Source: Quercus robur (taxonomy: Eukaryota > Streptophyta > Magnoliopsida > Fagales > Fagaceae). From it: a stretch of DNA of 64,000 nt. Where the stretch lies: NCBI RefSeq assembly GCF_932294415.1, contig NC_065544.1:24217351-24281350 (forward strand), written 5' to 3'. Below are positions 1 through 64,000 of the stretch, one piece after another. The first letter of the stretch is position 1. Each line of letters opens with the position of its first letter. Under the pieces are notes generated by a model. It made no database searches. It was not told where the DNA came from and saw only the letters and a list, made by a program, of their open reading frames with translations. The translations under genes were made by a program, and so were the position numbers.

Positions 1-163
1 AAAGCACTCTAATAACTCAATTTTCTCCTGTGAACTATTTGCGTTAATGGATTAGTTCAATCCAAAACTTGAGATAGGGGGTGTATTTCAAAAAAAAGAT
101 TCATAAGTGATTGTTAATGGAGTTAAAGTTACTAAATTATGAGGAGTTGATATCAATTTATGC

Positions 164-388
164 CTAATTGCTCATAGTTCCTCTAATCATATCTTCTAAA
201 TGTTCAATTACTCTTTTACTCGCAAATGCAATGTAGGAATAGTGTTCGACAATAATGATATCGCCTAACATACCAAAACTGGTTGTCACTCCACCAGTAG
301 TAGGAGATGTAAGGATTGATACATAGAATAACTTTTTCTTTGATTGATAATCATATAAAGCGGAAGCTATTTTAGCCATTTGCATCAA
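164..388 (-). pseudogene. accD: Plastid accD fragment (nuclear plastid DNA)
   Basis: The minus-strand translation matches the carboxyl-terminal part of plastid accD, the beta subunit of acetyl-CoA carboxylase carboxyltransferase. It contains the family stretches [20 protein letters not shown] and FGMLGDIII and a diverged [11 protein letters not shown]. Homology stops abruptly after that point, and there is no plastid context around it. It is a nuclear-integrated plastid piece, not a working gene. Edges are where I lose the match by eye. Confidence 0.85.
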
Positions 389-583
389 GTTTAAAGAAAA
401 GTCAAGATAAGCCTAACTGAACCAGAGTCCATGAACCTAGAACTACTACTAACAAAGAAAGAGAGACTACTAATTATCTTACAACTCTGCATATTTCGAA
501 ATCCATTACCTGCCTAATCTAATTCTACTACTTGAAGTCAAAATATATTTGATTTCATCATACATATTTGTTTGGTTAGGTTA
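389..583. other. Spacer between plastid-like fragments
   Basis: No recognisable coding or RNA sequence. It separates the accD-like and rpoB-like fragments, which are not adjacent like this in a normal plastome. Confidence 0.4.
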
Positions 584-677
584 GGTCGGTAGAAATGATC
601 TTTCCCTCGTGTTCAGCTATAGCGAGAGCCCTTGAATCTAGAGCCACTTGGCATTCCAACCCAGTTCCAACAATACA
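584..677 (-). pseudogene. rpoB: Plastid rpoB fragment
   Basis: The minus strand encodes a short piece resembling plastid RNA polymerase beta subunit. It includes [15 protein letters not shown] and [14 protein letters not shown], matching the family segment around GTGLERQVALDSG and [10 protein letters not shown]. It runs in frame into the rps2 fragment, making an artificial fused ORF. In plastomes rpoB and rps2 are separate genes, so this junction is a rearrangement. Confidence 0.8.
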
Positions 678-899
678 CTTGTCGGATAGGGAAAGTGGAA
701 TGATTGTTACAATATCGGGTAATCTCGTCATATATTTGATCCTGCCCAGATATGTTTTCAAGTGAGATAATTTTCTCTTTAACATAGCTGAATCTCTTTT
801 AAAAAGACGATTGAGTCTCCCTATCTTTTGTTCCGTTCTCAAGTCCCTGAACTTATGAAGTATTGTTTCCGTAGTATACCAATTCGTTAACATACCACC

Positions 900-1529
900 T
901 AGGGCTGTCCAGAATGATCCGAGACTCAACCCACCCAAAGAAACCGACTGGATCCGATCCAACTCCGGCTGACCCGATTACTTCAGCGATTGACAACAGA
1001 TCTTCAGCACCAGAAACTGATTCCGGCGGGTCAATTTTAGTTTTCCTCCCCTAAAACCCGAAAACCCCAAACCGATCGAAGAAACGCAAAGTCCGGCGAA
1101 AATTTCCAATTTCTGGCCAATTTTTCCAGATTCCACCAAAAAAACCCAGATTTCGGCCAAAGTTTTCTAGATTCTAATGATATTTAACTTAGATCTAGTG
1201 AGATTTTGATCGAATCTGGCCAAATCTCATCAAATCTAGTGAGATTTTTGCCAGATCTAGCGAAATCTCTTAAAATCAGGTGAGATTTTCACCGGATCTA
1301 GCGAAATCTCTTAGAATCTGATGAGATTTTCGTCGAATCTAAGTTTTTCTTACCGTCTTCTCAAATCTGTGACTCCGACCGACTCACCCGCCACCCGTTG
1401 ATGGTCTGATTCGCTCAATCTGATTACTTCAGAGGTCGATGGTGGGTTCAATGTTTTGCCATCCGATTCTGGCAAGTCGGTTCTGGGTTTGGCACAAACC
1501 CGACCGAGACCGACCCGTGGACAGCCCTA
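900..1529. mobile_element. Non-autonomous hAT element inserted in rps2 relic
   Basis: The element has perfect 12-bp terminal inverted repeats, TAGGGCTGTCCA and its complement. A perfect 8-bp target duplication, ATACCACC, lies at 892-899 and 1530-1537. The 8-bp duplication and TAGGG-type ends are the hAT hallmark. The 630-bp body has no transposase. Subterminal regions are rich in CCGAC/GTCGG motifs. Since it interrupts a plastid fragment, it inserted after the plastid DNA reached the nucleus. Confidence 0.9.
1190..1350. repeat. Degenerate ~41-bp tandem repeat inside the hAT element
   Basis: About four imperfect units of roughly 41 bp, each containing GATCTAGCGAAATCTC-like and GTGAGATTTT-like pieces. 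The two best units start near 1256 and 1297. The repeat is confined to the interior of the hAT element. Confidence 0.6.
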
Positions 1530-1778
1530 ATACCACCTAGCCATTTTTTATTAATATAATGACAACGAGCCCTTATTGCAGCCTATGCTACTGAATCGAC
1601 TGCTTTATTTTTGGTACCACTCCCTTAGCCCTTTCATCTATCGATAATAGAGATTTAATTAAACTCCCTTTAAGGAGTACTATTGAGCTTCTTATGGTAA
1701 CTACCCCTTTCCGGTAAGGTAAAGCTTACCTCCCCCCCTTCCCTAAGAGGTCCCTTCCACTCGAATCTCACCATTGGT

Positions 1779-2003
1779 ATAGGTATGGTGAACTGCGAAA
1801 AAGCTTGTGTTAAGCAAAGGGGGGCCCTTCTTCGCCCTCCACCTAAGCTGCGCAGGAAAGTCCCAAAGCCAATCTCAGGGAACAGTGAAGTTTCATAGGG
1901 TCTTTTTGTCCAGGTGCAAATAGTCTGTATTTTCACAGACATGTCTATTTCACTAAGTCTCTCTCCAAGACAGTGTCTAGATCGTTATGCCTTTCGTCAA
2001 TAA
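1779..2003 (-). pseudogene. rrn23: Organellar (plastid-type) 23S rRNA fragment
   Basis: On the minus strand this matches a conserved large-subunit rRNA block, including ACGAAAGGC(A)TAACGATC, AATAGACATGTCTGTGAA, CACCTGGACA and CCTGCGCAGCTTAGGTGGA. The stretch around TTCCCTGAGATTGGCTTTGG fits plastid rrn23. Differences from the canonical sequence are mostly C-to-T or G-to-A, the usual decay of methylated nuclear organelle DNA. A mitochondrial source is less likely but not excluded. Confidence 0.75.
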
Positions 2004-2079
2004 TTCCATTCGTCGATATGGCGAAGCAAGGAAAGCGGCTAGAAAGACAAAGCGCTACTGATGACTAGCCTTAATAGGC

Positions 2080-2182
2080 ACCATGCTTTCACCCAATGTA
2101 GAAAATTCCCCACTGCTGCCTCCAGTAGGAGTTTAGGTCATGTCTCAATTCCAGTGTGGCTGATCATCCTCTTGAACCATGA
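2080..2182 (-). pseudogene. rrn16: Plastid 16S rRNA fragment
   Basis: The minus strand carries GAGGATGATCAGCCACACTG, then a diverged form of the GGAGGCAGCAGTGGGGAATTTTC block and GGGTGAAAGC. These belong to the 5' domain of 16S rRNA. The sequence after GGGGAATTTTC fits plastid rather than mitochondrial small-subunit rRNA. Only about 100 bp remain. Confidence 0.8.
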
Positions 2183-2541
2183 GAAAGTCAATCAAATTCT
2201 TTCTTTTACTAATTCATTGGGCCACTCTCATCAAAAAATTTATTTACCACTACTTTATCTTGACTCCTCTTCTACACACACAGTTCATCAGGATTTTGAT
2301 CAACTATAATATGTATAGTGCACAAAAACTTCAACACAGAATATTTATGTACAAAGCAATCAGAGAAGAGATCAATTAGAATTTGTATAGTTTTGGGTTT
2401 CTGCATTTTGATAAAATTTGTAATAGGTAAGTTTTAATTGGTTTTAACTGATATGCCACCATGTAATGTATAAGAAAGTTCAACAAAGAATGTTTTTTTT
2501 ATAATACATCTAATTGATATGCATTAACAAAAAAAGAAGGA
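2183..2541. other. AT-rich spacer
   Basis: No gene or RNA signal seen. It ends with AAAGAAGGA (2533-2541), the left target duplication of the next element. Confidence 0.5.
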
Positions 2542-2924
2542 GGCGAAAACATCATTTTGATCCCTACATTTTAGGATCACAATCAATTTGGTCCTTACAT
2601 TTTTGTAGCAATTAATTTGGTCCCTATTATTTTTAATTTATAGTTAATTTGGTGTGCTGCTAATTCACTAATGGAAATGCATACGTGACAAACAGTGTGC
2701 ACTATTGCACACTTTAACCTTACGTGGCAACTAAAATAATAATATAATATTACATGCCACATCATCTAGAAAATTTTTGATTTATTAGCTTTAAAGGGGG
2801 AAAAAAATTAGATCTAGGAAGAACATGAACCGAGAGAAATCCAACCCAAATCCACTTTCAGCATATTCTTTAAGCAAATTCAAAAATAAAATCAAACAAA
2901 AAATCAAATGGTTAAAAAGTAATT

Positions 2925-3167
2925 GCGGCCCTATAAAGCTTCTTGATGAGGGCCATAGGCTTGCGTTTCAAACCCCTTTGAAACAATATAGATTAGACCC
3001 ATTTGATTACTTTACATTCTCATATATCCTTCTGGAGCTTGACATGCTCATCAGTATAGATGTCGATAAGAGCATCCAAATCGACTCCTCTGAAGCTGAA
3101 CTTCTTGAATGTCCTCTTCTTAGACTGTCCCACTGCTGCCATAGCCACATCGGTCTCAACGTCCACC
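2925..3167 (-). pseudogene. RPS15: Captured pieces of cytosolic ribosomal protein S15 gene
   Basis: The minus strand at 3028-3166 encodes a segment with [20 protein letters not shown] and [10 protein letters not shown], the amino-terminal region of 40S protein S15 (uS19 family). It is preceded by an intron-acceptor-like TTTTAG. A second block at 2925-2984 encodes RGLKRKPMALIKKL, which lies a little downstream in the same protein. The order and strand match the parent gene. The stretch joining them is lost or replaced, and the rest of the protein is absent. It is a transduplicated fragment, not a functional gene. Confidence 0.85.
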
Positions 3168-3180
3168 TAAAACAAACTCG

Positions 3181-3181
3181 C

Positions 3182-3219
<38 letters not shown>
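3181..3219 (+). repeat. (GA)n microsatellite
   Basis: A GA tract of about 38 bp inside the Pack-MULE. It lies just upstream (minus strand) of the captured RPS15 exon and may be part of that gene's leader or first intron. Confidence 0.8.
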
Positions 3220-3222
<3 letters not shown>

Positions 3223-3752
3223 AACTAGTGGTGGGATTTGCTAAAAGAATTTGTTGTTTATGTTTGCTTTTTGTGTCCTTTGCTGAACGTAATTGTGACC
3301 CAGGAATTGAAAAATGGACTTTTGGATTTCATATATGCTATTGATTGATTGATTTGGTGTTGAATGATGAGAGATTTGTGCTTGAAGAGCTGAGATTTGT
3401 GGATTTGGGTTTGATTTTTCTGGGTTCATGTTCCTCCCGTAACTAAATTTTTTTTTCCTTAAAAAATGATAAATCAAAATTTCCCAATGTCGATGATGTG
3501 GCATTTAATATTATTATTTAGTTACCACGTAAGCTTAAAGTGTGCCAACAGTACACACTGTTTGCCACATAGGCGTTTTTCGTTAGTAAGTTAACGATAA
3601 AGACCAAATTGAATGTAAATTGAAAATAACAATGACCAAATTGATTGTTACAAAAATGTAGGGATCAAATTAACTGTACCTCAAAATGTAGGGATCAAAT
3701 TAACTGTACCTCAAAATGTAGGGACCAAAATGGTATTTTCCCCAAAGAAGTA

Positions 3753-4739
3753 AAAATAGAGAAATTAATAACAGATTTTAGATATTATTTAATTAGAATA
3801 TATTAGAAAAAAATACAATGTAATTTAATTAGAATTTAGTTTTTTTTTTTTTTTTTTGGAGAAACAATTAGAATTTAGTTAATATTGAGTTACTGTAGTG
3901 ACTTCTAAAATACAAAGGGCTATGATTGGTGGTTAATAATTGTGATGTACCACACCAATGATATACAATATAAAAACTCTAGTGTTTTGTGTAACGGCTA
4001 TCTTTTCTGAAGACTACATGATGAGCAGGTGCCACTGGATCAAGAAATGGGAACCATACATGTGTCTTTCTGAAAATGCTCTCCCATCTTCCTTATCCCC
4101 ATCACCGTTTGGTAGATTCGTCTTTGTGTTATAGTAGTGGCTTATCCTAATATTCTTCTGTTTCAACTCTCACTTAAAGCCACATGTGTCAATTAGTTAA
4201 CTGTTAATGTCTCCTTGTCACATTTTAAAAGTATGACAACCAATCAGAATGAGACTATGAGAGAGGTTTCTTCGCCTGGTAAAGCTAATAAGAAATTTGG
4301 GGTTGAAAGTTGGAATCCCACTGCACTAAAATAATTGGTGTTATGGCGTGATGATAAATTAAAATTTTATCAAACTGAAAAATAAAAATAGAAAAAGAGA
4401 AGGTTATCTTTCCTTGTATACAAACTTCTACAAAAATAATAACAAAGAATAGGTTGGTCCAATAACCAGTACATTATATGAAATTTCAAATACTATGAGA
4501 GAAATATAGAGAGAAGGTTATCTTTCCTTATATAATCGAAACGCCATTGGGATTCCAGAGGCGACTTTACCATGGTGTTCATGGGAATAGCCTGATTGCC
4601 AAAAATTAAATTTATATTTGAAAAAAAAAAAAAAACATTTATATACATAACTCTACCTATTTTGTCTACCCTAACAAAAAAATACTAAATACCTTGACTT
4701 GAAAATCTTAAGAATTTGGGTTTAGCAAAAATAAGAGTA
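3753..4739. other. Intergenic spacer
   Basis: AT-rich with short homopolymers. No gene-like ORF or RNA seen. Confidence 0.5.
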
Positions 4740-5049
4740 ATACTAGGAATACAACAAAATATCACAATAACTTCACAACATTCATCATGGCTTTTGAGTG
4801 GAATTGTGGTGTGCTTTTGTGTTAGAACATCTTTCTCTCTTCCTTTGTGTGTGTGTGTGTTTGTTTCTAAAAAAATAAAAATTAAAAATTAATACAACAT
4901 TCCTAAATTAGCATGCCAACTCACAAATGGGCCCACAAAAAACTTTAATTTAATTTTGTTTTCTTTTAATAATTTAATTTAAATTTTTTTAGTATGCTAA
5001 TTTAGGAATGTTGCAAAATTCTTGTGTCATTTTGTTGAATCCCTAGCAT
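4740..5049. mobile_element. MITE-like inverted repeat
   Basis: The outer ends ATACTAGGAATACAACAAAA and the complement of TTTTGTTGAATCCCTAGCAT are inverted repeats. A second inverted pair, ACATTCCTAAATTAGCAT (about 4895-4915) and its complement (about 4992-5012), lies inside. TA lies outside both ends (4738-4739 and 5050-5051), compatible with a TA target duplication, but two bases are weak evidence. No coding capacity. Confidence 0.5.
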
Positions 5050-5051
5050 TA

Positions 5052-7593
5052 ATCACAAAATTAATCTTGGTCCACTAAACATAATCCTTAAACCCTAAAT
5101 AAAAAGTTAAAAGCCCAAATAACAACAATAAAAAAATGGCCCAAATAACAGTAAAAATAGACCAATATCAACAAGATTATGCTAAACAACAACAAATGAA
5201 CAAAATATTCAACAAAAAGTTCATTAAAATAAAAAATAAAAATAAAAACTCTTAATCAATCGGACTCATAACTAGTTCAACCCATTGCATAAAAAATATT
5301 CATAATTTCATTTTTCCAAAAAAAAAAGAAAATGGTACCAAGAGACATAATGTGGCCGTGAGTTCTCTTTGGTAGTGCCAAAAGCTCTACTCTCCTCGGC
5401 TTTGCAGTCACAACAGCTTTGCACTCCTCGACAACTCGGTTTGCAATTGCAACATGTATTATATGTTTGCTCTATCTCTCTCTCCATTTTTCTCTTATCT
5501 ATAATTATTTCATACTCTGTCTCACTTTGTTCCTCTCATCTCAACATTTTATTTTTCACAAAATCTCTTATCAGTCTCGTTTTTCCTTTTAATTTTGTTA
5601 GTAGAAGGAATTGTAAAACTTCATGTATTTTTATGGTAATAACATTATTTTTGATGGCTTATATTTGTGGTTAACCATATACTTCTCAACAAAAGGAACC
5701 CAAAAAAAAAAAAAGGCCGCCTTATATGTATAGGTTTTTTCTCCATTGTCATATGATGCATTGTGAGTATATTAAAATTATGTACATAATTTTTCTTTAT
5801 AAGAAATTATATTAAAGTTTTAAGAAGATTTTTTTTTTTGGAGAATCTAATTTTAAGAATTATGTATATGTAACTCGTCAATAATCCGTATAATGTACAT
5901 AAAATTTTATCAAATTAATATTCATAAATGATACATATTTTAATGTATATCAACTAATAAAAAGCCCAATGAGAAAGTTTGAACAAAAGATATGATGTGA
6001 AAATACCAAATGTAATTTAATGGAACTTGTTCAGTTTTGGAATTTAATATTTTCGTAAAATAGTGAGTTCTAATTAGTTTTAACTTTCATGTAATAAAAA
6101 CCAAATTAAAAATATGCATTATAATTATGGTGTGAAAAGCTATGAGTTTTCAATAACTTATATATAACAACACAAGAAATAGTGAAACCCTAAAGATTTG
6201 CCTTCTACAAACTGTGATGGCATTAAGTGAACATCCACTCATTTAGTGTTTATATTTCCTTTTTTTTTTCTCTCTCTCTCTCTTTTTTATTCCATCTTAT
6301 GCCATGTGATGCGTTAGGAGTACACTAAAATTATTAATATTAACTTTATAACCAAAGCTTCAAGAAAGTATTCTAACAAAATCCTATTACTATTATGAAA
6401 ACAAATTTATGCTTCTTGCTATTTTCTGCTCCTGATAAAATAAAGACATTGAATCAAACAAAACATGTACATGAAATTAGAGGATGGTGGGCTCATGAAC
6501 AGCTAGAGAGGCATGGGATAGATAAATAAAATATCACAAGTATCTCCAAACAGTAAAAGGATCCTACACTTTGGGGGAGCACTTCAAATTTCAATGAGAA
6601 AAGAAACAAATCAACAGCCTTATTAAAGGGCCACTGCTTATCCATGGTGGAGGACATGCTCATTATTTGTATCAGTGCAATTGAGAAACCGCTAAACATA
6701 GCAAATTTCAACCATTTTACTAACAAAAATGGACCTACCAATCAGGCCCCAATAAAATGAATTTTTCTACTTCATTAATTAAAGGAAGAAGAAGAAGCGT
6801 TGAACACCCAATTGCATGACTACAAGAAAGACGACACTCTTAAATACAATAGGGACCCATGTACCAAACTTTATTGAATTGAGAGGCATGTGCATTCGTA
6901 CGATTTATTATTAACACAAAATCATCCCTATTAACCCAATCAGAATTCAGAAGTTATTGCAATCAGATTATACATTTATTGTTCATCATATGGTCAACTA
7001 CTGGTCATGATGTGCCCTAATTTTATTTATTTATTTTCCAATTCATATTGAAAGTGACCATGATGGAAAGTAATTCTTTAGTTGGTTGCGTTTATTTTAT
7101 TTACTAAATATTTATTAGTTTAACAATTTCATTTTTTCTTCCGTTTAAGTCAAAAAAAAAAAATCCTTTTTAAGAAAAAATTAAACATGGGCTATTAACA
7201 CTCCTACCAAATCCAATAATTATGACAACGAGAGATGAGAATATGCAACACCACCACATATGATAGTTATGAAAATAAATATGGAATTGGTTGTGATCCT
7301 AAAATAACTCCATGTTATAAGGTTCCTCTAACATATGTGATGGGTTCACGGCAGCACATCTTATTTATATTTTAAAGGGTATTACTTACACTTGTTACCG
7401 AAAATAATGTTGAAAAGATTAAGTATTATGAGTCACCTAATTAAAGAAGTATAAAATAATAAATAAATAAATAAATCTTAAAACTTCATGAGAAAAATAC
7501 TCTTAATGGACTCACATGAAATAATATTCTTTCACTAAATTGGCTCCACTTTATTTCAATTAAAAAAATAGGAATAAAAAACCTTTAATATAT

Positions 7594-7661
<68 letters not shown>

Positions 7662-8051
7662 CGGTTCAAGTAGTGAAAATGGGCCCAATTTGATGAATAT
7701 TAACTACCAATTTTAAAACCTTCTATAAAATTAGTGCTCATTTGGAAGAGTTGAATTTCATTGACTTATTGGACTTAAAAACAAAAATTAAATAAAAAGT
7801 ACAATTGTACCTAAAAGAAATTTTTTGAAAGGAAAATTGTACTTAAAGATAAAATGCTAAACTAATAAGTACTTTTTTTTTTTTTTTTTTTTGAGAAGAT
7901 GTACTAATAAGTACTTACATAAGCCTTTGTAGTGTATTCTTCATAATAAAATAACTAAATTTTACGTTGGTTGTGAATCTATCGCAACTTTCTCCTTTTC
8001 CAAGATTGAGACTAGTTATGAACACAATATATGACACAAAGCACAATTATA
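5052..8051. other. Gene-poor spacer with microsatellites
   Basis: No supported gene. The apparent 101-codon frame at 5369 begins at a TTG and resembles no protein I recognise. The tract includes a TA run followed by a GA run at 7588-7657. Confidence 0.5.
7588..7657 (+). repeat. Compound (TA)n(GA)n microsatellite
   Basis: A TA run with one interruption passes directly into a GA run of about 32 bp. Confidence 0.9.
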
Positions 8052-8588
8052 TAAGGTCGCAAATGAATCGAGTCGTTCACTCAATAAAAAGCTCGTTCAT
8101 ATTTGTTTATTTATAAATAAGTTAAACTTAAGTTTTAATTTCAAACTTATTTAATAAACAAGCTGAACCTAAAAAGAAAATAAATAAAAATGTTCATGAA
8201 CAAGTTTGTGTATAATATGGCTCAATAAAAAACAAGTCGAGCTTAGGTTGGTTTACAGGTTTAGTAATAAGTTTCATATGGTCTTGAATAATAAACTCAT
8301 ATCTTACTAAGTTTTTAATTAATTGGGAGTTGAGATCACTCTTCCAAACCAAATAGACTTGATAATATGCTTAGTATGAGTTTGATAATTGTATTGGATC
8401 TTGGTCTCAAGAGCTTGATATTGAGCTCAAGCTTAGCTTGACTAATGAATCAAGCCAAACTAAACTAGGCTCAAACTTTTGTTCTTTTTGATAAGTTCAA
8501 ACTCAAATATTGTTTACAGACTCAATTCAAGGTCAAACTAAACTTGAATATTCAATACTCGACAAAGTTCAACTGATTTACAACCCTA
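8052..8588. mobile_element. hAT-like non-autonomous element
   Basis: The ends TAAGGTCGCAAATGAATCGA and the complement of the right end (TAGGGTTGTAAATCAGTT...) are recognisably inverted. The interior is full of CTCGTTCA, AAGCTCG and GAGCTCAAGC motifs, a pattern common in plant hAT-type MITEs. I do not find a matching 8-bp target duplication, so this is an old copy with uncertain edges. A related copy lies at 44152-44731. Confidence 0.45.
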
Positions 8589-8973
8589 AGGCGGAGTTAA
8601 GTACTTATGTAAGCTTGAGTATTATAAAACAAAGCCATTAACCATTCATTACAAGGTGACTATAAATCTTTATTTTAATTTAAGTTTACGTGAGGCATTG
8701 ATGAATTTGATGGCATGTGACTCTTTGAGAGGAACTTCACTGTAGTATGTAGAGAAGCCACGTCCACATCCCACTAAAACCATGGTCCCAGAACAGTGAC
8801 AATTTGGAAGGATTTTATTTGTTACGGGGGAAAAAAATAAATAGATTTAAAACTAATAATAATAATAAATAAAAACACCTGCTACGTAAATAACCTTTTT
8901 ATTCTTTCTCGTCAAAGAGGAATATTTTGGGATTGCAATAAATTCCTTATATAGAATGAAAAGATCTAACTGT

Positions 8974-9007
<34 letters not shown>

Positions 9008-9391
9008 AAGAAAAGATCTAGAAAGAAAAATTAGCAGAAAGAAAGTCAGAAAAATGAAACTGAATATCCCATGCTTTAAGCATAGTGAAAAGTATCTGAA
9101 ATCCAAAGCTAAAATTAAAGAAATGCAAAACTCAAATGATCCAAGCACAGTGTTACTATGCCCATTACTTCACAGGCTGTGAGTGGCCATGAAAATCAGT
9201 TACTAAGCCGACATTTGAAGATAATTCCCAGCATCCCATGTGGGAATTTTCCTTTTATACTTGTTAGTCCTGTGTCTTTCTGGTTGTTAACTGCCTCTTT
9301 CTTGTGCTCAGTTTCTCTCTGTTTTGCCTCTAAATTAGAGGCACTTTTTCGAGAAGATACTACCAAAGTTTCCTGGCTATTTGGTTTCATC
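8589..9391. other. Upstream region of the NPH3-like gene
   Basis: Contains a poly-A tract (8975-9005) and probable promoter and 5' leader of the gene that starts at 9392. No clear TATA box was identified. The ORF starting at 9158 reads into the first exon but has no family-like sequence before the 9392 ATG. Confidence 0.4.
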
Positions 9392-12300
9392 ATGTGGGAG
9401 GAGTCAGAGACTGAGTCAGTTAGAGGCCGAGACTATGGAAATGGAGTTCTTAGTTCAAGCAAGCATGGCGTCAAGACTGACGGGTTTGAGCTAAGGGGCC
9501 AGTCTTGGTATGTATGATAAAGTACAAAGCATCTTAGTACTGGTAGATAAATGCTTTATTAGAACTATTAGCGTAGTCCAGAGCATGTCAGGTTCAGTAA
9601 GTTAACTTTTGTTCAGTACAAATGCAAAATAGTATCTTGCTATAATTTTTTTTATAATTTAATTCATCCAAAATGGTGTTTGTACGGTTTAAATCTAATA
9701 CAGCTATGAATTTTTCCTTTATTCATGCTAGTATGTATCTGGTTTTTTAGAAAAATCTGCAGAACTGAGACTTTGTAAACTTCTGAAGCATGTGGTGTGT
9801 TTGTTTTGTATGCAGGTATGTTGCAACTGATGTTCCAAGTGACCTTCTAGTTCAAGTTGGGGGTGTTAATTTCCACCTGCATAAGGTAGTTAAATTTCTG
9901 CCAAACACAAATGGTTGAATAATAATTCTTGTGGCTCCAGAATTCAAAGTTAATTACTATTAACTTATGTATTGATTTCATGGCTTTTTCTCTCTCTCTT
10001 CTTGTGCAAGTATCCCTTGCTTTCTCGGAGTGGAAAGATGAACAGACTCATATATGAATCACGCGACCCGGAGTTGAATATGATAGCTCTAGATGACCAA
10101 CCCGGTGGACCTGAGGCTTTTGAGTTAGCAGCAAAATTCTGCTATGGAATTGCTGTTGATCTGACAGCAGCCAATATTTCTGGCCTAAGATGTGCTGCAG
10201 AGTATCTTGAAATGACAGAGGACTTGGAAGAAGGAAATCTTATATTCAAAACTGAAGCATTTCTAAGCTATGTAGTATTATCCTCATGGAGGGACTCTAT
10301 AGTGGTGCTAAAAAGCTGTGAGAAGCTCTCACCATGGGCAGAGAACCTTCAAATTGTCCGAAGATGCAGTGAGTCCATTGCTTGGAAAGCTTGTGCCAAT
10401 CCAAAAGGAATAAGATGGGCGTACACTGGAAAACTCCCAAAAGCTTCCAGCCCAAAGTGGAATGACATGAAGGACTCCAGTCCCAGTAAAAATCAGCATG
10501 TTCCTCCCGATTGGTGGTTTGAAGATGTTTCAATCCTTAGGATTGATCACTTTGTCAGGGTCATCACTGCAATTAAGGTAAAGGGAATGAGATTTGAACT
10601 GATTGGAGCTTCAATAACGCATTATGCAGCTAAATGGCTTCCAGGTTTGATAAGTGATGGGACAGGGCCAGGAGATGAAGGAAGCAATATCAGCAACAGT
10701 AATACTAGTGGCAGCAGCAATAGCTGGAAGGGAGGACTTCATATGATTGTTGCAGGAACCAAAGATGATCTTCCACCTGTTCAGGCCAAAGAACAGCGAA
10801 TGATCATTGAGAGCCTCATCAGCATAATTCCACCACCGAAGGATAGTGTCTCATGCAGCTTCCTACTTCGGCTCTTGAGAATGGCAAACATGTTGAAAGT
10901 GGCTCCAGCTTTGGTAACTGAATTGGAGAAACGAGTGGGAATGCAATTTGAACAGGCTACATTGGCAGATCTTCTTATTCCTTCTTACAATAAAAGTGAG
11001 ACAATGTATGATGTGGATCTTGTCCACAGGCTTTTGGAGCATTTTCTAATTCAAGAGCAGACAGAAAGTTCAAGTCCCAGCAGTCAATCTTTTTCTGATA
11101 AACACATGTATGAAGGTAGTCAAAGGGGTTCTACTCCAAATGCTAAGATGAGAGTTTCAAGGCTTGTTGACAGTTATCTTACAGAGGTGTCCAGAGATAG
11201 AAGCCTTTCCCTAACAAAGTTTCAGGTACTCGCAGAAGCTTTGCCTGAATCTGCAAGGACCTGTGATGATGGACTTTACAGAGCAATTGATTCTTACCTC
11301 AAGGTAATTCCTTACTCCTAAAGTTACGATGTCTAGTTTAAAAAATTGCTCAATATAGACTGTACCTCATACATTAATCTAGTGAATATATGGAACTCCT
11401 TTGTAGTAGTGCCCGCTAGCTTATGTCTACTTATTAGCATACTTGATTAATTTAAGCAGTTTAGTTGTAAGAATCAAGATTTTTACTGCTTTAAATCAGA
11501 GGAACTCTACAATTCATTTGCATATTTTATACGCAAGCATCATGTTACAAATATGAGCATGCACTCATGCCTGTCTACCAGAAATTCAGAATTATAATGG
11601 AAATTTTTAATATCCACATATATTATAAATATGTGGATGGTAAATGGGAAAACTTCAGTCGGATCAAAAACAGGAAACGTTCAGAGGAATGCAAGAAACC
11701 ATAATCTGAGCCAAACTATTGCCATGTGAAAAACTTTGTCCTCCAGTAAATCAAAATAGAATGTAGGCAGTACTCATTCTACAATCATAGTGTCATATAT
11801 AAACAGACATGCTTATTCTATAATAATATCATATATATGCTCAATCATGATGCAAGTAATGTTATGCTTTTGTTTGTAAAATCCATGTTATGAGATCCAT
11901 AAACATGTATAGTAAACAAAATCTCATGATTTGACTGGATTAAAAGAGAAAAGTAATAATAACAAACAATGTTATTTGCCTTTGGTTTGGAGAAATGAAA
12001 AATATATTCTTGAAAAAGTATGAATATTTATGTGCTTCAGCCCCATGATGAGAGTATTGGAGTTCCATGTACCCTGCAAATTCTCTTTATTTGAATTCTT
12101 ATCCATCTAGCAAAATAACAGGCCCATCCAACACTTTCTGAGCATGAAAGGAAGCGACTTTGCCGTGTGATGGATTGCCAGAAGCTCTCAATTGATGCAT
12201 GCATGCATGCTGCCCAAAATGAACGCCTTCCATTAAGAGTTGTTGTGCAAGTCCTCTTCTCTGAGCAGGTAAAGATAAGCAATGCACTAGCCAACAGCTC

Positions 12301-12670
12301 CCTGAAAGAAACTAGTGAATCTCTCTACCAGCCAATAATTTCAAACCGGAAAACACTACTTGAAGGAACACCACAATCATTCCAGGAAGGATGGACAGCC
12401 GCTAAAAAGGACATTAACACCCTCAAGTTTGAGCTGGAAAGTGTTAAAGCTAAGTACCTTGAGCTGCAGAATGACATGGAGAATCTGCAGAGACAGTTTG
12501 ATAAAATGTTAAAGCAGAAACAGACATCAGCATGGAGCAGTGGGTGGAAGAAACTGAGCAAACTTACAAAGACGACTACTTTAGAAAACCAGGAAATTGG
12601 GCCTCAGCTCTCAACTGCAGCAGAACAGACTAGAAAGACTCCTAGAAGGTGGAGAAATTCAATATCCTGA
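9392..12670 (+). CDS. NPH3/RPT2-family BTB/POZ protein, At1g67900-like
   Basis: Four coding exons are inferred: 9392-9507, 9816-9885, 10011-11303 and 12122-12670, encoding about 675 residues. All introns begin GT and end AG and keep frame. Exon 1 starts MWEESETES, matching the At1g67900 type. A BTB/POZ fold begins near residue 47 ([20 protein letters not shown]). The NPH3 domain begins near residue 229 ([19 protein letters not shown]) and runs to about residue 540. A coiled coil follows ([20 protein letters not shown]), and the tail ends RRWRNSIS. Family members act as plasma-membrane-associated signalling adaptors or CUL3 E3 ligase substrate receptors, notably in phototropism. The role of this clade is less well known. 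No truncation seen. Confidence 0.93.
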
Positions 12671-14099
12671 TAGATTAGAAGGTTGCAGTTGCCAAAAGAT
12701 ATATCTTTCATTTTGATTTTATGTTCCAAAATTTCATTTCCTTTTTTTCTTTTTTTTTGTTCCCTCTTATTTTTGGGAGTCAATGGAGTCTTCAATTACA
12801 CAGAATCTGCTTTGGAAAAGTACGTGAATCACAGCATGTCACCAAATTGTGTGTATTTTGAGTGTCTTGCAGTATTTTACCACTGTTGATATGAACTATT
12901 TTTGTGTCAATTGTGGAACGGTTTTAATAGGGGAAGCTAGAGTTGAAATACCTTGGTTGAAAAGCACAGTGGCATCCAAATTTACATAGTTTCACATACT
13001 TCATATGATTGATTAAATTACTGCCTGCCACAGTGGGAACCATATTGAAAATAGAAAGGAAAGATAACAGATATAAAATTACGACCAATGTCCCTGTCAT
13101 ACAATGAGCAGAACTCATGAAAGCTTGTCAATGTGCTTCAAAAAGGGACATTGTTGCCAACTGAGATTGTGGGCGGTTAAGTGAGTCCCACCATTACAGA
13201 GCACATGCAGGGACTGAAGTTTTTAAAATTCATTCATCTTCCAGAGTTAACTGACTTCATATCATGCACTTTGTTGATAGCAAATGACCAGATACTAAAC
13301 CCTTTAGAGATGGTTAGACCCACTCATGGCCCAAAACCATAGAATGCACTTACCAAAGGAAAAGCTCATATCAAGTGAGGATGACCTTGTGAGTTGTGAC
13401 ATTTGTTACCTTCCAAAATTACATCAAGGTTCCAATGATATGAGTAGAACAGTCCTTGCTGGGACACATAGGCTCTTTTGCTCTGCGATATTCTAACTGT
13501 TGAAATGTAGACAATTCGAGTTCCTAATGGCAATGAGAGATTTCCATGTAAACTTTGCTTAATAGGCTCATTATGTTGTTCTGATCTTCTGCTGTACAAA
13601 AAGATTATGTTGTTTTGATCTTCTGCTTTACAAAAAGATTCAATGAATGACCGTTTTAGAATCCAACTCCAGTTCTATGGGGCCACACATGGAAGATGAT
13701 AAGTACATAATAATGAGTCATGTCAAATACAGAAAGGACAAAACATGATAAGAATTCCACTTTAAATAATATATCATCTTCCATGGAAAGAGGGATTTCT
13801 GATGTGATATGTCCAGGTAAAAGGCTCAAGTTGTAGGTACTTAAAATGTCTGAGACTGGAAATATGGTAGATTATTTGCCACACATTCATTTATGTAACA
13901 GTTTTAAATAGTCATGAAAAATCCAGCCTGTGCATTCCACTGTTGAACAAAAACTATAAGTATGCTTAAATTTGGGGCTAGCAGATGCACACTTATAGAA
14001 AAGATGATACAAGCCATCCACATGTTACAGAAAATTTTAGCATGATCAATCAATTTCATACCTACATCCCTGGGCAACGCCAACCAAAATGCATGCACG
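12671..14099. other. Intergenic spacer downstream of the NPH3-like gene
   Basis: Holds the 3' UTR of the NPH3-like gene at its start. No further supported gene. Minus-strand ORFs here match nothing recognisable. Confidence 0.45.
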
Positions 14100-15070
14100 T
14101 TTAAGCCCCAAAGTCATCTTTCAATCCCAAAATCTACCAAACTACTCATGTGATGACCACTTTGGGCCAAATCCCTCACCTGGATTAAAGCCTCCACATC
14201 CCTAACACTAATGCCTGTATATGAGGCTTCAAATACAATTCATTATTTACAACTTTTCACTATGGGATGATAGTAATTTCTTTATCTCTTTGTTTTCCAA
14301 TGTGCGATCATAGTTACATGTTTACCTCTCTCCTTTCTAATCTGGAATTTATTGGAGTTTGAGACAGTTGATAGCTAAATTTCAAGGTTACCAGTTACTG
14401 CAGGCACTATTGAGGTGTAGTTTTGAAGAATTGCATGTAATGATGCAATGGTAAGTAGCCACCAATGTCAACACATGAATGGCACCTTTTAAAAGGGGTA
14501 AGAGTAACGGCCTAAACACTTGCTGTTATGATGATCGCAACAAATCAAGTAACTGAAAGAATATTTATTGTTAGTTTCCTTCTTAACGCTACTCTTCTAG
14601 GATCACAATTTTTGTCACAACTTTAACGTGACAGATTGTGAGTGACTATTTATCACTTTCATATAAACCTACCACTTTATCTCCACCATTCACAGTTAGC
14701 CACATCAAAGTTGTGGTACAAAAGTTGTGTCCACAGATTTTCTCTATTAAAAGGATAGCTTTGGTGTCTAATACTAATTATTTTTCAATTGGTTCTTGAT
14801 AAGCAACTTCGTTCTCTTGAAAAACAAGCCCCAAATAAACTTCGGTAAACACTAGCCAATGAGAACTCTAGGCCTTCCTATAATAAGATATTGGCCATGC
14901 TTCTAAAAGGCTACACAACACTCTTTACTTGGCACTGGCCCAATATGCCCTGCCCTTCATCGCAATTGGCAAACCCATAATTAAACCCAACTTACCAATA
15001 TGCTTTGCATAAAACTACTAAAACTTCACTTCTGTGCCCATATTTTGATTGAAAATTTTGTTTCAAGCAT
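14100..15070. repeat. Local duplication block S1, copy A
   Basis: This block is repeated with moderate divergence at 17402-18245 (copy B). Its distal part recurs at about 19410-19860 (copy C). Shared landmarks include GATGACCACTTTGGGCCAAA, GGATTAAAGCCTCCAC and GAAGAATTGCATGT. It contains a small inverted-repeat MITE at about 14600-14740 (GGATCACAATTTTTGTCACA and complement near the right end). No coding sequence is recognised. A GTGAGG donor-like site follows a short open stretch on the minus strand, but this is not enough to call an exon. Confidence 0.75.
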
Positions 15071-16036
15071 TAGTGCACCGCATTAAAGTCTTTACTATGA
15101 CGAATGAAAAATGGGGCATAATAGTTTTTAAGTCAACGTTACTGCAATTGAATCGTCATATGGTAGTTTCATCAAACAGCTATAAAACAAGGACCCATTG
15201 TATAAGTATGTAACTATTTGAGCATGTATAAAAAGAGTATTTCAGATATAAGCATGATGAAACTAAACAGGTACAACATCATTACCCAATACGTATTAGG
15301 GACCAACAAAATTAGTTGAGTAAAACAGATGTTACACATGGAAGATAAAATAAATAAACAATATATATGGAGAACGCAAGAAGAACATAAAGAAATGGAG
15401 AAAAATCAAACCTGAACATCCAATACTAGACCAATTTTCATCGCTTCCACCGAAAATAAGGATCAAACAAAAGGCAGGTATGGTCGTTGGATTGGTAACA
15501 ACGCAACGTCGTCTCTTCCTTTTTTTCTTAAAGCTTTTTTTAATCCAAAATATTCCCCTCCTTTCCCTAAAGATGTCCAAGCCAACCCATTGTATGTGAA
15601 AGGCAGAATATATATATATATATATGTGCGCGCAAAAGCAACCATCAATACTTACAAGAAGAAAAATCCAATTTTGGCTTCAAAACACACTTAGGAAAGC
15701 TTCCAGGTTCAATTTCAATATTGATAAAGCAAAGTTTATATGGAGCTCATCTATGACTTCTACTATATATATAAAATTATTATGCAATTATGTCAAAAAA
15801 GAAAAACATTCTCCAACACAAAGGAAATTGAAACAAAGAATGAATATGAGAAGCAAAAAATTAGACAAGGCATTTAGGCTTACTTGCTTAGATTTATATA
15901 CATTTTTTTTTCTATTTTCCTTTATTTTTGTTATCCATGTTTAGACTTCATACTAACCTTTCATCTTTCCTCTCTTTTTATTTTCCTAAACATGTCCAAA
16001 TCAATCCACTCATTATGAAAGTAATAGAAAATCACA
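15071..16036. repeat. Local duplication block S2, copy 1
   Basis: Homologous to about 20090-21060, with the distal third also at 21497-21910 and a diverged copy at 22320-22740. Landmarks include CAATTTTGGCTTCAAAACA and AAGTTTATATGGAGCTCATC. Here the homology to the LINE-bearing copies ends at AGAAAATCAC, exactly where the LINE fragment begins in copies 2 and 3. Minus-strand ORFs at 15332-15648 are shared with copy 2 but resemble no known protein. Confidence 0.75.
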
Positions 16037-16224
16037 CCCGAGAGCCTCTTAGAGGCGACTCACGAGAACCTCTTCATACCCAATATACAATACATTCCTA
16101 TCATATAAATATACATTCCTATCACATAAATATGAATCTCATATATAGTCATCACTAACAAAAGTATAGAAATAGAACCCTCCTTATATAAGGAGGAGGA
16201 ATATATAATACACCAAGTGTACTA

Positions 16225-17340
16225 CATAATCAAAAAGCCTAGGGACCCAACTTTAAAAAACTTCTTTAGTTGTCAATTAGTGACTAGAGTGCTTTAAGTG
16301 ATAAACTCATGTGTAAATGATGACGCCAGTGGCAGTTCCAGGAATATTTTCCATGGTGGTTATTATTAACCAAAATTTAATAAAAAGATAACTTTATATA
16401 TTGACCAAAATACACACATAAATACATAAAGTCTTACAATTTTATTCTACAAATTTTCTAATTTTGAAATCTTTGCATGATGGTCTCATTATCAATGTTA
16501 CAAGTTACATCTCTTTCAAAATTTTAGTTAGATAATAGATTTATTTGGATTTTTCTTTTTGTTTGTAATCACTTTTCTTTTTTCTTTTTTTGAGAAAAGT
16601 TGTTTGTAATGACTTAATATATTGTTAAGGGAGCCAAAATTTAAAGGCAAAGTTTGATTATAAACTTCGTTACATGTAGCCTAAGAATACAACTCGCACT
16701 AAACAAATTAACATAATTACATATTTTGAAAATTTAATTGTTGAACTGTATGTTTTTTATGTTCTTAAATCATATATCAAATTTTATGTTAATCGGATGT
16801 TATTTACTATTTGATTCATAAACTTAAATTTTAATGTAATTTTAGACTACAAGAACTCAAAATATAAAGATTTGTTTGATGACATTGCTATTGATCTTTG
16901 ATCTTTTTGAAATTTTGCAAATGTGGGGGATATAAAAAGAATATGTAATTCAATGATGAATTTGTCATAATTCACATCTAATAAAAAAATATTGAGTGGA
17001 GTTGTAGTCTTAGTCTACAATCAAGTTTGTTGCCAAATTTTGCCCAAAAATTAATTATGTTGACCCTAAAAAATTTTACAGTGGTCACAAATATTTTCTA
17101 AGGATAATAAAATCATAAAATTTTAAAATTTATATCTAAAAATTAAATTTTTGCCAAGTTAAAGTAGTCCTATGACCACACTGAACTCATGTGGAACTGC
17201 CAATGGATGACACCCAAGAAAATTGTGATAAAGTGTGTGCCCAAGTGTCTTGTCCTAGAAGAACTCAAAATAATCTCATAGTTATTCTAGGACCACAACC
17301 TTTATCACACTTTTTCTCACTGCCAGCCTATATGATGAAC
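16225..17340. repeat. Local duplication block S3, copy 1
   Basis: Apart from the hAT insertion, the sequence matches 22925-23165. Shared stretches include GTCAATTAGTGA, AGAGTGCTTTAAGTG and GTCTTGTCCTAGAAGAACTC. No coding content. Confidence 0.7.
16327..17205. mobile_element. Non-autonomous hAT element
   Basis: The ends CAGTGGCAGTTCCA and the complement of TGGAACTGCCAATG match at 13 of 14 positions. The flanks GATGACGC (16319-16326) and GATGACAC (17206-17213) are an 8-bp duplication with one change. The related block at 22925-23165 lacks the insertion, giving an approximate empty site. The 879-bp AT-rich body has no transposase. Confidence 0.85.
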
Positions 17341-17401
17341 TGCAATTGATTGTTTTTTTCTTTTACATGAACTCACAATTTTTTCTTCCTTACTCACAAT
17401 T

Positions 17402-18008
17402 TAGCCTCAAAGTCCTCTTTCAATCCCAAAATCCACCAAACTACTCAAGTGATGACCACTTTGGGCCAAATCCCTCACCTGGATTAAAGCCTCCACACCC
17501 CTAACACTAATGTCTGTATATAAGGCTTCAGATACAATTCATTTACATCTCTCCTTTCTAATCTGGAATTTAATAATTTATTAGAGCTTGAGAGTTGATG
17601 ATAGCTAAATTTCAAGGTGACCAGTTACTGCAGGCACTTTTGAGGTGTAGTTTTGAAGAATTGCATGTGATGATGCAATGGTAAGTAGCCATCAATGTCA
17701 ACACAAGAATGGCACTTTATAAAAGGGGTAAGAGGAATGGCCTAAACACTTGCTGTTATGATGATGGCAACAAATCAAGTTGCTAAATGAATATTTATTG
17801 TTAGTTTCCTTCTTAACACTACTTTTCTAGGACCACAACTTTTGTTACAAGTCTAACATGACAGACTATAAGTCACTTTCTCATAGACCCACCATTTTTT
17901 CTCCATCATTCACTGTCATTCACATCAAAGTTGTGGCACAAGTTGTGTCCACATATTTTCTCTCTTAAAAGGATAGTTCTGGTGTCTAATACTAATAATT
18001 TTTCTTTT

Positions 18009-18045
<37 letters not shown>

Positions 18046-18245
18046 ATAGGATAGGATTTCAATTGGTTCTTGATAAGCAACTTCATTCTCTAGAGAGGAA
18101 AAAAAAAAAAAAAAAAAGCCCCAAATAAGCTTCGATAAACACCAGCCCATGAAGAACTCTAGGCCTTCCTATAATAAGATATTGGCCATGCTTCTAAAAG
18201 GCTACACAACACTCTCCACTTGGCACTAGCCCAATATACCTTGCC
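17402..18245. repeat. Local duplication block S1, copy B
   Basis: Second copy of the 14100-15070 block, with small indels. It includes a GT microsatellite at 18012-18044 not present in copy A. Homology stops at 18245, where unrelated sequence takes over. Confidence 0.75.
18012..18044 (+). repeat. (GT)n microsatellite
   Basis: A GT run of about 33 bp. Confidence 0.9.
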
Positions 18246-19410
18246 ATTATGGGTGACCAGTGTGTGATTTTAGGAAGGTTTGGGCAATTTTGTAATTTTT
18301 GCATGGCCCTAATGGTATTTTCGTAATTTAGTTTGAATCTGGGTGGTCAGTGGTTTTGTTCTTTGGACTCGAAAATTTGGGCTTGAGTTTATGAAGTAGT
18401 ATTGGAATGTTCCAGGTTGGATCAATGTGGGTTTTAAGTTTTTAATATTCGAATGGGTTTTATTTGATTATCAGATTAAGCCTGTGTAGCTAGACTGCTG
18501 GAGTTTGGTTGTGTTTGAAGTTTGAAGCTGGGCTTAGTTGAATGTGTTTGTGGCTTCAAGGGTTCGGTCTAGGCCTTAGTGCCTAAAACTGGTTGAAGAG
18601 AATTTGGGTATGTACATATGGTCATATCACAACTCACATGTGAGTCACATGATGTGACATGTGACTTTGAGGAAATAAGAGAGTAGAAGAGAGGATTTTA
18701 GGAATGAATGATGGGAATTTCTGAGAAAATGAGGTCTCTCCCTAGTGTGAGGTGAGGCCTGCATATATAGGGCGTGGGAGAGGAGGAGGTGGGGTTCCTC
18801 AAAAGGCAATGAAATCCGAGTTCTTTGTATTAATCCAATTCCATAACAATATGATAGTCACCCAATAATCAATGATCTCAAAATTAAAATTTGACACGCT
18901 CAGAGTCTGTTCAAGGTATTATGGGGTCTAAAGCGACTACTTTAAATGAGATCTATTCTTATACTTTGAATATTAATAGAATATTTATTTAACTTTTTTT
19001 TTTGGGGGGCTAAAACATGAGTGTATTTGTGTTTGTGTTTGTGGTAAACATTGAAAATGCAGACATATTCATGCCATCACCTGATTATAATTTTATCAAA
19101 TGGCGGGAAGTAGGTAATGGTTTGGGTTTGCAACAACTGGAGGCATTGTTGAAGATGGTACGGACCTACCAAGAAAGAAGAGGCTAAGCTCTCTAGCTAT
19201 GTTGGAGACATTAATGAACTGCAGTCTGTAGAGAAGTTTTTCAAAGCAATTCTTAGAATACCATTCGCCTTTCTACGAGCTGAAATCTATGAATATTGCA
19301 CCAAAAAATCTTTAGAATTTGATTTATGGTCATATGTGTCATGCTTTCTTAACTCAAAATCACAAACATCATCAACATATGACATCATGCACCACATCAC
19401 AATTGAATTA
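18246..19410. other. Unrecognised insertion between duplicated blocks
   Basis: It interrupts the S1 homology relative to copy A. It contains a TATATA-bearing segment near 18760 within GC-richer sequence, but I see no inverted ends, coding domain or clear terminal repeat. It could be a fragment of a retroelement or unrelated DNA. Confidence 0.4.
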
Positions 19411-19602
19411 AATTGTGGCATGGCATGTGTCCACATATTTTCTCTCTTAAAATGATAGTTCTAGTGCCTAATACTAATTATTTTTCAATTGGTTTTTTTT
19501 TTTGGATTTCAATTTTTTTTTAGAAACGATAGGATATCAATTGGTTTTATTTATTTATTTTTAAGAATGATTTCAATTGCTTCTTGATAAGCAACTTCGT
19601 TC

Positions 19603-19647
<45 letters not shown>

Positions 19648-20920
19648 TCGATAAACACTAGCCCATAAAGAATTCTAGGCCTTCCTATAATAAGATATTG
19701 GTCATGCTTCTAAAAGGCTACACAACACTCTCCACTTGGCACTGGCCCAATATACCCTGCCCATTATCGCAATTGTCAAACCCATAATTCACCCAACTTA
19801 CCAATATGATTTGCATAAAACAAATAAAACTTCACTTCTGTGCCCGTATTTTGTTTGAAAATTTTGTCTCAAGCATTAGCACCACATGTGTCATTTAGCA
19901 ACCCAATTTGACTGTTTGGAATACCAAACATTAACAATCAGCTGAAAGTGCACTACAGGTTTTAAAAATGATTACCAAAAAAGCTATACCATATATGGTT
20001 TTGTCAATGTACAAAACTCTCACTTTTTTGTAAGTTTAAAAGAGGTGATTGGTAGTCTTACCCCCTTTTTTTTAGATGCCGATTCCTAGACTTAAAGTCT
20101 ATGATGAATGAAAAATGGGGCATAATAGTTTTGAAATCAACATTACTGCAATTGAATCGTTGATATGGTACTTTCATCAAATAGCTATAAAACAAGGATC
20201 TATTGTATAAGTATTTAACTATGTAAGCATGTATAAAAAGAGTATATCAGATATAAGCATGATGAAGCTAAACAGGTCTAACATCATTACCCAATACATA
20301 TCAGGGACCAACAAAATTAGCTTAGTAAAACAGATGTTACACATGGAAGACAAAATAAATAAACAATATGGAGAACACAAGAAGAACATAAAGAAATGGA
20401 GAATGATCAAACCTGAACACCCAAACCAGGCCACTTTTCATCGTTTCCACTGAAAAAAAGGATCAAACAAAAGGCAGGTATGATCGTTGGATTGGTAACA
20501 ATGCAACATCGTCTCAGCTCTCTTTTTTTAAAGCTTTTTTTAATCCAAAATTTTCCCCTCCTTTCCCTAAACATGTCCAAACCAACCCATTGTATATGAA
20601 AAGCAATATATATATATATATATATATAAAATAAAAAACATACATGTAAACAGATTTGCAAAAATAATCATCAATACTTACAACAAGAAGAATTCAATTT
20701 TGGCTTCAAAACATACCTAGGGAAGCTTTCAAGCTCAATTTCAATATTGATAAAGCAAAGTTTATATGGAGCTCATCCATGACTTCTACTATATATAGAA
20801 TTATTATGCAATTGTGCCAGAAAAGAAAAACATTCTCTGACACAATTGAAAGTGAAATAAATAAAGAACATTAGAAGCAAGAAATTAGACAAGACACTTA
20901 TACTTGCTTACTTAGATTTA

Positions 20921-20951
<31 letters not shown>

Positions 20952-21060
20952 GGTTATCCATGTCTTTCATACTAACATTTCATCTTTCCTTTCTTTTTCT
21001 TTTTCATTATTTTCCTAAACATGTCCAAATCAACCCCTTATTTATGAAAGTAATAGAAAA
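19410..21060. repeat. Local duplication blocks S1 (partial) and S2, copy 2
   Basis: First 19410-19860 repeats the distal part of S1. Then 20090-21060 repeats S2, about 5.0 kb from copy 1. A 40-base A run lies at 19606-19645. Confidence 0.7.
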
Positions 21061-21448
21061 TCACTGGGCTCTCTTGGATTTGGCTAAAGCTGCAGGAATT
21101 ACAAATCTTATTATTGAGTGTGATGCCTTAGAAGCTGTCAGTTTCTAACATGCTCTTTAATTCTATTCTGAATGAATGCAGGAATTCACTTCAAACTTTC
21201 CACAAAGTCAAGATCCAGCACTACTATAGGGAGGCAAATAAAGCTGCGGACCATCTTGCTAAAGTTGGCTGCCATTAATCCACCTCCTTTGTCTTATGTT
21301 TCTCCTCCTAATAATGTACCTAATAATGTATCTACTATCTTAAGCTTTGACAATTCTCTTGCTTGTACTACCACCCACAGAGTTCAGGTTAACTCTATTA
21401 TCTAATGCATGTGTTTTATCCTTTTAAACCCCACCCCCCTCCCCTCCC

Positions 21449-21477
<29 letters not shown>
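21061..21477 (+). mobile_element. LINE 3' end, copy 1 (RNase H-like domain)
   Basis: This encodes an RNase H-like domain fragment of the plant non-LTR retrotransposon type. It begins WALLDLAKAAGITNLIIECD and ends with a partner of REANKAADHLAKVG. Relative to copy 2 it lacks an internal stretch (KLLSNNS region), so the frame is interrupted. A C-rich stretch and a run of about 30 A follow at 21427-21476, like a LINE tail. The element is heavily 5'-truncated. Confidence 0.75.
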
Positions 21478-21479
<2 letters not shown>

Positions 21480-21496
21480 AACGGGCAAAAACAAAT

Positions 21497-21910
21497 TTGC
21501 AAAAGCAACTATCAATATTTACAACAAGAAGAATCCAATTTTGGCTTCAAAACACACCTAGGGAAGCTTCCAAGTTCAATTTCAATATTGATAAAACAAA
21601 GTTTATATGGAGCTCATCTATGACTTCTACTATATATATAATTATTATGTAATTATGCCAGAAGAGAAAAACATTCTCCAACACAATTGAAAGTGAAACA
21701 AAGAAAGAACATTAAAAGTAAGAAATTAGACAAGACATTATGCTTTCTTGCTTAGATTTATATACTTTTTTTTTTCTCTTTTTCTTTATTTTTGTTATCC
21801 ATGTCTAGGCTTCATACTAACATTTCATCTTTCCTTTCTTTTTCTTTTTCTTTTTCATTATTTTCCTAAACATGTCCAAATCAACCCTTTATTTATGAAA
21901 GTAACAGAAA
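21497..21910. repeat. Local duplication block S2 (distal part), copy 3
   Basis: Near-identical to about 20660-21060. Directly followed by a second LINE 3' end, so block plus LINE was duplicated in tandem. Confidence 0.75.
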
Positions 21911-22300
21911 ATCACTGGGCTCTCTTGGATTTGGCTAAAGCTGCAGGAATTACAAATCTTATTATTGAGTGTGATGCCTTAGAAGCTGTCAAGCTTCTAT
22001 CAAACAACTCAGTTTCTAACATGCTCTTTAATTCTATTCTGAATGAATGTAGGAATTCACTTCAAACTTTCCACGAAGTCAAGATCCAGCACTGCTCTAG
22101 GGAGGCAAATAAAGCTGCGGACCATCTTGCTAAAGTTGGCTACCATTAATCCACCTCCTTTGTCTTATGTTTCTCCTCCTAATAATGTATCTACTATCTT
22201 AAGCTTTGACAATTCTCTTGCTTGTACTACCACCCACAGAGTTCAGGTTAACTCTATTATCTAATGCATGTGTTTTATCCTTTTAACCCAAAAAAAAAAG
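21911..22300 (+). mobile_element. LINE 3' end, copy 2 (RNase H-like domain)
   Basis: This is the better-preserved copy. It reads through the RNase H-like stretch with IIECDALEAVKLLSNNS and REANKAADHLAKVG and stops at 22149. In copy 1 the same stop context is kept. The family's acidic residue (IECD) and the ADHLAK helix are visible. A poly-A tract ends it at 22289-22308. Only the last domain of the LINE polyprotein is present. Confidence 0.8.
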
Positions 22301-22319
22301 AAAAAAAAATTCACACAGG

Positions 22320-23165
22320 CAATAACAAATTTGCAAAAGCAACCATCAATACTTACAACAAGAAGAATCCAATTTTAGCTTTAAAACACACCTAGGGAAA
22401 CTTCCGAATTAGTGCCAATTTCAATTTTACTAAAACAAAGTTCATGTAGAGTTCATCTATGACTTTTACTACGCATAGAATTATTATGCTATTGCATCAA
22501 AAAGGAAAAAATTTCTCGAACACAAAAGAAAGTGAAACAATGAAAGAACATGACAAGCAAGCAAGTAGAAGTAAACAAAATAATTTGTGCTTTCTTGATT
22601 AGATTTATTTACCATTCTTTTACTTTTCTTTTATCTTTTTTAAATGCATGTCTAGACTTCATATTGACATTTCCTCTTTCTTTTTCTAAATAGATCCACA
22701 CTAACATTTTATTTTCTAATTAATTTATGAAATTTCCTTACATATCTTTATAATTTAAGTTTCTTAACAACTACTCTAAAAAATTCCTAGAATCACCGTT
22801 GCCAAGAGAGAACGGAAGTCTCTAGCAACAAGGAGGTTTGCTTGCATCATGGGCCCATGAGATCGTTGCGGTTGGCCGGTTGCCTCTATGAGCAATGTAA
22901 CGAGATGATATAGTCACACCTCAATTTTTCTGTACATAATCAAATATTTTAGGGACCCACACTTAAACAATTTTGTTAGGTGTCAATTAGTGATTAGAGT
23001 GCTTTAAGTGGTCAACCTATGCCTAAATATTGCACCCCAGCTAATTGTGACAGTGCGTGCCCAAGCGTCTTGTCCTAGAAGAACTCAAATAATTTCATAA
23101 TAATTCTAAGACCACAACCTTTACCACACTTTTTCTTACAACTACCTTATGTAATGAATTGTGAC
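22320..23165. repeat. Local duplication blocks S2 (diverged, copy 4) and S3 (copy 2)
   Basis: 22320-22740 is a more diverged S2 copy with no LINE. 22780-22925 is unique sequence. 22925-23165 matches S3 copy 1 without the hAT insertion. Confidence 0.65.
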
Positions 23166-24244
23166 TATTTTTTTTTTTTTTTTCCTTTTACATAGATTTA
23201 CCATTTTTTTTTCTCCATTACTTGTAGAAAAGTTGCGGGCCCTAAATGTTCTCTAATTTCACAAGACCCAAGTGACTTCCATTCAAGAGGTACATAACAC
23301 CACAAGTTTTTTTGAAGTTTACAGAAGTTACATACGAGGGCACGTACATAGGACAATGGGCACAACAAAACATGTAACAAAATAAAGTCCGTGCTTGCCA
23401 TCCATACCAAGATAACTCCATCCCCATTTCCCACCACCATCACTGCAACATTCACACTCCAATTATTTTCACACTCAAAACACACAACTGACAAACCTAT
23501 AATAGCATCAACAGAAAACAATCCAAATCCACTCAAAGAAGTCCTCACAAAGACAAAACTCGTGTAATGGACTCAAGCTACAACTGTGATGTACACCACA
23601 ATGACTTTCACCTCCCCTCATGTAAAACAAGGTAACCTTTTAGTACATGATTTGATTGAGGAAGGGCCCCAAATATACATGATGGAACACTCTCCAAGCA
23701 CTCATCCACACCCAGCAACTTTCTTCATGCTTTTGGAATTTTTATACCAACATCATGCGTGAGAGGTAAAGGGAGAGGACAAAAGCATAAAATCAAGAAG
23801 AAAAGATGGATTCAAAGTGGGACCCTTTAATTACCAAACGCGCATGCTCTTAATCCATGGGAGGTTCTCAACAATTAGGAAAAAAGGGTCCTCATTTACA
23901 GCACAGCCCACCACTACATCCCCCATGCGTTCAAATCTTTGTGACTTTCTTTAATCTTTAATGCCCCAAAAGCTAAAAGATAATTATTTCTGGTCAACCA
24001 AAGAAAAGCCTCATTTTTCTTCATCCCAGCAAACCAAAGTGCATTCCCATACCATTACAAGTTTCCTTTATTGGCCCATTATATACAACAGCTATTCTGG
24101 AAAAGATGAAAAAGGACCCCACAATACCAAAGCCCACTATACTTATTTCAAACTCATCAATTATTCAAGCCAAGAAACCTAAGGTAACCACCTTTTTCAC
24201 CCTTCTTTCAACTCTTTATCGAACATGTTACAAGATGGTGCAAC
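23166..24244. other. Spacer and 3' region of the SAC51-like gene
   Basis: No separate gene supported. The minus-strand frame at 23198-23548 begins at a GTG and has no recognisable domain. The right part should contain the 3' UTR of the gene ending at 24245. Confidence 0.45.
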
Positions 24245-25318
24245 CTATTGATGGCTCACCCCTAGAGATTTGGCTTTGAGCTTCAAAATCTTCAGGTAAT
24301 CTATAGCTTCATCAATAACCAGCAATGGGTCCTTTCCCTCTGCACCAGGAATTATGCCCTCAAGAATTCTCAATGTCTGACGGACCCTATCCCTTTTAAA
24401 ACACATTTTACCCAAAATAGATCCTGCTTCCTCACCTTGGTTCTGGCCAATGGCATAGCCTGATTCCGCATCACTATCATACTCGAGAGATCTGTCCAGA
24501 TTTACTGAGCTAGCAGTGTCAACAGGCGATGACTGTTTGTATCCACCATTGAGCAATTTCTGCCTTTTGATTGGGCCTTCCAAGCCAGCATCTTCCTCTG
24601 TTATGAATTCATCATATTCATGTTTCTCATAACTCGGAGAATGGCCTGTACTTGCTACTTCATCATCTTCACTATCATCCTCATCATCATAATCGTCATC
24701 AGAATAAAGCAAGGCATTAATTTCTTCTGTATCCTCATGGAACTCACTTTCATCACGAGTTATCTTATTCTCACCAGACTCTTCATGCAAAAAGTACTTG
24801 CTTGGATCAATTCGACCCCTTCCATGCACTTGCTCTTTCTCATCCACATTATAACAACAAATTGGTGTAGTGGCAGTAGTTGGATTCTGAACAGGGGGAA
24901 AACCAGAATTATAAATTAGTCTTGTTTGATTTCCACACTGATCAAAAATAAGGAATCTCGTTGGAGAAGACCCAGAGTTTGCATTTGGCACAGCCTTCCC
25001 ATCAAGCCCATAACATAACACAGATTGTTTTTCTTTATGATATGGGTTAGGAGTAGGAAGCAAGCTCTGCAAGTGAAGTGGCAAACTTTGAAGCAATCCA
25101 TGAGCTTCATTTGTTTGTCCTGTCTTCAAGTCTGGTATACCAGGAACCACAACCCCAGGCAATGCCACACGGGCAGAGGACACACAAATGCCAGGATTTA
25201 TACATGCTGGCAAACTTTCCTGTTGCCTTGGCTGTAGTGTCGTGCTCATGAAATTCAGTTCAGATGCTTGCCAAGCAAGATGCTGTGGATAAAGCCGAGG
25301 CTCAGTGGCCTTAACCAT
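24245..25318 (-). CDS. SAC51: SAC51-type bHLH transcription regulator
   Basis: A single uninterrupted coding exon of 357 residues runs from ATG at 25318 to TAG at 24245. The carboxyl end (about 299-357) is the atypical bHLH of the SAC51/SACL group: CFKRDRVRQTLRILEGIIPG followed by DEAIDYLKILKLKAKSLG. The basic part lacks the usual H-E-R E-box contacts, as in this clade. A strongly acidic stretch (SDDDYDDEDDSEDDE) precedes it. In Arabidopsis SAC51 restores stem growth in the thermospermine-deficient acl5 mutant, and its translation is repressed by a conserved leader uORF. The same uORF is present here at 25548-25845, which settles the family. Whether it is SAC51 or a SACL paralogue needs phylogeny. 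Confidence 0.93.
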   Translation of the reverse strand: MVKATEPRLYPQHLAWQASELNFMSTTLQPRQQESLPACINPGICVSSARVALPGVVVPGIPDLKTGQTNEAHGLLQSLPLHLQSLLPTPNPYHKEKQSVLCYGLDGKAVPNANSGSSPTRFLIFDQCGNQTRLIYNSGFPPVQNPTTATTPICCYNVDEKEQVHGRGRIDPSKYFLHEESGENKITRDESEFHEDTEEINALLYSDDDYDDEDDSEDDEVASTGHSPSYEKHEYDEFITEEDAGLEGPIKRQKLLNGGYKQSSPVDTASSVNLDRSLEYDSDAESGYAIGQNQGEEAGSILGKMCFKRDRVRQTLRILEGIIPGAEGKDPLLVIDEAIDYLKILKLKAKSLGVSHQ

Positions 25319-27590
25319 CCAGGTAAGTAATCACCTAAAAATGAGCAGGAAAAAAGATAAGCCATTCAAAAATGAAACAAGATCATTATAGTTGCAATAT
25401 CAGCTGGACAGTTGAAACCTACCAGGAGAAGGATTGGAGCTTTAATCTGGAATATTAAAACGCTTGCTGCTTCTTTTAGGAACACAGAATAGAAAAAGAA
25501 AATCTACGAATTCCAGCCGAATTTGATAACGAAAATTCAGAATCAATCTACGTTACAGGTTTAAGCAAATGACGGAAATACTCAGCCTGGAAAAGAGCAA
25601 TAAGAACACAGCATTATTAATAACTTCTTGATATGAAAAGCTAATTAATTGATCATGGAAACAATTATCCAGGGGAAGAAGAATGGAATGAGAGCAAAAA
25701 TGTAAAGGTTTATTGTACTCACCTGGCAATCCTGTAATGGTTGAAAGCATGCAATCACTCTCACTATAATTGTAGGTTTTCCTGCAATTCCACTCTCATG
25801 TTTTAATGCCCGAAATCTAGTTTGGCTCGCTGCTTGGCACACCATAACTTCTTTCAACCCTTGACTAAAAAACTTGATTTATCTGACGACTATAGAGACA
25901 CGAAACAAATACCAAAGAACAGAGAGCAAGAACTGGGGAAAGGTAGATATTAAGCAAAAAAGCAGACTAGATTGACAAACAAAATGAGATTAAACACAAA
26001 CGGGGTTCTGTTTGAGTACTTGAGTTCTAAGAAGAGCTTGTCACAAAAAACCAAGACGAGAGAACAATAAGAAGAGCTTTGGGTTCTAGCTAGGTTTTGT
26101 TTCTATCTTTTCAACTAATCCTATGCATGTCACAAGAAACGATGAAAAATCGATTGGATCCCATGGAAATTTGAGTTAAGAATAATAGGCCAAGAGAAAG
26201 AAAAAGTAGGACTCGCTTAAGTAATAATTTACAGAATAACCCTGCAATATAAGTTTAGGCGCACGACTTTGCGGAACACATCAACCGATAAACTCAACCA
26301 AGGCATACTGTTCTCCTCCTTGAAATACCGAATTATCCACGATTGCTAAATCTGGTGCTATGTTTTGAAACTGATATTCCTGGAAAAAAACATATATATG
26401 TAGCAAAAGAATATATCTATAAGATCAAAGGATGCGTAAAATTATCAAAATGATAAAGAGAAAGCATTACCAAAGTTATATATGAAGAATCTCGACACAA
26501 AACAAATGCCTCATCTAGTTGCTAAGATAATGTTAGGAGATTTAGAAAAAATAACTTTAAACTAAGCCATACAAACCCATCTTGTCTCTCCGGACCAGAG
26601 TACTTCCATAATTGAAAAAACTAAGAACAAAAAAACATAAGGGTAGTTCTTTTAACACTGATCCCATAAACATTTTTCAAAGACAAGATCTGGAAACAAT
26701 TTTTACTAGCTTTCAGTGCAGAAAGTATTTGGTAATCCAGTTCAAAAGAATAAATTTTCGGCACAGAAATAAACAAATTTCAGAGAATTTTCATTTTCAG
26801 GTTGCAATCTTCACCTAATTGGATCCAATTATGAAATGGGTGTGGATATTAATAAACTAACATAATTATCGTAATTAGATTACCAAGAAATCCTGGACCT
26901 CCACTCAACTATGACTTGAATTTAACTCAGCTTAGTTGAATTATCATTTTTCAAGCAAAAAAAACTAAAACCAAAACCCCACACACAACACACATATGCA
27001 TATATCAGATTGAAAATGATCATATGAAATCCTAATGATTGAAGTTAAGTATGAAAGTTAGAAATTTAACTGCTAAGAAATTCAACACTATCTCAATTTT
27101 TTTACAACCAGATAAAGAAAAAAAATATTGAAAAATCTCATAACTTGTACGAAAATCTTACTATTCACAACAAAAACTCAGAGCTTGTAAGAAAATTGTC
27201 CCAAGCTCTTCAATATCAAGTTCAATTATTGATTAAAAAACAGTAAAAGAAAATTCCTTGCAGCTGAGTCAGGCACAATCAAATAGATCAGATTTTCGAG
27301 ATTCAAATTATTAATCTTTCTTTTTCTTTTTTTCTCAGAAGCCAAACAGGGAATACATACCCCACCAAACTAAAATTAAAAAAAAAAAATCACAAATTTG
27401 AAAAAGGAAAAAAATAAATAAATTCAATAACTTACAGTGGAATTAGAGAAAGCTCTGAAAGATCTTGTTTTGGAATCTGATCTGAAATGGAAAAAGTATC
27501 AAAGTTTTCAATCAGAATAGGAGAGAGAGAAAATGAAGAGAAAAGAGTGAGAGATAGTGCAAATGCTTTGAGAGAGCCTATAAAGAGGTG
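25319..27590 (-). promoter_or_regulatory. Intron-containing 5' leader of the SAC51-like gene
   Basis: Inferred leader exons are about 27436-27590 (donor GTAAGT), 25723-25932 (acceptor after a pyrimidine tract ending CCCCAG), 25423-25586, and 25334 onward into the coding exon. The last leader intron (25335-25422) would be only 88 bp, from GTAGGT to TTTTTAG. The first intron is about 1.5 kb. Boundaries outside the conserved uORF are my reading of splice signals and could be off. RNA would decide. Confidence 0.6.
25548..25845 (-). CDS. Conserved peptide uORF of the SAC51 leader
   Basis: A 53-residue uORF lies upstream of the bHLH frame and is split by one intron. Exon part 25723-25845 encodes 41 residues starting MVCQAASQTRFRALKHE and ending CFQPLQDCQ. 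Part 25548-25586 encodes AEYFRHLLKPVT and a stop. The donor (CAG|GTGAGT) and acceptor (TTCCAG) are strong and the frame is kept. The peptide matches the known SAC51-family uORF, which stalls ribosomes and is relieved by thermospermine. An upstream in-frame TTG is ignored. The peptide looks complete, so translational control is probably retained. Confidence 0.93.
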
Positions 27591-27610
27591 AGTTTTGTTT
27601 GGGAACGCTA

Positions 27611-27623
27611 GGACTATATAGGG
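27611..27623 (-). promoter_or_regulatory. Probable TATA box of the SAC51-like gene
   Basis: The minus strand reads CCCTATATAGTCC, about 30 bp upstream of the proposed leader start. It is followed by a CT-rich stretch typical of plant transcription starts. Confidence 0.55.
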
Positions 27624-27639
27624 AGAACCAAATGACAAT

Positions 27640-28079
27640 TCTGCCCTTTTATTTACTATGCATTTACTGTTTTTGAACAGTAAATGACCTTGATGAATAC
27701 GAAGGGTTAAGGTCTTAAACCTTGGTTAATTTACTTTTGTTTTGCCGTTGATGATGAGGGTGGCGGGCGGCTATACAAGTAGCAAGTTTTAATGTGTCTG
27801 GTTAATGTGTGTCCTTAGGCACAAATTAACAAATTTATTTTTGAAAAAGTTTTATTAGGAATTGAAAAATTGTCAAAACTTTTTCAGTTTCCAATAAGTT
27901 TTTTTCAAAATTGGATTTTATTAATGTGTGCTCAAAGATGTCAAAACTTTTTCAATTTCTAATAAACTTTTTTCAAAATTGATTTACTATTGAAATCTAA
28001 TTTTAATAACCACATCCTAAGATGAAAAAAAAAAAAGTTATAGGTTTATTTAAAAGTGGAAGTGATAGACAATCAATCG
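27640..28079. other. Spacer with a direct repeat
   Basis: A segment with GTCAAAACTTTTTCA and TTTTTTCAAAATTG occurs twice, at about 27874-27915 and 27936-27985. No gene seen. Confidence 0.5.
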
Positions 28080-28089
28080 GGGACGTATA

Positions 28090-28250
28090 TTTCTCACACC
28101 TAAATTTATACCCCCTAATGTATCAACTCGTGATTAATGTATAAACTAAAACAATGTACTCAAGTACTTATGATAGACTCATATGAAAATACCGAAATCT
28201 AATCATGAATTGACACATTAGCACAATGTAGATTTAGGTGTGAGAAGGGT
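28090..28250. mobile_element. MITE-like inverted repeat
   Basis: The left stretch TCTCACACCTAAATTTATAC and the complement of the right end (TCTCACACCTAAATCTACAT) are inverted repeats of about 50 bp with mismatches. No coding capacity and no certain target duplication. Confidence 0.5.
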
Positions 28251-29565
28251 GTCTTCTTTAAGTGGAAGTGTTATTTACTTTTAGTGCAGATTTCATGTAA
28301 CAATTTATTTGCTTTTATATATTTGACTTCATATAAAAAGTTTAATTAAAAAGAATAAATAAGTAAATAGAAAGTATGTGCAATTTGTTATTTACATGAC
28401 GTACGTTGATAACTTGATATCTTTCAAGATTCTTGTTACTCATAATTGGGGTGAAGGTTAAGTGACTCAATCCACCAAAAAGGGCACCCCATCAGCCATC
28501 ACCCACTTAAATCTCCTTCTTATGACTCTATTGAAGTCTTGTAAGCATTAGTTGTTCAATGGATACAGACTATATTATATAGTCATGTTCACGTAGGTTT
28601 GCCATGACTGGTTTCCCTCTTAACCCCTTTTTATTCAATAAAGAAAAAGTTTGAGCAACATGCTCATGAACAATATGTTGGGAAGCCTTGAGAATGGAGC
28701 AGAGAGAAAGGGAAAGAGAATGAAAAAATTATTGCCACCTTTCCACTTTCCGACCTAAGGCTACGAGTGAGACACATGACAACGACTGCACACCTATAAA
28801 ATTTCATTTTATAAACGCGTAAGGATTTAAACTTTCCTTTCACCAAAAGAAAAAAGAAAAAAAAGAGAGATTATTTTGCAAAAGATATTCAATAATAAAT
28901 TAATATAAATAATTGTTCTATAGGAACAATTCAACACTTGAAACCTCCTTCAAACAATCTATTACCATCAAAAGAAAATCTAAAAAAATTATAAGATTTT
29001 CAAGAGTTACGAAAAAAAAAAGTATTATTGTCCAACATTTATTTGCATAGTCCTAAACATTTATCATCTCCAACTGAAGTCCAATATGTTTGCTAATTTT
29101 TAGAATCTAAAAAATTGAAGGAAGGAGTGAACTCAACAACTTAATAAGTAACTAATGACCTTAATTAGCAGATCTTACCACCACTTAAGGAATGGAACTC
29201 ATTGGAATAGCTACGTTTTCTGGTGAGGAACAACCAAGCTGCAGAGAAGTACCAAATGCATAAAGAAAGATGGCCAGAGAGCTATATTCTTGTCCCTATT
29301 GTGGACCGTGTAGAACCATTTCTTAGAGTTCCAATAGCTATAATATAAAGAGAAACTTTTCATAGTATTCCAAGTACTTTCGAACAGGCTTTTTTTATCT
29401 GATGTTATGTTGGCAGAGGATGATGTTTCAGATGATGATCGTGACAGTGAGGAAGGAGTTCTCTCTTTTAATTTCCTCTTAAATTTTTTTTTTCTTACTA
29501 TATATTTGGTGTCCTACTAACACTTCACTTGAATTTACTAGACTTTAATTTCTTCAAGGTTAAAT
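28251..29565. other. Intergenic spacer
   Basis: AT-rich. No supported coding or RNA feature. Confidence 0.5.
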
Positions 29566-30110
29566 TTGAGTCTCTTGAGGATTTTCAACAACTCCTTAGA
29601 GACGAACCTTGTTTCATTGGCAACCATTTTCTCACCTTTGAGACATTCAGAGCCTAACTGTAGGGCATCATTTGCCTCATTTTCTTCTGTTGTGGTTTGG
29701 GTCAGGCTTCTAGAGTTACCAATTGAATGTCGTTCTGCTCAGTTCATATATGTTACCTAACAAACGAATTGGTGGCTCTTCTCCTAAACCTGTGGTGGTG
29801 TTTCCTCACTGATATTCCTACTCCAGTGGAGACAATGGGGATTGGTTGCAGGATGCCCACCCAAACTCTTGTTGATTCTGTCCCTACAAAGATTTTATGT
29901 TGGAATTGTAGGGGTTTGCTTAACCCCCAACTTTCGAATTCGTAGAACAATTATGGAGTTCATTCAAGCTCATGCTGCGAAAATCATCATTTTTTTTAAG
30001 CAAGGCTGAGTGCCACTCATTTGTGGATCTCCTAACTTTTGATGGCTAGCATTACACTAAGACAATTGGGTTTTGCTAGCGGCCTCTGGTTGCTCTGGTA
30101 TAATCAATGA
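29566..30110 (+). mobile_element. L1-type LINE remnant (ORF1 end and ORF2 start)
   Basis: 29566-29790 encodes, over shifting frames, the plant LINE ORF1 region with FIGNHFLTF, then SFASFSSVVVWVRLLELPIE. In the family this reads close to VAVWVRLPELPIEYYD. 29880-30110 encodes KILCWNCRGLLNP, the start of the ORF2 endonuclease, and later a diverged GFASGLWLLW. Reverse transcriptase is missing. Several frameshifts and stops make it inactive. Confidence 0.75.
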
Positions 30111-30113
30111 CTG

Positions 30114-31222
30114 AGCTAGAATTTTAGTCTAAAGGGAGCAAGATTATCAAGAATATTAAAAAAAAAAAAAAAAAAAACCAAATAAATATTAACATTTTTT
30201 TAATTAAAATATTAACCCATATTAATAACAAAATAAATAAACAATTCATTGTCATTTTTTTTAAGTTAACTACAAGTATATATTTCATATCATTAAAATA
30301 AAGAAACACAAATAACCAATTCTTAGTTACTAACAATCAAAGTAAGAAATTATCTCAATACATAAATTTTAGACATCTAATTTGTTGCTCAAAATAAATT
30401 GAGAAAATAAGTCAATCTAAAAATGTGCAAAGTTATATAGTCTCACTGTCTTGATTGCTTAAAAAAAAAGAATGTAGAATACAACATTTCTTTCTCTATT
30501 TTTCTAAGTTCTTAAATGGCAAAAAACAAAAGAAAAAAGTGGTTTACAATAAAAACCTACACTTTAAAATTGTGATAAAGTCAAGAAATGGATGGAAAAA
30601 AAATAATAATAGTGGAGGCTTCAAGGTTGTAATACATTACAAGGACATTAAGTTTTTTTTTTTTTTAATTCATAATTATGTTCTATAAAATGTGGGATGG
30701 ATTGCTGTGAGAAAAAGGAAAATTTTGGGATAGTAGGAAGGAAGAACTCAAAAAAGTGCCATGAATACTGAATAGTGGTAAAGTGAAAATTGTGATGGAG
30801 TTAACTTTAAAAAAATATAAATAAATAAATATAAAATGAGAGATTGGTGTGTCAGGTAGTATTTTCCTTATTATTATTCATAGTAGACAAGTTTTGTTAC
30901 TCTTTAGAGAAAAAATTTAGGGACACAACAAATTGTTATAATATTTTCACAAAATTGTTATTGTTCTATTCTAATATTTCATTATTTTATTTTACTGAAG
31001 TATCAATTATTATAAAAATGTTGTGATAATTTTTGGTTTTTTATACTCAGTCAATGATTGGTTGGTTTAAAATGGTAAATGGGAATTGTTTTTTTTTTTT
31101 TTTTTTTTTCTCCATGTGAGGAGGGGCAAAGAATTTAAGTTTTTGTTCATGCTAGTAAGTAAACATAATAGAAAGACTTTTTTAAAGAGAAGTCAGGGGG
31201 TGGCATTGCACCCTCTCGCCCC
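30114..31222. mobile_element. Possible old hAT-like element
   Basis: The right end reads CCCCTGGCTCCGCCAG, the complement of the CTGGCGGAGCCAGG end common in plant hAT-type elements. The left end (CTGAGCTAGAATTTTAG) is a plausible decayed partner. No target duplication found, so the call is tentative. The interior is AT-rich with no protein. Confidence 0.3.
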
Positions 31223-31554
31223 CCTGGCTCCGCCAGAGTTTGTGGGTGTTCAATTATTGAAGTCCTTTGAGCTAGAAATCTAAGCAGAGGTAAGGTTTAT
31301 TTCCCTTAATTATAAATGTACTCTTCCTATTCTAATCCACTTTCGGTAAAAAGAAAAAAAGTGTAGGTTGTGCAATAATTTGAGGGTTGTTTCTTAGTGT
31401 CATAATCTACCCTAAGTTGTCTTGGGTGACTTTAAGGATATTTTAAACAACTGTGAAAAGTTTAGGGGGGAATGGTCTTAATCTAAAAGAAGATTCCTAG
31501 CTTATCAATACTATATGGTTCATTGTGGCCTCATTGATTTAGGTTTTTTGGAAC

Positions 31555-32264
31555 TAAGAATGGCAATGGGGTCTTCACTCTCCTCCCGCATGGTTTTATT
31601 TTACCCCATTCCTGCCCTGTCCCGCATGACAGAGAAAAATTTCTTGCCCCATCCCCGCCCCTTGGTGACCCACGAAACCCCACCCTATCCAGGAAAACTC
31701 TACTACCTGTTTATTTGCCCACTACTATTACAATTGTTTTTAATAAAATCTGTTTCGTTAATAATATACTTGAAATTACAAATAAATTTATCTCATCAAA
31801 TCAAACTAATTTTTAGCAAAAATTGAATAATATAATTAAAGTGTTTAACAAGACAATATCACAACAAAAACAAAAATCTCATAATACAAAAATCAATGAT
31901 TCAATAGTATATAAATTTGTTTATAATAAAGACAAAAGAAAATGTTAAAATCGGTACCCTATTTCCAACCTTGCTAGAGAAAAATAGGTAGAAAACCTTG
32001 TTGAGTAGAATAAAATAAGCTAATGATATGTTTGTTTAAATAATAGGCTTTTAGAGTATGAAAAATTTACAATTTAACCCTTATCAATGTGGGGTGGGGC
32101 AGGTTGGGTCTAAAAAGTCTAAACCCATTCCCGCCCTGCCCCGTGGTACGGGATTAAAATCTCCCCCCATCCCCATCCCACTACCTTTACGAGCGGGGAA
32201 AACTCACGTGGGGCGAACTGGGGAAAGGCGAGTCAAGCGGGGTGAGGCAAAATCGCCATCCCTA
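31555..32264. mobile_element. Non-autonomous hAT element with GC-rich ends
   Basis: The ends TAAGAATGGCAATGGGG and the complement of the right end (TAGGGATGGCGATTTTG) are inverted. TTTGGAAC (31547-31554) and TTTGGGAC (32265-32272) form an 8-bp duplication with one mismatch. GC-rich subterminal stretches with repeated CCCCGCCC and CCCATCCC motifs flank an AT-rich core. No transposase. Confidence 0.8.
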
Positions 32265-32272
32265 TTTGGGAC

Positions 32273-33310
32273 ACATTCACTTGGTTAAATTTATGAATTA
32301 CTACTAATTTAATATAAAAGCAATTGGATAAATCTTGGGCTAATCCAGGTTAGCGATCTAATTTTCCTGAAACTTCGATTATCCATCTTCCTTGAAAACA
32401 CTTAAAGCCTATAAACCTTGCTTCTGTTGCCAAGTTGGACTGGTGTACCCACGACAACAAACATAAGCTTTGGGCAAAGGTCCTCTAAAACAAACACCTA
32501 CCTCATATTTGATTCTAAAGTTGGCCCCTCTTCCTCAAAGGTTCTTGATGGGCTAATAGGATTAGAGCTTCTACCAATTTTTGGTTTGATAACTAGGTTA
32601 ATGATTATTGAGTTAATGTGAGTTTGTGAACACTGTCTTGGACAATTTTGACTCTTGCAGCTTCTATGACAAACTTTTTTTTCCCTTTCCCTTATGAATA
32701 AGCAAATTTGGTGACAAATTGGTTTGCAAAGTATATATGGAGTTTCAGCTGATATCTATTAAGAAACTTACAACCATCAATACATATTGTGTTATGATCC
32801 TAATGTCATATATGACTTTAGTGTAAGCTTAACAATGTGTATATAAGTTCTTAGACACCCTTAATACATATAGGTGACACAGCCGGTTTTCAATGGTGAA
32901 TTCTACTTATGGATTTGTATCATTTGGTATCAAAGCCAACCACTATGTTGAGTAATCTAATGTAGCTCACTGAGTATGGGATCAAATGATCGAGTTGCAA
33001 TTTTGTGTTTAGATCACGGAGGGGGCGACCTAGAGGCTAAATTAAAATGTCTTACTAAGTCATTGAATAATTGATAGGAAAGTAGATCCGCCAAAAAAGA
33101 GAAAATGCAACGTCCCCTTGCAGGTCAATTTTCAAAAATAAGTTCTACCCATGAATTTGTATCATACATATTTGCTAGGATAAGTCTAACCTCTCTTTCC
33201 CCATACCTATTATTGGGGATAGATTTAACGTTAGATTGTATATACTTAACTTTTCGTAACTTTGGTAAACTTTTGCTTTAGTTAATCAATTAATTCTTTT
33301 GTAGGACGGT
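32273..33310. other. Intergenic spacer
   Basis: No supported gene or repeat structure. Confidence 0.45.
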
Positions 33311-34223
33311 CAGTGCGGAGCCACATGGAGGCTGGGGGGAGGGGAGGGGGGGCATGGCCCCCCAAGATTTTGATAAAATTTTGTGTGTGTTTTTATATGG
33401 GAAGTTGCAAATAAGCAAACAACAGATCGCTTCATCAAAAACAAAATGGTCTTTATAAAACTAACGTGTCAAAACTAAAAACACTCTCATGATGGTGTTT
33501 CACTCATAAAAAGGCAAAAGTTACGTTACAATATTTCTCTATTGTTTTTAGTAGAATGAAAAGCGGTTGACTTGAACTGCCAAATAAAATTTTCCCTCTC
33601 AATGTTTGCTTCTGGTAAATTTGGGTCTATTATGGGCAAAATATATGCCTACAATCTAATTATCCCGCCCAGCACTCACTGTTGTGTTGCATGTCTTTTC
33701 TCTGTTCTTTTTTTCCCTCAATTTGAACTCAAGTTTTTGGATGCGAATTTTGACAAATTTATCGTTAAATTACATTATCTTCATATATTTTTTATACTTG
33801 CAAAATTTCAAAATGATTACAAATCAATAACTATATCATCAATCAAATGTTTAAATTTAAGTTTTATTAGTTTAAAATTATGCATAAAAAATAAATTTAT
33901 TAATCAAATGGTAAATAACACCCGATTGGCATATATGTTAAGATCTTATAGAAAACACAATCCAATAGTAAGATTTTTAAAATATGAATTCAATAACAAA
34001 TTATTAGATGTTGTAACATTATTTAGAATTACACTATGTATAACTTGAACTCAACTCATAATGATATACAAACATGTTGTTAGCACAATGATGTTTGCTA
34101 TGTTTGACAAAAATTTACAAATTTATATGGATAGATAATAGAATACCAATGTTTTGTTATCAAAATGTAGACAACATATTTTATATTTGGTCCCTCAACG
34201 ATAAATTTCTAGCTTTATCACTG
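33311..34223. mobile_element. Possible decayed hAT element
   Basis: It begins CAGTGCGGAGCCACA, close to the CAGTGGCGGAGCCA hAT end, followed by a G-run and GGCCCCCC. The right end, complement CAGTGATAAAGCTAG, is a weaker match. Flanking 8-mers agree at only 5 of 8. The 158-codon frame at 33572 resembles no transposase. Confidence 0.35.
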
Positions 34224-34405
34224 ACAAGGGTTGTATATATCCCTTTCACATAAAAATGAGTCTCATAAGTAGTTTAATTTATTATTTTGTGTAACCATTG
34301 CATGCATGCAACATCCCTCTAACATGGGAGTAAATCTACACTTATGGGACTCACAGTTATATAAAAGGGCATATAAATGTTACACAAAATACAACCTTGT
34401 GTTAA

Positions 34406-34439
<34 letters not shown>

Positions 34440-35699
34440 GAGCTTTCCACTTGAGAGAGAAAGAGAGAGAGAGAGTAATTAGCCTCAAAAATATTTTACC
34501 CTTCCTTCATCAGTAAGAGGGTGAAACTCAGGTCGTAAATCACTTCTACCATGTCTAATGAAATAAGGTCCAGGCAACTGCCTCAAGCGTGCAGCATTCT
34601 TAATTATCGTGGAGTTTGCTGATGTTGATGATAATAGCAATTATAATGACACTAATAATATTAGAACATTAACGCCATAAACATCAACATGTGCCATTCA
34701 CTTGCTAATAATCTAATACACTCATTAGTTATCTTAGCTAATTTGGTCATTAACCATTACCAAATTTTATGGACCACATTGGCAACACCAATGAATGTAT
34801 AGTAACATTAAGGGGCCGAGTTTTGAAACTATGAATAATGCAACAAAATGACCTTAAAAAAGAGAATTATACAAGAGCCATCAAGTGCATATTCCATAAT
34901 ATTTTTCCCACTAGCAGCCATCATAAATGTAACATATTGGCACCGTGTATAAAAAGCCAAAAAGAGAAAACACAACATTATATAACCATAGTCTATATTT
35001 ATAGAAAAAAAAAAAAAAAGATTTAACACACCCAATTATTTTTATATAATTCTATAAATTATGAATATTTAAACGCATGGTACAATAACATATTGCTTTG
35101 AGTGGAGGGAACAAGTATCACTTACCCAATTTAATTTATTCATCTTATTATGAGGTCTGCCCTTTTGGAGGCACTAATATATGCTTTCAAGCTTTTTTCA
35201 GGTGGCATGCAAGAATTTAGGGATTCCTTCTTCATCTTATGCATCTAAAAATAATGGATGTGATTGCTTTAATTATATCTCATCTTAAGTGCATACCGTT
35301 GAAATTTTGCATCAACAAATAAGTATACTTTTGCAAGGTGATTTGAAAGTATTAGTGGAAAGTGGGTCAACTTACTAGGTTTTTTTTGTTTTGTTTATAT
35401 GCTAAATAAAAGAAAAGAAAAAGAAAAAGAACATGTTTGATTAACCATTCTTATGCGGTAGTACTCTTTCCTACTTTTTTCTCTACCTAAAACTATAAAA
35501 AAAAACAGAAAGCATGTGCAACAAACTAATAAGGTTAAGAGAACACCGATTGTGGCATTGATAGCTAGTGAGTGAGAGGTTCGCTTTACATTTCGTTTGT
35601 TTCAATAGAAAATTTTATTTAAAAATAATTTTTTACATTTTAATTCTTTGTGAAGTGGGAGAAATAGACGTAGGCTGTCTCATTCTACTGAATCAGTCA
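34224..35699. other. Spacer with microsatellite
   Basis: Contains an AT run at about 34411-34437 and a short GA run after it. No gene seen. Confidence 0.45.
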
Positions 35700-36290
35700 C
35701 AGACGGTACCTTTAACTTGTGGTCAAGATAATGGAAGAAGACGGGGAGCGTGTACATAAGAAGACGAATGAGGAAGTGGACGGATACAATGTGGACGACG
35801 GGTGGGGCCACGTGACCTCCACATGGTGTAAACTGTCCTCAAGGTGACGGATACAATGAGGACGACGGCAAGGTCATGTGACATCCATGTAGTTTAAGTA
35901 GTCCTCAAGAAACTTCAAAAGGAAATATCTTGCATCTCACAATTAACTCTGATCAACAAAGTTGTTATATGGAAAGGATCCTGAAAAATAAGTGCTTTTA
36001 TGTAGATCTTCCTAATAAGGAAAAATTCCCCTTCCACAAGAAAGAAAAAAAGTTAGTTCTACACTACTATAAAAGCCCCAAACCCCTCATAAATCAAGGT
36101 ACGGATAATTCATCCTAGTTCTAACACTCTAGAGTTGTGAAAAGCTTTCTAACTTAACTTTCAAATGGTCTTTGGCTGGTACCACACCGGTACTCTCCTA
36201 AGGTCTTCTTGTTCTGTGTTGTGCAGGTATTGTCTTGAGCACGTGAGGATTGTGTGACTTACTGACGATTTTCGGCATCATCACTTTGTA
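35700..36290 (+). mobile_element. LTR remnant, probably Ty3/gypsy type
   Basis: The stretch has the layout of an LTR. There is a CACTACTATAAAAGCCCC TATA region near 36062-36079. A downstream region then contains GGTACCACACCGGTACTCTC and TTGTGCAGGTATTGTC, of a kind seen in gypsy LTRs of woody plants. An internal direct repeat near GGATACAATG lies at about 35780 and 35850. No coding part adjoins it, so it is a solo or partial LTR fossil. Ends and family are inferred. Confidence 0.45.
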
Positions 36291-38210
36291 TTTGGTATTA
36301 TCATTAAAAAAATGAGTTAAAGGAAAATTATCTCTTAATTTTCATTATTTAACTTGGTATCAAATAGAGTCTTTTATTACAAAATTTTTCTAGAAAACAA
36401 ATTTATTTCACACGAAGCTAAATAAGAAAAATATCTCTATCTCTCGCGAAGTTAAATAAGAGAAGTTAAAAAATAATTTTCCAACTAATTTTTAAGTCAC
36501 TACCAAATATAGAAAAATGGGGTAATTTTTAAGAAATTTTTTTTTTTGAAAATAATTCATTTTCCAAAAAATGGTAGTGTCAAAACAAATAGAAAAAATC
36601 CAGAATTTAGTACCAAGATCTGTTATAGAATCACTAAAGGGATGTTTGGCACACTGCAGAACATTTTCATTTTGGTTCTAAATTAAAAATTAATTACTTG
36701 GTACTGAATTTGATCCCTTTACAGCTTGTTTAAATCATGTTGTGAAGTGGTTCTAGTTATAGTTTTAAGTTCTAACTGTAAATTCTTTTGTTAACGAATA
36801 AAGAACTTGGGTAAAACCATGCAAAAATTACAGATATGAAAATCAGTTCCTCGGTTAGGAAATTCAACCAATGCAATAAAAATTAAAATTGATTGATTTT
36901 ACAGTAATTTGGTCTCGTGGTTTGTCAAATAGATGATGATCAAGCTGGTTTGCAAGTTAAGGCACACCTTGACGAAGCTTTGAGATGATTAACCGAAAAC
37001 ATTTTGAGGAAAAATACTAAAAATATTTAACAAAAGGCAGAAAAGAAGGAGAAGGAACTGATCATTAAGGAAACTAAGGAGAATAATGAATATTATCATC
37101 ATAGTGCTTGAAATCCATTTTGCCTCCTTTTAATGTAACTTACGCTTTAAGTGTCTAGACAGATGGGATTTAGCGTTTGACGGTGGAAACCTTTTTTCTT
37201 GCACGGGCTACTCGTGCTAAAAGCAAAATCATAATTAGGAAGAAAAAATTTACATGAAAGGAGTAAAAATAGGAGTGTCAAAGAGTGGATTTATGAAGGA
37301 TAGGAAATGACACAATCGAAGAAACCATTTGGAAGCCAACATTCCAAAATAATAATAATAGAAATGTTAATGGATGTCCTATGAGCATTAGTTTAGAAAA
37401 TATTTTTAAGAACTATTTTATGGGAAAATAAAAAGGCAACAGATTTTTCTTTTTTTTTGTTAACTTTTTATATTTTCAATGAGAGTGATGTTAAAATTTT
37501 TCTAAAATTATCCATTAACAAATATTTTAAGAGCACACGTTAACATAATAATCAACAATAGTAATAATCTTGATGCAGTACATTATTAGTATAAAAGGGT
37601 TGAAGTAAAATACATCTCCTTAAACTCAATTAACTTCAAACACATAAATATATTGAATTTAATTGTTTTTAGAAAAGATACTATTTTTTGTGCTTTCTTA
37701 ATTAACACAATCACATGTTTATATTTAATTGGAAAACCTAACATATTATAGCTAAAAAACTGTACCTAAATTTAATTGTGTAAAGTATGAAAACTCTTAT
37801 TATAAATTCAGAAGGACTAAATTATTTGGATTATGTAAATCCTTTCACATTTCACAATTATGAAGATCTAGATTCCCTTTGGGATTGTTGTAGGAAGTGA
37901 AGCTTTATGATTAAATAAAAAAATTTATTGAAAAATCTTTAGTATTTAGAGCATTTAGCAGATTAACTAAAATAATGAAGTGCTTTGAAGTTGTTACACC
38001 TGATTGGTGACCTTGATAATTAGTTTTTAGATGTGAGAAATAACAACAACAACAAAATGACATAATAAATGTGCTCTGCATTTTCGTAATCAAACCTAAT
38101 TGATAAAACTAATATGAATTTTTCACCAAATTATTATTCTTAGTAATATTAGTATTAGACTACATATTAATTAGTTTGTATTTTTAGTTGTTTTTATTGC
38201 TATTTTCATT
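36291..38210. other. Intergenic spacer
   Basis: AT-rich. No supported gene, RNA or transposon ends. Confidence 0.45.
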
Positions 38211-38219
38211 TTGAAAAAT

Positions 38220-38388
38220 GAGAAATGATATATCCACAACATTTTTACAACAAATCCTAAGTGGCAAGTTGTTATTAGTTATTATTGTTGAGATAAAAAA
38301 GTAATCTTAGTGTTAGGTTCAAATTTAAACCAATAACAACCAATCACCTATAATTTGTTGTGAAAATATTGTGAACGTAGCATCTCTC
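38220..38388. mobile_element. Mutator-type MITE with 9-bp target duplication
   Basis: A 169-bp element with inverted ends GAGAAATGATATATCCACAA and the complement of the right end (GAGAGATGCTACGTTCACAA). It is flanked by perfect TTGAAAAAT repeats at 38211-38219 and 38389-38397. The 9-bp duplication points to Mutator-like transposase. The core contains GTGGCAAGTTGTTATT. A related copy is at 43811-43990. Confidence 0.85.
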
Positions 38389-38397
38389 TTGAAAAAT

Positions 38398-39284
38398 AAG
38401 TATCGATATCATTTCCCTTAAGAGTTGGAATAATAATCAAAAAGAGTTTTAGTTCAAAGTTTCAAAATTTTAACTTTAACTTAAAGCATTTTTTCAGTTT
38501 TACACATAAAAAATCTTGCAAAATTACAAGAAAAATTTTGCTAAAAATATTCAAACCTTTTTAATTTCTTTAGAGATTCTTATTGTATAGCCAGGAAACC
38601 ACAACTCACACATTATAGATCTTGATAAACTATAATCTATCCTAAAAGTATAAGTTTTAAGGAAATAAATAATTTTTAATCATTTAACCATTATTTTAAT
38701 ACTTCTATATGGACTCAAATTCCCTCTTAAAAAATTGGGACAACACATGTTATTTTATTTTATTTTTAATGGGAAATAAAGTAGCAACAATGTTCAAATT
38801 CGGGATTACATGCTTTGATACTATGATAAATTGATAATTATCCCATAAACTTAAAATCTTGAAAGAAATTGCAATTTATTAATTCTTGCCTAATGGTATG
38901 TTATTGAGCCTTGGATTAGATTTTATTCATACTTCAAAGATTTCACTTGATTCTTATTATGAGTGATTCCACTTGCACAGTATAAGTCCACAAATCAATA
39001 ATGTCCATTAGATTCAAAACAGTATATAACCGATGCTTTGGAGAAACTTATTTATGCTGATTATTTCTCTCACAATCTAAGAAAATTTAGTCACGCCCCA
39101 TTAGCCTACATTTTAAAATGATTAGTCAATTTGTAATTAGGGTTCCTCTTTAAGTTGTTTGTAAAGTTCATGCAAGATTAATTTAACATGTTTGCACAAT
39201 ACACACTTATCCAACTCACTTAGGTATCACAATTTTTCATTTAAACTAGAGATGTACCTTCTTACTTTCTGTGGTGTGTTAATC
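38398..39284. other. Intergenic spacer
   Basis: No supported feature. Confidence 0.45.
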
Positions 39285-39293
39285 TAGATATTT

Positions 39294-39399
39294 TTGATCC
39301 ACTGGGCCTTGTAGCCTAGTGGTACCCAGTTCCTCTTGTAACCATTAGCGTGGAGGTTCTATCCCCCACAATAAACAATTACCCAACAAAAAAAAAAAA
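39294..39399 (+). mobile_element. tRNA-derived SINE
   Basis: A 106-bp SINE with a near-perfect pol III A box (TAGCCTAGTGG), a B box (GGTTCTATCCC) about 45 bp on, and a terminal A run. A perfect 9-bp target duplication, TAGATATTT, lies at 39285-39293 and 39400-39408. It cannot form a full tRNA cloverleaf, so it is not a tRNA gene. Confidence 0.88.
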
Positions 39400-39408
39400 T
39401 AGATATTT

Positions 39409-40382
39409 CCGAGACTTATAAATCATAAGTGATTCTTCTAGCCTCGACTAAATATTGAAAACGTCAACTGTCAAGGGCGTAATAATTTGCAGAAGTCATT
39501 AAATCGAAAGACACTTAGGAACTTGATTACTTCTCTTTCCACCACCCTTTGAACGTTTGACCTTGATGGTAGCCAGCAACACATGCCACCAACCACCATG
39601 GTCTGTGAAGTTTGGTAGGAATTTGATTATGTGGAAGGAGGGTGTGACCAAGATAGATCTAACACTTCATAATTTCATGTACACCGATATTATGTGAGTT
39701 TTTATATATATAAAAAAATGAAAAAGTTTTTTGTTCATCATTTTCTTTTTCTCCACGTTTTTCACCTACGTGGTTTAAGAATAATGAAAACATCTTGATG
39801 TCATATTGATATTGCAATAAATAGTAGGGTGACTATAAAATGTTGGAAGTTTAGGGTGCATGTTACAAATACCCCTATAGTTTAGGGTTAATGGTTGTAA
39901 TTAACTATAATAATTTTAGAAACATGTTACTTCTGGGAATCTAGAAGCTTTTGAAAGTGAGAAATATGGACGGCAAAAGGCCAACAAATCTTCATTCAAG
40001 CGAGGATGTTTTGTACTATTGTACAATTGTACCATCAATAAATATTATGGGAAATTAAATAAATCTCCTATGAATCTATGATGTATTATTATATAATTAT
40101 AGTCCTTCATTTCTTAAATCGATACTTAATACAAATTATATATGTATGCAGTATAATTATTTGTACAGTCTCTCGGTTCCAAGCGTAGCTCATTTTGTAA
40201 ATAAGCAGTGAGAATATTACTAAATTAGTATTAGTATAAACAGCTTTATTTCTCATTTCTATCTCTTATAGCTCTTCTTTCTTTCTTCTTTTCTGCATTA
40301 TAGCTTTCGCTTTGTTTGTTTTCAGTTAGTGACCCCTTTAGCTTTTAAAAAGGAAGGTACACAAAATCATAATAATATTAAG
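39409..40382. other. Intergenic spacer
   Basis: No supported feature. Confidence 0.45.
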
Positions 40383-40744
40383 CGTATATATGGGGCCAAA
40401 ATGGCACAATAACATTGTTTACCGAAATATATATCAATTTACCACTGTTTCAGAAATATTTAGATATTTATCACTTTTTGAGTACTCGAGTTTGAGAAAC
40501 TCGAGTTTTCTATAGAACTCGAGTTCCATAAACTCAAGTTTCATAAAAAATAATTCGATAAATTTAAAGGCTATTTTTTTCAAAAAAAACTCAAGTTCAT
40601 GGAACTCAAGTATAATGAAAAACTCGAGTTCCCCAAATTCGAGTACCTAAAAAGTGATAAATCCCTAAATATTTTCCAAAACAATGATAAATTGATATAT
40701 ATTTCGATAAAAAGTGGTTTTTGGTCATTTTGGCCATATATACG
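40383..40744. mobile_element. Foldback element with ACTCGAGTT motifs
   Basis: The two halves pair over about 120-150 bp. Outer ends are CGTATATATGG and its complement, then GCCAAAATG and TATATATCAATTTA in both arms. The core holds several copies of ACTCGAGTT or the variant ACTCAAGTT, themselves palindromic at CTCGAG. No coding content and no certain target duplication. Confidence 0.65.
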
Positions 40745-41523
40745 GTAAAGTAATGAAAAACATTTTGGAGGCAGGTGGGCGAATAATGCGTAGATATTAT
40801 GTTCCTCACTTGGGTATTAGTATTGCATCCCAGTTTGAGTCCATGCTTTATCCAAATTGCCGGATTGAAAGTAAACCAGCTCCTATTAGGCACTCCTTTT
40901 TTCAAATATATCAATTAATTTTGGACATATGTGTGAGATTTCCTTCAGCTCGTGGTGGAATTGACCAGTTTGATTGATTTCTTGTGTTGTGTGGAAAGTT
41001 TGTTCCATTTATGCATTTACAAGAGAGTTTGGCGAATTCTCAGAAACAGGGGTAAAACAGAGGATTGAAAGAGATTTGTCATTCTTTGTCTTCTGGGGAC
41101 AATTGAAGGGAAAAATTAGAATGAAGTCTTAACCTATGATAAGTTAGTGCAGCTGAAAAAGAACCAAAACTCTTCAGCTATTTGGTCGAACCTTTTTCAG
41201 AAAATTTCTTTAATGGTGAGTAGTGGAGAGTAAATTACTATTGTATTTTGGAGACACTGCTAATTCGGCAAGATAGGAATGAACACCCTTAATTTATTGT
41301 ACCAAGTCTTGAAGATTCGAGTAATCCATCCTAATCAGTTTTATACAATATAGTGCCATTTACTGTATGCAATTTAGTTGAAACTGATAGCAAGAACACA
41401 ACCTTTAGCTGAATATTTATATCATAGGCCAAAAGAAAGAATAAAAAAATTGGGAAAAAAAAAATGTCAATTTGCTTTGTTCCTCGATTAGACTCTAATG
41501 AGAATGTTTCAACTCTGCCATGA
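40745..41523. other. Downstream flank of the carrier gene
   Basis: The 87-codon plus frame at 40714-40977 has no recognised domain. The right part should contain the 3' UTR of the carrier gene. Confidence 0.4.
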
Positions 41524-42492
41524 TCACAAATCCTTGAATAGTTTCCGGACCTGTTCAAGTGTGACAAATAGCACCACAGTGAATGGACCTTGCCTTGAGA
41601 TAGTAGGGATAAAACCCTTGTACAAAGCCATAACCCCCTCTGTCCTCACAGTCTTCATGGCACAATCCAATGCACCAGAGTAAGGTGCCACTCCACCTGC
41701 CTCCAACTTCATATTCATCACTCTAGTCTTGATCACATCGATTGGATTCGAAGCCACCGAGGCCACAAACCCAGCAGCAAAGCTCGCCGTCACGTGGGTC
41801 CCGATCCCATCACTCATCACACCCTTTTCCAATATCATCTCCTTCGCCTGATCATAAGTTGCGAGCTGAGAAGCCGTCACAATCATCGCGCGGTTCACAG
41901 TTAGAGCCGAGCCGCGCCACAGGCTAGCAATCCCTTCTTGCTTTGACATTTGACCTATTGCATCGACCACACTCTTGTAGCTCCGGCGCTGCTCAATAGG
42001 GAGACGTCCATCGGCTTGCATGCGGACCATTGCCACGTCGGCCGGGTTCCCGACCGCCGCGCCGACACTGCCGGCAACAAGGCCAGCTACTATCTTTTTC
42101 ATGATTGGTAATTTGGCTGCAGCGTCTGAATCAGAATGATGATCAGACCATTTCTGTTTTAGGATTTCGTAAAGGCCCATGCGGGTGGTGGAGTACAGTG
42201 TTTGGCGGAGGATGGTGGCGGAGACACCGGAGAAAAGGGCGGTAGCGCCTTCGGATTTGACGATTTGGGTCCCGATGGAAACAAGTCCAACGCGAGGTGG
42301 TGGTGCGACGTGGAGAGATACGTATCCATTTGGGGTGTTTAGAGCAGCAACTGTGGGACGATAGGGCTGTACTAGGGCAGGATTGGATTCGCCTTGAAGT
42401 TGCATTCGGACCTTGATTAGGTCAAGAGGGTGAGTGGAAGCTCCAGCAATTATTGAAGCAATGCCTCCTTCAACGAAGCCTTTCAAACCCAT
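41524..42492 (-). CDS. DIC: Mitochondrial dicarboxylate carrier (DIC/PUMP5 type)
   Basis: A single exon of 322 residues, ATG at 42492 and TGA at 41524. It is a mitochondrial carrier family protein with three repeats. Each has the Px[DE]xx[KR] signature at its first helix: HPLDLIK (P at 22), NPADVAMVR (P at 150) and NPIDVIK (P at 250). The start MGLKGFVEGGIASIIAG, the segment LRQTLYSTTRMGLYE and the end FVTLEQVRKLFKDL match the plant DIC1-3 group (also called PUMP4-6). In Arabidopsis these exchange malate, oxaloacetate, succinate and phosphate or sulfate across the inner mitochondrial membrane. GC content is higher than the surroundings. Lack of introns is normal for this group. Which paralogue it is needs a tree. 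Confidence 0.95.
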   Translation of the reverse strand: MGLKGFVEGGIASIIAGASTHPLDLIKVRMQLQGESNPALVQPYRPTVAALNTPNGYVSLHVAPPPRVGLVSIGTQIVKSEGATALFSGVSATILRQTLYSTTRMGLYEILKQKWSDHHSDSDAAAKLPIMKKIVAGLVAGSVGAAVGNPADVAMVRMQADGRLPIEQRRSYKSVVDAIGQMSKQEGIASLWRGSALTVNRAMIVTASQLATYDQAKEMILEKGVMSDGIGTHVTASFAAGFVASVASNPIDVIKTRVMNMKLEAGGVAPYSGALDCAMKTVRTEGVMALYKGFIPTISRQGPFTVVLFVTLEQVRKLFKDL

Positions 42493-42580
42493 TTTGTAGT
42501 TGGATGAGAGTAGAGATCAGAGCAGTGAGGAATGAGAGTTTGAAGTGGTGAGTTGTTGAGAAAGACCAAAAGGGAAAAGC

Positions 42581-42590
42581 ATATTTATAG
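42581..42590 (-). promoter_or_regulatory. Probable TATA box of the carrier gene
   Basis: The minus strand reads CTATAAATAT about 90 bp upstream of the ATG, a good TATA element that would leave a leader of about 60 bp. Confidence 0.65.
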
Positions 42591-42599
42591 CGAGTTAAC

Positions 42600-43810
42600 A
42601 AAGTTACGCGGTCTTCTCTGTGTTTCATTGTTTCTTCTCCTTCGTTTGCGTGTTGTATGACTCTTGACTTAGTCTTGGCAGTTCGGTTTTGACTTTAAGA
42701 GGAAGACACTCAATAATTTTCAAATGAAGTGGTCTGGTGAGTGAGTATGTTGCATATTCTGAAGGTATGTTGCTGAGTAATACACTTAATGGGCACCAAA
42801 TTGGAAAAGACTGGTTCTGATTGACCAGTTAGAGTGAGTCCACCCAAGACTATTTGTGAGCCTGAAGCTTCGCACTCTTCTCCTGTGTCAAAAATCAAAA
42901 TCGAACTGAGGCCATGAAGCCACACAACTACAGACTTTCTATTTCAGAAATTATAATATAATAATTACAATTTTTTTTTTTTTTTTGATAATCAAACAAT
43001 TTTATTAATAAATGAACCATAAACTACATACAAGAAGGCAATATTTTATCTTGCTCAAGAGCTAATATATTACAAAAAACCGAAGGAACAGAGCTAAAAA
43101 CAAAACAACCTGAAAACTTATTTTTAAAAGACCAAAAATCTAAAACATGGGCAGCTTGATTTGAATTGAATAGACTAACAAAAAGCTATCAACTTAGTAG
43201 TATCTGAATATAGAACCTGAATTCTCCGTAAAAATAGAATGGATGGTCCACTAATAGCATTTATATAGATTTTTACATTATTTTCAACAATATCTTAATT
43301 AATATTGTGTAAAATTACAATTATTTATATGCATATATATATATATATATATTTATATATGTATATATGATGTGGCTCCATGATAATAATCATTGGGTCA
43401 CAGAAAGGTTAGTCCAACCCTATCTACAACCCGTTAGCAAAAAGAAAGGGGAAAAAAACAAAGAAAAAAGAAAACCTTATCTCTACAGCCACGAAATTCT
43501 ATAAATGTTTTCTAATCGGAAGCAATGAAATCCAAATAAAATCAGCAAGATACGTTTCTGTCCAATCTAAAGCAAATTTTGCTAGACATTTCGCAGACCT
43601 GATAATAATACGTGTTTAACGTGTCTTGGAATAAAATAGGGTGCTTCGCATGAGGTGTATTGATTGACCCCCACCACCACCGTATATATATGGAGCAATT
43701 CTTAGTAAAATAAAAGTGAGTAATACCCATTTCTCTTACCTAACAAGGGCTTTCTTAATTCAACAAGGGGTTTATTAATTCAAGGTGAGAAATGAACATT
43801 ATTTCCAGAG
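42600..43810. other. Carrier-gene promoter region and spacer
   Basis: A T-run at about 42970-42986 and a TA run at about 43335-43352 are the only simple repeats. No further gene. Confidence 0.4.
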
Positions 43811-43990
43811 TATTATGATACTAATCCTACATCATAACAATTTCACAATAAATATTAGATGGCAAGTTGTTAACGGTGTGTGGATATAAAAATGATATTA
43901 GCGGTAAACCCAAATTAAAACCAATAACAACTTGTCACATAAGATTTTTTGTAAAAATATTGTAAACGCATACAATATTTCTCCTCATAT
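43811..43990. mobile_element. Second copy of the 38220-type MITE family
   Basis: It shares ATGGCAAGTTGTTA and CCAATAACAACTTGTCAC with the 38220-38388 element, plus inverted ends around ACAATTTCACAATAAATATTA. More diverged. No clear target duplication. Confidence 0.55.
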
Positions 43991-44151
43991 ATAAGCATGA
44001 TTGCTTCTTTTTCTTTTTCTCTAAATAACGATTTAATAAATTAATAGTTGACAATAACAAGAGAGAATGGTTCCTTATCCATCTCAATAGATATCAAATT
44101 GATCATGAACATAAAACAAGCAAGTCAAAGATGGGGATAGAAGATTGAACC

Positions 44152-44731
44152 TAAGACCATAAATGAGCCGTTAAAAGTTTAAACTTGTTCATTTAATTTC
44201 ATTTCAAATGCAAGTTGAGCTTGATCGAGCTCACTACTAAACAAGATTACATATTCAAACTTGGTTTATTTTGTTGTTGAATAAGATCGAGTTTGTTCAC
44301 AAGCTACTTGATTAACCTATTGTTTTCCTATATATATAGAAAAATCAAGACTAAAATATTTTACGCATTCACAAATCTATGAATTTTCACTAAGAATGGA
44401 TTAATTATATTATTTATAAACTACAAATAATAATTTTATATTATATTAATCTATTTACAAAAATATACAATCTAATCTCAAGTCTATACAAAACTATATT
44501 TTTAGACAAATATACATATAAAAATATAATATTTCATATAGTTAAATCGAGCATCATGTTCAGGAACTTGTTCACAAACACATTATTATGCTTGAGTTTA
44601 GTTTGTTTAATAATCAAGACTAAACATGAGTTTAAACTTGGCTTATTCGCTGAATGAACAAACATAAACAAATTTTTTTCATGAGCCAAACTCGAGTAAT
44701 TCATAAATAGTTTGGTTTAATTACCGTCCTA
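44152..44731. mobile_element. hAT-like non-autonomous element
   Basis: The ends TAAGACCATAAATGAGCCG and the complement of the right end (TAGGACGGTAATTAAACCA) are decayed inverted repeats. The interior has repeated AAACTTGTTCA, GAGCTTGATCGAGCT and GTTTGTTTA motifs like the element at 8052-8588. No matching duplication. Confidence 0.45.
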
Positions 44732-44850
44732 ATATTAGAACTCATTTTGCTACAACAAAAGGCCAATTGGGCAAATTGATGAGTCAACAACTATCCTAAT
44801 TCCACCTAATTATTTTTCCTATCATCCATGAATAAACTAATCATATGACC

Positions 44851-44855
<5 letters not shown>

Positions 44856-44914
<59 letters not shown>
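44856..44914 (+). repeat. (CT)n microsatellite
   Basis: About 29 CT units, followed by two tandem copies of a 17-bp unit CAAGGCTCCGTTGTCTT up to about 44948. Confidence 0.95.
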
Positions 44915-44917
<3 letters not shown>

Positions 44918-44961
44918 GCTCCGTTGTCTTCAAGGCTCCGTTGTCTTCAAGAGCGTAAGTA

Positions 44962-45141
44962 ATGGAGGCTATGGTCAACAAAGGTTCCAATGGTAGAGGA
45001 AGAGCTAAGGCTCAACTTCTAACTTCACCATCTCTTTTCCCCAAGGGTCCAACTGAACCATTCAAGAGATGGGTTAATGTAGTTGTTCAAGAGAGACTCC
45101 AATTAGGTTTTGTGTTACCTAACCAAATTGTGGATGTTTGA
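44962..45141 (+). CDS. Orphan 59-codon ORF behind a CT-rich leader
   Basis: The frame runs from ATG 44962 to TGA 45141 and starts MEAMVNKGSNGRGRAKAQLL. It later reads SLFPKGPTEPFKRWVNVVVQ. It is basic, has no signal peptide or membrane segment, and resembles no family I can name. A long CT tract and the tandem GGCTCCGTTGTCTT units lie just upstream, like a plant 5' leader. The codon composition looks more gene-like than the surroundings. It may be a first exon, a gene fragment or chance. Confidence 0.3.
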   Translation: MEAMVNKGSNGRGRAKAQLLTSPSLFPKGPTEPFKRWVNVVVQERLQLGFVLPNQIVDV

Positions 45142-45281
45142 TCATCCAAGTAAATCGTGGATATCAAGTTTCCAAACCTCTTTTTGGATTGTGTGTCACC
45201 TAACCAAAGCATAGATGTTTAACATACACAATACTGAAAATCTCGTAGTTGTAAAGTGTCCAAACCTCCAAATAGTGGATA

Positions 45282-45731
45282 TGTAATGACCCAAGAAAAA
45301 GCGCTAGCTACATCTGCGCTATACCTCAAAAGGACTAGTCACAATTGAGGTTCCTTGTAGTTGTTAATAAAGCTCAGTTCAACCCAGTAAATACTCGATG
45401 TGGGACTCATCAAACACCCACACACATCAAACAATCAATCAAATTGGGGCATCACAATCTCCCCCACTTAAATCCCTAACGTCCTCATTAGGGCCCACTT
45501 TGTGGGGTAATGTCTCTGAGCCCACACGAGATTACCAGGCCGGCTCTGATACCATATGTAACGACCTAAGGAAAAGCGCTAGCCACATCTGCGCTATACC
45601 TCAAAAGGACTAGTCACAATTGAGGTTCCTTGTAGTTGTTAATAAAGCCCAGTTCAACCTAGTAAATATCCGATGTGAGACTCATCACACACCCACACAC
45701 ATCAAACAATCAATCAAATTGGGGCATCACA
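45282..45731 (-). mobile_element. TRIM (terminal-repeat retrotransposon in miniature)
   Basis: Two direct repeats of 175 bp (45282-45456 and 45557-45731), each starting TGTAA and ending CATCACA, are about 94% identical by eye. They flank a 100-bp middle. On the minus strand the middle starts, two bases from the 5' LTR, with TGGTATCAGAGCC, a primer site for initiator methionine tRNA. It ends in a purine tract AAGTGGGGGAGA. There is no coding content, as usual for TRIMs. The LTR divergence suggests an insertion of some millions of years. Flanks are discussed in the findings. Confidence 0.9.
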
Positions 45732-45735
45732 ATAT

Positions 45736-45938
45736 TGTAGTGACCCAAAAGGGGGGGTCTTGCATTCCATGGAATCCCACATCGCCTAGGAAAGCACATG
45801 AGAATGTGTTTATAAGGAATGACCTCCCTTCAATGTGTAGAGGCCTTTTCCCTATCGCAACCTGGGGAAAAACAAAACCATGAGGGGTATGGACCCCAAA
45901 GTGGACAATATCTACACAGTTGGGACGGGGTCATTACA
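45736..45938. mobile_element. Solo LTR of a second TRIM-like family
   Basis: A 203-bp stretch starting TGTAGTGACCC and ending GGGTCATTACA, with TCCCACATCGCCTAGGAAAG inside, a motif common in plant TRIM LTRs. It sits 4 bp from the TRIM at 45282-45731. GGATA follows it at 45939-45943, matching GGATA at 45277-45281 left of the whole pair. Confidence 0.7.
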
Positions 45939-45943
45939 GGATA

Positions 45944-46376
45944 TCTAATATGCACAATTGTGGAAATCCTTTTAAAAGTGTATATATTAGGTTTCTAGTA
46001 CATAGGCAGGAAAATTATGATATTCTGGAAGTACACAATAATTTTCCTTTGACTATATACTACTAGTATTCAACTATAAAAGATATTATTAAAGTTAGTT
46101 TAATGCGTTAAATAGTAAATACTACTAAGTCAAAAGTTAATATTCCTTTTCTTTTTAGCCATATATTATCAGTATTTTAATATTTAAAAAGCCACGCGAT
46201 AGTAATGATTAGTGAGGAAATAGTTCATATTGCGGCTCAAATTGACAATGCAAGACCACGAAAGCTCAGTCCACAGAATTGCTTATGTAATGACTAGTGA
46301 GCACGGTCATATTCAAATTCAATGCCTGCCCATTAGAGATACTATGAAAGGGTAAAGCTTAGGTAAAATTCTTTAA
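45944..46376. other. Intergenic spacer
   Basis: No supported feature. Confidence 0.45.
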
Positions 46377-46636
46377 TAGTATGTTTGAATGACATGATTT
46401 TGGCATTTAGATTTGAATTTGAATTTGAGTTCAGTTGATTAAAATCCAAATAACTTGTTTGAAAATTTTAAAAATGTCAAGGATTTGGATTTAGATTTGA
46501 ATTTGACAAATCCACCAAGGATTTTAAACATTTTAAAATCCTTGGATTTGAAATAACTCCTAAAATTAAAGGATTTGAAATCTCTTAATTTCAAATTTAT
46601 TAATTTAAAATCCAAATCCATGTTTCCAAACACAAC
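46377..46636. mobile_element. Tourist-like MITE
   Basis: A 260-bp AT-rich element with inverted ends, AGTATGTTTGAATGACATG and the complement of the right end (GTTGTGTTTGGAAACATGG). TTAA flanks both sides (46373-46376 and 46637-46640), consistent with the TTA/TAA preference of PIF/Harbinger elements. The interior repeats GGATTTGAAAT and its complement. Confidence 0.65.
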
Positions 46637-46640
46637 TTAA

Positions 46641-48689
46641 GTGTTCGTTCATATTCAAATACATGCATTGACCAATATAAAAACAAACTGTATTATCTTC
46701 CCAACACAAGAATTGTAACTCCCAAGAACCTTATAGCTCAACTATTAAATTATTATAAAAAAAATTTGTTAAAAGAAAGAACTGTGATATTTAAACCCTG
46801 TTTGGTTTGCTCATAACCCATATCTCAAAATTCATAACCCATAACTCATATCTCAATTTCCACACTAACTCAAATATCTCTAAAATTTGTGTTTGGTTCC
46901 AAATCTAAGTTCTATCTCTCAATCTTTAACTCCAATTTTTGGCAAAATGGTGGAGCCTACCCACTATCACTACACAAAATGGTCACAAGGGTACCTGCGG
47001 TTGACATTCTCTCTCTACTACTTTCATTTTATTGCTCTGCATTGACCATTACAAAACCCAGCAAGAAACAAATTTTACGCCTATGCACACCACAAAACCT
47101 AGCAAGAGACTGATTTCCCTCCCACTTCCAACACCACTTCTCCTCTCTTCCCACTCCAAGTCTCAGAGTTTTTTTTTTTTTTTTTCCTCTTACCTATGCC
47201 CAAAAACCACATATAGAAACCCTCTTAAACATACAAACATAGACCCATACACTCAAATCAAAACAGATATGAGTGATGAGAGGGTTTGTATATGTGGTTG
47301 TCAAGAACTACTTCAAGGAAATCAAGCATGCAGTTTTAGGCTAGGTTCCCATAAATCTCCCTACCCTGGCGTTATGTCAGCACTTTTTTCTTTTTTTCTT
47401 TTTTGAGAAATTGTCCATAATGACGAATAACATGAATTCTTATTTCATTAAATCAACCAACTGATAGCAAATTAACTAAACAGACAGCAAATAGAATTCT
47501 CAACAACTTGATAAATTTCAGCTGGAGTCCTGACTTCAAATGTATCACCCACATGACTTTGAGAAATAACATCATGACTTCAAGACTTAAGCTGATCCTT
47601 TCAAAGTTTGTCTGCCCATGACTAATTCAAGACAACTTGATCATTACACAAGTTATCAACTAAATAAGAAAACTAGAGGAAGAAGGGCTTTATGACTCTC
47701 AAATTGGACATAGAGAATGCACATGATATTATAAAGTTTTGGCTTTTTGTATAAGATTCTCAAAGTTTTAGCTTCAATTATATGAGGATAAATATAGTCC
47801 AAGAATGTATATTAGTCTCATATTTCTCTGCCCTTGTCATTGGCTCTCTGCATGGTTTCTTTTAACTGGAGAGGGGGGCTTCATCAAGGAGACCTCTCTC
47901 CCTTCCTCTTTATAATAAGTGCTAAAATCGAGCATATTTTGAATGGCTTAAAAGTGTCTAGAATCTAGATCTTGTCCCAGTATGGGGCATCTTCTATTTG
48001 CACAGCAGTTACTAATATTTGCTAGTTTAAAAAACAATTTTGGTTCCTCTTTGGGCAAACAGTTAATTTATAATGATCTAGAATGGTCTTAAGCAAGAAC
48101 ATTAGTTATGGACTCTCATCAGAACTAGGTAGTCTCCTTAATCTCAAAGCCTTGCTACCTTCCAGTCAAGATACATGGCCCTTCCATTAAACCCCAACAA
48201 ATCCAGAAGTCAATATCTAGCATAAATTGTAGGGGGGAAAAGAAAGCATCACAAAGTTCAAAGTTTGGGAATTAGCATCTCTAAAATCGGATGTAACTTC
48301 GCGTACCAAACACTTCTCTCATACCCTGTAGAAGCAGAAGCCCTATGCGTAATCCCATTTTAAAAAAATAAAATAAAATAAAACAATAAAATAATAAATA
48401 AATAAATAATCAACAGTCGAAGGAAGAGGTGCTATCCCAATCTAAAGAGGTTGCCTATTTCTCCTCTTTACTTGCCGTATTCTTTGGATTTTCCTAAATC
48501 TGCCTGCTTTGAAATGGTTGGGGAATAAGAAATGCTTGTATTTAGAATCGTGGCCCCGTGGGATACTATTGTAAGACAAAAGGGGTTGGAGGTTTGGGGA
48601 TGAGACACGTGAAAGACATAAAATAAAGCACTTGTAGCCAAAATGAGTAGAAACATGCTACCTGACCAAGATATGCTGGGTGAAGATTC
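46641..48689. other. Intergenic spacer
   Basis: At 46797 CCCTGTTTGGTTTGCTCA resembles the end of a Tourist-like element, but no partner was found. The 124-codon frame at 47032 is low complexity. No gene supported. Confidence 0.4.
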
Positions 48690-49260
48690 TAAATTGAAAT
48701 ACATCTGAGGCAACTCATGAAAGCTAGAGCTCCTGAAAAATGCTATTGGCAGTGGAAATCTATTTTGGGCAGTAAGATTTTATCGCAAAGGGGAGTTTGC
48801 TTAAAAGAAGGAAATGTGGTTGGATGTTATGTGATGGAGAAACCTTGGGTTCCTTCCCTCCTAGATTTCAAGCTTAAACCTCCATGTTAATTGGGTTCAA
48901 AGTTAATCTATAATAGTCCTATTCAGTGGAAAGGAGACCAATCCATTCAATTTTTTACTCAAGTTAGTTGCAAATATTTTGAGGATAGGAATGAAAACAT
49001 GTCGAGTTTGATATCAAGATGACAAGACTCAGAGTTAGTTGCAAACATTTTGAGAATAGGAAATAATAACACGTCGAGTTCGATATCAAGATGACAAGAC
49101 GTATCTCTCTTCTTTTCGGAAGGCATGCTAACGAACTAGTCCATTCTATAGCGCGCTGGGCATCTAATTGTAGCCGAAGAGGAATGTTCACCATCTCTTC
49201 ACTTCCTGGATCAGTCCTAAGAGCCCAACAAGCTAGTTGTCAAGTCTATTCAGAGATTAA
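48690..49260 (+). mobile_element. LINE ORF2 remnant
   Basis: Broken frames read like the plant LINE region after reverse transcriptase. There is a WKSILGSKILSQRGVC-like stretch with PWVPSL, then at about 49100-49200 a HSIARWASNCSRRGMF and SSLPGS-like end of the RNase H domain. A sequence of about 63 bp around GATATCAAGATGACAAGAC is tandemly duplicated near 48965-49100. It is heavily mutated and has no full domain. Confidence 0.55.
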
Positions 49261-49669
49261 TTAATAGAAAAAATCATACCATGCCTGATAAACATTAGAT
49301 ACATATGAATTGACTTCATTATAAATATAATAGCTATATTTAGAATTGGCACCTTGCTTCACCCAAGCTATTGTCCTTTGGAGACATATTTTAGGCAAAG
49401 CAAGAACTTGGTGCCCTCCTAGTCAGAAAATTATGCCTGTGTCGACGGAGCAATTAATTTAAAACAGCAATTGGCACGCAGCTGAAATTCACTGAACATA
49501 TAGAGTAATACCGTTTTCTCATAAGTTTTTCCATAAAAAGCATCTTAATGTATCATATAGTGGAATATAACATTCTTATGACATGATATTCATACATCTT
49601 CATTGCAAGGCAAGTTATTCTGAATAACGATATGGTTTTACTGACAGCTACCAACTGCCCAGAGAGTTT

Positions 49670-52600
49670 TCACTCCGCACGCAGGACTTCAATCTCAAAA
49701 ACTAGGACAGAGTTAGGCTTTATACCCCAAGCAGCAAAGCCAGAAGAACCATAAGCATAATCAGGAGAGCACTGAAAAATTATCAAACAGGAACACAAGA
49801 TAAGGAATATTTCTTGTTATGACTCACAAAATGCATGCCAAATGAAAAGCAAAATGACATACAATGGACTTGTAACCTTAAAGCAATTATCTTGAAGAGG
49901 CAGAGAAACAGCTTATAAGGTTATGAGTAGCGACAATTTAGGATGTCGAGTTAAGTAATGAAAGAAATTCAAAATTAGGGTGGTGTTTGGCATATAATAG
50001 AACCAGGTCAATGTTTTCAATGATAAATTTTAGACTCTAAATTTGGGTCTTTTACATTTTGATCCCTGAAATTCAATTTTGTCCCTAAACTTCCAAACTG
50101 CATTTGATGTCATCCTTCAACTGGGCTGCTGTTAAGGCCCCAAAACAATGTAGAACCATATTCTTTCCCATTTTACCTAAACACTCCACACCCCCCCCCC
50201 CCCCTTTTTTCTCTCTATTTTTTTTTTTTTCACTTTTCTTTTCTCCTCTAGCCACCCCACTCCTCTACTTCTTACTCTAGCCAAACTAAGCTTCACTCTC
50301 AGTTTGAGTTGTTGGTTGTGTGTGGGTGTGGGTTGAAAGCGATTTGGAGTGATGTGCTGATGCCTAACAGCAACGGGTTGGAGGCAATTTGGGATGATGA
50401 GCAGCCACCAATGGGTTGAAGGGAAATTGGGGTAGCGGTTTGAGCATTCAGCAGCGTTGATATAGATGTAAATTGACAGTGTATATGTGTTATAAGCAGG
50501 ATTGGCTGTGTTTGAAGCCTTGGCCAGCAATGGGCTTTGATGGAGGTTCAATGATGGTAGTGGTGATTTGGCTTGGTGCATCGACAGCAGCATGTGTCAG
50601 GCAGAGGTAGCTTGGATTTGACTGAATGTTGTAGGTGCAGCAGTAATCTATCAAAATAGGTTGTGCTGCCCGATAGATACAACAGAATTTCAACTTATGG
50701 CGTCCGCTCTATGATGATTGCTTTTTACCATTAGGCCAAGACACCAATTGGTTTTTTTGGTGTAGGTAGGGTTTGAAGCCCTAATTTCCTATTTGAAGAC
50801 AAGAGGCTTAACCATTTAAGCTAATTGGAACCTACAAAGTTTGACAGCTACATCATTGAAGATGTTAATCCCACTGGCTGCATTGAAAAGTTCCAATCTT
50901 CTGCTTACTCCAACGAAAGCCCAATACTTCTCAATTCCAATATCAATCATATCCAGGGGGGTGGGTTAATCGCTTTTTTTTTTTTCCTTCGGTAGTCATT
51001 CATTTTTCTATGTTCTTTTTTCTTTACAATATCTTTTGCCAGTGTGTGAAAAAGCCATCCTGATATACAATTCCAGAAATTCCTCCTTCAATAGAATAGG
51101 ATTTCATTTTCCTAATCCTTTTTTATTTCCCTCTAGTTTGGAGAACAATAGCATGAGATAGGTGATCTGAGTTAAAGAATCAGGGGAAAATTTTTATATA
51201 AAATTAAGGCAAAAACTGTTGCAAATTCAACTATATAAAAGAGGCCGGTGGTGGGCAAGGTAATGTGAAAGGGGCAGATGGAAAGGGGTGGGGGGGGGGG
51301 GGGGGGGGGGGGGGAAGGGAATTAAGGGCAAAATGAGAAATAATTTCAAAACTACATTTTTTCAACAGTAACTAGCTAGTGGATGGAAGTGCCACATTGA
51401 ACACGGTCTCATAGTTTAAGGACAAAATTGAACATTATGGACTAAAATGAAAACAAAACAAACCTAGACACTGTAAAATATAATTGAGACCAAATTTTTT
51501 GATTCAGAGAACTAGTTCTAAAATAAAACCCTTCAAATTCAACTTCTGCTCCATTTAGAACTGGAGCAGATACCCACAAAAAATCAACTTCAAATTCTTA
51601 ATCTTTCCAATGGACATTCCCACCAAAACAAATTTTAAATATTCACTTTTTTAAAAGCATACATAGTCCCACCCAAAAGATATTTTAAATTTTACATTTC
51701 CAGATAAATATTCCTACAAAAACTACTTCCTTCTTTTAAAAGTAAATAAAAAATTCCTTCCCAATTAATTTTGAACTTTCAACATTATAATTATAAATAT
51801 AAGCCAGGAGGATAGAAAGGATTAGGTTTATAATAAGGCTTCAACAATAAATTTTTCATAGCAGAAATGAAGAAAAGGGTGATAATTCACAAATGAGACA
51901 TTGCAAATCAGATGTGGCAATTGCAAATTTTAGGACTAGGGTTTAATTATTGTTGTTGTTGTATGTGAGAAGAAAAACAATATAGTTAATGTGTGTGGTT
52001 TTCTTGGTTGTATAATTACCAACTTATGTCATTAAAATGCTGTGGCTCTTCATAATATAGTCTGTGTGTGTGTGTGTGTTAAGTTCACTATAGAGTATAA
52101 ACAAAATAGATATAAACTAAAAAAGTTTCAATCAGACTTTTGAGAAATTTCATATTAACCAAAACTATATAATTCATATATAGACCAGTTGGATATCAAA
52201 TAAAACCAATTTGATCAGGTTTCAACTTTGGAGCAATTTATATGAAAAACTAAACCGGTTCCATAGTTTAGCACACAAAGCCTAGGGCATTAGTTAAGAA
52301 TGTATCAAGAACATTAATCCAACAAATATGCAGAACATACAAATTTTTTAGACAGTTAAAAGAAAGAAAAAAAGGTTTGATCCAGGACCTCATGTTACAA
52401 AAAATGTGTATGGTGCTAATATAATCGCAACCTATGAGAAAGTTCATAATGTTCATTCCCCAAAAATGACAAACAAGTGAAACATGCCAAAGATGACACC
52501 ATGTCCCATAATGGAAGTTTTCCAAAGATGACACCATTGAACTTCAAAATACTTTCAGATTCCATTTGATGTACAAAAATATAGAAATTTGAAATAGTAA

Positions 52601-53870
52601 AAGTAGCACATAAATTGATTATTACCCGCAGACGAGCAACTTCTCCCAATTGCATTCCCAACACACCTTCATCCCATCCTACAAATTGGTTCAAAGGGAA
52701 AAATAATTACTTCCAAAGGTATACTCTATAAATCTGCTAAACCAAAAAGAATGAACTCCTTAACATGAAATATGAAGGAAAAAAAAAATTCAAGTTGTAC
52801 GATAAATCTGCCATTCGGCTATTTATAGTGAATTCTCTTTAAACTGTATGAAAAAACAGAACATAGTGGTCATATCATTTATCTTGAGACATTTGATCCA
52901 TATAGAAAATATGTAACTTGCTACAATGTTTAACCATTAGTTCTCATACGACAGCACCGAATATTCAGACCTTCCACCTAATCAACAACAGTAGCAGATT
53001 GGCAAATTTTATCAGGCAAAGAGCAACAGAGAAGAGAAAATGGGTGATCAAGGTTGATGGGACAAAACAAGGTCAAGCTTCAATTTGGAGTATCAAGCCT
53101 ATCTTTCTACCCATAAACCAAATACTGCTAAACTTTTGTGACAACACACGGATATACTAGATCTCGAACCCACGACCTCATTCCCTACCTTCCTTTTACA
53201 AGTAAATGAGACATCATTTGAGCCAGAGTTCATTGCCTAAATACTGCTAAACTTATCAGACTAAACAACAAAATCATACAAGAAAGCAACCCAATGACAC
53301 TAACTGGTCAGAACTTTGTGGTCGTAACAAAATAAACTTTGTGGTTTCAAAATCAACAAATTAAACGCCTAGCCTATATTAAATTCCAAACACAATGTCA
53401 TTCCACATTAGTTTGTTACACCCCTAGACTAGAAGGTTAAAACTGTAATTTTGCCTATGTTTTATTTGCAGAACATAGAATATGAAACAACAAAATCGGT
53501 AGAGTTACCTTTAATTACAGAACCTTGGCCAATTTTGAAGCTGAATGGCTCTTGCCCAGGATCCTTTGTACTAAACAAACCATGACAAATATGAAATATA
53601 TTAGTAAATAAGACTTCTCATTCAAATCAAAATTTTCAAAAATAAAAAGGTAGTACGATCCTTACCTCCAAAATTTTTGAGAGAGATCACCATTTTTCCC
53701 TGAAAAAAAAATAAATAAATAATAATAATAATAAATAAATAAATAAATAAAAAAAGGTTGAGAGAGAGAGAGAGAGGGTAACCGTAGCCAGTGCAGTGGA
53801 CGGTGACGTTCTGACCGGGTACAGGCTTGGGACCGGTTCCGGGTCTCAAAACTTCCTTCTCCACTCCCAT
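49670..53870 (-). CDS. FKBP12: FKBP12 peptidyl-prolyl cis-trans isomerase
   Basis: Five exons are read on the minus strand: 53783-53870, 53666-53699, 53509-53570, 52626-52678 and 49670-49771. Every intron is GT-AG and the joined frame gives exactly 112 residues, the plant FKBP12 length. It starts MGVEKEVLRPGTGPKPVPGQ and ends VLVFEIEVLRAE. Expected pocket residues are present: Y29, F39, V59-I60, W63, Y86 and F104. C26 and C80, which form a disulfide in plant FKBP12, are both present. It is a cytosolic proline isomerase and, with FK506 or rapamycin, a binding partner of calcineurin or TOR in other systems. Plant versions interact with FIP37. The last intron is about 2.85 kb and carries transposable elements. 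The gene looks intact. Confidence 0.95.
50683..50835 (-). mobile_element. Dimeric tRNA-derived SINE in FKBP12 intron 4
   Basis: On the minus strand a first tRNA-like unit starts GTAGGTTCCAATTAGCTTAA and has TTCAAACCCTACCTACACC. It is followed by a second unit with GTGTCTTGGCCTAATGGTAA and GCGGACGCCATAAGTTGAAA. Both have A-box and B-box-like parts. I recall this two-part layout from other eudicot SINEs. Edges are approximate. Confidence 0.6.
51290..51314 (+). repeat. Homopolymer G25
   Basis: An uninterrupted run of 25 G within FKBP12 intron 4, rare in plant DNA. Confidence 0.9.
53136..53238 (-). mobile_element. SINE in FKBP12 intron 3 with 16-bp target duplication
   Basis: On the minus strand a short pol III-type unit has an A box (TGGCTCAAATGATG) and a B box (GTGGGTTCGAGATC). 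It is flanked by perfect 16-bp direct repeats AAATACTGCTAAACTT at 53120-53135 and 53239-53254. The 103-bp body lacks a long A tail, as in Au-like SINEs. Confidence 0.85.
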
Positions 53871-53950
53871 CTTTGTTTTCAGTCTTTGCTTTCTTTGATT
53901 TAGGGTTTTGTTCGATCCAACACTCGACCTCGATTTGCCCCTTCACACGC

Positions 53951-53956
53951 TTTATA
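53951..53956 (-). promoter_or_regulatory. Probable TATA box of FKBP12
   Basis: TATAAA on the minus strand, within CACTTATAAAGCGTG, about 80 bp upstream of the ATG. Confidence 0.6.
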
Positions 53957-53959
53957 AGT

Positions 53960-55238
53960 GTTTTTTTTTTTTTTTAGATGAGATTTATTTATTTATTTTA
54001 TCTGTCCTACCATTTAAGGGTTTCTTGTTTAAACCGGATTTTTTTTGTTCTAAAATACCTCAACGTCCTTATGTTTAAATAGAGATAAATTAAAGGACAA
54101 TTCGATAACAATATAATTCTAACTTTCACTAAAACATTACCTAAAAAATAGGGTCACTTTCCTGATGATTTTCAAATTTATTTATTCATTTATAAATTAG
54201 ATTCTTAAAATAAAAATTATATATATAAAATAAATAAATAAAAACATAGATTTTTTTTTTTACTACAACCACTTAAAAAAAAAAAAAAAAAAAAGCCTTA
54301 TCACACACGCAAAGTGCGTGTGATAAGGCTAGTTTATTTTAGGCAACCGGAGGTTTTTTTTTTTTTTCTTTCAAAGCAGAAAGCAACCCGAGTTGATAAA
54401 AAATAAATGTACATGCTGAATTGCTCGGTGAGTGATGAACACTTTGTACATAGACTCATCACTCATAATTCGTTACTTCAACAAGTTGTAAAGTTGGATG
54501 TGTTCATAGTATTGTTTTGATAAAGAATTAATATAGATTTAGCAATTATTTAGATATTACCAAAAAAAAAAAAAGGAAAAATGCACAAAAATTCCTATAG
54601 TTTTCCTAATATACAAAATCTCTTGATTTTGGTATTATTTTATGTATAAATACCATTGATTGTGTAACACTTAACTCCATAAGGTTTTTAAGTGTAACTA
54701 AAAATCCTCACTTGATATTGTTTTACATGAAAATACAATTATTGTAGGACTAAGAATACTAAGTGTTTGTCTGTAAACAACTTATTTGGTTAAAACTGAA
54801 AACTTTTTTGCTAAAAGTATTGTACATAAAGCTTAAAGATAGCTGAAATAGTACAGTGAAACCTATAAATAGTACCAAAAAGTGCAATGGAACCAATAAA
54901 TAGTATCAAAAATAAGTTAAATAGTAAAAATAAAAACTGACTTTTTAAACCAATGCCAAATGCATACTAAATGTTATCGGTGGATCTTTAACTCAAGTGC
55001 CTTTATAACCCAAGAAACTTAACCAATCTTCCCCACAATAAGTAATCTTTCCAAAATGGATTTTTTATTGGACCCAACTTGACAACAGCTTTTAAATATA
55101 AAACCCAATTCGAATGTGAGTACATGTCTTCTCACTTATTTGAGCACTCCTTAGCCCACTAGCACAACACTGTTATGTGATAGTCTATCCACAGTGCATA
55201 CAAGTCTTCTATGAACAAACAAGGCATATTAAGATTAA
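53960..55238. other. Spacer with a perfect-type hairpin
   Basis: Contains the hairpin at 54295-54329 and homopolymer runs. No gene. Confidence 0.45.
54295..54329. repeat. Short hairpin
   Basis: GCCTTATCACACACGC and GCGTGTGATAAGGC pair over 14 bp with a short loop and one 2-base bulge. It follows an A-run. It could be the relic of a small palindromic MITE. No terminator role is implied in a plant nuclear context. Confidence 0.7.
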
Positions 55239-56141
55239 GGCTCAGTTTGTTTTGCCTTCAAACTGATTCCGGAAATGCTTTTCCGGAAAAGTGGATATTT
55301 GGCTGTTACTGAAAATTCGGTCAAACTGAAAATGTTTTCAGTTTGACCGTAAAATAAGGTTGAGAGGGCGGAAAATAATTTTCGTTCTCATTTTCACTTC
55401 AAATCACTTCCGCCCCAAGAAAATAGAAGAGAGAGAGAAACAGTAAGGAAGAGAGATCACACCAGCACCCCAGCACTGGCAAAGGCGAGATTGATCCACA
55501 TCCAAGAGCTTCGATGAACCCAGAAAACCCAAGACCGAGCTCATTCGTCGAGCAATGCCCAAAGAGAGAGAGAAAGAGAGAGAGAGATCGCGTCGTCGAA
55601 CCCATTCCTCAGATCACAAACCCAGAAATCGTCAAACCCATTCGTCATCGATTGTCGCGAACCCAGAAATCGTCAAACCCATTCGCCACCGATCGTCGCG
55701 AACCCAGAAATCGTCGCACCATTCGTCAAACCCAAGATCGTCCCGCCGAATCGCCGATCTGCTTGCTCTAGGTCGATCTCATTGCCAATCCGCTTGCTCT
55801 CTTTGATCTCTGATTTTCTTGTTGTTGTTGTGGTGGCGTGGATGGTTCTTGTTTTGTTGTTCTCTGATTTTGGGTTGATCTCTGATTTAATGAATCTTTT
55901 TTTGTTAGGTATTGAGAATTTGGGTTTTGTTGGATTTGATGATATATTTGTTTGGAAGCTGAGAAAATGTGAGAAACATGATAAAAATGGGTTTTCTAGA
56001 GCATTTTCAAGAATACAACCAAACACCAGAAAATATTTTCCAAAATATTTTTTGGAATGCAACCAAACACTTAAAAATATTTTCCTATCATGAAAATATT
56101 TTCCTTTCCGGAAAATATTTTACATCCAACCAAACACAGCC
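55239..56141. mobile_element. Tourist-like (PIF/Harbinger) non-autonomous element
   Basis: The ends GGCTCAGTTTG and the complement of the right end (GGCTGTGTTTGG) are inverted, with TAA at 55236-55238 and 56142-56144 as target duplication. Both arms carry TTTTCCGGAAAA-like motifs. The 903-bp body includes GA-rich sequence and a three-unit 41-bp tandem repeat but no transposase. Confidence 0.75.
55619..55735 (+). repeat. 41-bp tandem repeat
   Basis: Two full units starting at 55619 and 55660 and a partial third at 55701. Each begins AACCCAGAAATCGTC. Inside the Tourist-like element. Confidence 0.85.
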
Positions 56142-56653
56142 TAATTGTCACTTCATTCGACAATACTTCTAGTAGTATAGTCTCCACCTCCACTCGATTT
56201 TTTTGAAGACCAACTTGCACACATCTTCACCAAATCAAATTTGCTTGACTGCTTTGGTGGTGATCTTGCTTCCATTATCCAAAACATTTGCCTAACCACT
56301 TTCGTGATCTTGTTTCCAAAATCCAAATGATTTTCTCCACTCTACCACAAGATTAAGAGAGATGTTAGCATATAGCTGTGACATTTGCCATATATGCTTT
56401 TGACACATGCTCAAATGCACCTATTCTTCATTTAAACATAATTAAGGGCCCCTCAAATCAACTTCTATTGTATATTTATAAAGATCATTTGTAAATGTAC
56501 GGGACACACAAATAATATACAGAAGGCAAACAATGTATTCTTCTCCCTCTTCTTTCCCCTCTCTCTTAATTTCAACAACAGTCATGCTAATAAAATAAAT
56601 AAATCTTCTATAAGGTTAATATCATTTCATGAATGATGACAAATAATGAAGAA

Positions 56654-56931
56654 TAAGGCTCAGTTTGGATCCACGTTTGCGTTTACGTTTGATATAAATT
56701 GCTGGGACCCACACTACAAAACGTGGAAATGGGAAACGCAAAGCTGAAAGCTGGGAAACACAAAAAATGGATTCGCAACGCACCATTTTATTAATCCAAA
56801 GCGTTCTGTACTGTTCATGGACCAGGCTCTTATGCGTTGAAAATAAGCTGCTTCATTCTCATCACAGATATGCAGCGTTTCATTAAAACCGGTCTTGCGC
56901 GTCCTGTTCATTCTTGCGCGTCCTGTTCATT
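56654..56931 (+). mobile_element. 5' end of a PIF/Harbinger-type element
   Basis: Starts TAAGGCTCAGTTTGGATCC, almost the same end as the 55239 element. Then come CACGTTTGCGTTTACG and GGGACCCACACTAC, as seen at many Tourist ends. A 19-bp unit CTTGCGCGTCCTGTTCATT is repeated in tandem near 56893-56931. No right-hand partner was found before 60500, so the element is either truncated or its other end has decayed. Confidence 0.5.
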
Positions 56932-57377
56932 CTTGTGAGCATACTGTGTGAACAAAACCACACAGCTGTTCTGATGCCCATCAAAACGGTGCGCTGCCTC
57001 TCAACAACTATTTTCACAAACCTGAAAGCTTTCTTTTCTTCTCTCTCTCAACTACCTTGGTTCAATGCCTTCAATGCTGGTTGTTGCTCCGTCCGAATCG
57101 TCTTCAATGCTTTGCACCTACCCACAAACCACAAAACCATCAAAACAGAGAAGGAAAGGAACTCAGAAACCCATTACGCATTCCTCTCTGAACCACTCCC
57201 CTCTGTTCTTCCTTCACTCGAGCGAACCTCCTCTCCGCTGTGGACACCATTGCCACCGCTGTGGACACCGTTGCTGCCACTGTGGGTCTCCGCATTCACC
57301 GGTAAGAGTCAAATAACTTCTCATGCTCTCTGATCTGTTGGTGTGGTTATATTGTTTTCCATGAGACATTTCATTAA

Positions 57378-57705
57378 TCTGTGGTTTTCTCTGATCTGTT
57401 TGTGTTCAATGTTTGTGCCTTTTTTTTTATGTGTTTTCCATGACACTATAAAAGTAGGTTTCTTGATCCTTCGTGTAAACCTCTGTTGTATTTGGATATA
57501 TGTATGAGTTTACTTTTCATTTTGCCTAACTGATTATGATTATGCACACAAACTACTTGTTGAAATGCGTCAATGAGGCATTTCATCAATTTGTGGTTTT
57601 CTCCGATCTGTTTGTGTTCAATGTTTGTGCCTTTTTTTTATGTGTTTTCCATGACAGTATAAAAGTAGGTTTCTTGATCCTTCGTGTAAGCCTTTGTTGT
57701 ATTTG
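57378..57705 (+). repeat. ~120-bp direct duplication
   Basis: 57378-57500 and 57586-57705 are near-identical. Both contain GATCTGTTTGTGTTCAATG, then ATAAAAGTAGGTTTCTTGA. The spacing is 208 bp, just before the Myb-like ORF. Confidence 0.85.
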
Positions 57706-58711
57706 GAATGACCCTAAGGATCTACAAGCTTTTTGTCAGTTCTGTGCTGCTCAAGTCCTAGCCGGCCAGAGGAAATGAGGATTTCTGACCAAAATTGGGG
57801 TTGACAACGTGATTGAGCAGTTGGGTAACATGGGAAAAGTGGTGACTCACCTTCAGATTAAAAACAAATGGGATCATCTGAAAAAAGGGTGGAAGGATTA
57901 TAACCAGTGTTTTGACAATGAGACTGGGTTGGGTTATGATGCTGGAACTGGGATGCTTGAGGCCCCTGATGAGTGGTGGACTCAAAAGATTGCGGTTAAT
58001 TCACGTTACATAATTATGAAATTCTTTATTGTCTACAACTATATTATTGTGTTCTAACTACTGGTTGTCCACACGTAGGCATGTCCCATTGCAAAAACCT
58101 TTAAAAATAAAGTTTTGCCGAATCGTGACTACCTGAACATCATGTATGGAGGCACGGTTGCAACGGGGAAAAATGCGTTCTGCACGAGCGGTCAATTACC
58201 AAAGGAAACCACCGAAGGGTCTGGGGACTCTGCTGATAGCACAGAATTTGTTGACCCCTAATGTGAACCGTTTGTGAATGTTGACGCAATGGAGGTTGAA
58301 GGTCCATCATCATCGAGGGCAGGACCAGTAGTGAGTAAGGGGAAAGGCTTGGCAACTAGTGTCCACCTTTTCAAGCCAATGTACAAGAAATAAATAAAAA
58401 AGCATTCAGTTGCGCAAGAGATGTCCGACTCTTTGAAGAGCATCTCAAATGTTATTGTTGAGAGTAGAAGTGTAAGTACACGTAAGGATATTGCTTCCAC
58501 AGCAACTACTCAAGTTAAAGCCATTTTGGACATGGTGTTGAGTCTTCCAGGGGTGTACTCGGGTCATTACCTTCATCTGTTCAGCACCATCTACTTCATG
58601 GAAAAAGAGTGGAGTAGGCACATGTTTCCTGCACTTGGCGATAACAAGGATGTCCAACTGAAGTGGCTAGAAAAAGAGTACCAAAGGCACCCTGAATTTT
58701 ATATTGACTGA
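57703..58711 (+). pseudogene. Harbinger-type Myb/SANT-like ORF1, decayed
   Basis: Frames join as a Myb/SANT-like protein of the kind encoded by PIF/Harbinger elements. They run from NDPKDLQAFCQFCAAQVLAG to LQIKNKWDHLKKGWKDYNQC and GMLEAPDEWWTQKI. An intron at about 58001-58078 (GTTAAT to CACGTAG) is followed by ACPIAKTFKNKVLPNRDYLN and YGGTVATG. The end, LKWLEKEYQRHPEFYID, is in frame. In-frame stops at 57776, 58258 and 58391 show it is no longer translated in full. No DDE transposase lies nearby. A host L10-interacting MYB-like gene copy is an alternative. Confidence 0.7.
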
Positions 58712-59109
58712 AGGAAAGAAAATTGTCTCGATAGGAACACGGGCTTGGTGTAGTAATCGGATTTTCAGTGTTGTACTTGTTGCACTATTGTTTTTTTTTT
58801 TTTTTTTATTGGTAGAAACTAAAGCTTACCATGGGTGTGTATGTAAGACAATGCTCATCATTCCTATGTCAACTTCTCGGTATATTTATATATGTTTTCC
58901 CAATGCCTCTTTTAGCTATCTTTTTTGTATTTTTGATGGTTATGCATTGTTATTTGTGGTAAACTTTGATGATGGTCGTTTATGTTTGGCAAGAAGAAGT
59001 CATGGGATATATATTATCCTTGAAGCAAGTTCTATGTGTTGTGGTTGTTTTTTTGGTTCTGTCAATATATTTATCCACGGTTGGTTGTTTGACTGATTTT
59101 AGCCATTTG

Positions 59110-59330
59110 TATTAAACAGGGTTGGTTGTTGAACTGTGCAATATTTCTCCTTATAACATTGTTTGACCATGCAACCAGCCCTGTTTGACTGTGCAATGGC
59201 TGAAAAAATAATGTTATGGCTGGTTGCACAGTCAAACAGGGCTGGAAAAACAATGTTATGGCTGGTTGCACAGTCAAACAGGGTTGCAATATTGTTTCCA
59301 GCCCTGTGCAATATTGACTGTGCTCTCACA
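59110..59330. repeat. Cluster of inverted and direct repeats
   Basis: A unit containing ATGTTATGGCTGGTTGCACA and GTCAAACAGGGCTGG occurs twice in direct order (about 59212-59285). A partner in reverse orientation lies at about 59155-59200 (GCAACCAGCCCTGTTTGAC). Confidence 0.7.
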
Positions 59331-59774
59331 TACATATAATAGTCACATTTTTATTAACTCCTCTATGCTAACAAAGAGTTTTCTTACTTATTAACTCCTC
59401 TAGTCACAGTACAAACCTTTTAGTCATAATTTATATTAAAAATATATATAGCATAGTATTACATATTAGGCTGTACAAATTGAACTCCAAGGCTGGTTGT
59501 TTGACTGATTGCAGCCATTTATTAGTCAACCTTTACACCCTAATGAGTGTATATACACAGTAAGAGAAGCTATGAGTGTATATGAGAGTGTTGGTTAGTA
59601 GTCACTGGTACTGTTCACACAACCCCTACTATTTTTGTGCCCCTATTGTTCACACAGCCCATATTGGCAGTAACATTGAACATTGATTTCTAAACTTCCT
59701 TTTCAAGGCATGGTATTAACATGATTTTAACATGGTTGTAGGATATCTATTTTGCAGTTCAGACTCAAACTCAG

Positions 59775-59880
59775 GGGGTGCATCAGGGCTGCATTAGTCG
59801 CTGCATCAGGTGCTGCATCAAAGTACATCAGGTGCTGCATCAGGGTGCATCAGCTGTTGCATTAAGGGGTGCATCAAGAT
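59775..59880 (+). repeat. Degenerate GCATCAG minisatellite
   Basis: About eight imperfect copies of GGTGCTGCATCAG-like units in 105 bp. Confidence 0.75.
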
Positions 59881-60485
59881 ATAAATTGAAATGTAACTGT
59901 AGTAGGATTGGCTGAAGTCACTAATAGGTATTTTGGTTAATTTCAATATTTTTGTTAGGCATATATGCTTCTTTCCTTAAAGACTCTTTCTTTTGTTCAT
60001 CTTCTACTTATGAGGACCTAATTGGTTGAACATTACTACTTACTGGCATGACTATTGTTTACATGTTGCACTTTTGTGCTTTACATTTTCTGGAATGATA
60101 AAATCACATCAAGGTATTCCTTATGGTTTACTCAAACTACTTTTATTCTTCTGCAGTTGCCAATCTTAAAGCCTTATAAAATTCATATCTCTAGTTTCAA
60201 TCTTCCCCTGCCTTTCTCTTGAGGCATGACTCATTGACTCCGATAGTGAAATTTTTTACTCATGTGTATTAGTAGAAGCTATCAATTGATATTTTTTTTT
60301 TCTTTGAGGGACATTTTTTTTCTATTCTATACATAATATTCCAAAATGAAATTAGAAAAGAATTGGGAAGGGAAAATGCTGATTTGAACCATAAATGGGA
60401 CTAAAATTTTTATGTAGCTGCATTAAGAAATTACTGAATTGACAAGAGATTACATATCTCTACATTGAAACAAACAAGCTAGTAT

Positions 60486-61726
60486 CTAAAACAGTACACC
60501 TAAGTATGCTTCAAGTGCTAGACTAAAATAGTACAACCAAACATGACAAAAACAATCACTTAAGCAAGAATTTTTGCATGCATCCTCACTGACTATTTGA
60601 TAATCATAGTCATTGGGTGGACAATCCATGTTAATCAACTCTGTGACTGTGATATAGAAATGTTGATCTGACTGCTCCAATCCTTCATCACAAGTTTGTG
60701 GAGCAAAGTTTTGCTTGCATCCTTTTACCTTATTATCTGAATCCAGATAAGCATAACCTGGTAGACAGTTGCAGATTGGTTCCTGATGATAACCTAGTGT
60801 TCAATAGCTATTAAATCCACAAGGTGCTGCACCAACATATAGTGAGAAGGCCTAGCATATATCTGAAGGAATGTTAGATGTAATTGACCATGCTAGAAGC
60901 CACACTCCAGCACTTGTGCCATTGGCCTTGGGGTAAATGTATTGCCTAAAATTTCCATCATAATCTAAAGTTCCTCTCTGAAAGAAATCTATTGTTGAAA
61001 CTGGGTTCTTTGATATAAGGTCCAGTAGAGTTCCATTTCTTGCCATAATGTAGATGTTGCCAGATTGGTTGAAAAGAAACTGAATGCCAGTACCCATTGT
61101 ATTGCTTTCCCAATACTTCTCACAAAATTAAGTGTGACATCAAAAAGGGACAGTACAAGATCTCCATCGGATTGTAGAAGAAATTGGAAGTTTCCAATTG
61201 ATTAATTTGTTTCTGATACACGAGAAACAAGTATGCTGTCTTGATTTAGTACTTGAGTTGGCAATATGGTGGCAGTTGGAGAGTTAAAGCTTTCCCATAA
61301 GTTGACATAATCTTGTCTTGCAAGCACAAAGTTCCCAGTGTTGAGCATGGATACATAGTTAACTCCACTAGCATCAACATCAGCAGCCCAAACCTGCTGC
61401 ATATTTGTGTCGGAGAGAACTAGCTGGCCACCTGTTGTAAGCTCAACTTTGGATCCATTTTGGACTAGATTATTTCCATTGGCTGACCAAATTATGGTTT
61501 TTTCTGGGATTTTGTCAAACCATATAGCTAGTAAAAAGTTTATAGCAAAAATTGGTCGGAATCCAAAAGCAAACTCACCAGATGGTGGATTCCAGGAAGA
61601 GTTATCATCAAGAGCAATGAGATAAGATCCCAAGCTATTGTTTGCATTAGTTTGAGCCAAAGTGGAAGGGGGAAGCAGCCAAAGAAGGAACAAGTAATGG
61701 ATATGGTGTGACAGAGCAAAAGCCAT
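60486..61726 (-). pseudogene. G-type lectin receptor-kinase pseudogene (S-domain only)
   Basis: The frame from ATG 61726 has a signal peptide (HYLFLLWLLPPSTLAQTN). A bulb-type lectin domain follows, with GEFAFGFRPI, LAIWFDKIPEKTIIWSANG and NTGNFVLARQD. It meets a TAA at 61202. Homology continues in other frames. At 60852-61097 is GTGIQFLFNQSGNIYIMARN, with a stop at its end. Then come a cysteine-rich EGF-like part and, at 60486-60680, a PAN-like segment (DCPPNDYDYQIVSEDACKNS). At least one frameshift and several stops are visible. No transmembrane helix or kinase domain follows, so it is 3'-truncated. It matches the LECRK/RLK1 group. Confidence 0.85.
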
Positions 61727-62265
<539 letters not shown>

Positions 62266-62267
62266 TA

Positions 62268-62589
62268 GTGTGTGTTTGGGTTCGACTTAAGTTGCGTTGC
62301 GTTTCTTGTTCCTGCGTTTCTATTTTTTTTTTTTTTTTTTTTTTTTCACGCGTTTTGTTTTGGAGTAATGCGGTTACTGTTCATTGAACAGTAACCGCAA
62401 ATATTGACTTTCTGTAGTGAACAGTGCACATATGCACTGTTCACGGACCCACAAATTACACTTTTCAGCAACTTTTTCATTAAAAATGGGTCCCACGGTA
62501 CTATTCACACATTTAAAAATTATTTTACTACAGTGTTTTCAGTTTTCAATTTTCAGTTTCAGCAAAATAAGTTCTATCCAAACACACCC
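62268..62589. mobile_element. Tourist-like MITE with nested palindromes
   Basis: A 322-bp element with inverted ends GTGTGTGTTTGG and the complement of CCAAACACACCC. TTA lies at 62265-62267 and 62590-62592. Inside are two strong palindromes: 62370-62398 with 14-bp arms (GCGGTTACTGTTCA) and 62417-62444 with 12-bp arms (GTGAACAGTGCA). A T-run sits at about 62322-62346. Confidence 0.8.
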
Positions 62590-62592
62590 TTA

Positions 62593-64000
<1,408 letters not shown>

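Follow-up and report, generated by a model that had tools for sequence, protein, structure and literature searches.

The window analysed here, a stretch of 64,000 nucleotides from contig NC_065544.1 of Quercus robur, carries a SAC51-family bHLH gene on its minus strand. The main ORF lies in the last exon (25318..24245, minus strand) and encodes 357 amino acids. It matches the Pfam profile PF23173 (bHLH_SAC51) with an E-value of 4.8e-16, scoring 58.9 bits where the cut-off is 28.5, and the domain covers residues 296-350 (24269..24433, minus strand, as derived from the residue numbers). The first-pass annotation had proposed a SAC51-like bHLH gene at this place, with an intact 53-residue family uORF in its leader, interrupted after residue 41 by an intron with strong splice signals. 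The profile match confirms the gene, the coordinates proposed for both the ORF and the uORF are correct, and the reading of the uORF holds for its length, its junction and its predicted splice sites.

Other genes surround this locus. An NPH3-family gene with at least two exons lies at 9954-12670 on the plus strand (PF03000). In Arabidopsis NPH3 adjoins SAC51, and on that basis the NPH3-family gene in the window would suit orthology with Arabidopsis SAC51. A whole-genome NPH3 search gave at least 37 matches, and since none among the matches listed lies near the paralog on contig C38 (described below), a duplicated block shared with that contig is not supported. A mitochondrial carrier gene, presumably encoding a dicarboxylate carrier, occupies 41524-42492 on the minus strand (PF00153, three stretches), and a 52-amino-acid ORF (42628..42470) overlaps its start. 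DIC1 is listed as CPuORF group HG29 (PMC3426882). Finally, an ORF with a B-lectin domain (61205-61750, minus strand, PF01453) may belong to a gene for a receptor-like kinase.

The leader of the SAC51-family gene is predicted to contain three introns, the middle one inside the uORF, which as a sequence prediction agrees with the structure first proposed. Predicted exon 1 (27435..27590, minus strand) has no ATG; its start at 27590 is that of the first-pass annotation, and a TATATAG motif is found at 27620, about 30 nucleotides above it. Predicted intron 1 (26380..27434, minus strand) has the donor ACT|GTAAGT and the acceptor TTTTTTTCCAG. Intron 2 (25587..25722, minus strand, 136 nucleotides, phase 0) is the best supported of the three predictions and is discussed below with the uORF that it splits. 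Predicted intron 3 (25335..25422, minus strand) is located 3' of the uORF stop, and both its donor and its acceptor align in the C38 paralog. A start at 27590 gives a predicted spliced leader of 993 nucleotides, with seven ATGs ahead of the main ATG. The first of them opens a second conserved uORF that was absent from the first-pass annotation. This 25-amino-acid ORF (26306..26229, minus strand, MPWLSLSVDVFRKVVRLNLYCRVIL) is conserved on C38 as the 26-amino-acid MRWWLSLSVDVFRKVISLNLYCRVIL; once a single C38 codon is dropped by hand, the two differ by 10 synonymous and three other changes over 25 codons. It resembles the HG15.1 group, one of the conserved-peptide uORF groups of Hayden and Jorgensen, which is defined in Table 6 of that work by a length of 18-27 amino acids and a C-terminus with eight of nine residues hydrophobic (PMC2075485); the oak peptide has seven hydrophobic residues among its last nine by a manual count that includes C and Y. 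Minor uORFs, all on the minus strand, encode 8 amino acids out of frame within the 25-residue uORF (26255..26281), 17 amino acids with an inner in-frame ATG at 26128 (26111..26164), 11 amino acids out of frame within the 53-residue uORF (25764..25799), and 10 amino acids out of frame from an ATG at 25750 and across intron 2 (25582..25750).

The 53-residue uORF is formed by two segments of the minus strand. Part 1, at the end of exon 2 (25845..25723, 123 nucleotides), encodes residues 1-41 from an ATG in the context GAAGTTATGG, and part 2 (25586..25548, 39 nucleotides) encodes residues 42-53 and the stop. Once joined, they translate into a 53-residue peptide whose C-terminal end is AEYFRHLLKPVT, followed by the stop codon. 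The HG15.3 group, also from Hayden and Jorgensen, is defined by a length of 43-54 amino acids and by the complete conservation of 13 of the 14 C-terminal residues (PMC2075485, Table 6). Compared within the paralogs of its own genome, the oak uORF has both this length and this C-terminus: the last 14 residues are identical at 14/14 positions on C38 and at 13/14 positions in a third gene, on contig C5. Part 2 alone is identical to its C38 counterpart over 12/12 residues and to that of C5 over 11/12 (12/13 for the last 13 residues). Over the whole peptide, 48 of the 53 residues are shared with C38, the differences all being in part 1 (36/41). At the DNA level the two copies agree at 100/123 and 36/39 positions in the two uORF parts, and 23 of the 53 codons differ, 18 by synonymous and five by nonsynonymous changes (dN 0.060, dS 0.94, NG86). 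On these codon changes, with one paralog compared, the peptide is under purifying amino-acid selection, with a dN/dS of about 0.06. Such a substitution pattern leads us to reject the idea that the uORF is a chance ORF or a functionless relic, which has next to no probability given this strong amino-acid constraint and a start, a stop and splice sites that are all intact.

The paralogs come from a search of the Quercus robur genome itself (785.7 Mb, 42 contigs). The peptide found its second copy on C38 with an E-value of 1.3e-16. It overlooked the C5 gene, which was recovered through matches to the PF23173 profile. The profile has eight matches in this genome, seven of them above the curated cut-off, and the window gene ranks first. 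The uORF C-terminus is present upstream of three of the eight, namely the window gene, the C38 gene and the C5 gene at 57.03 Mb, where the 12-residue end is found with E-values of 4e-8 to 3e-7. At the other five loci (C2, two on C6, C35, and C5 at 15.0 Mb) there is no uORF C-terminus in the roughly 7.5-8.5 kb upstream, where the 12-residue end finds at best a five-residue match with an E-value of 0.18. These five are not counted as SAC51-family genes, although four of them score 1.5 to 2.9 bits over the Pfam threshold. The C2 locus and the C6 locus at 12.0 Mb contain the stretch AAMREMIFRIAAMQPIH, which occurs in HECATE-type bHLH proteins.

The C38 paralog (loci L002/L003) thus shares with the window gene its 53-residue uORF, the split point in it and the conserved second uORF, whereas its main protein has diverged, the main-ORF DNA being identical at 677 of 1045 aligned columns, and its intron is only 95 nucleotides long. 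Its uORF reads MVSQAASQTRFRATKHENGIAGSATIIVRVIACFQPLQDCQ^AEYFRHLLKPVT around this intron, where ^ marks the junction. The C5 gene (L016, leader at 6547-7744, plus strand) is inferred to be SACL3-like from its short predicted main ORF of 243 amino acids. Its 48-amino-acid uORF ends in VCQ^AEYFRQLLKPVT, split at the identical point after CQ; it differs from the window gene by a 1051-nucleotide intron, a divergent N-terminal part and an internal in-frame Met.

The splice signals of intron 2 are strong. Donor sites were scored against the consensus MAG|GTRAGT, and the intron 2 donor, CAG|GTGAGT, agrees at 9/9 positions; no other donor in the interval 25300-27600 scores 8/9 or more. At the acceptor, TTCTTATTGCTCTTTTCCAG, 13 of 15 positions are pyrimidines. 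The junction falls in phase 0 after residue 41, at CQ^AEYF, and this split point is common to all three of the genes found with the uORF. Their sharing it indicates that the intron probably predates the duplications that gave rise to them. The first-pass annotation had presented the position as distinctive and as a possible second layer of control. The comparison does not bear this out: the position is common to three genes and, once the intron is trimmed of its splice signals, its alignment between the window and C38 stays within the range of shuffled sequence.

In detail, such a layer of control would make intron 2 a regulated switch, in which retention puts an unrelated tail in place of AEYFRHLLKPVT, so that the repressive peptide is disarmed and bHLH output goes up. 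Retention would indeed produce a 66-amino-acid ORF with a changed C-terminus in the window (59 residues on C38 and 54 on C5), the shared C-terminal sequence matters according to published work (PMC6504692), and the intron position has been kept in all three genes. The whole intron also aligns between the window and C38 somewhat above expectation, with a score of 55.0 against a maximum of 47.5 among 100 mononucleotide shuffles (z 3.4). However, after removal of 8 nucleotides at the donor and 20 at the acceptor, the score of 29.0 falls below the shuffle maximum of 32.0 (z 2.2); the whole-intron likeness is weak, and splice signals could explain it. The read-through tails (VSTINLY... in the window, VCIRLFD... 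on C38, VKVVSYF... on C5) are unlike by eye across the three genes, save for a general hydrophobic character and a leading V, which the GT donor forces in this phase. The intron length varies (136, 95 and 1051 nucleotides), and splice sites as strong as these would favour constitutive splicing. Of the marks expected of regulated retention, neither an intron body conserved between the window and C38 nor a read-through peptide conserved among the three genes is found. Moreover, excerpts of PMC6504692 describe the genomic and the cDNA (intron-less) leaders of Arabidopsis SAC51 as both responsive to thermospermine, so that a splicing choice is not needed for the response. No report of regulated retention or alternative splicing of SAC51 was found in the titles, abstract openings and passages of the literature searched. 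We consider a switch of this kind very unlikely. There is an equally slim chance that selection holds the CQ^AEYF point, which in all three genes lies precisely where the conserved C-terminus begins, by coupling splicing to uORF function, with those retained transcripts that reach ribosomes making a disarmed peptide and escaping repression. The intron inside the uORF is best seen as a long-standing part of the gene structure, most likely spliced out constitutively in the ordinary way.

With a probability of about 0.9, then, the locus is a SAC51-family gene with the standard leader of its family, predicted to comprise three introns, an HG15.1-like uORF and a 53-residue HG15.3 uORF running across exons 2 and 3. 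By comparison with work on Arabidopsis, translation of the 53-residue peptide would keep ribosomes away from the main ORF, the exon junction downstream of the uORF stop would make the mRNA a target of NMD, and truncation of the uORF would derepress the bHLH protein. The last predicted exon junction is 125 nucleotides past the uORF stop, which is the geometry proposed, in passages of PMC4308196, to expose SAC51 mRNA to NMD; excerpts of another study name SAC51 in a common list of the transcripts that NMD affects (PMC3284524). According to a 2025 abstract and accompanying passages, mutating the uORF of any of the four Arabidopsis members, including SACL2, brings about at least partial suppression of acl5, and a SACL2 leader with a mutant uORF raises reporter output (PMC12436307). 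Because the acl5 suppression extends to all four members, repression by the 53-residue peptide appears better founded than a thermospermine response of the window copy.

The uORF had also been labelled as thermospermine-type. The family assignment stands, and the response of this copy is doubtful since its uORF has no internal in-frame ATG: the window and C38 uORFs contain the initial Met only, whereas that of C5 has an internal Met at position 21 (M21). In excerpts of PMC6504692, responsive leaders carry such an ATG in the form of an in-frame internal uORF6, and SACL2-type leaders without uORF6 are unresponsive; the four responsive leaders from outside Arabidopsis all had it, and Arabidopsis SAC51 lost its response when the starts of both uORF4 and uORF6 were removed. 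The uORF may therefore repress constitutively here and be insensitive to thermospermine, as in SACL2-type leaders, with control being transcriptional or through NMD only. This alternative touches only the response and leaves the remainder of the preferred reading intact. The absence of the internal ATG from the window 53-residue uORF speaks for it, but the rule is not absolute: Arabidopsis SAC51 with the uORF6 start alone disrupted was still responsive, and SACL3, which is said to have no uORF6 and to be unresponsive (excerpts of PMC6504692), is among the genes whose uORF inhibition is alleviated by thermospermine, together with SAC51, in the 2025 abstract (PMC12436307). Given these exceptions, we rate responsiveness of the window copy as about even, and constitutive repression just short of that. 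The three oak genes, two whose uORFs have no internal ATG and one with it, form a natural test of the role of this codon in the thermospermine response.

As read from its sequence, this is an ordinary SAC51-family gene with the known regulatory uORF of its family in the leader, and not a new control system, since the intron that splits the uORF is common to two sister genes of the same genome. The analysis usefully adds that the internal ATG is absent from this copy and that a second uORF is conserved, and it provides the comparison of the three genes. The understanding of the system is unchanged, and it gains a genome with three split-uORF SAC51-family genes. Among known systems, passages of PMC11020214 describe in Marchantia a single SAC51 homolog without the conserved uORF and with an unresponsive leader. 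The SACL2-type leaders of rice, poplar and soybean, likened to the window gene by uORF layout alone, have the conserved uORF but no further in-frame uORF inside it (excerpts of PMC6504692). Arabidopsis SAC51 itself (At5g64340, bHLH142, CPuORF group HG15) differs from the window copy by its internal in-frame uORF6, and its leader has six numbered uORFs in excerpts of PMC6504692 against the seven ATGs counted here. Passages of PMC4308196 give the Arabidopsis gene four exons, three leader introns, a coding sequence wholly in exon 4, and a first and a fourth uORF that are conserved, and propose the NMD model; the 53-amino-acid uORF4 was compared with the oak uORF by length, which is equal. Its uORFs are located in exons 2 and 3 (excerpts of PMC6504692), which fits an Arabidopsis uORF4 spanning the same junction; the intron position within that peptide is not stated in the passages found on SAC51 leader structure. 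The oak gene is predicted to have, as in the Arabidopsis leader described in parts of PMC4308196, PMC6504692 and PMC2075485, its main ORF in the last of four exons behind three leader introns, a conserved first uORF, a conserved 53-residue uORF, uORFs in exons 2 and 3, and an exon junction downstream.
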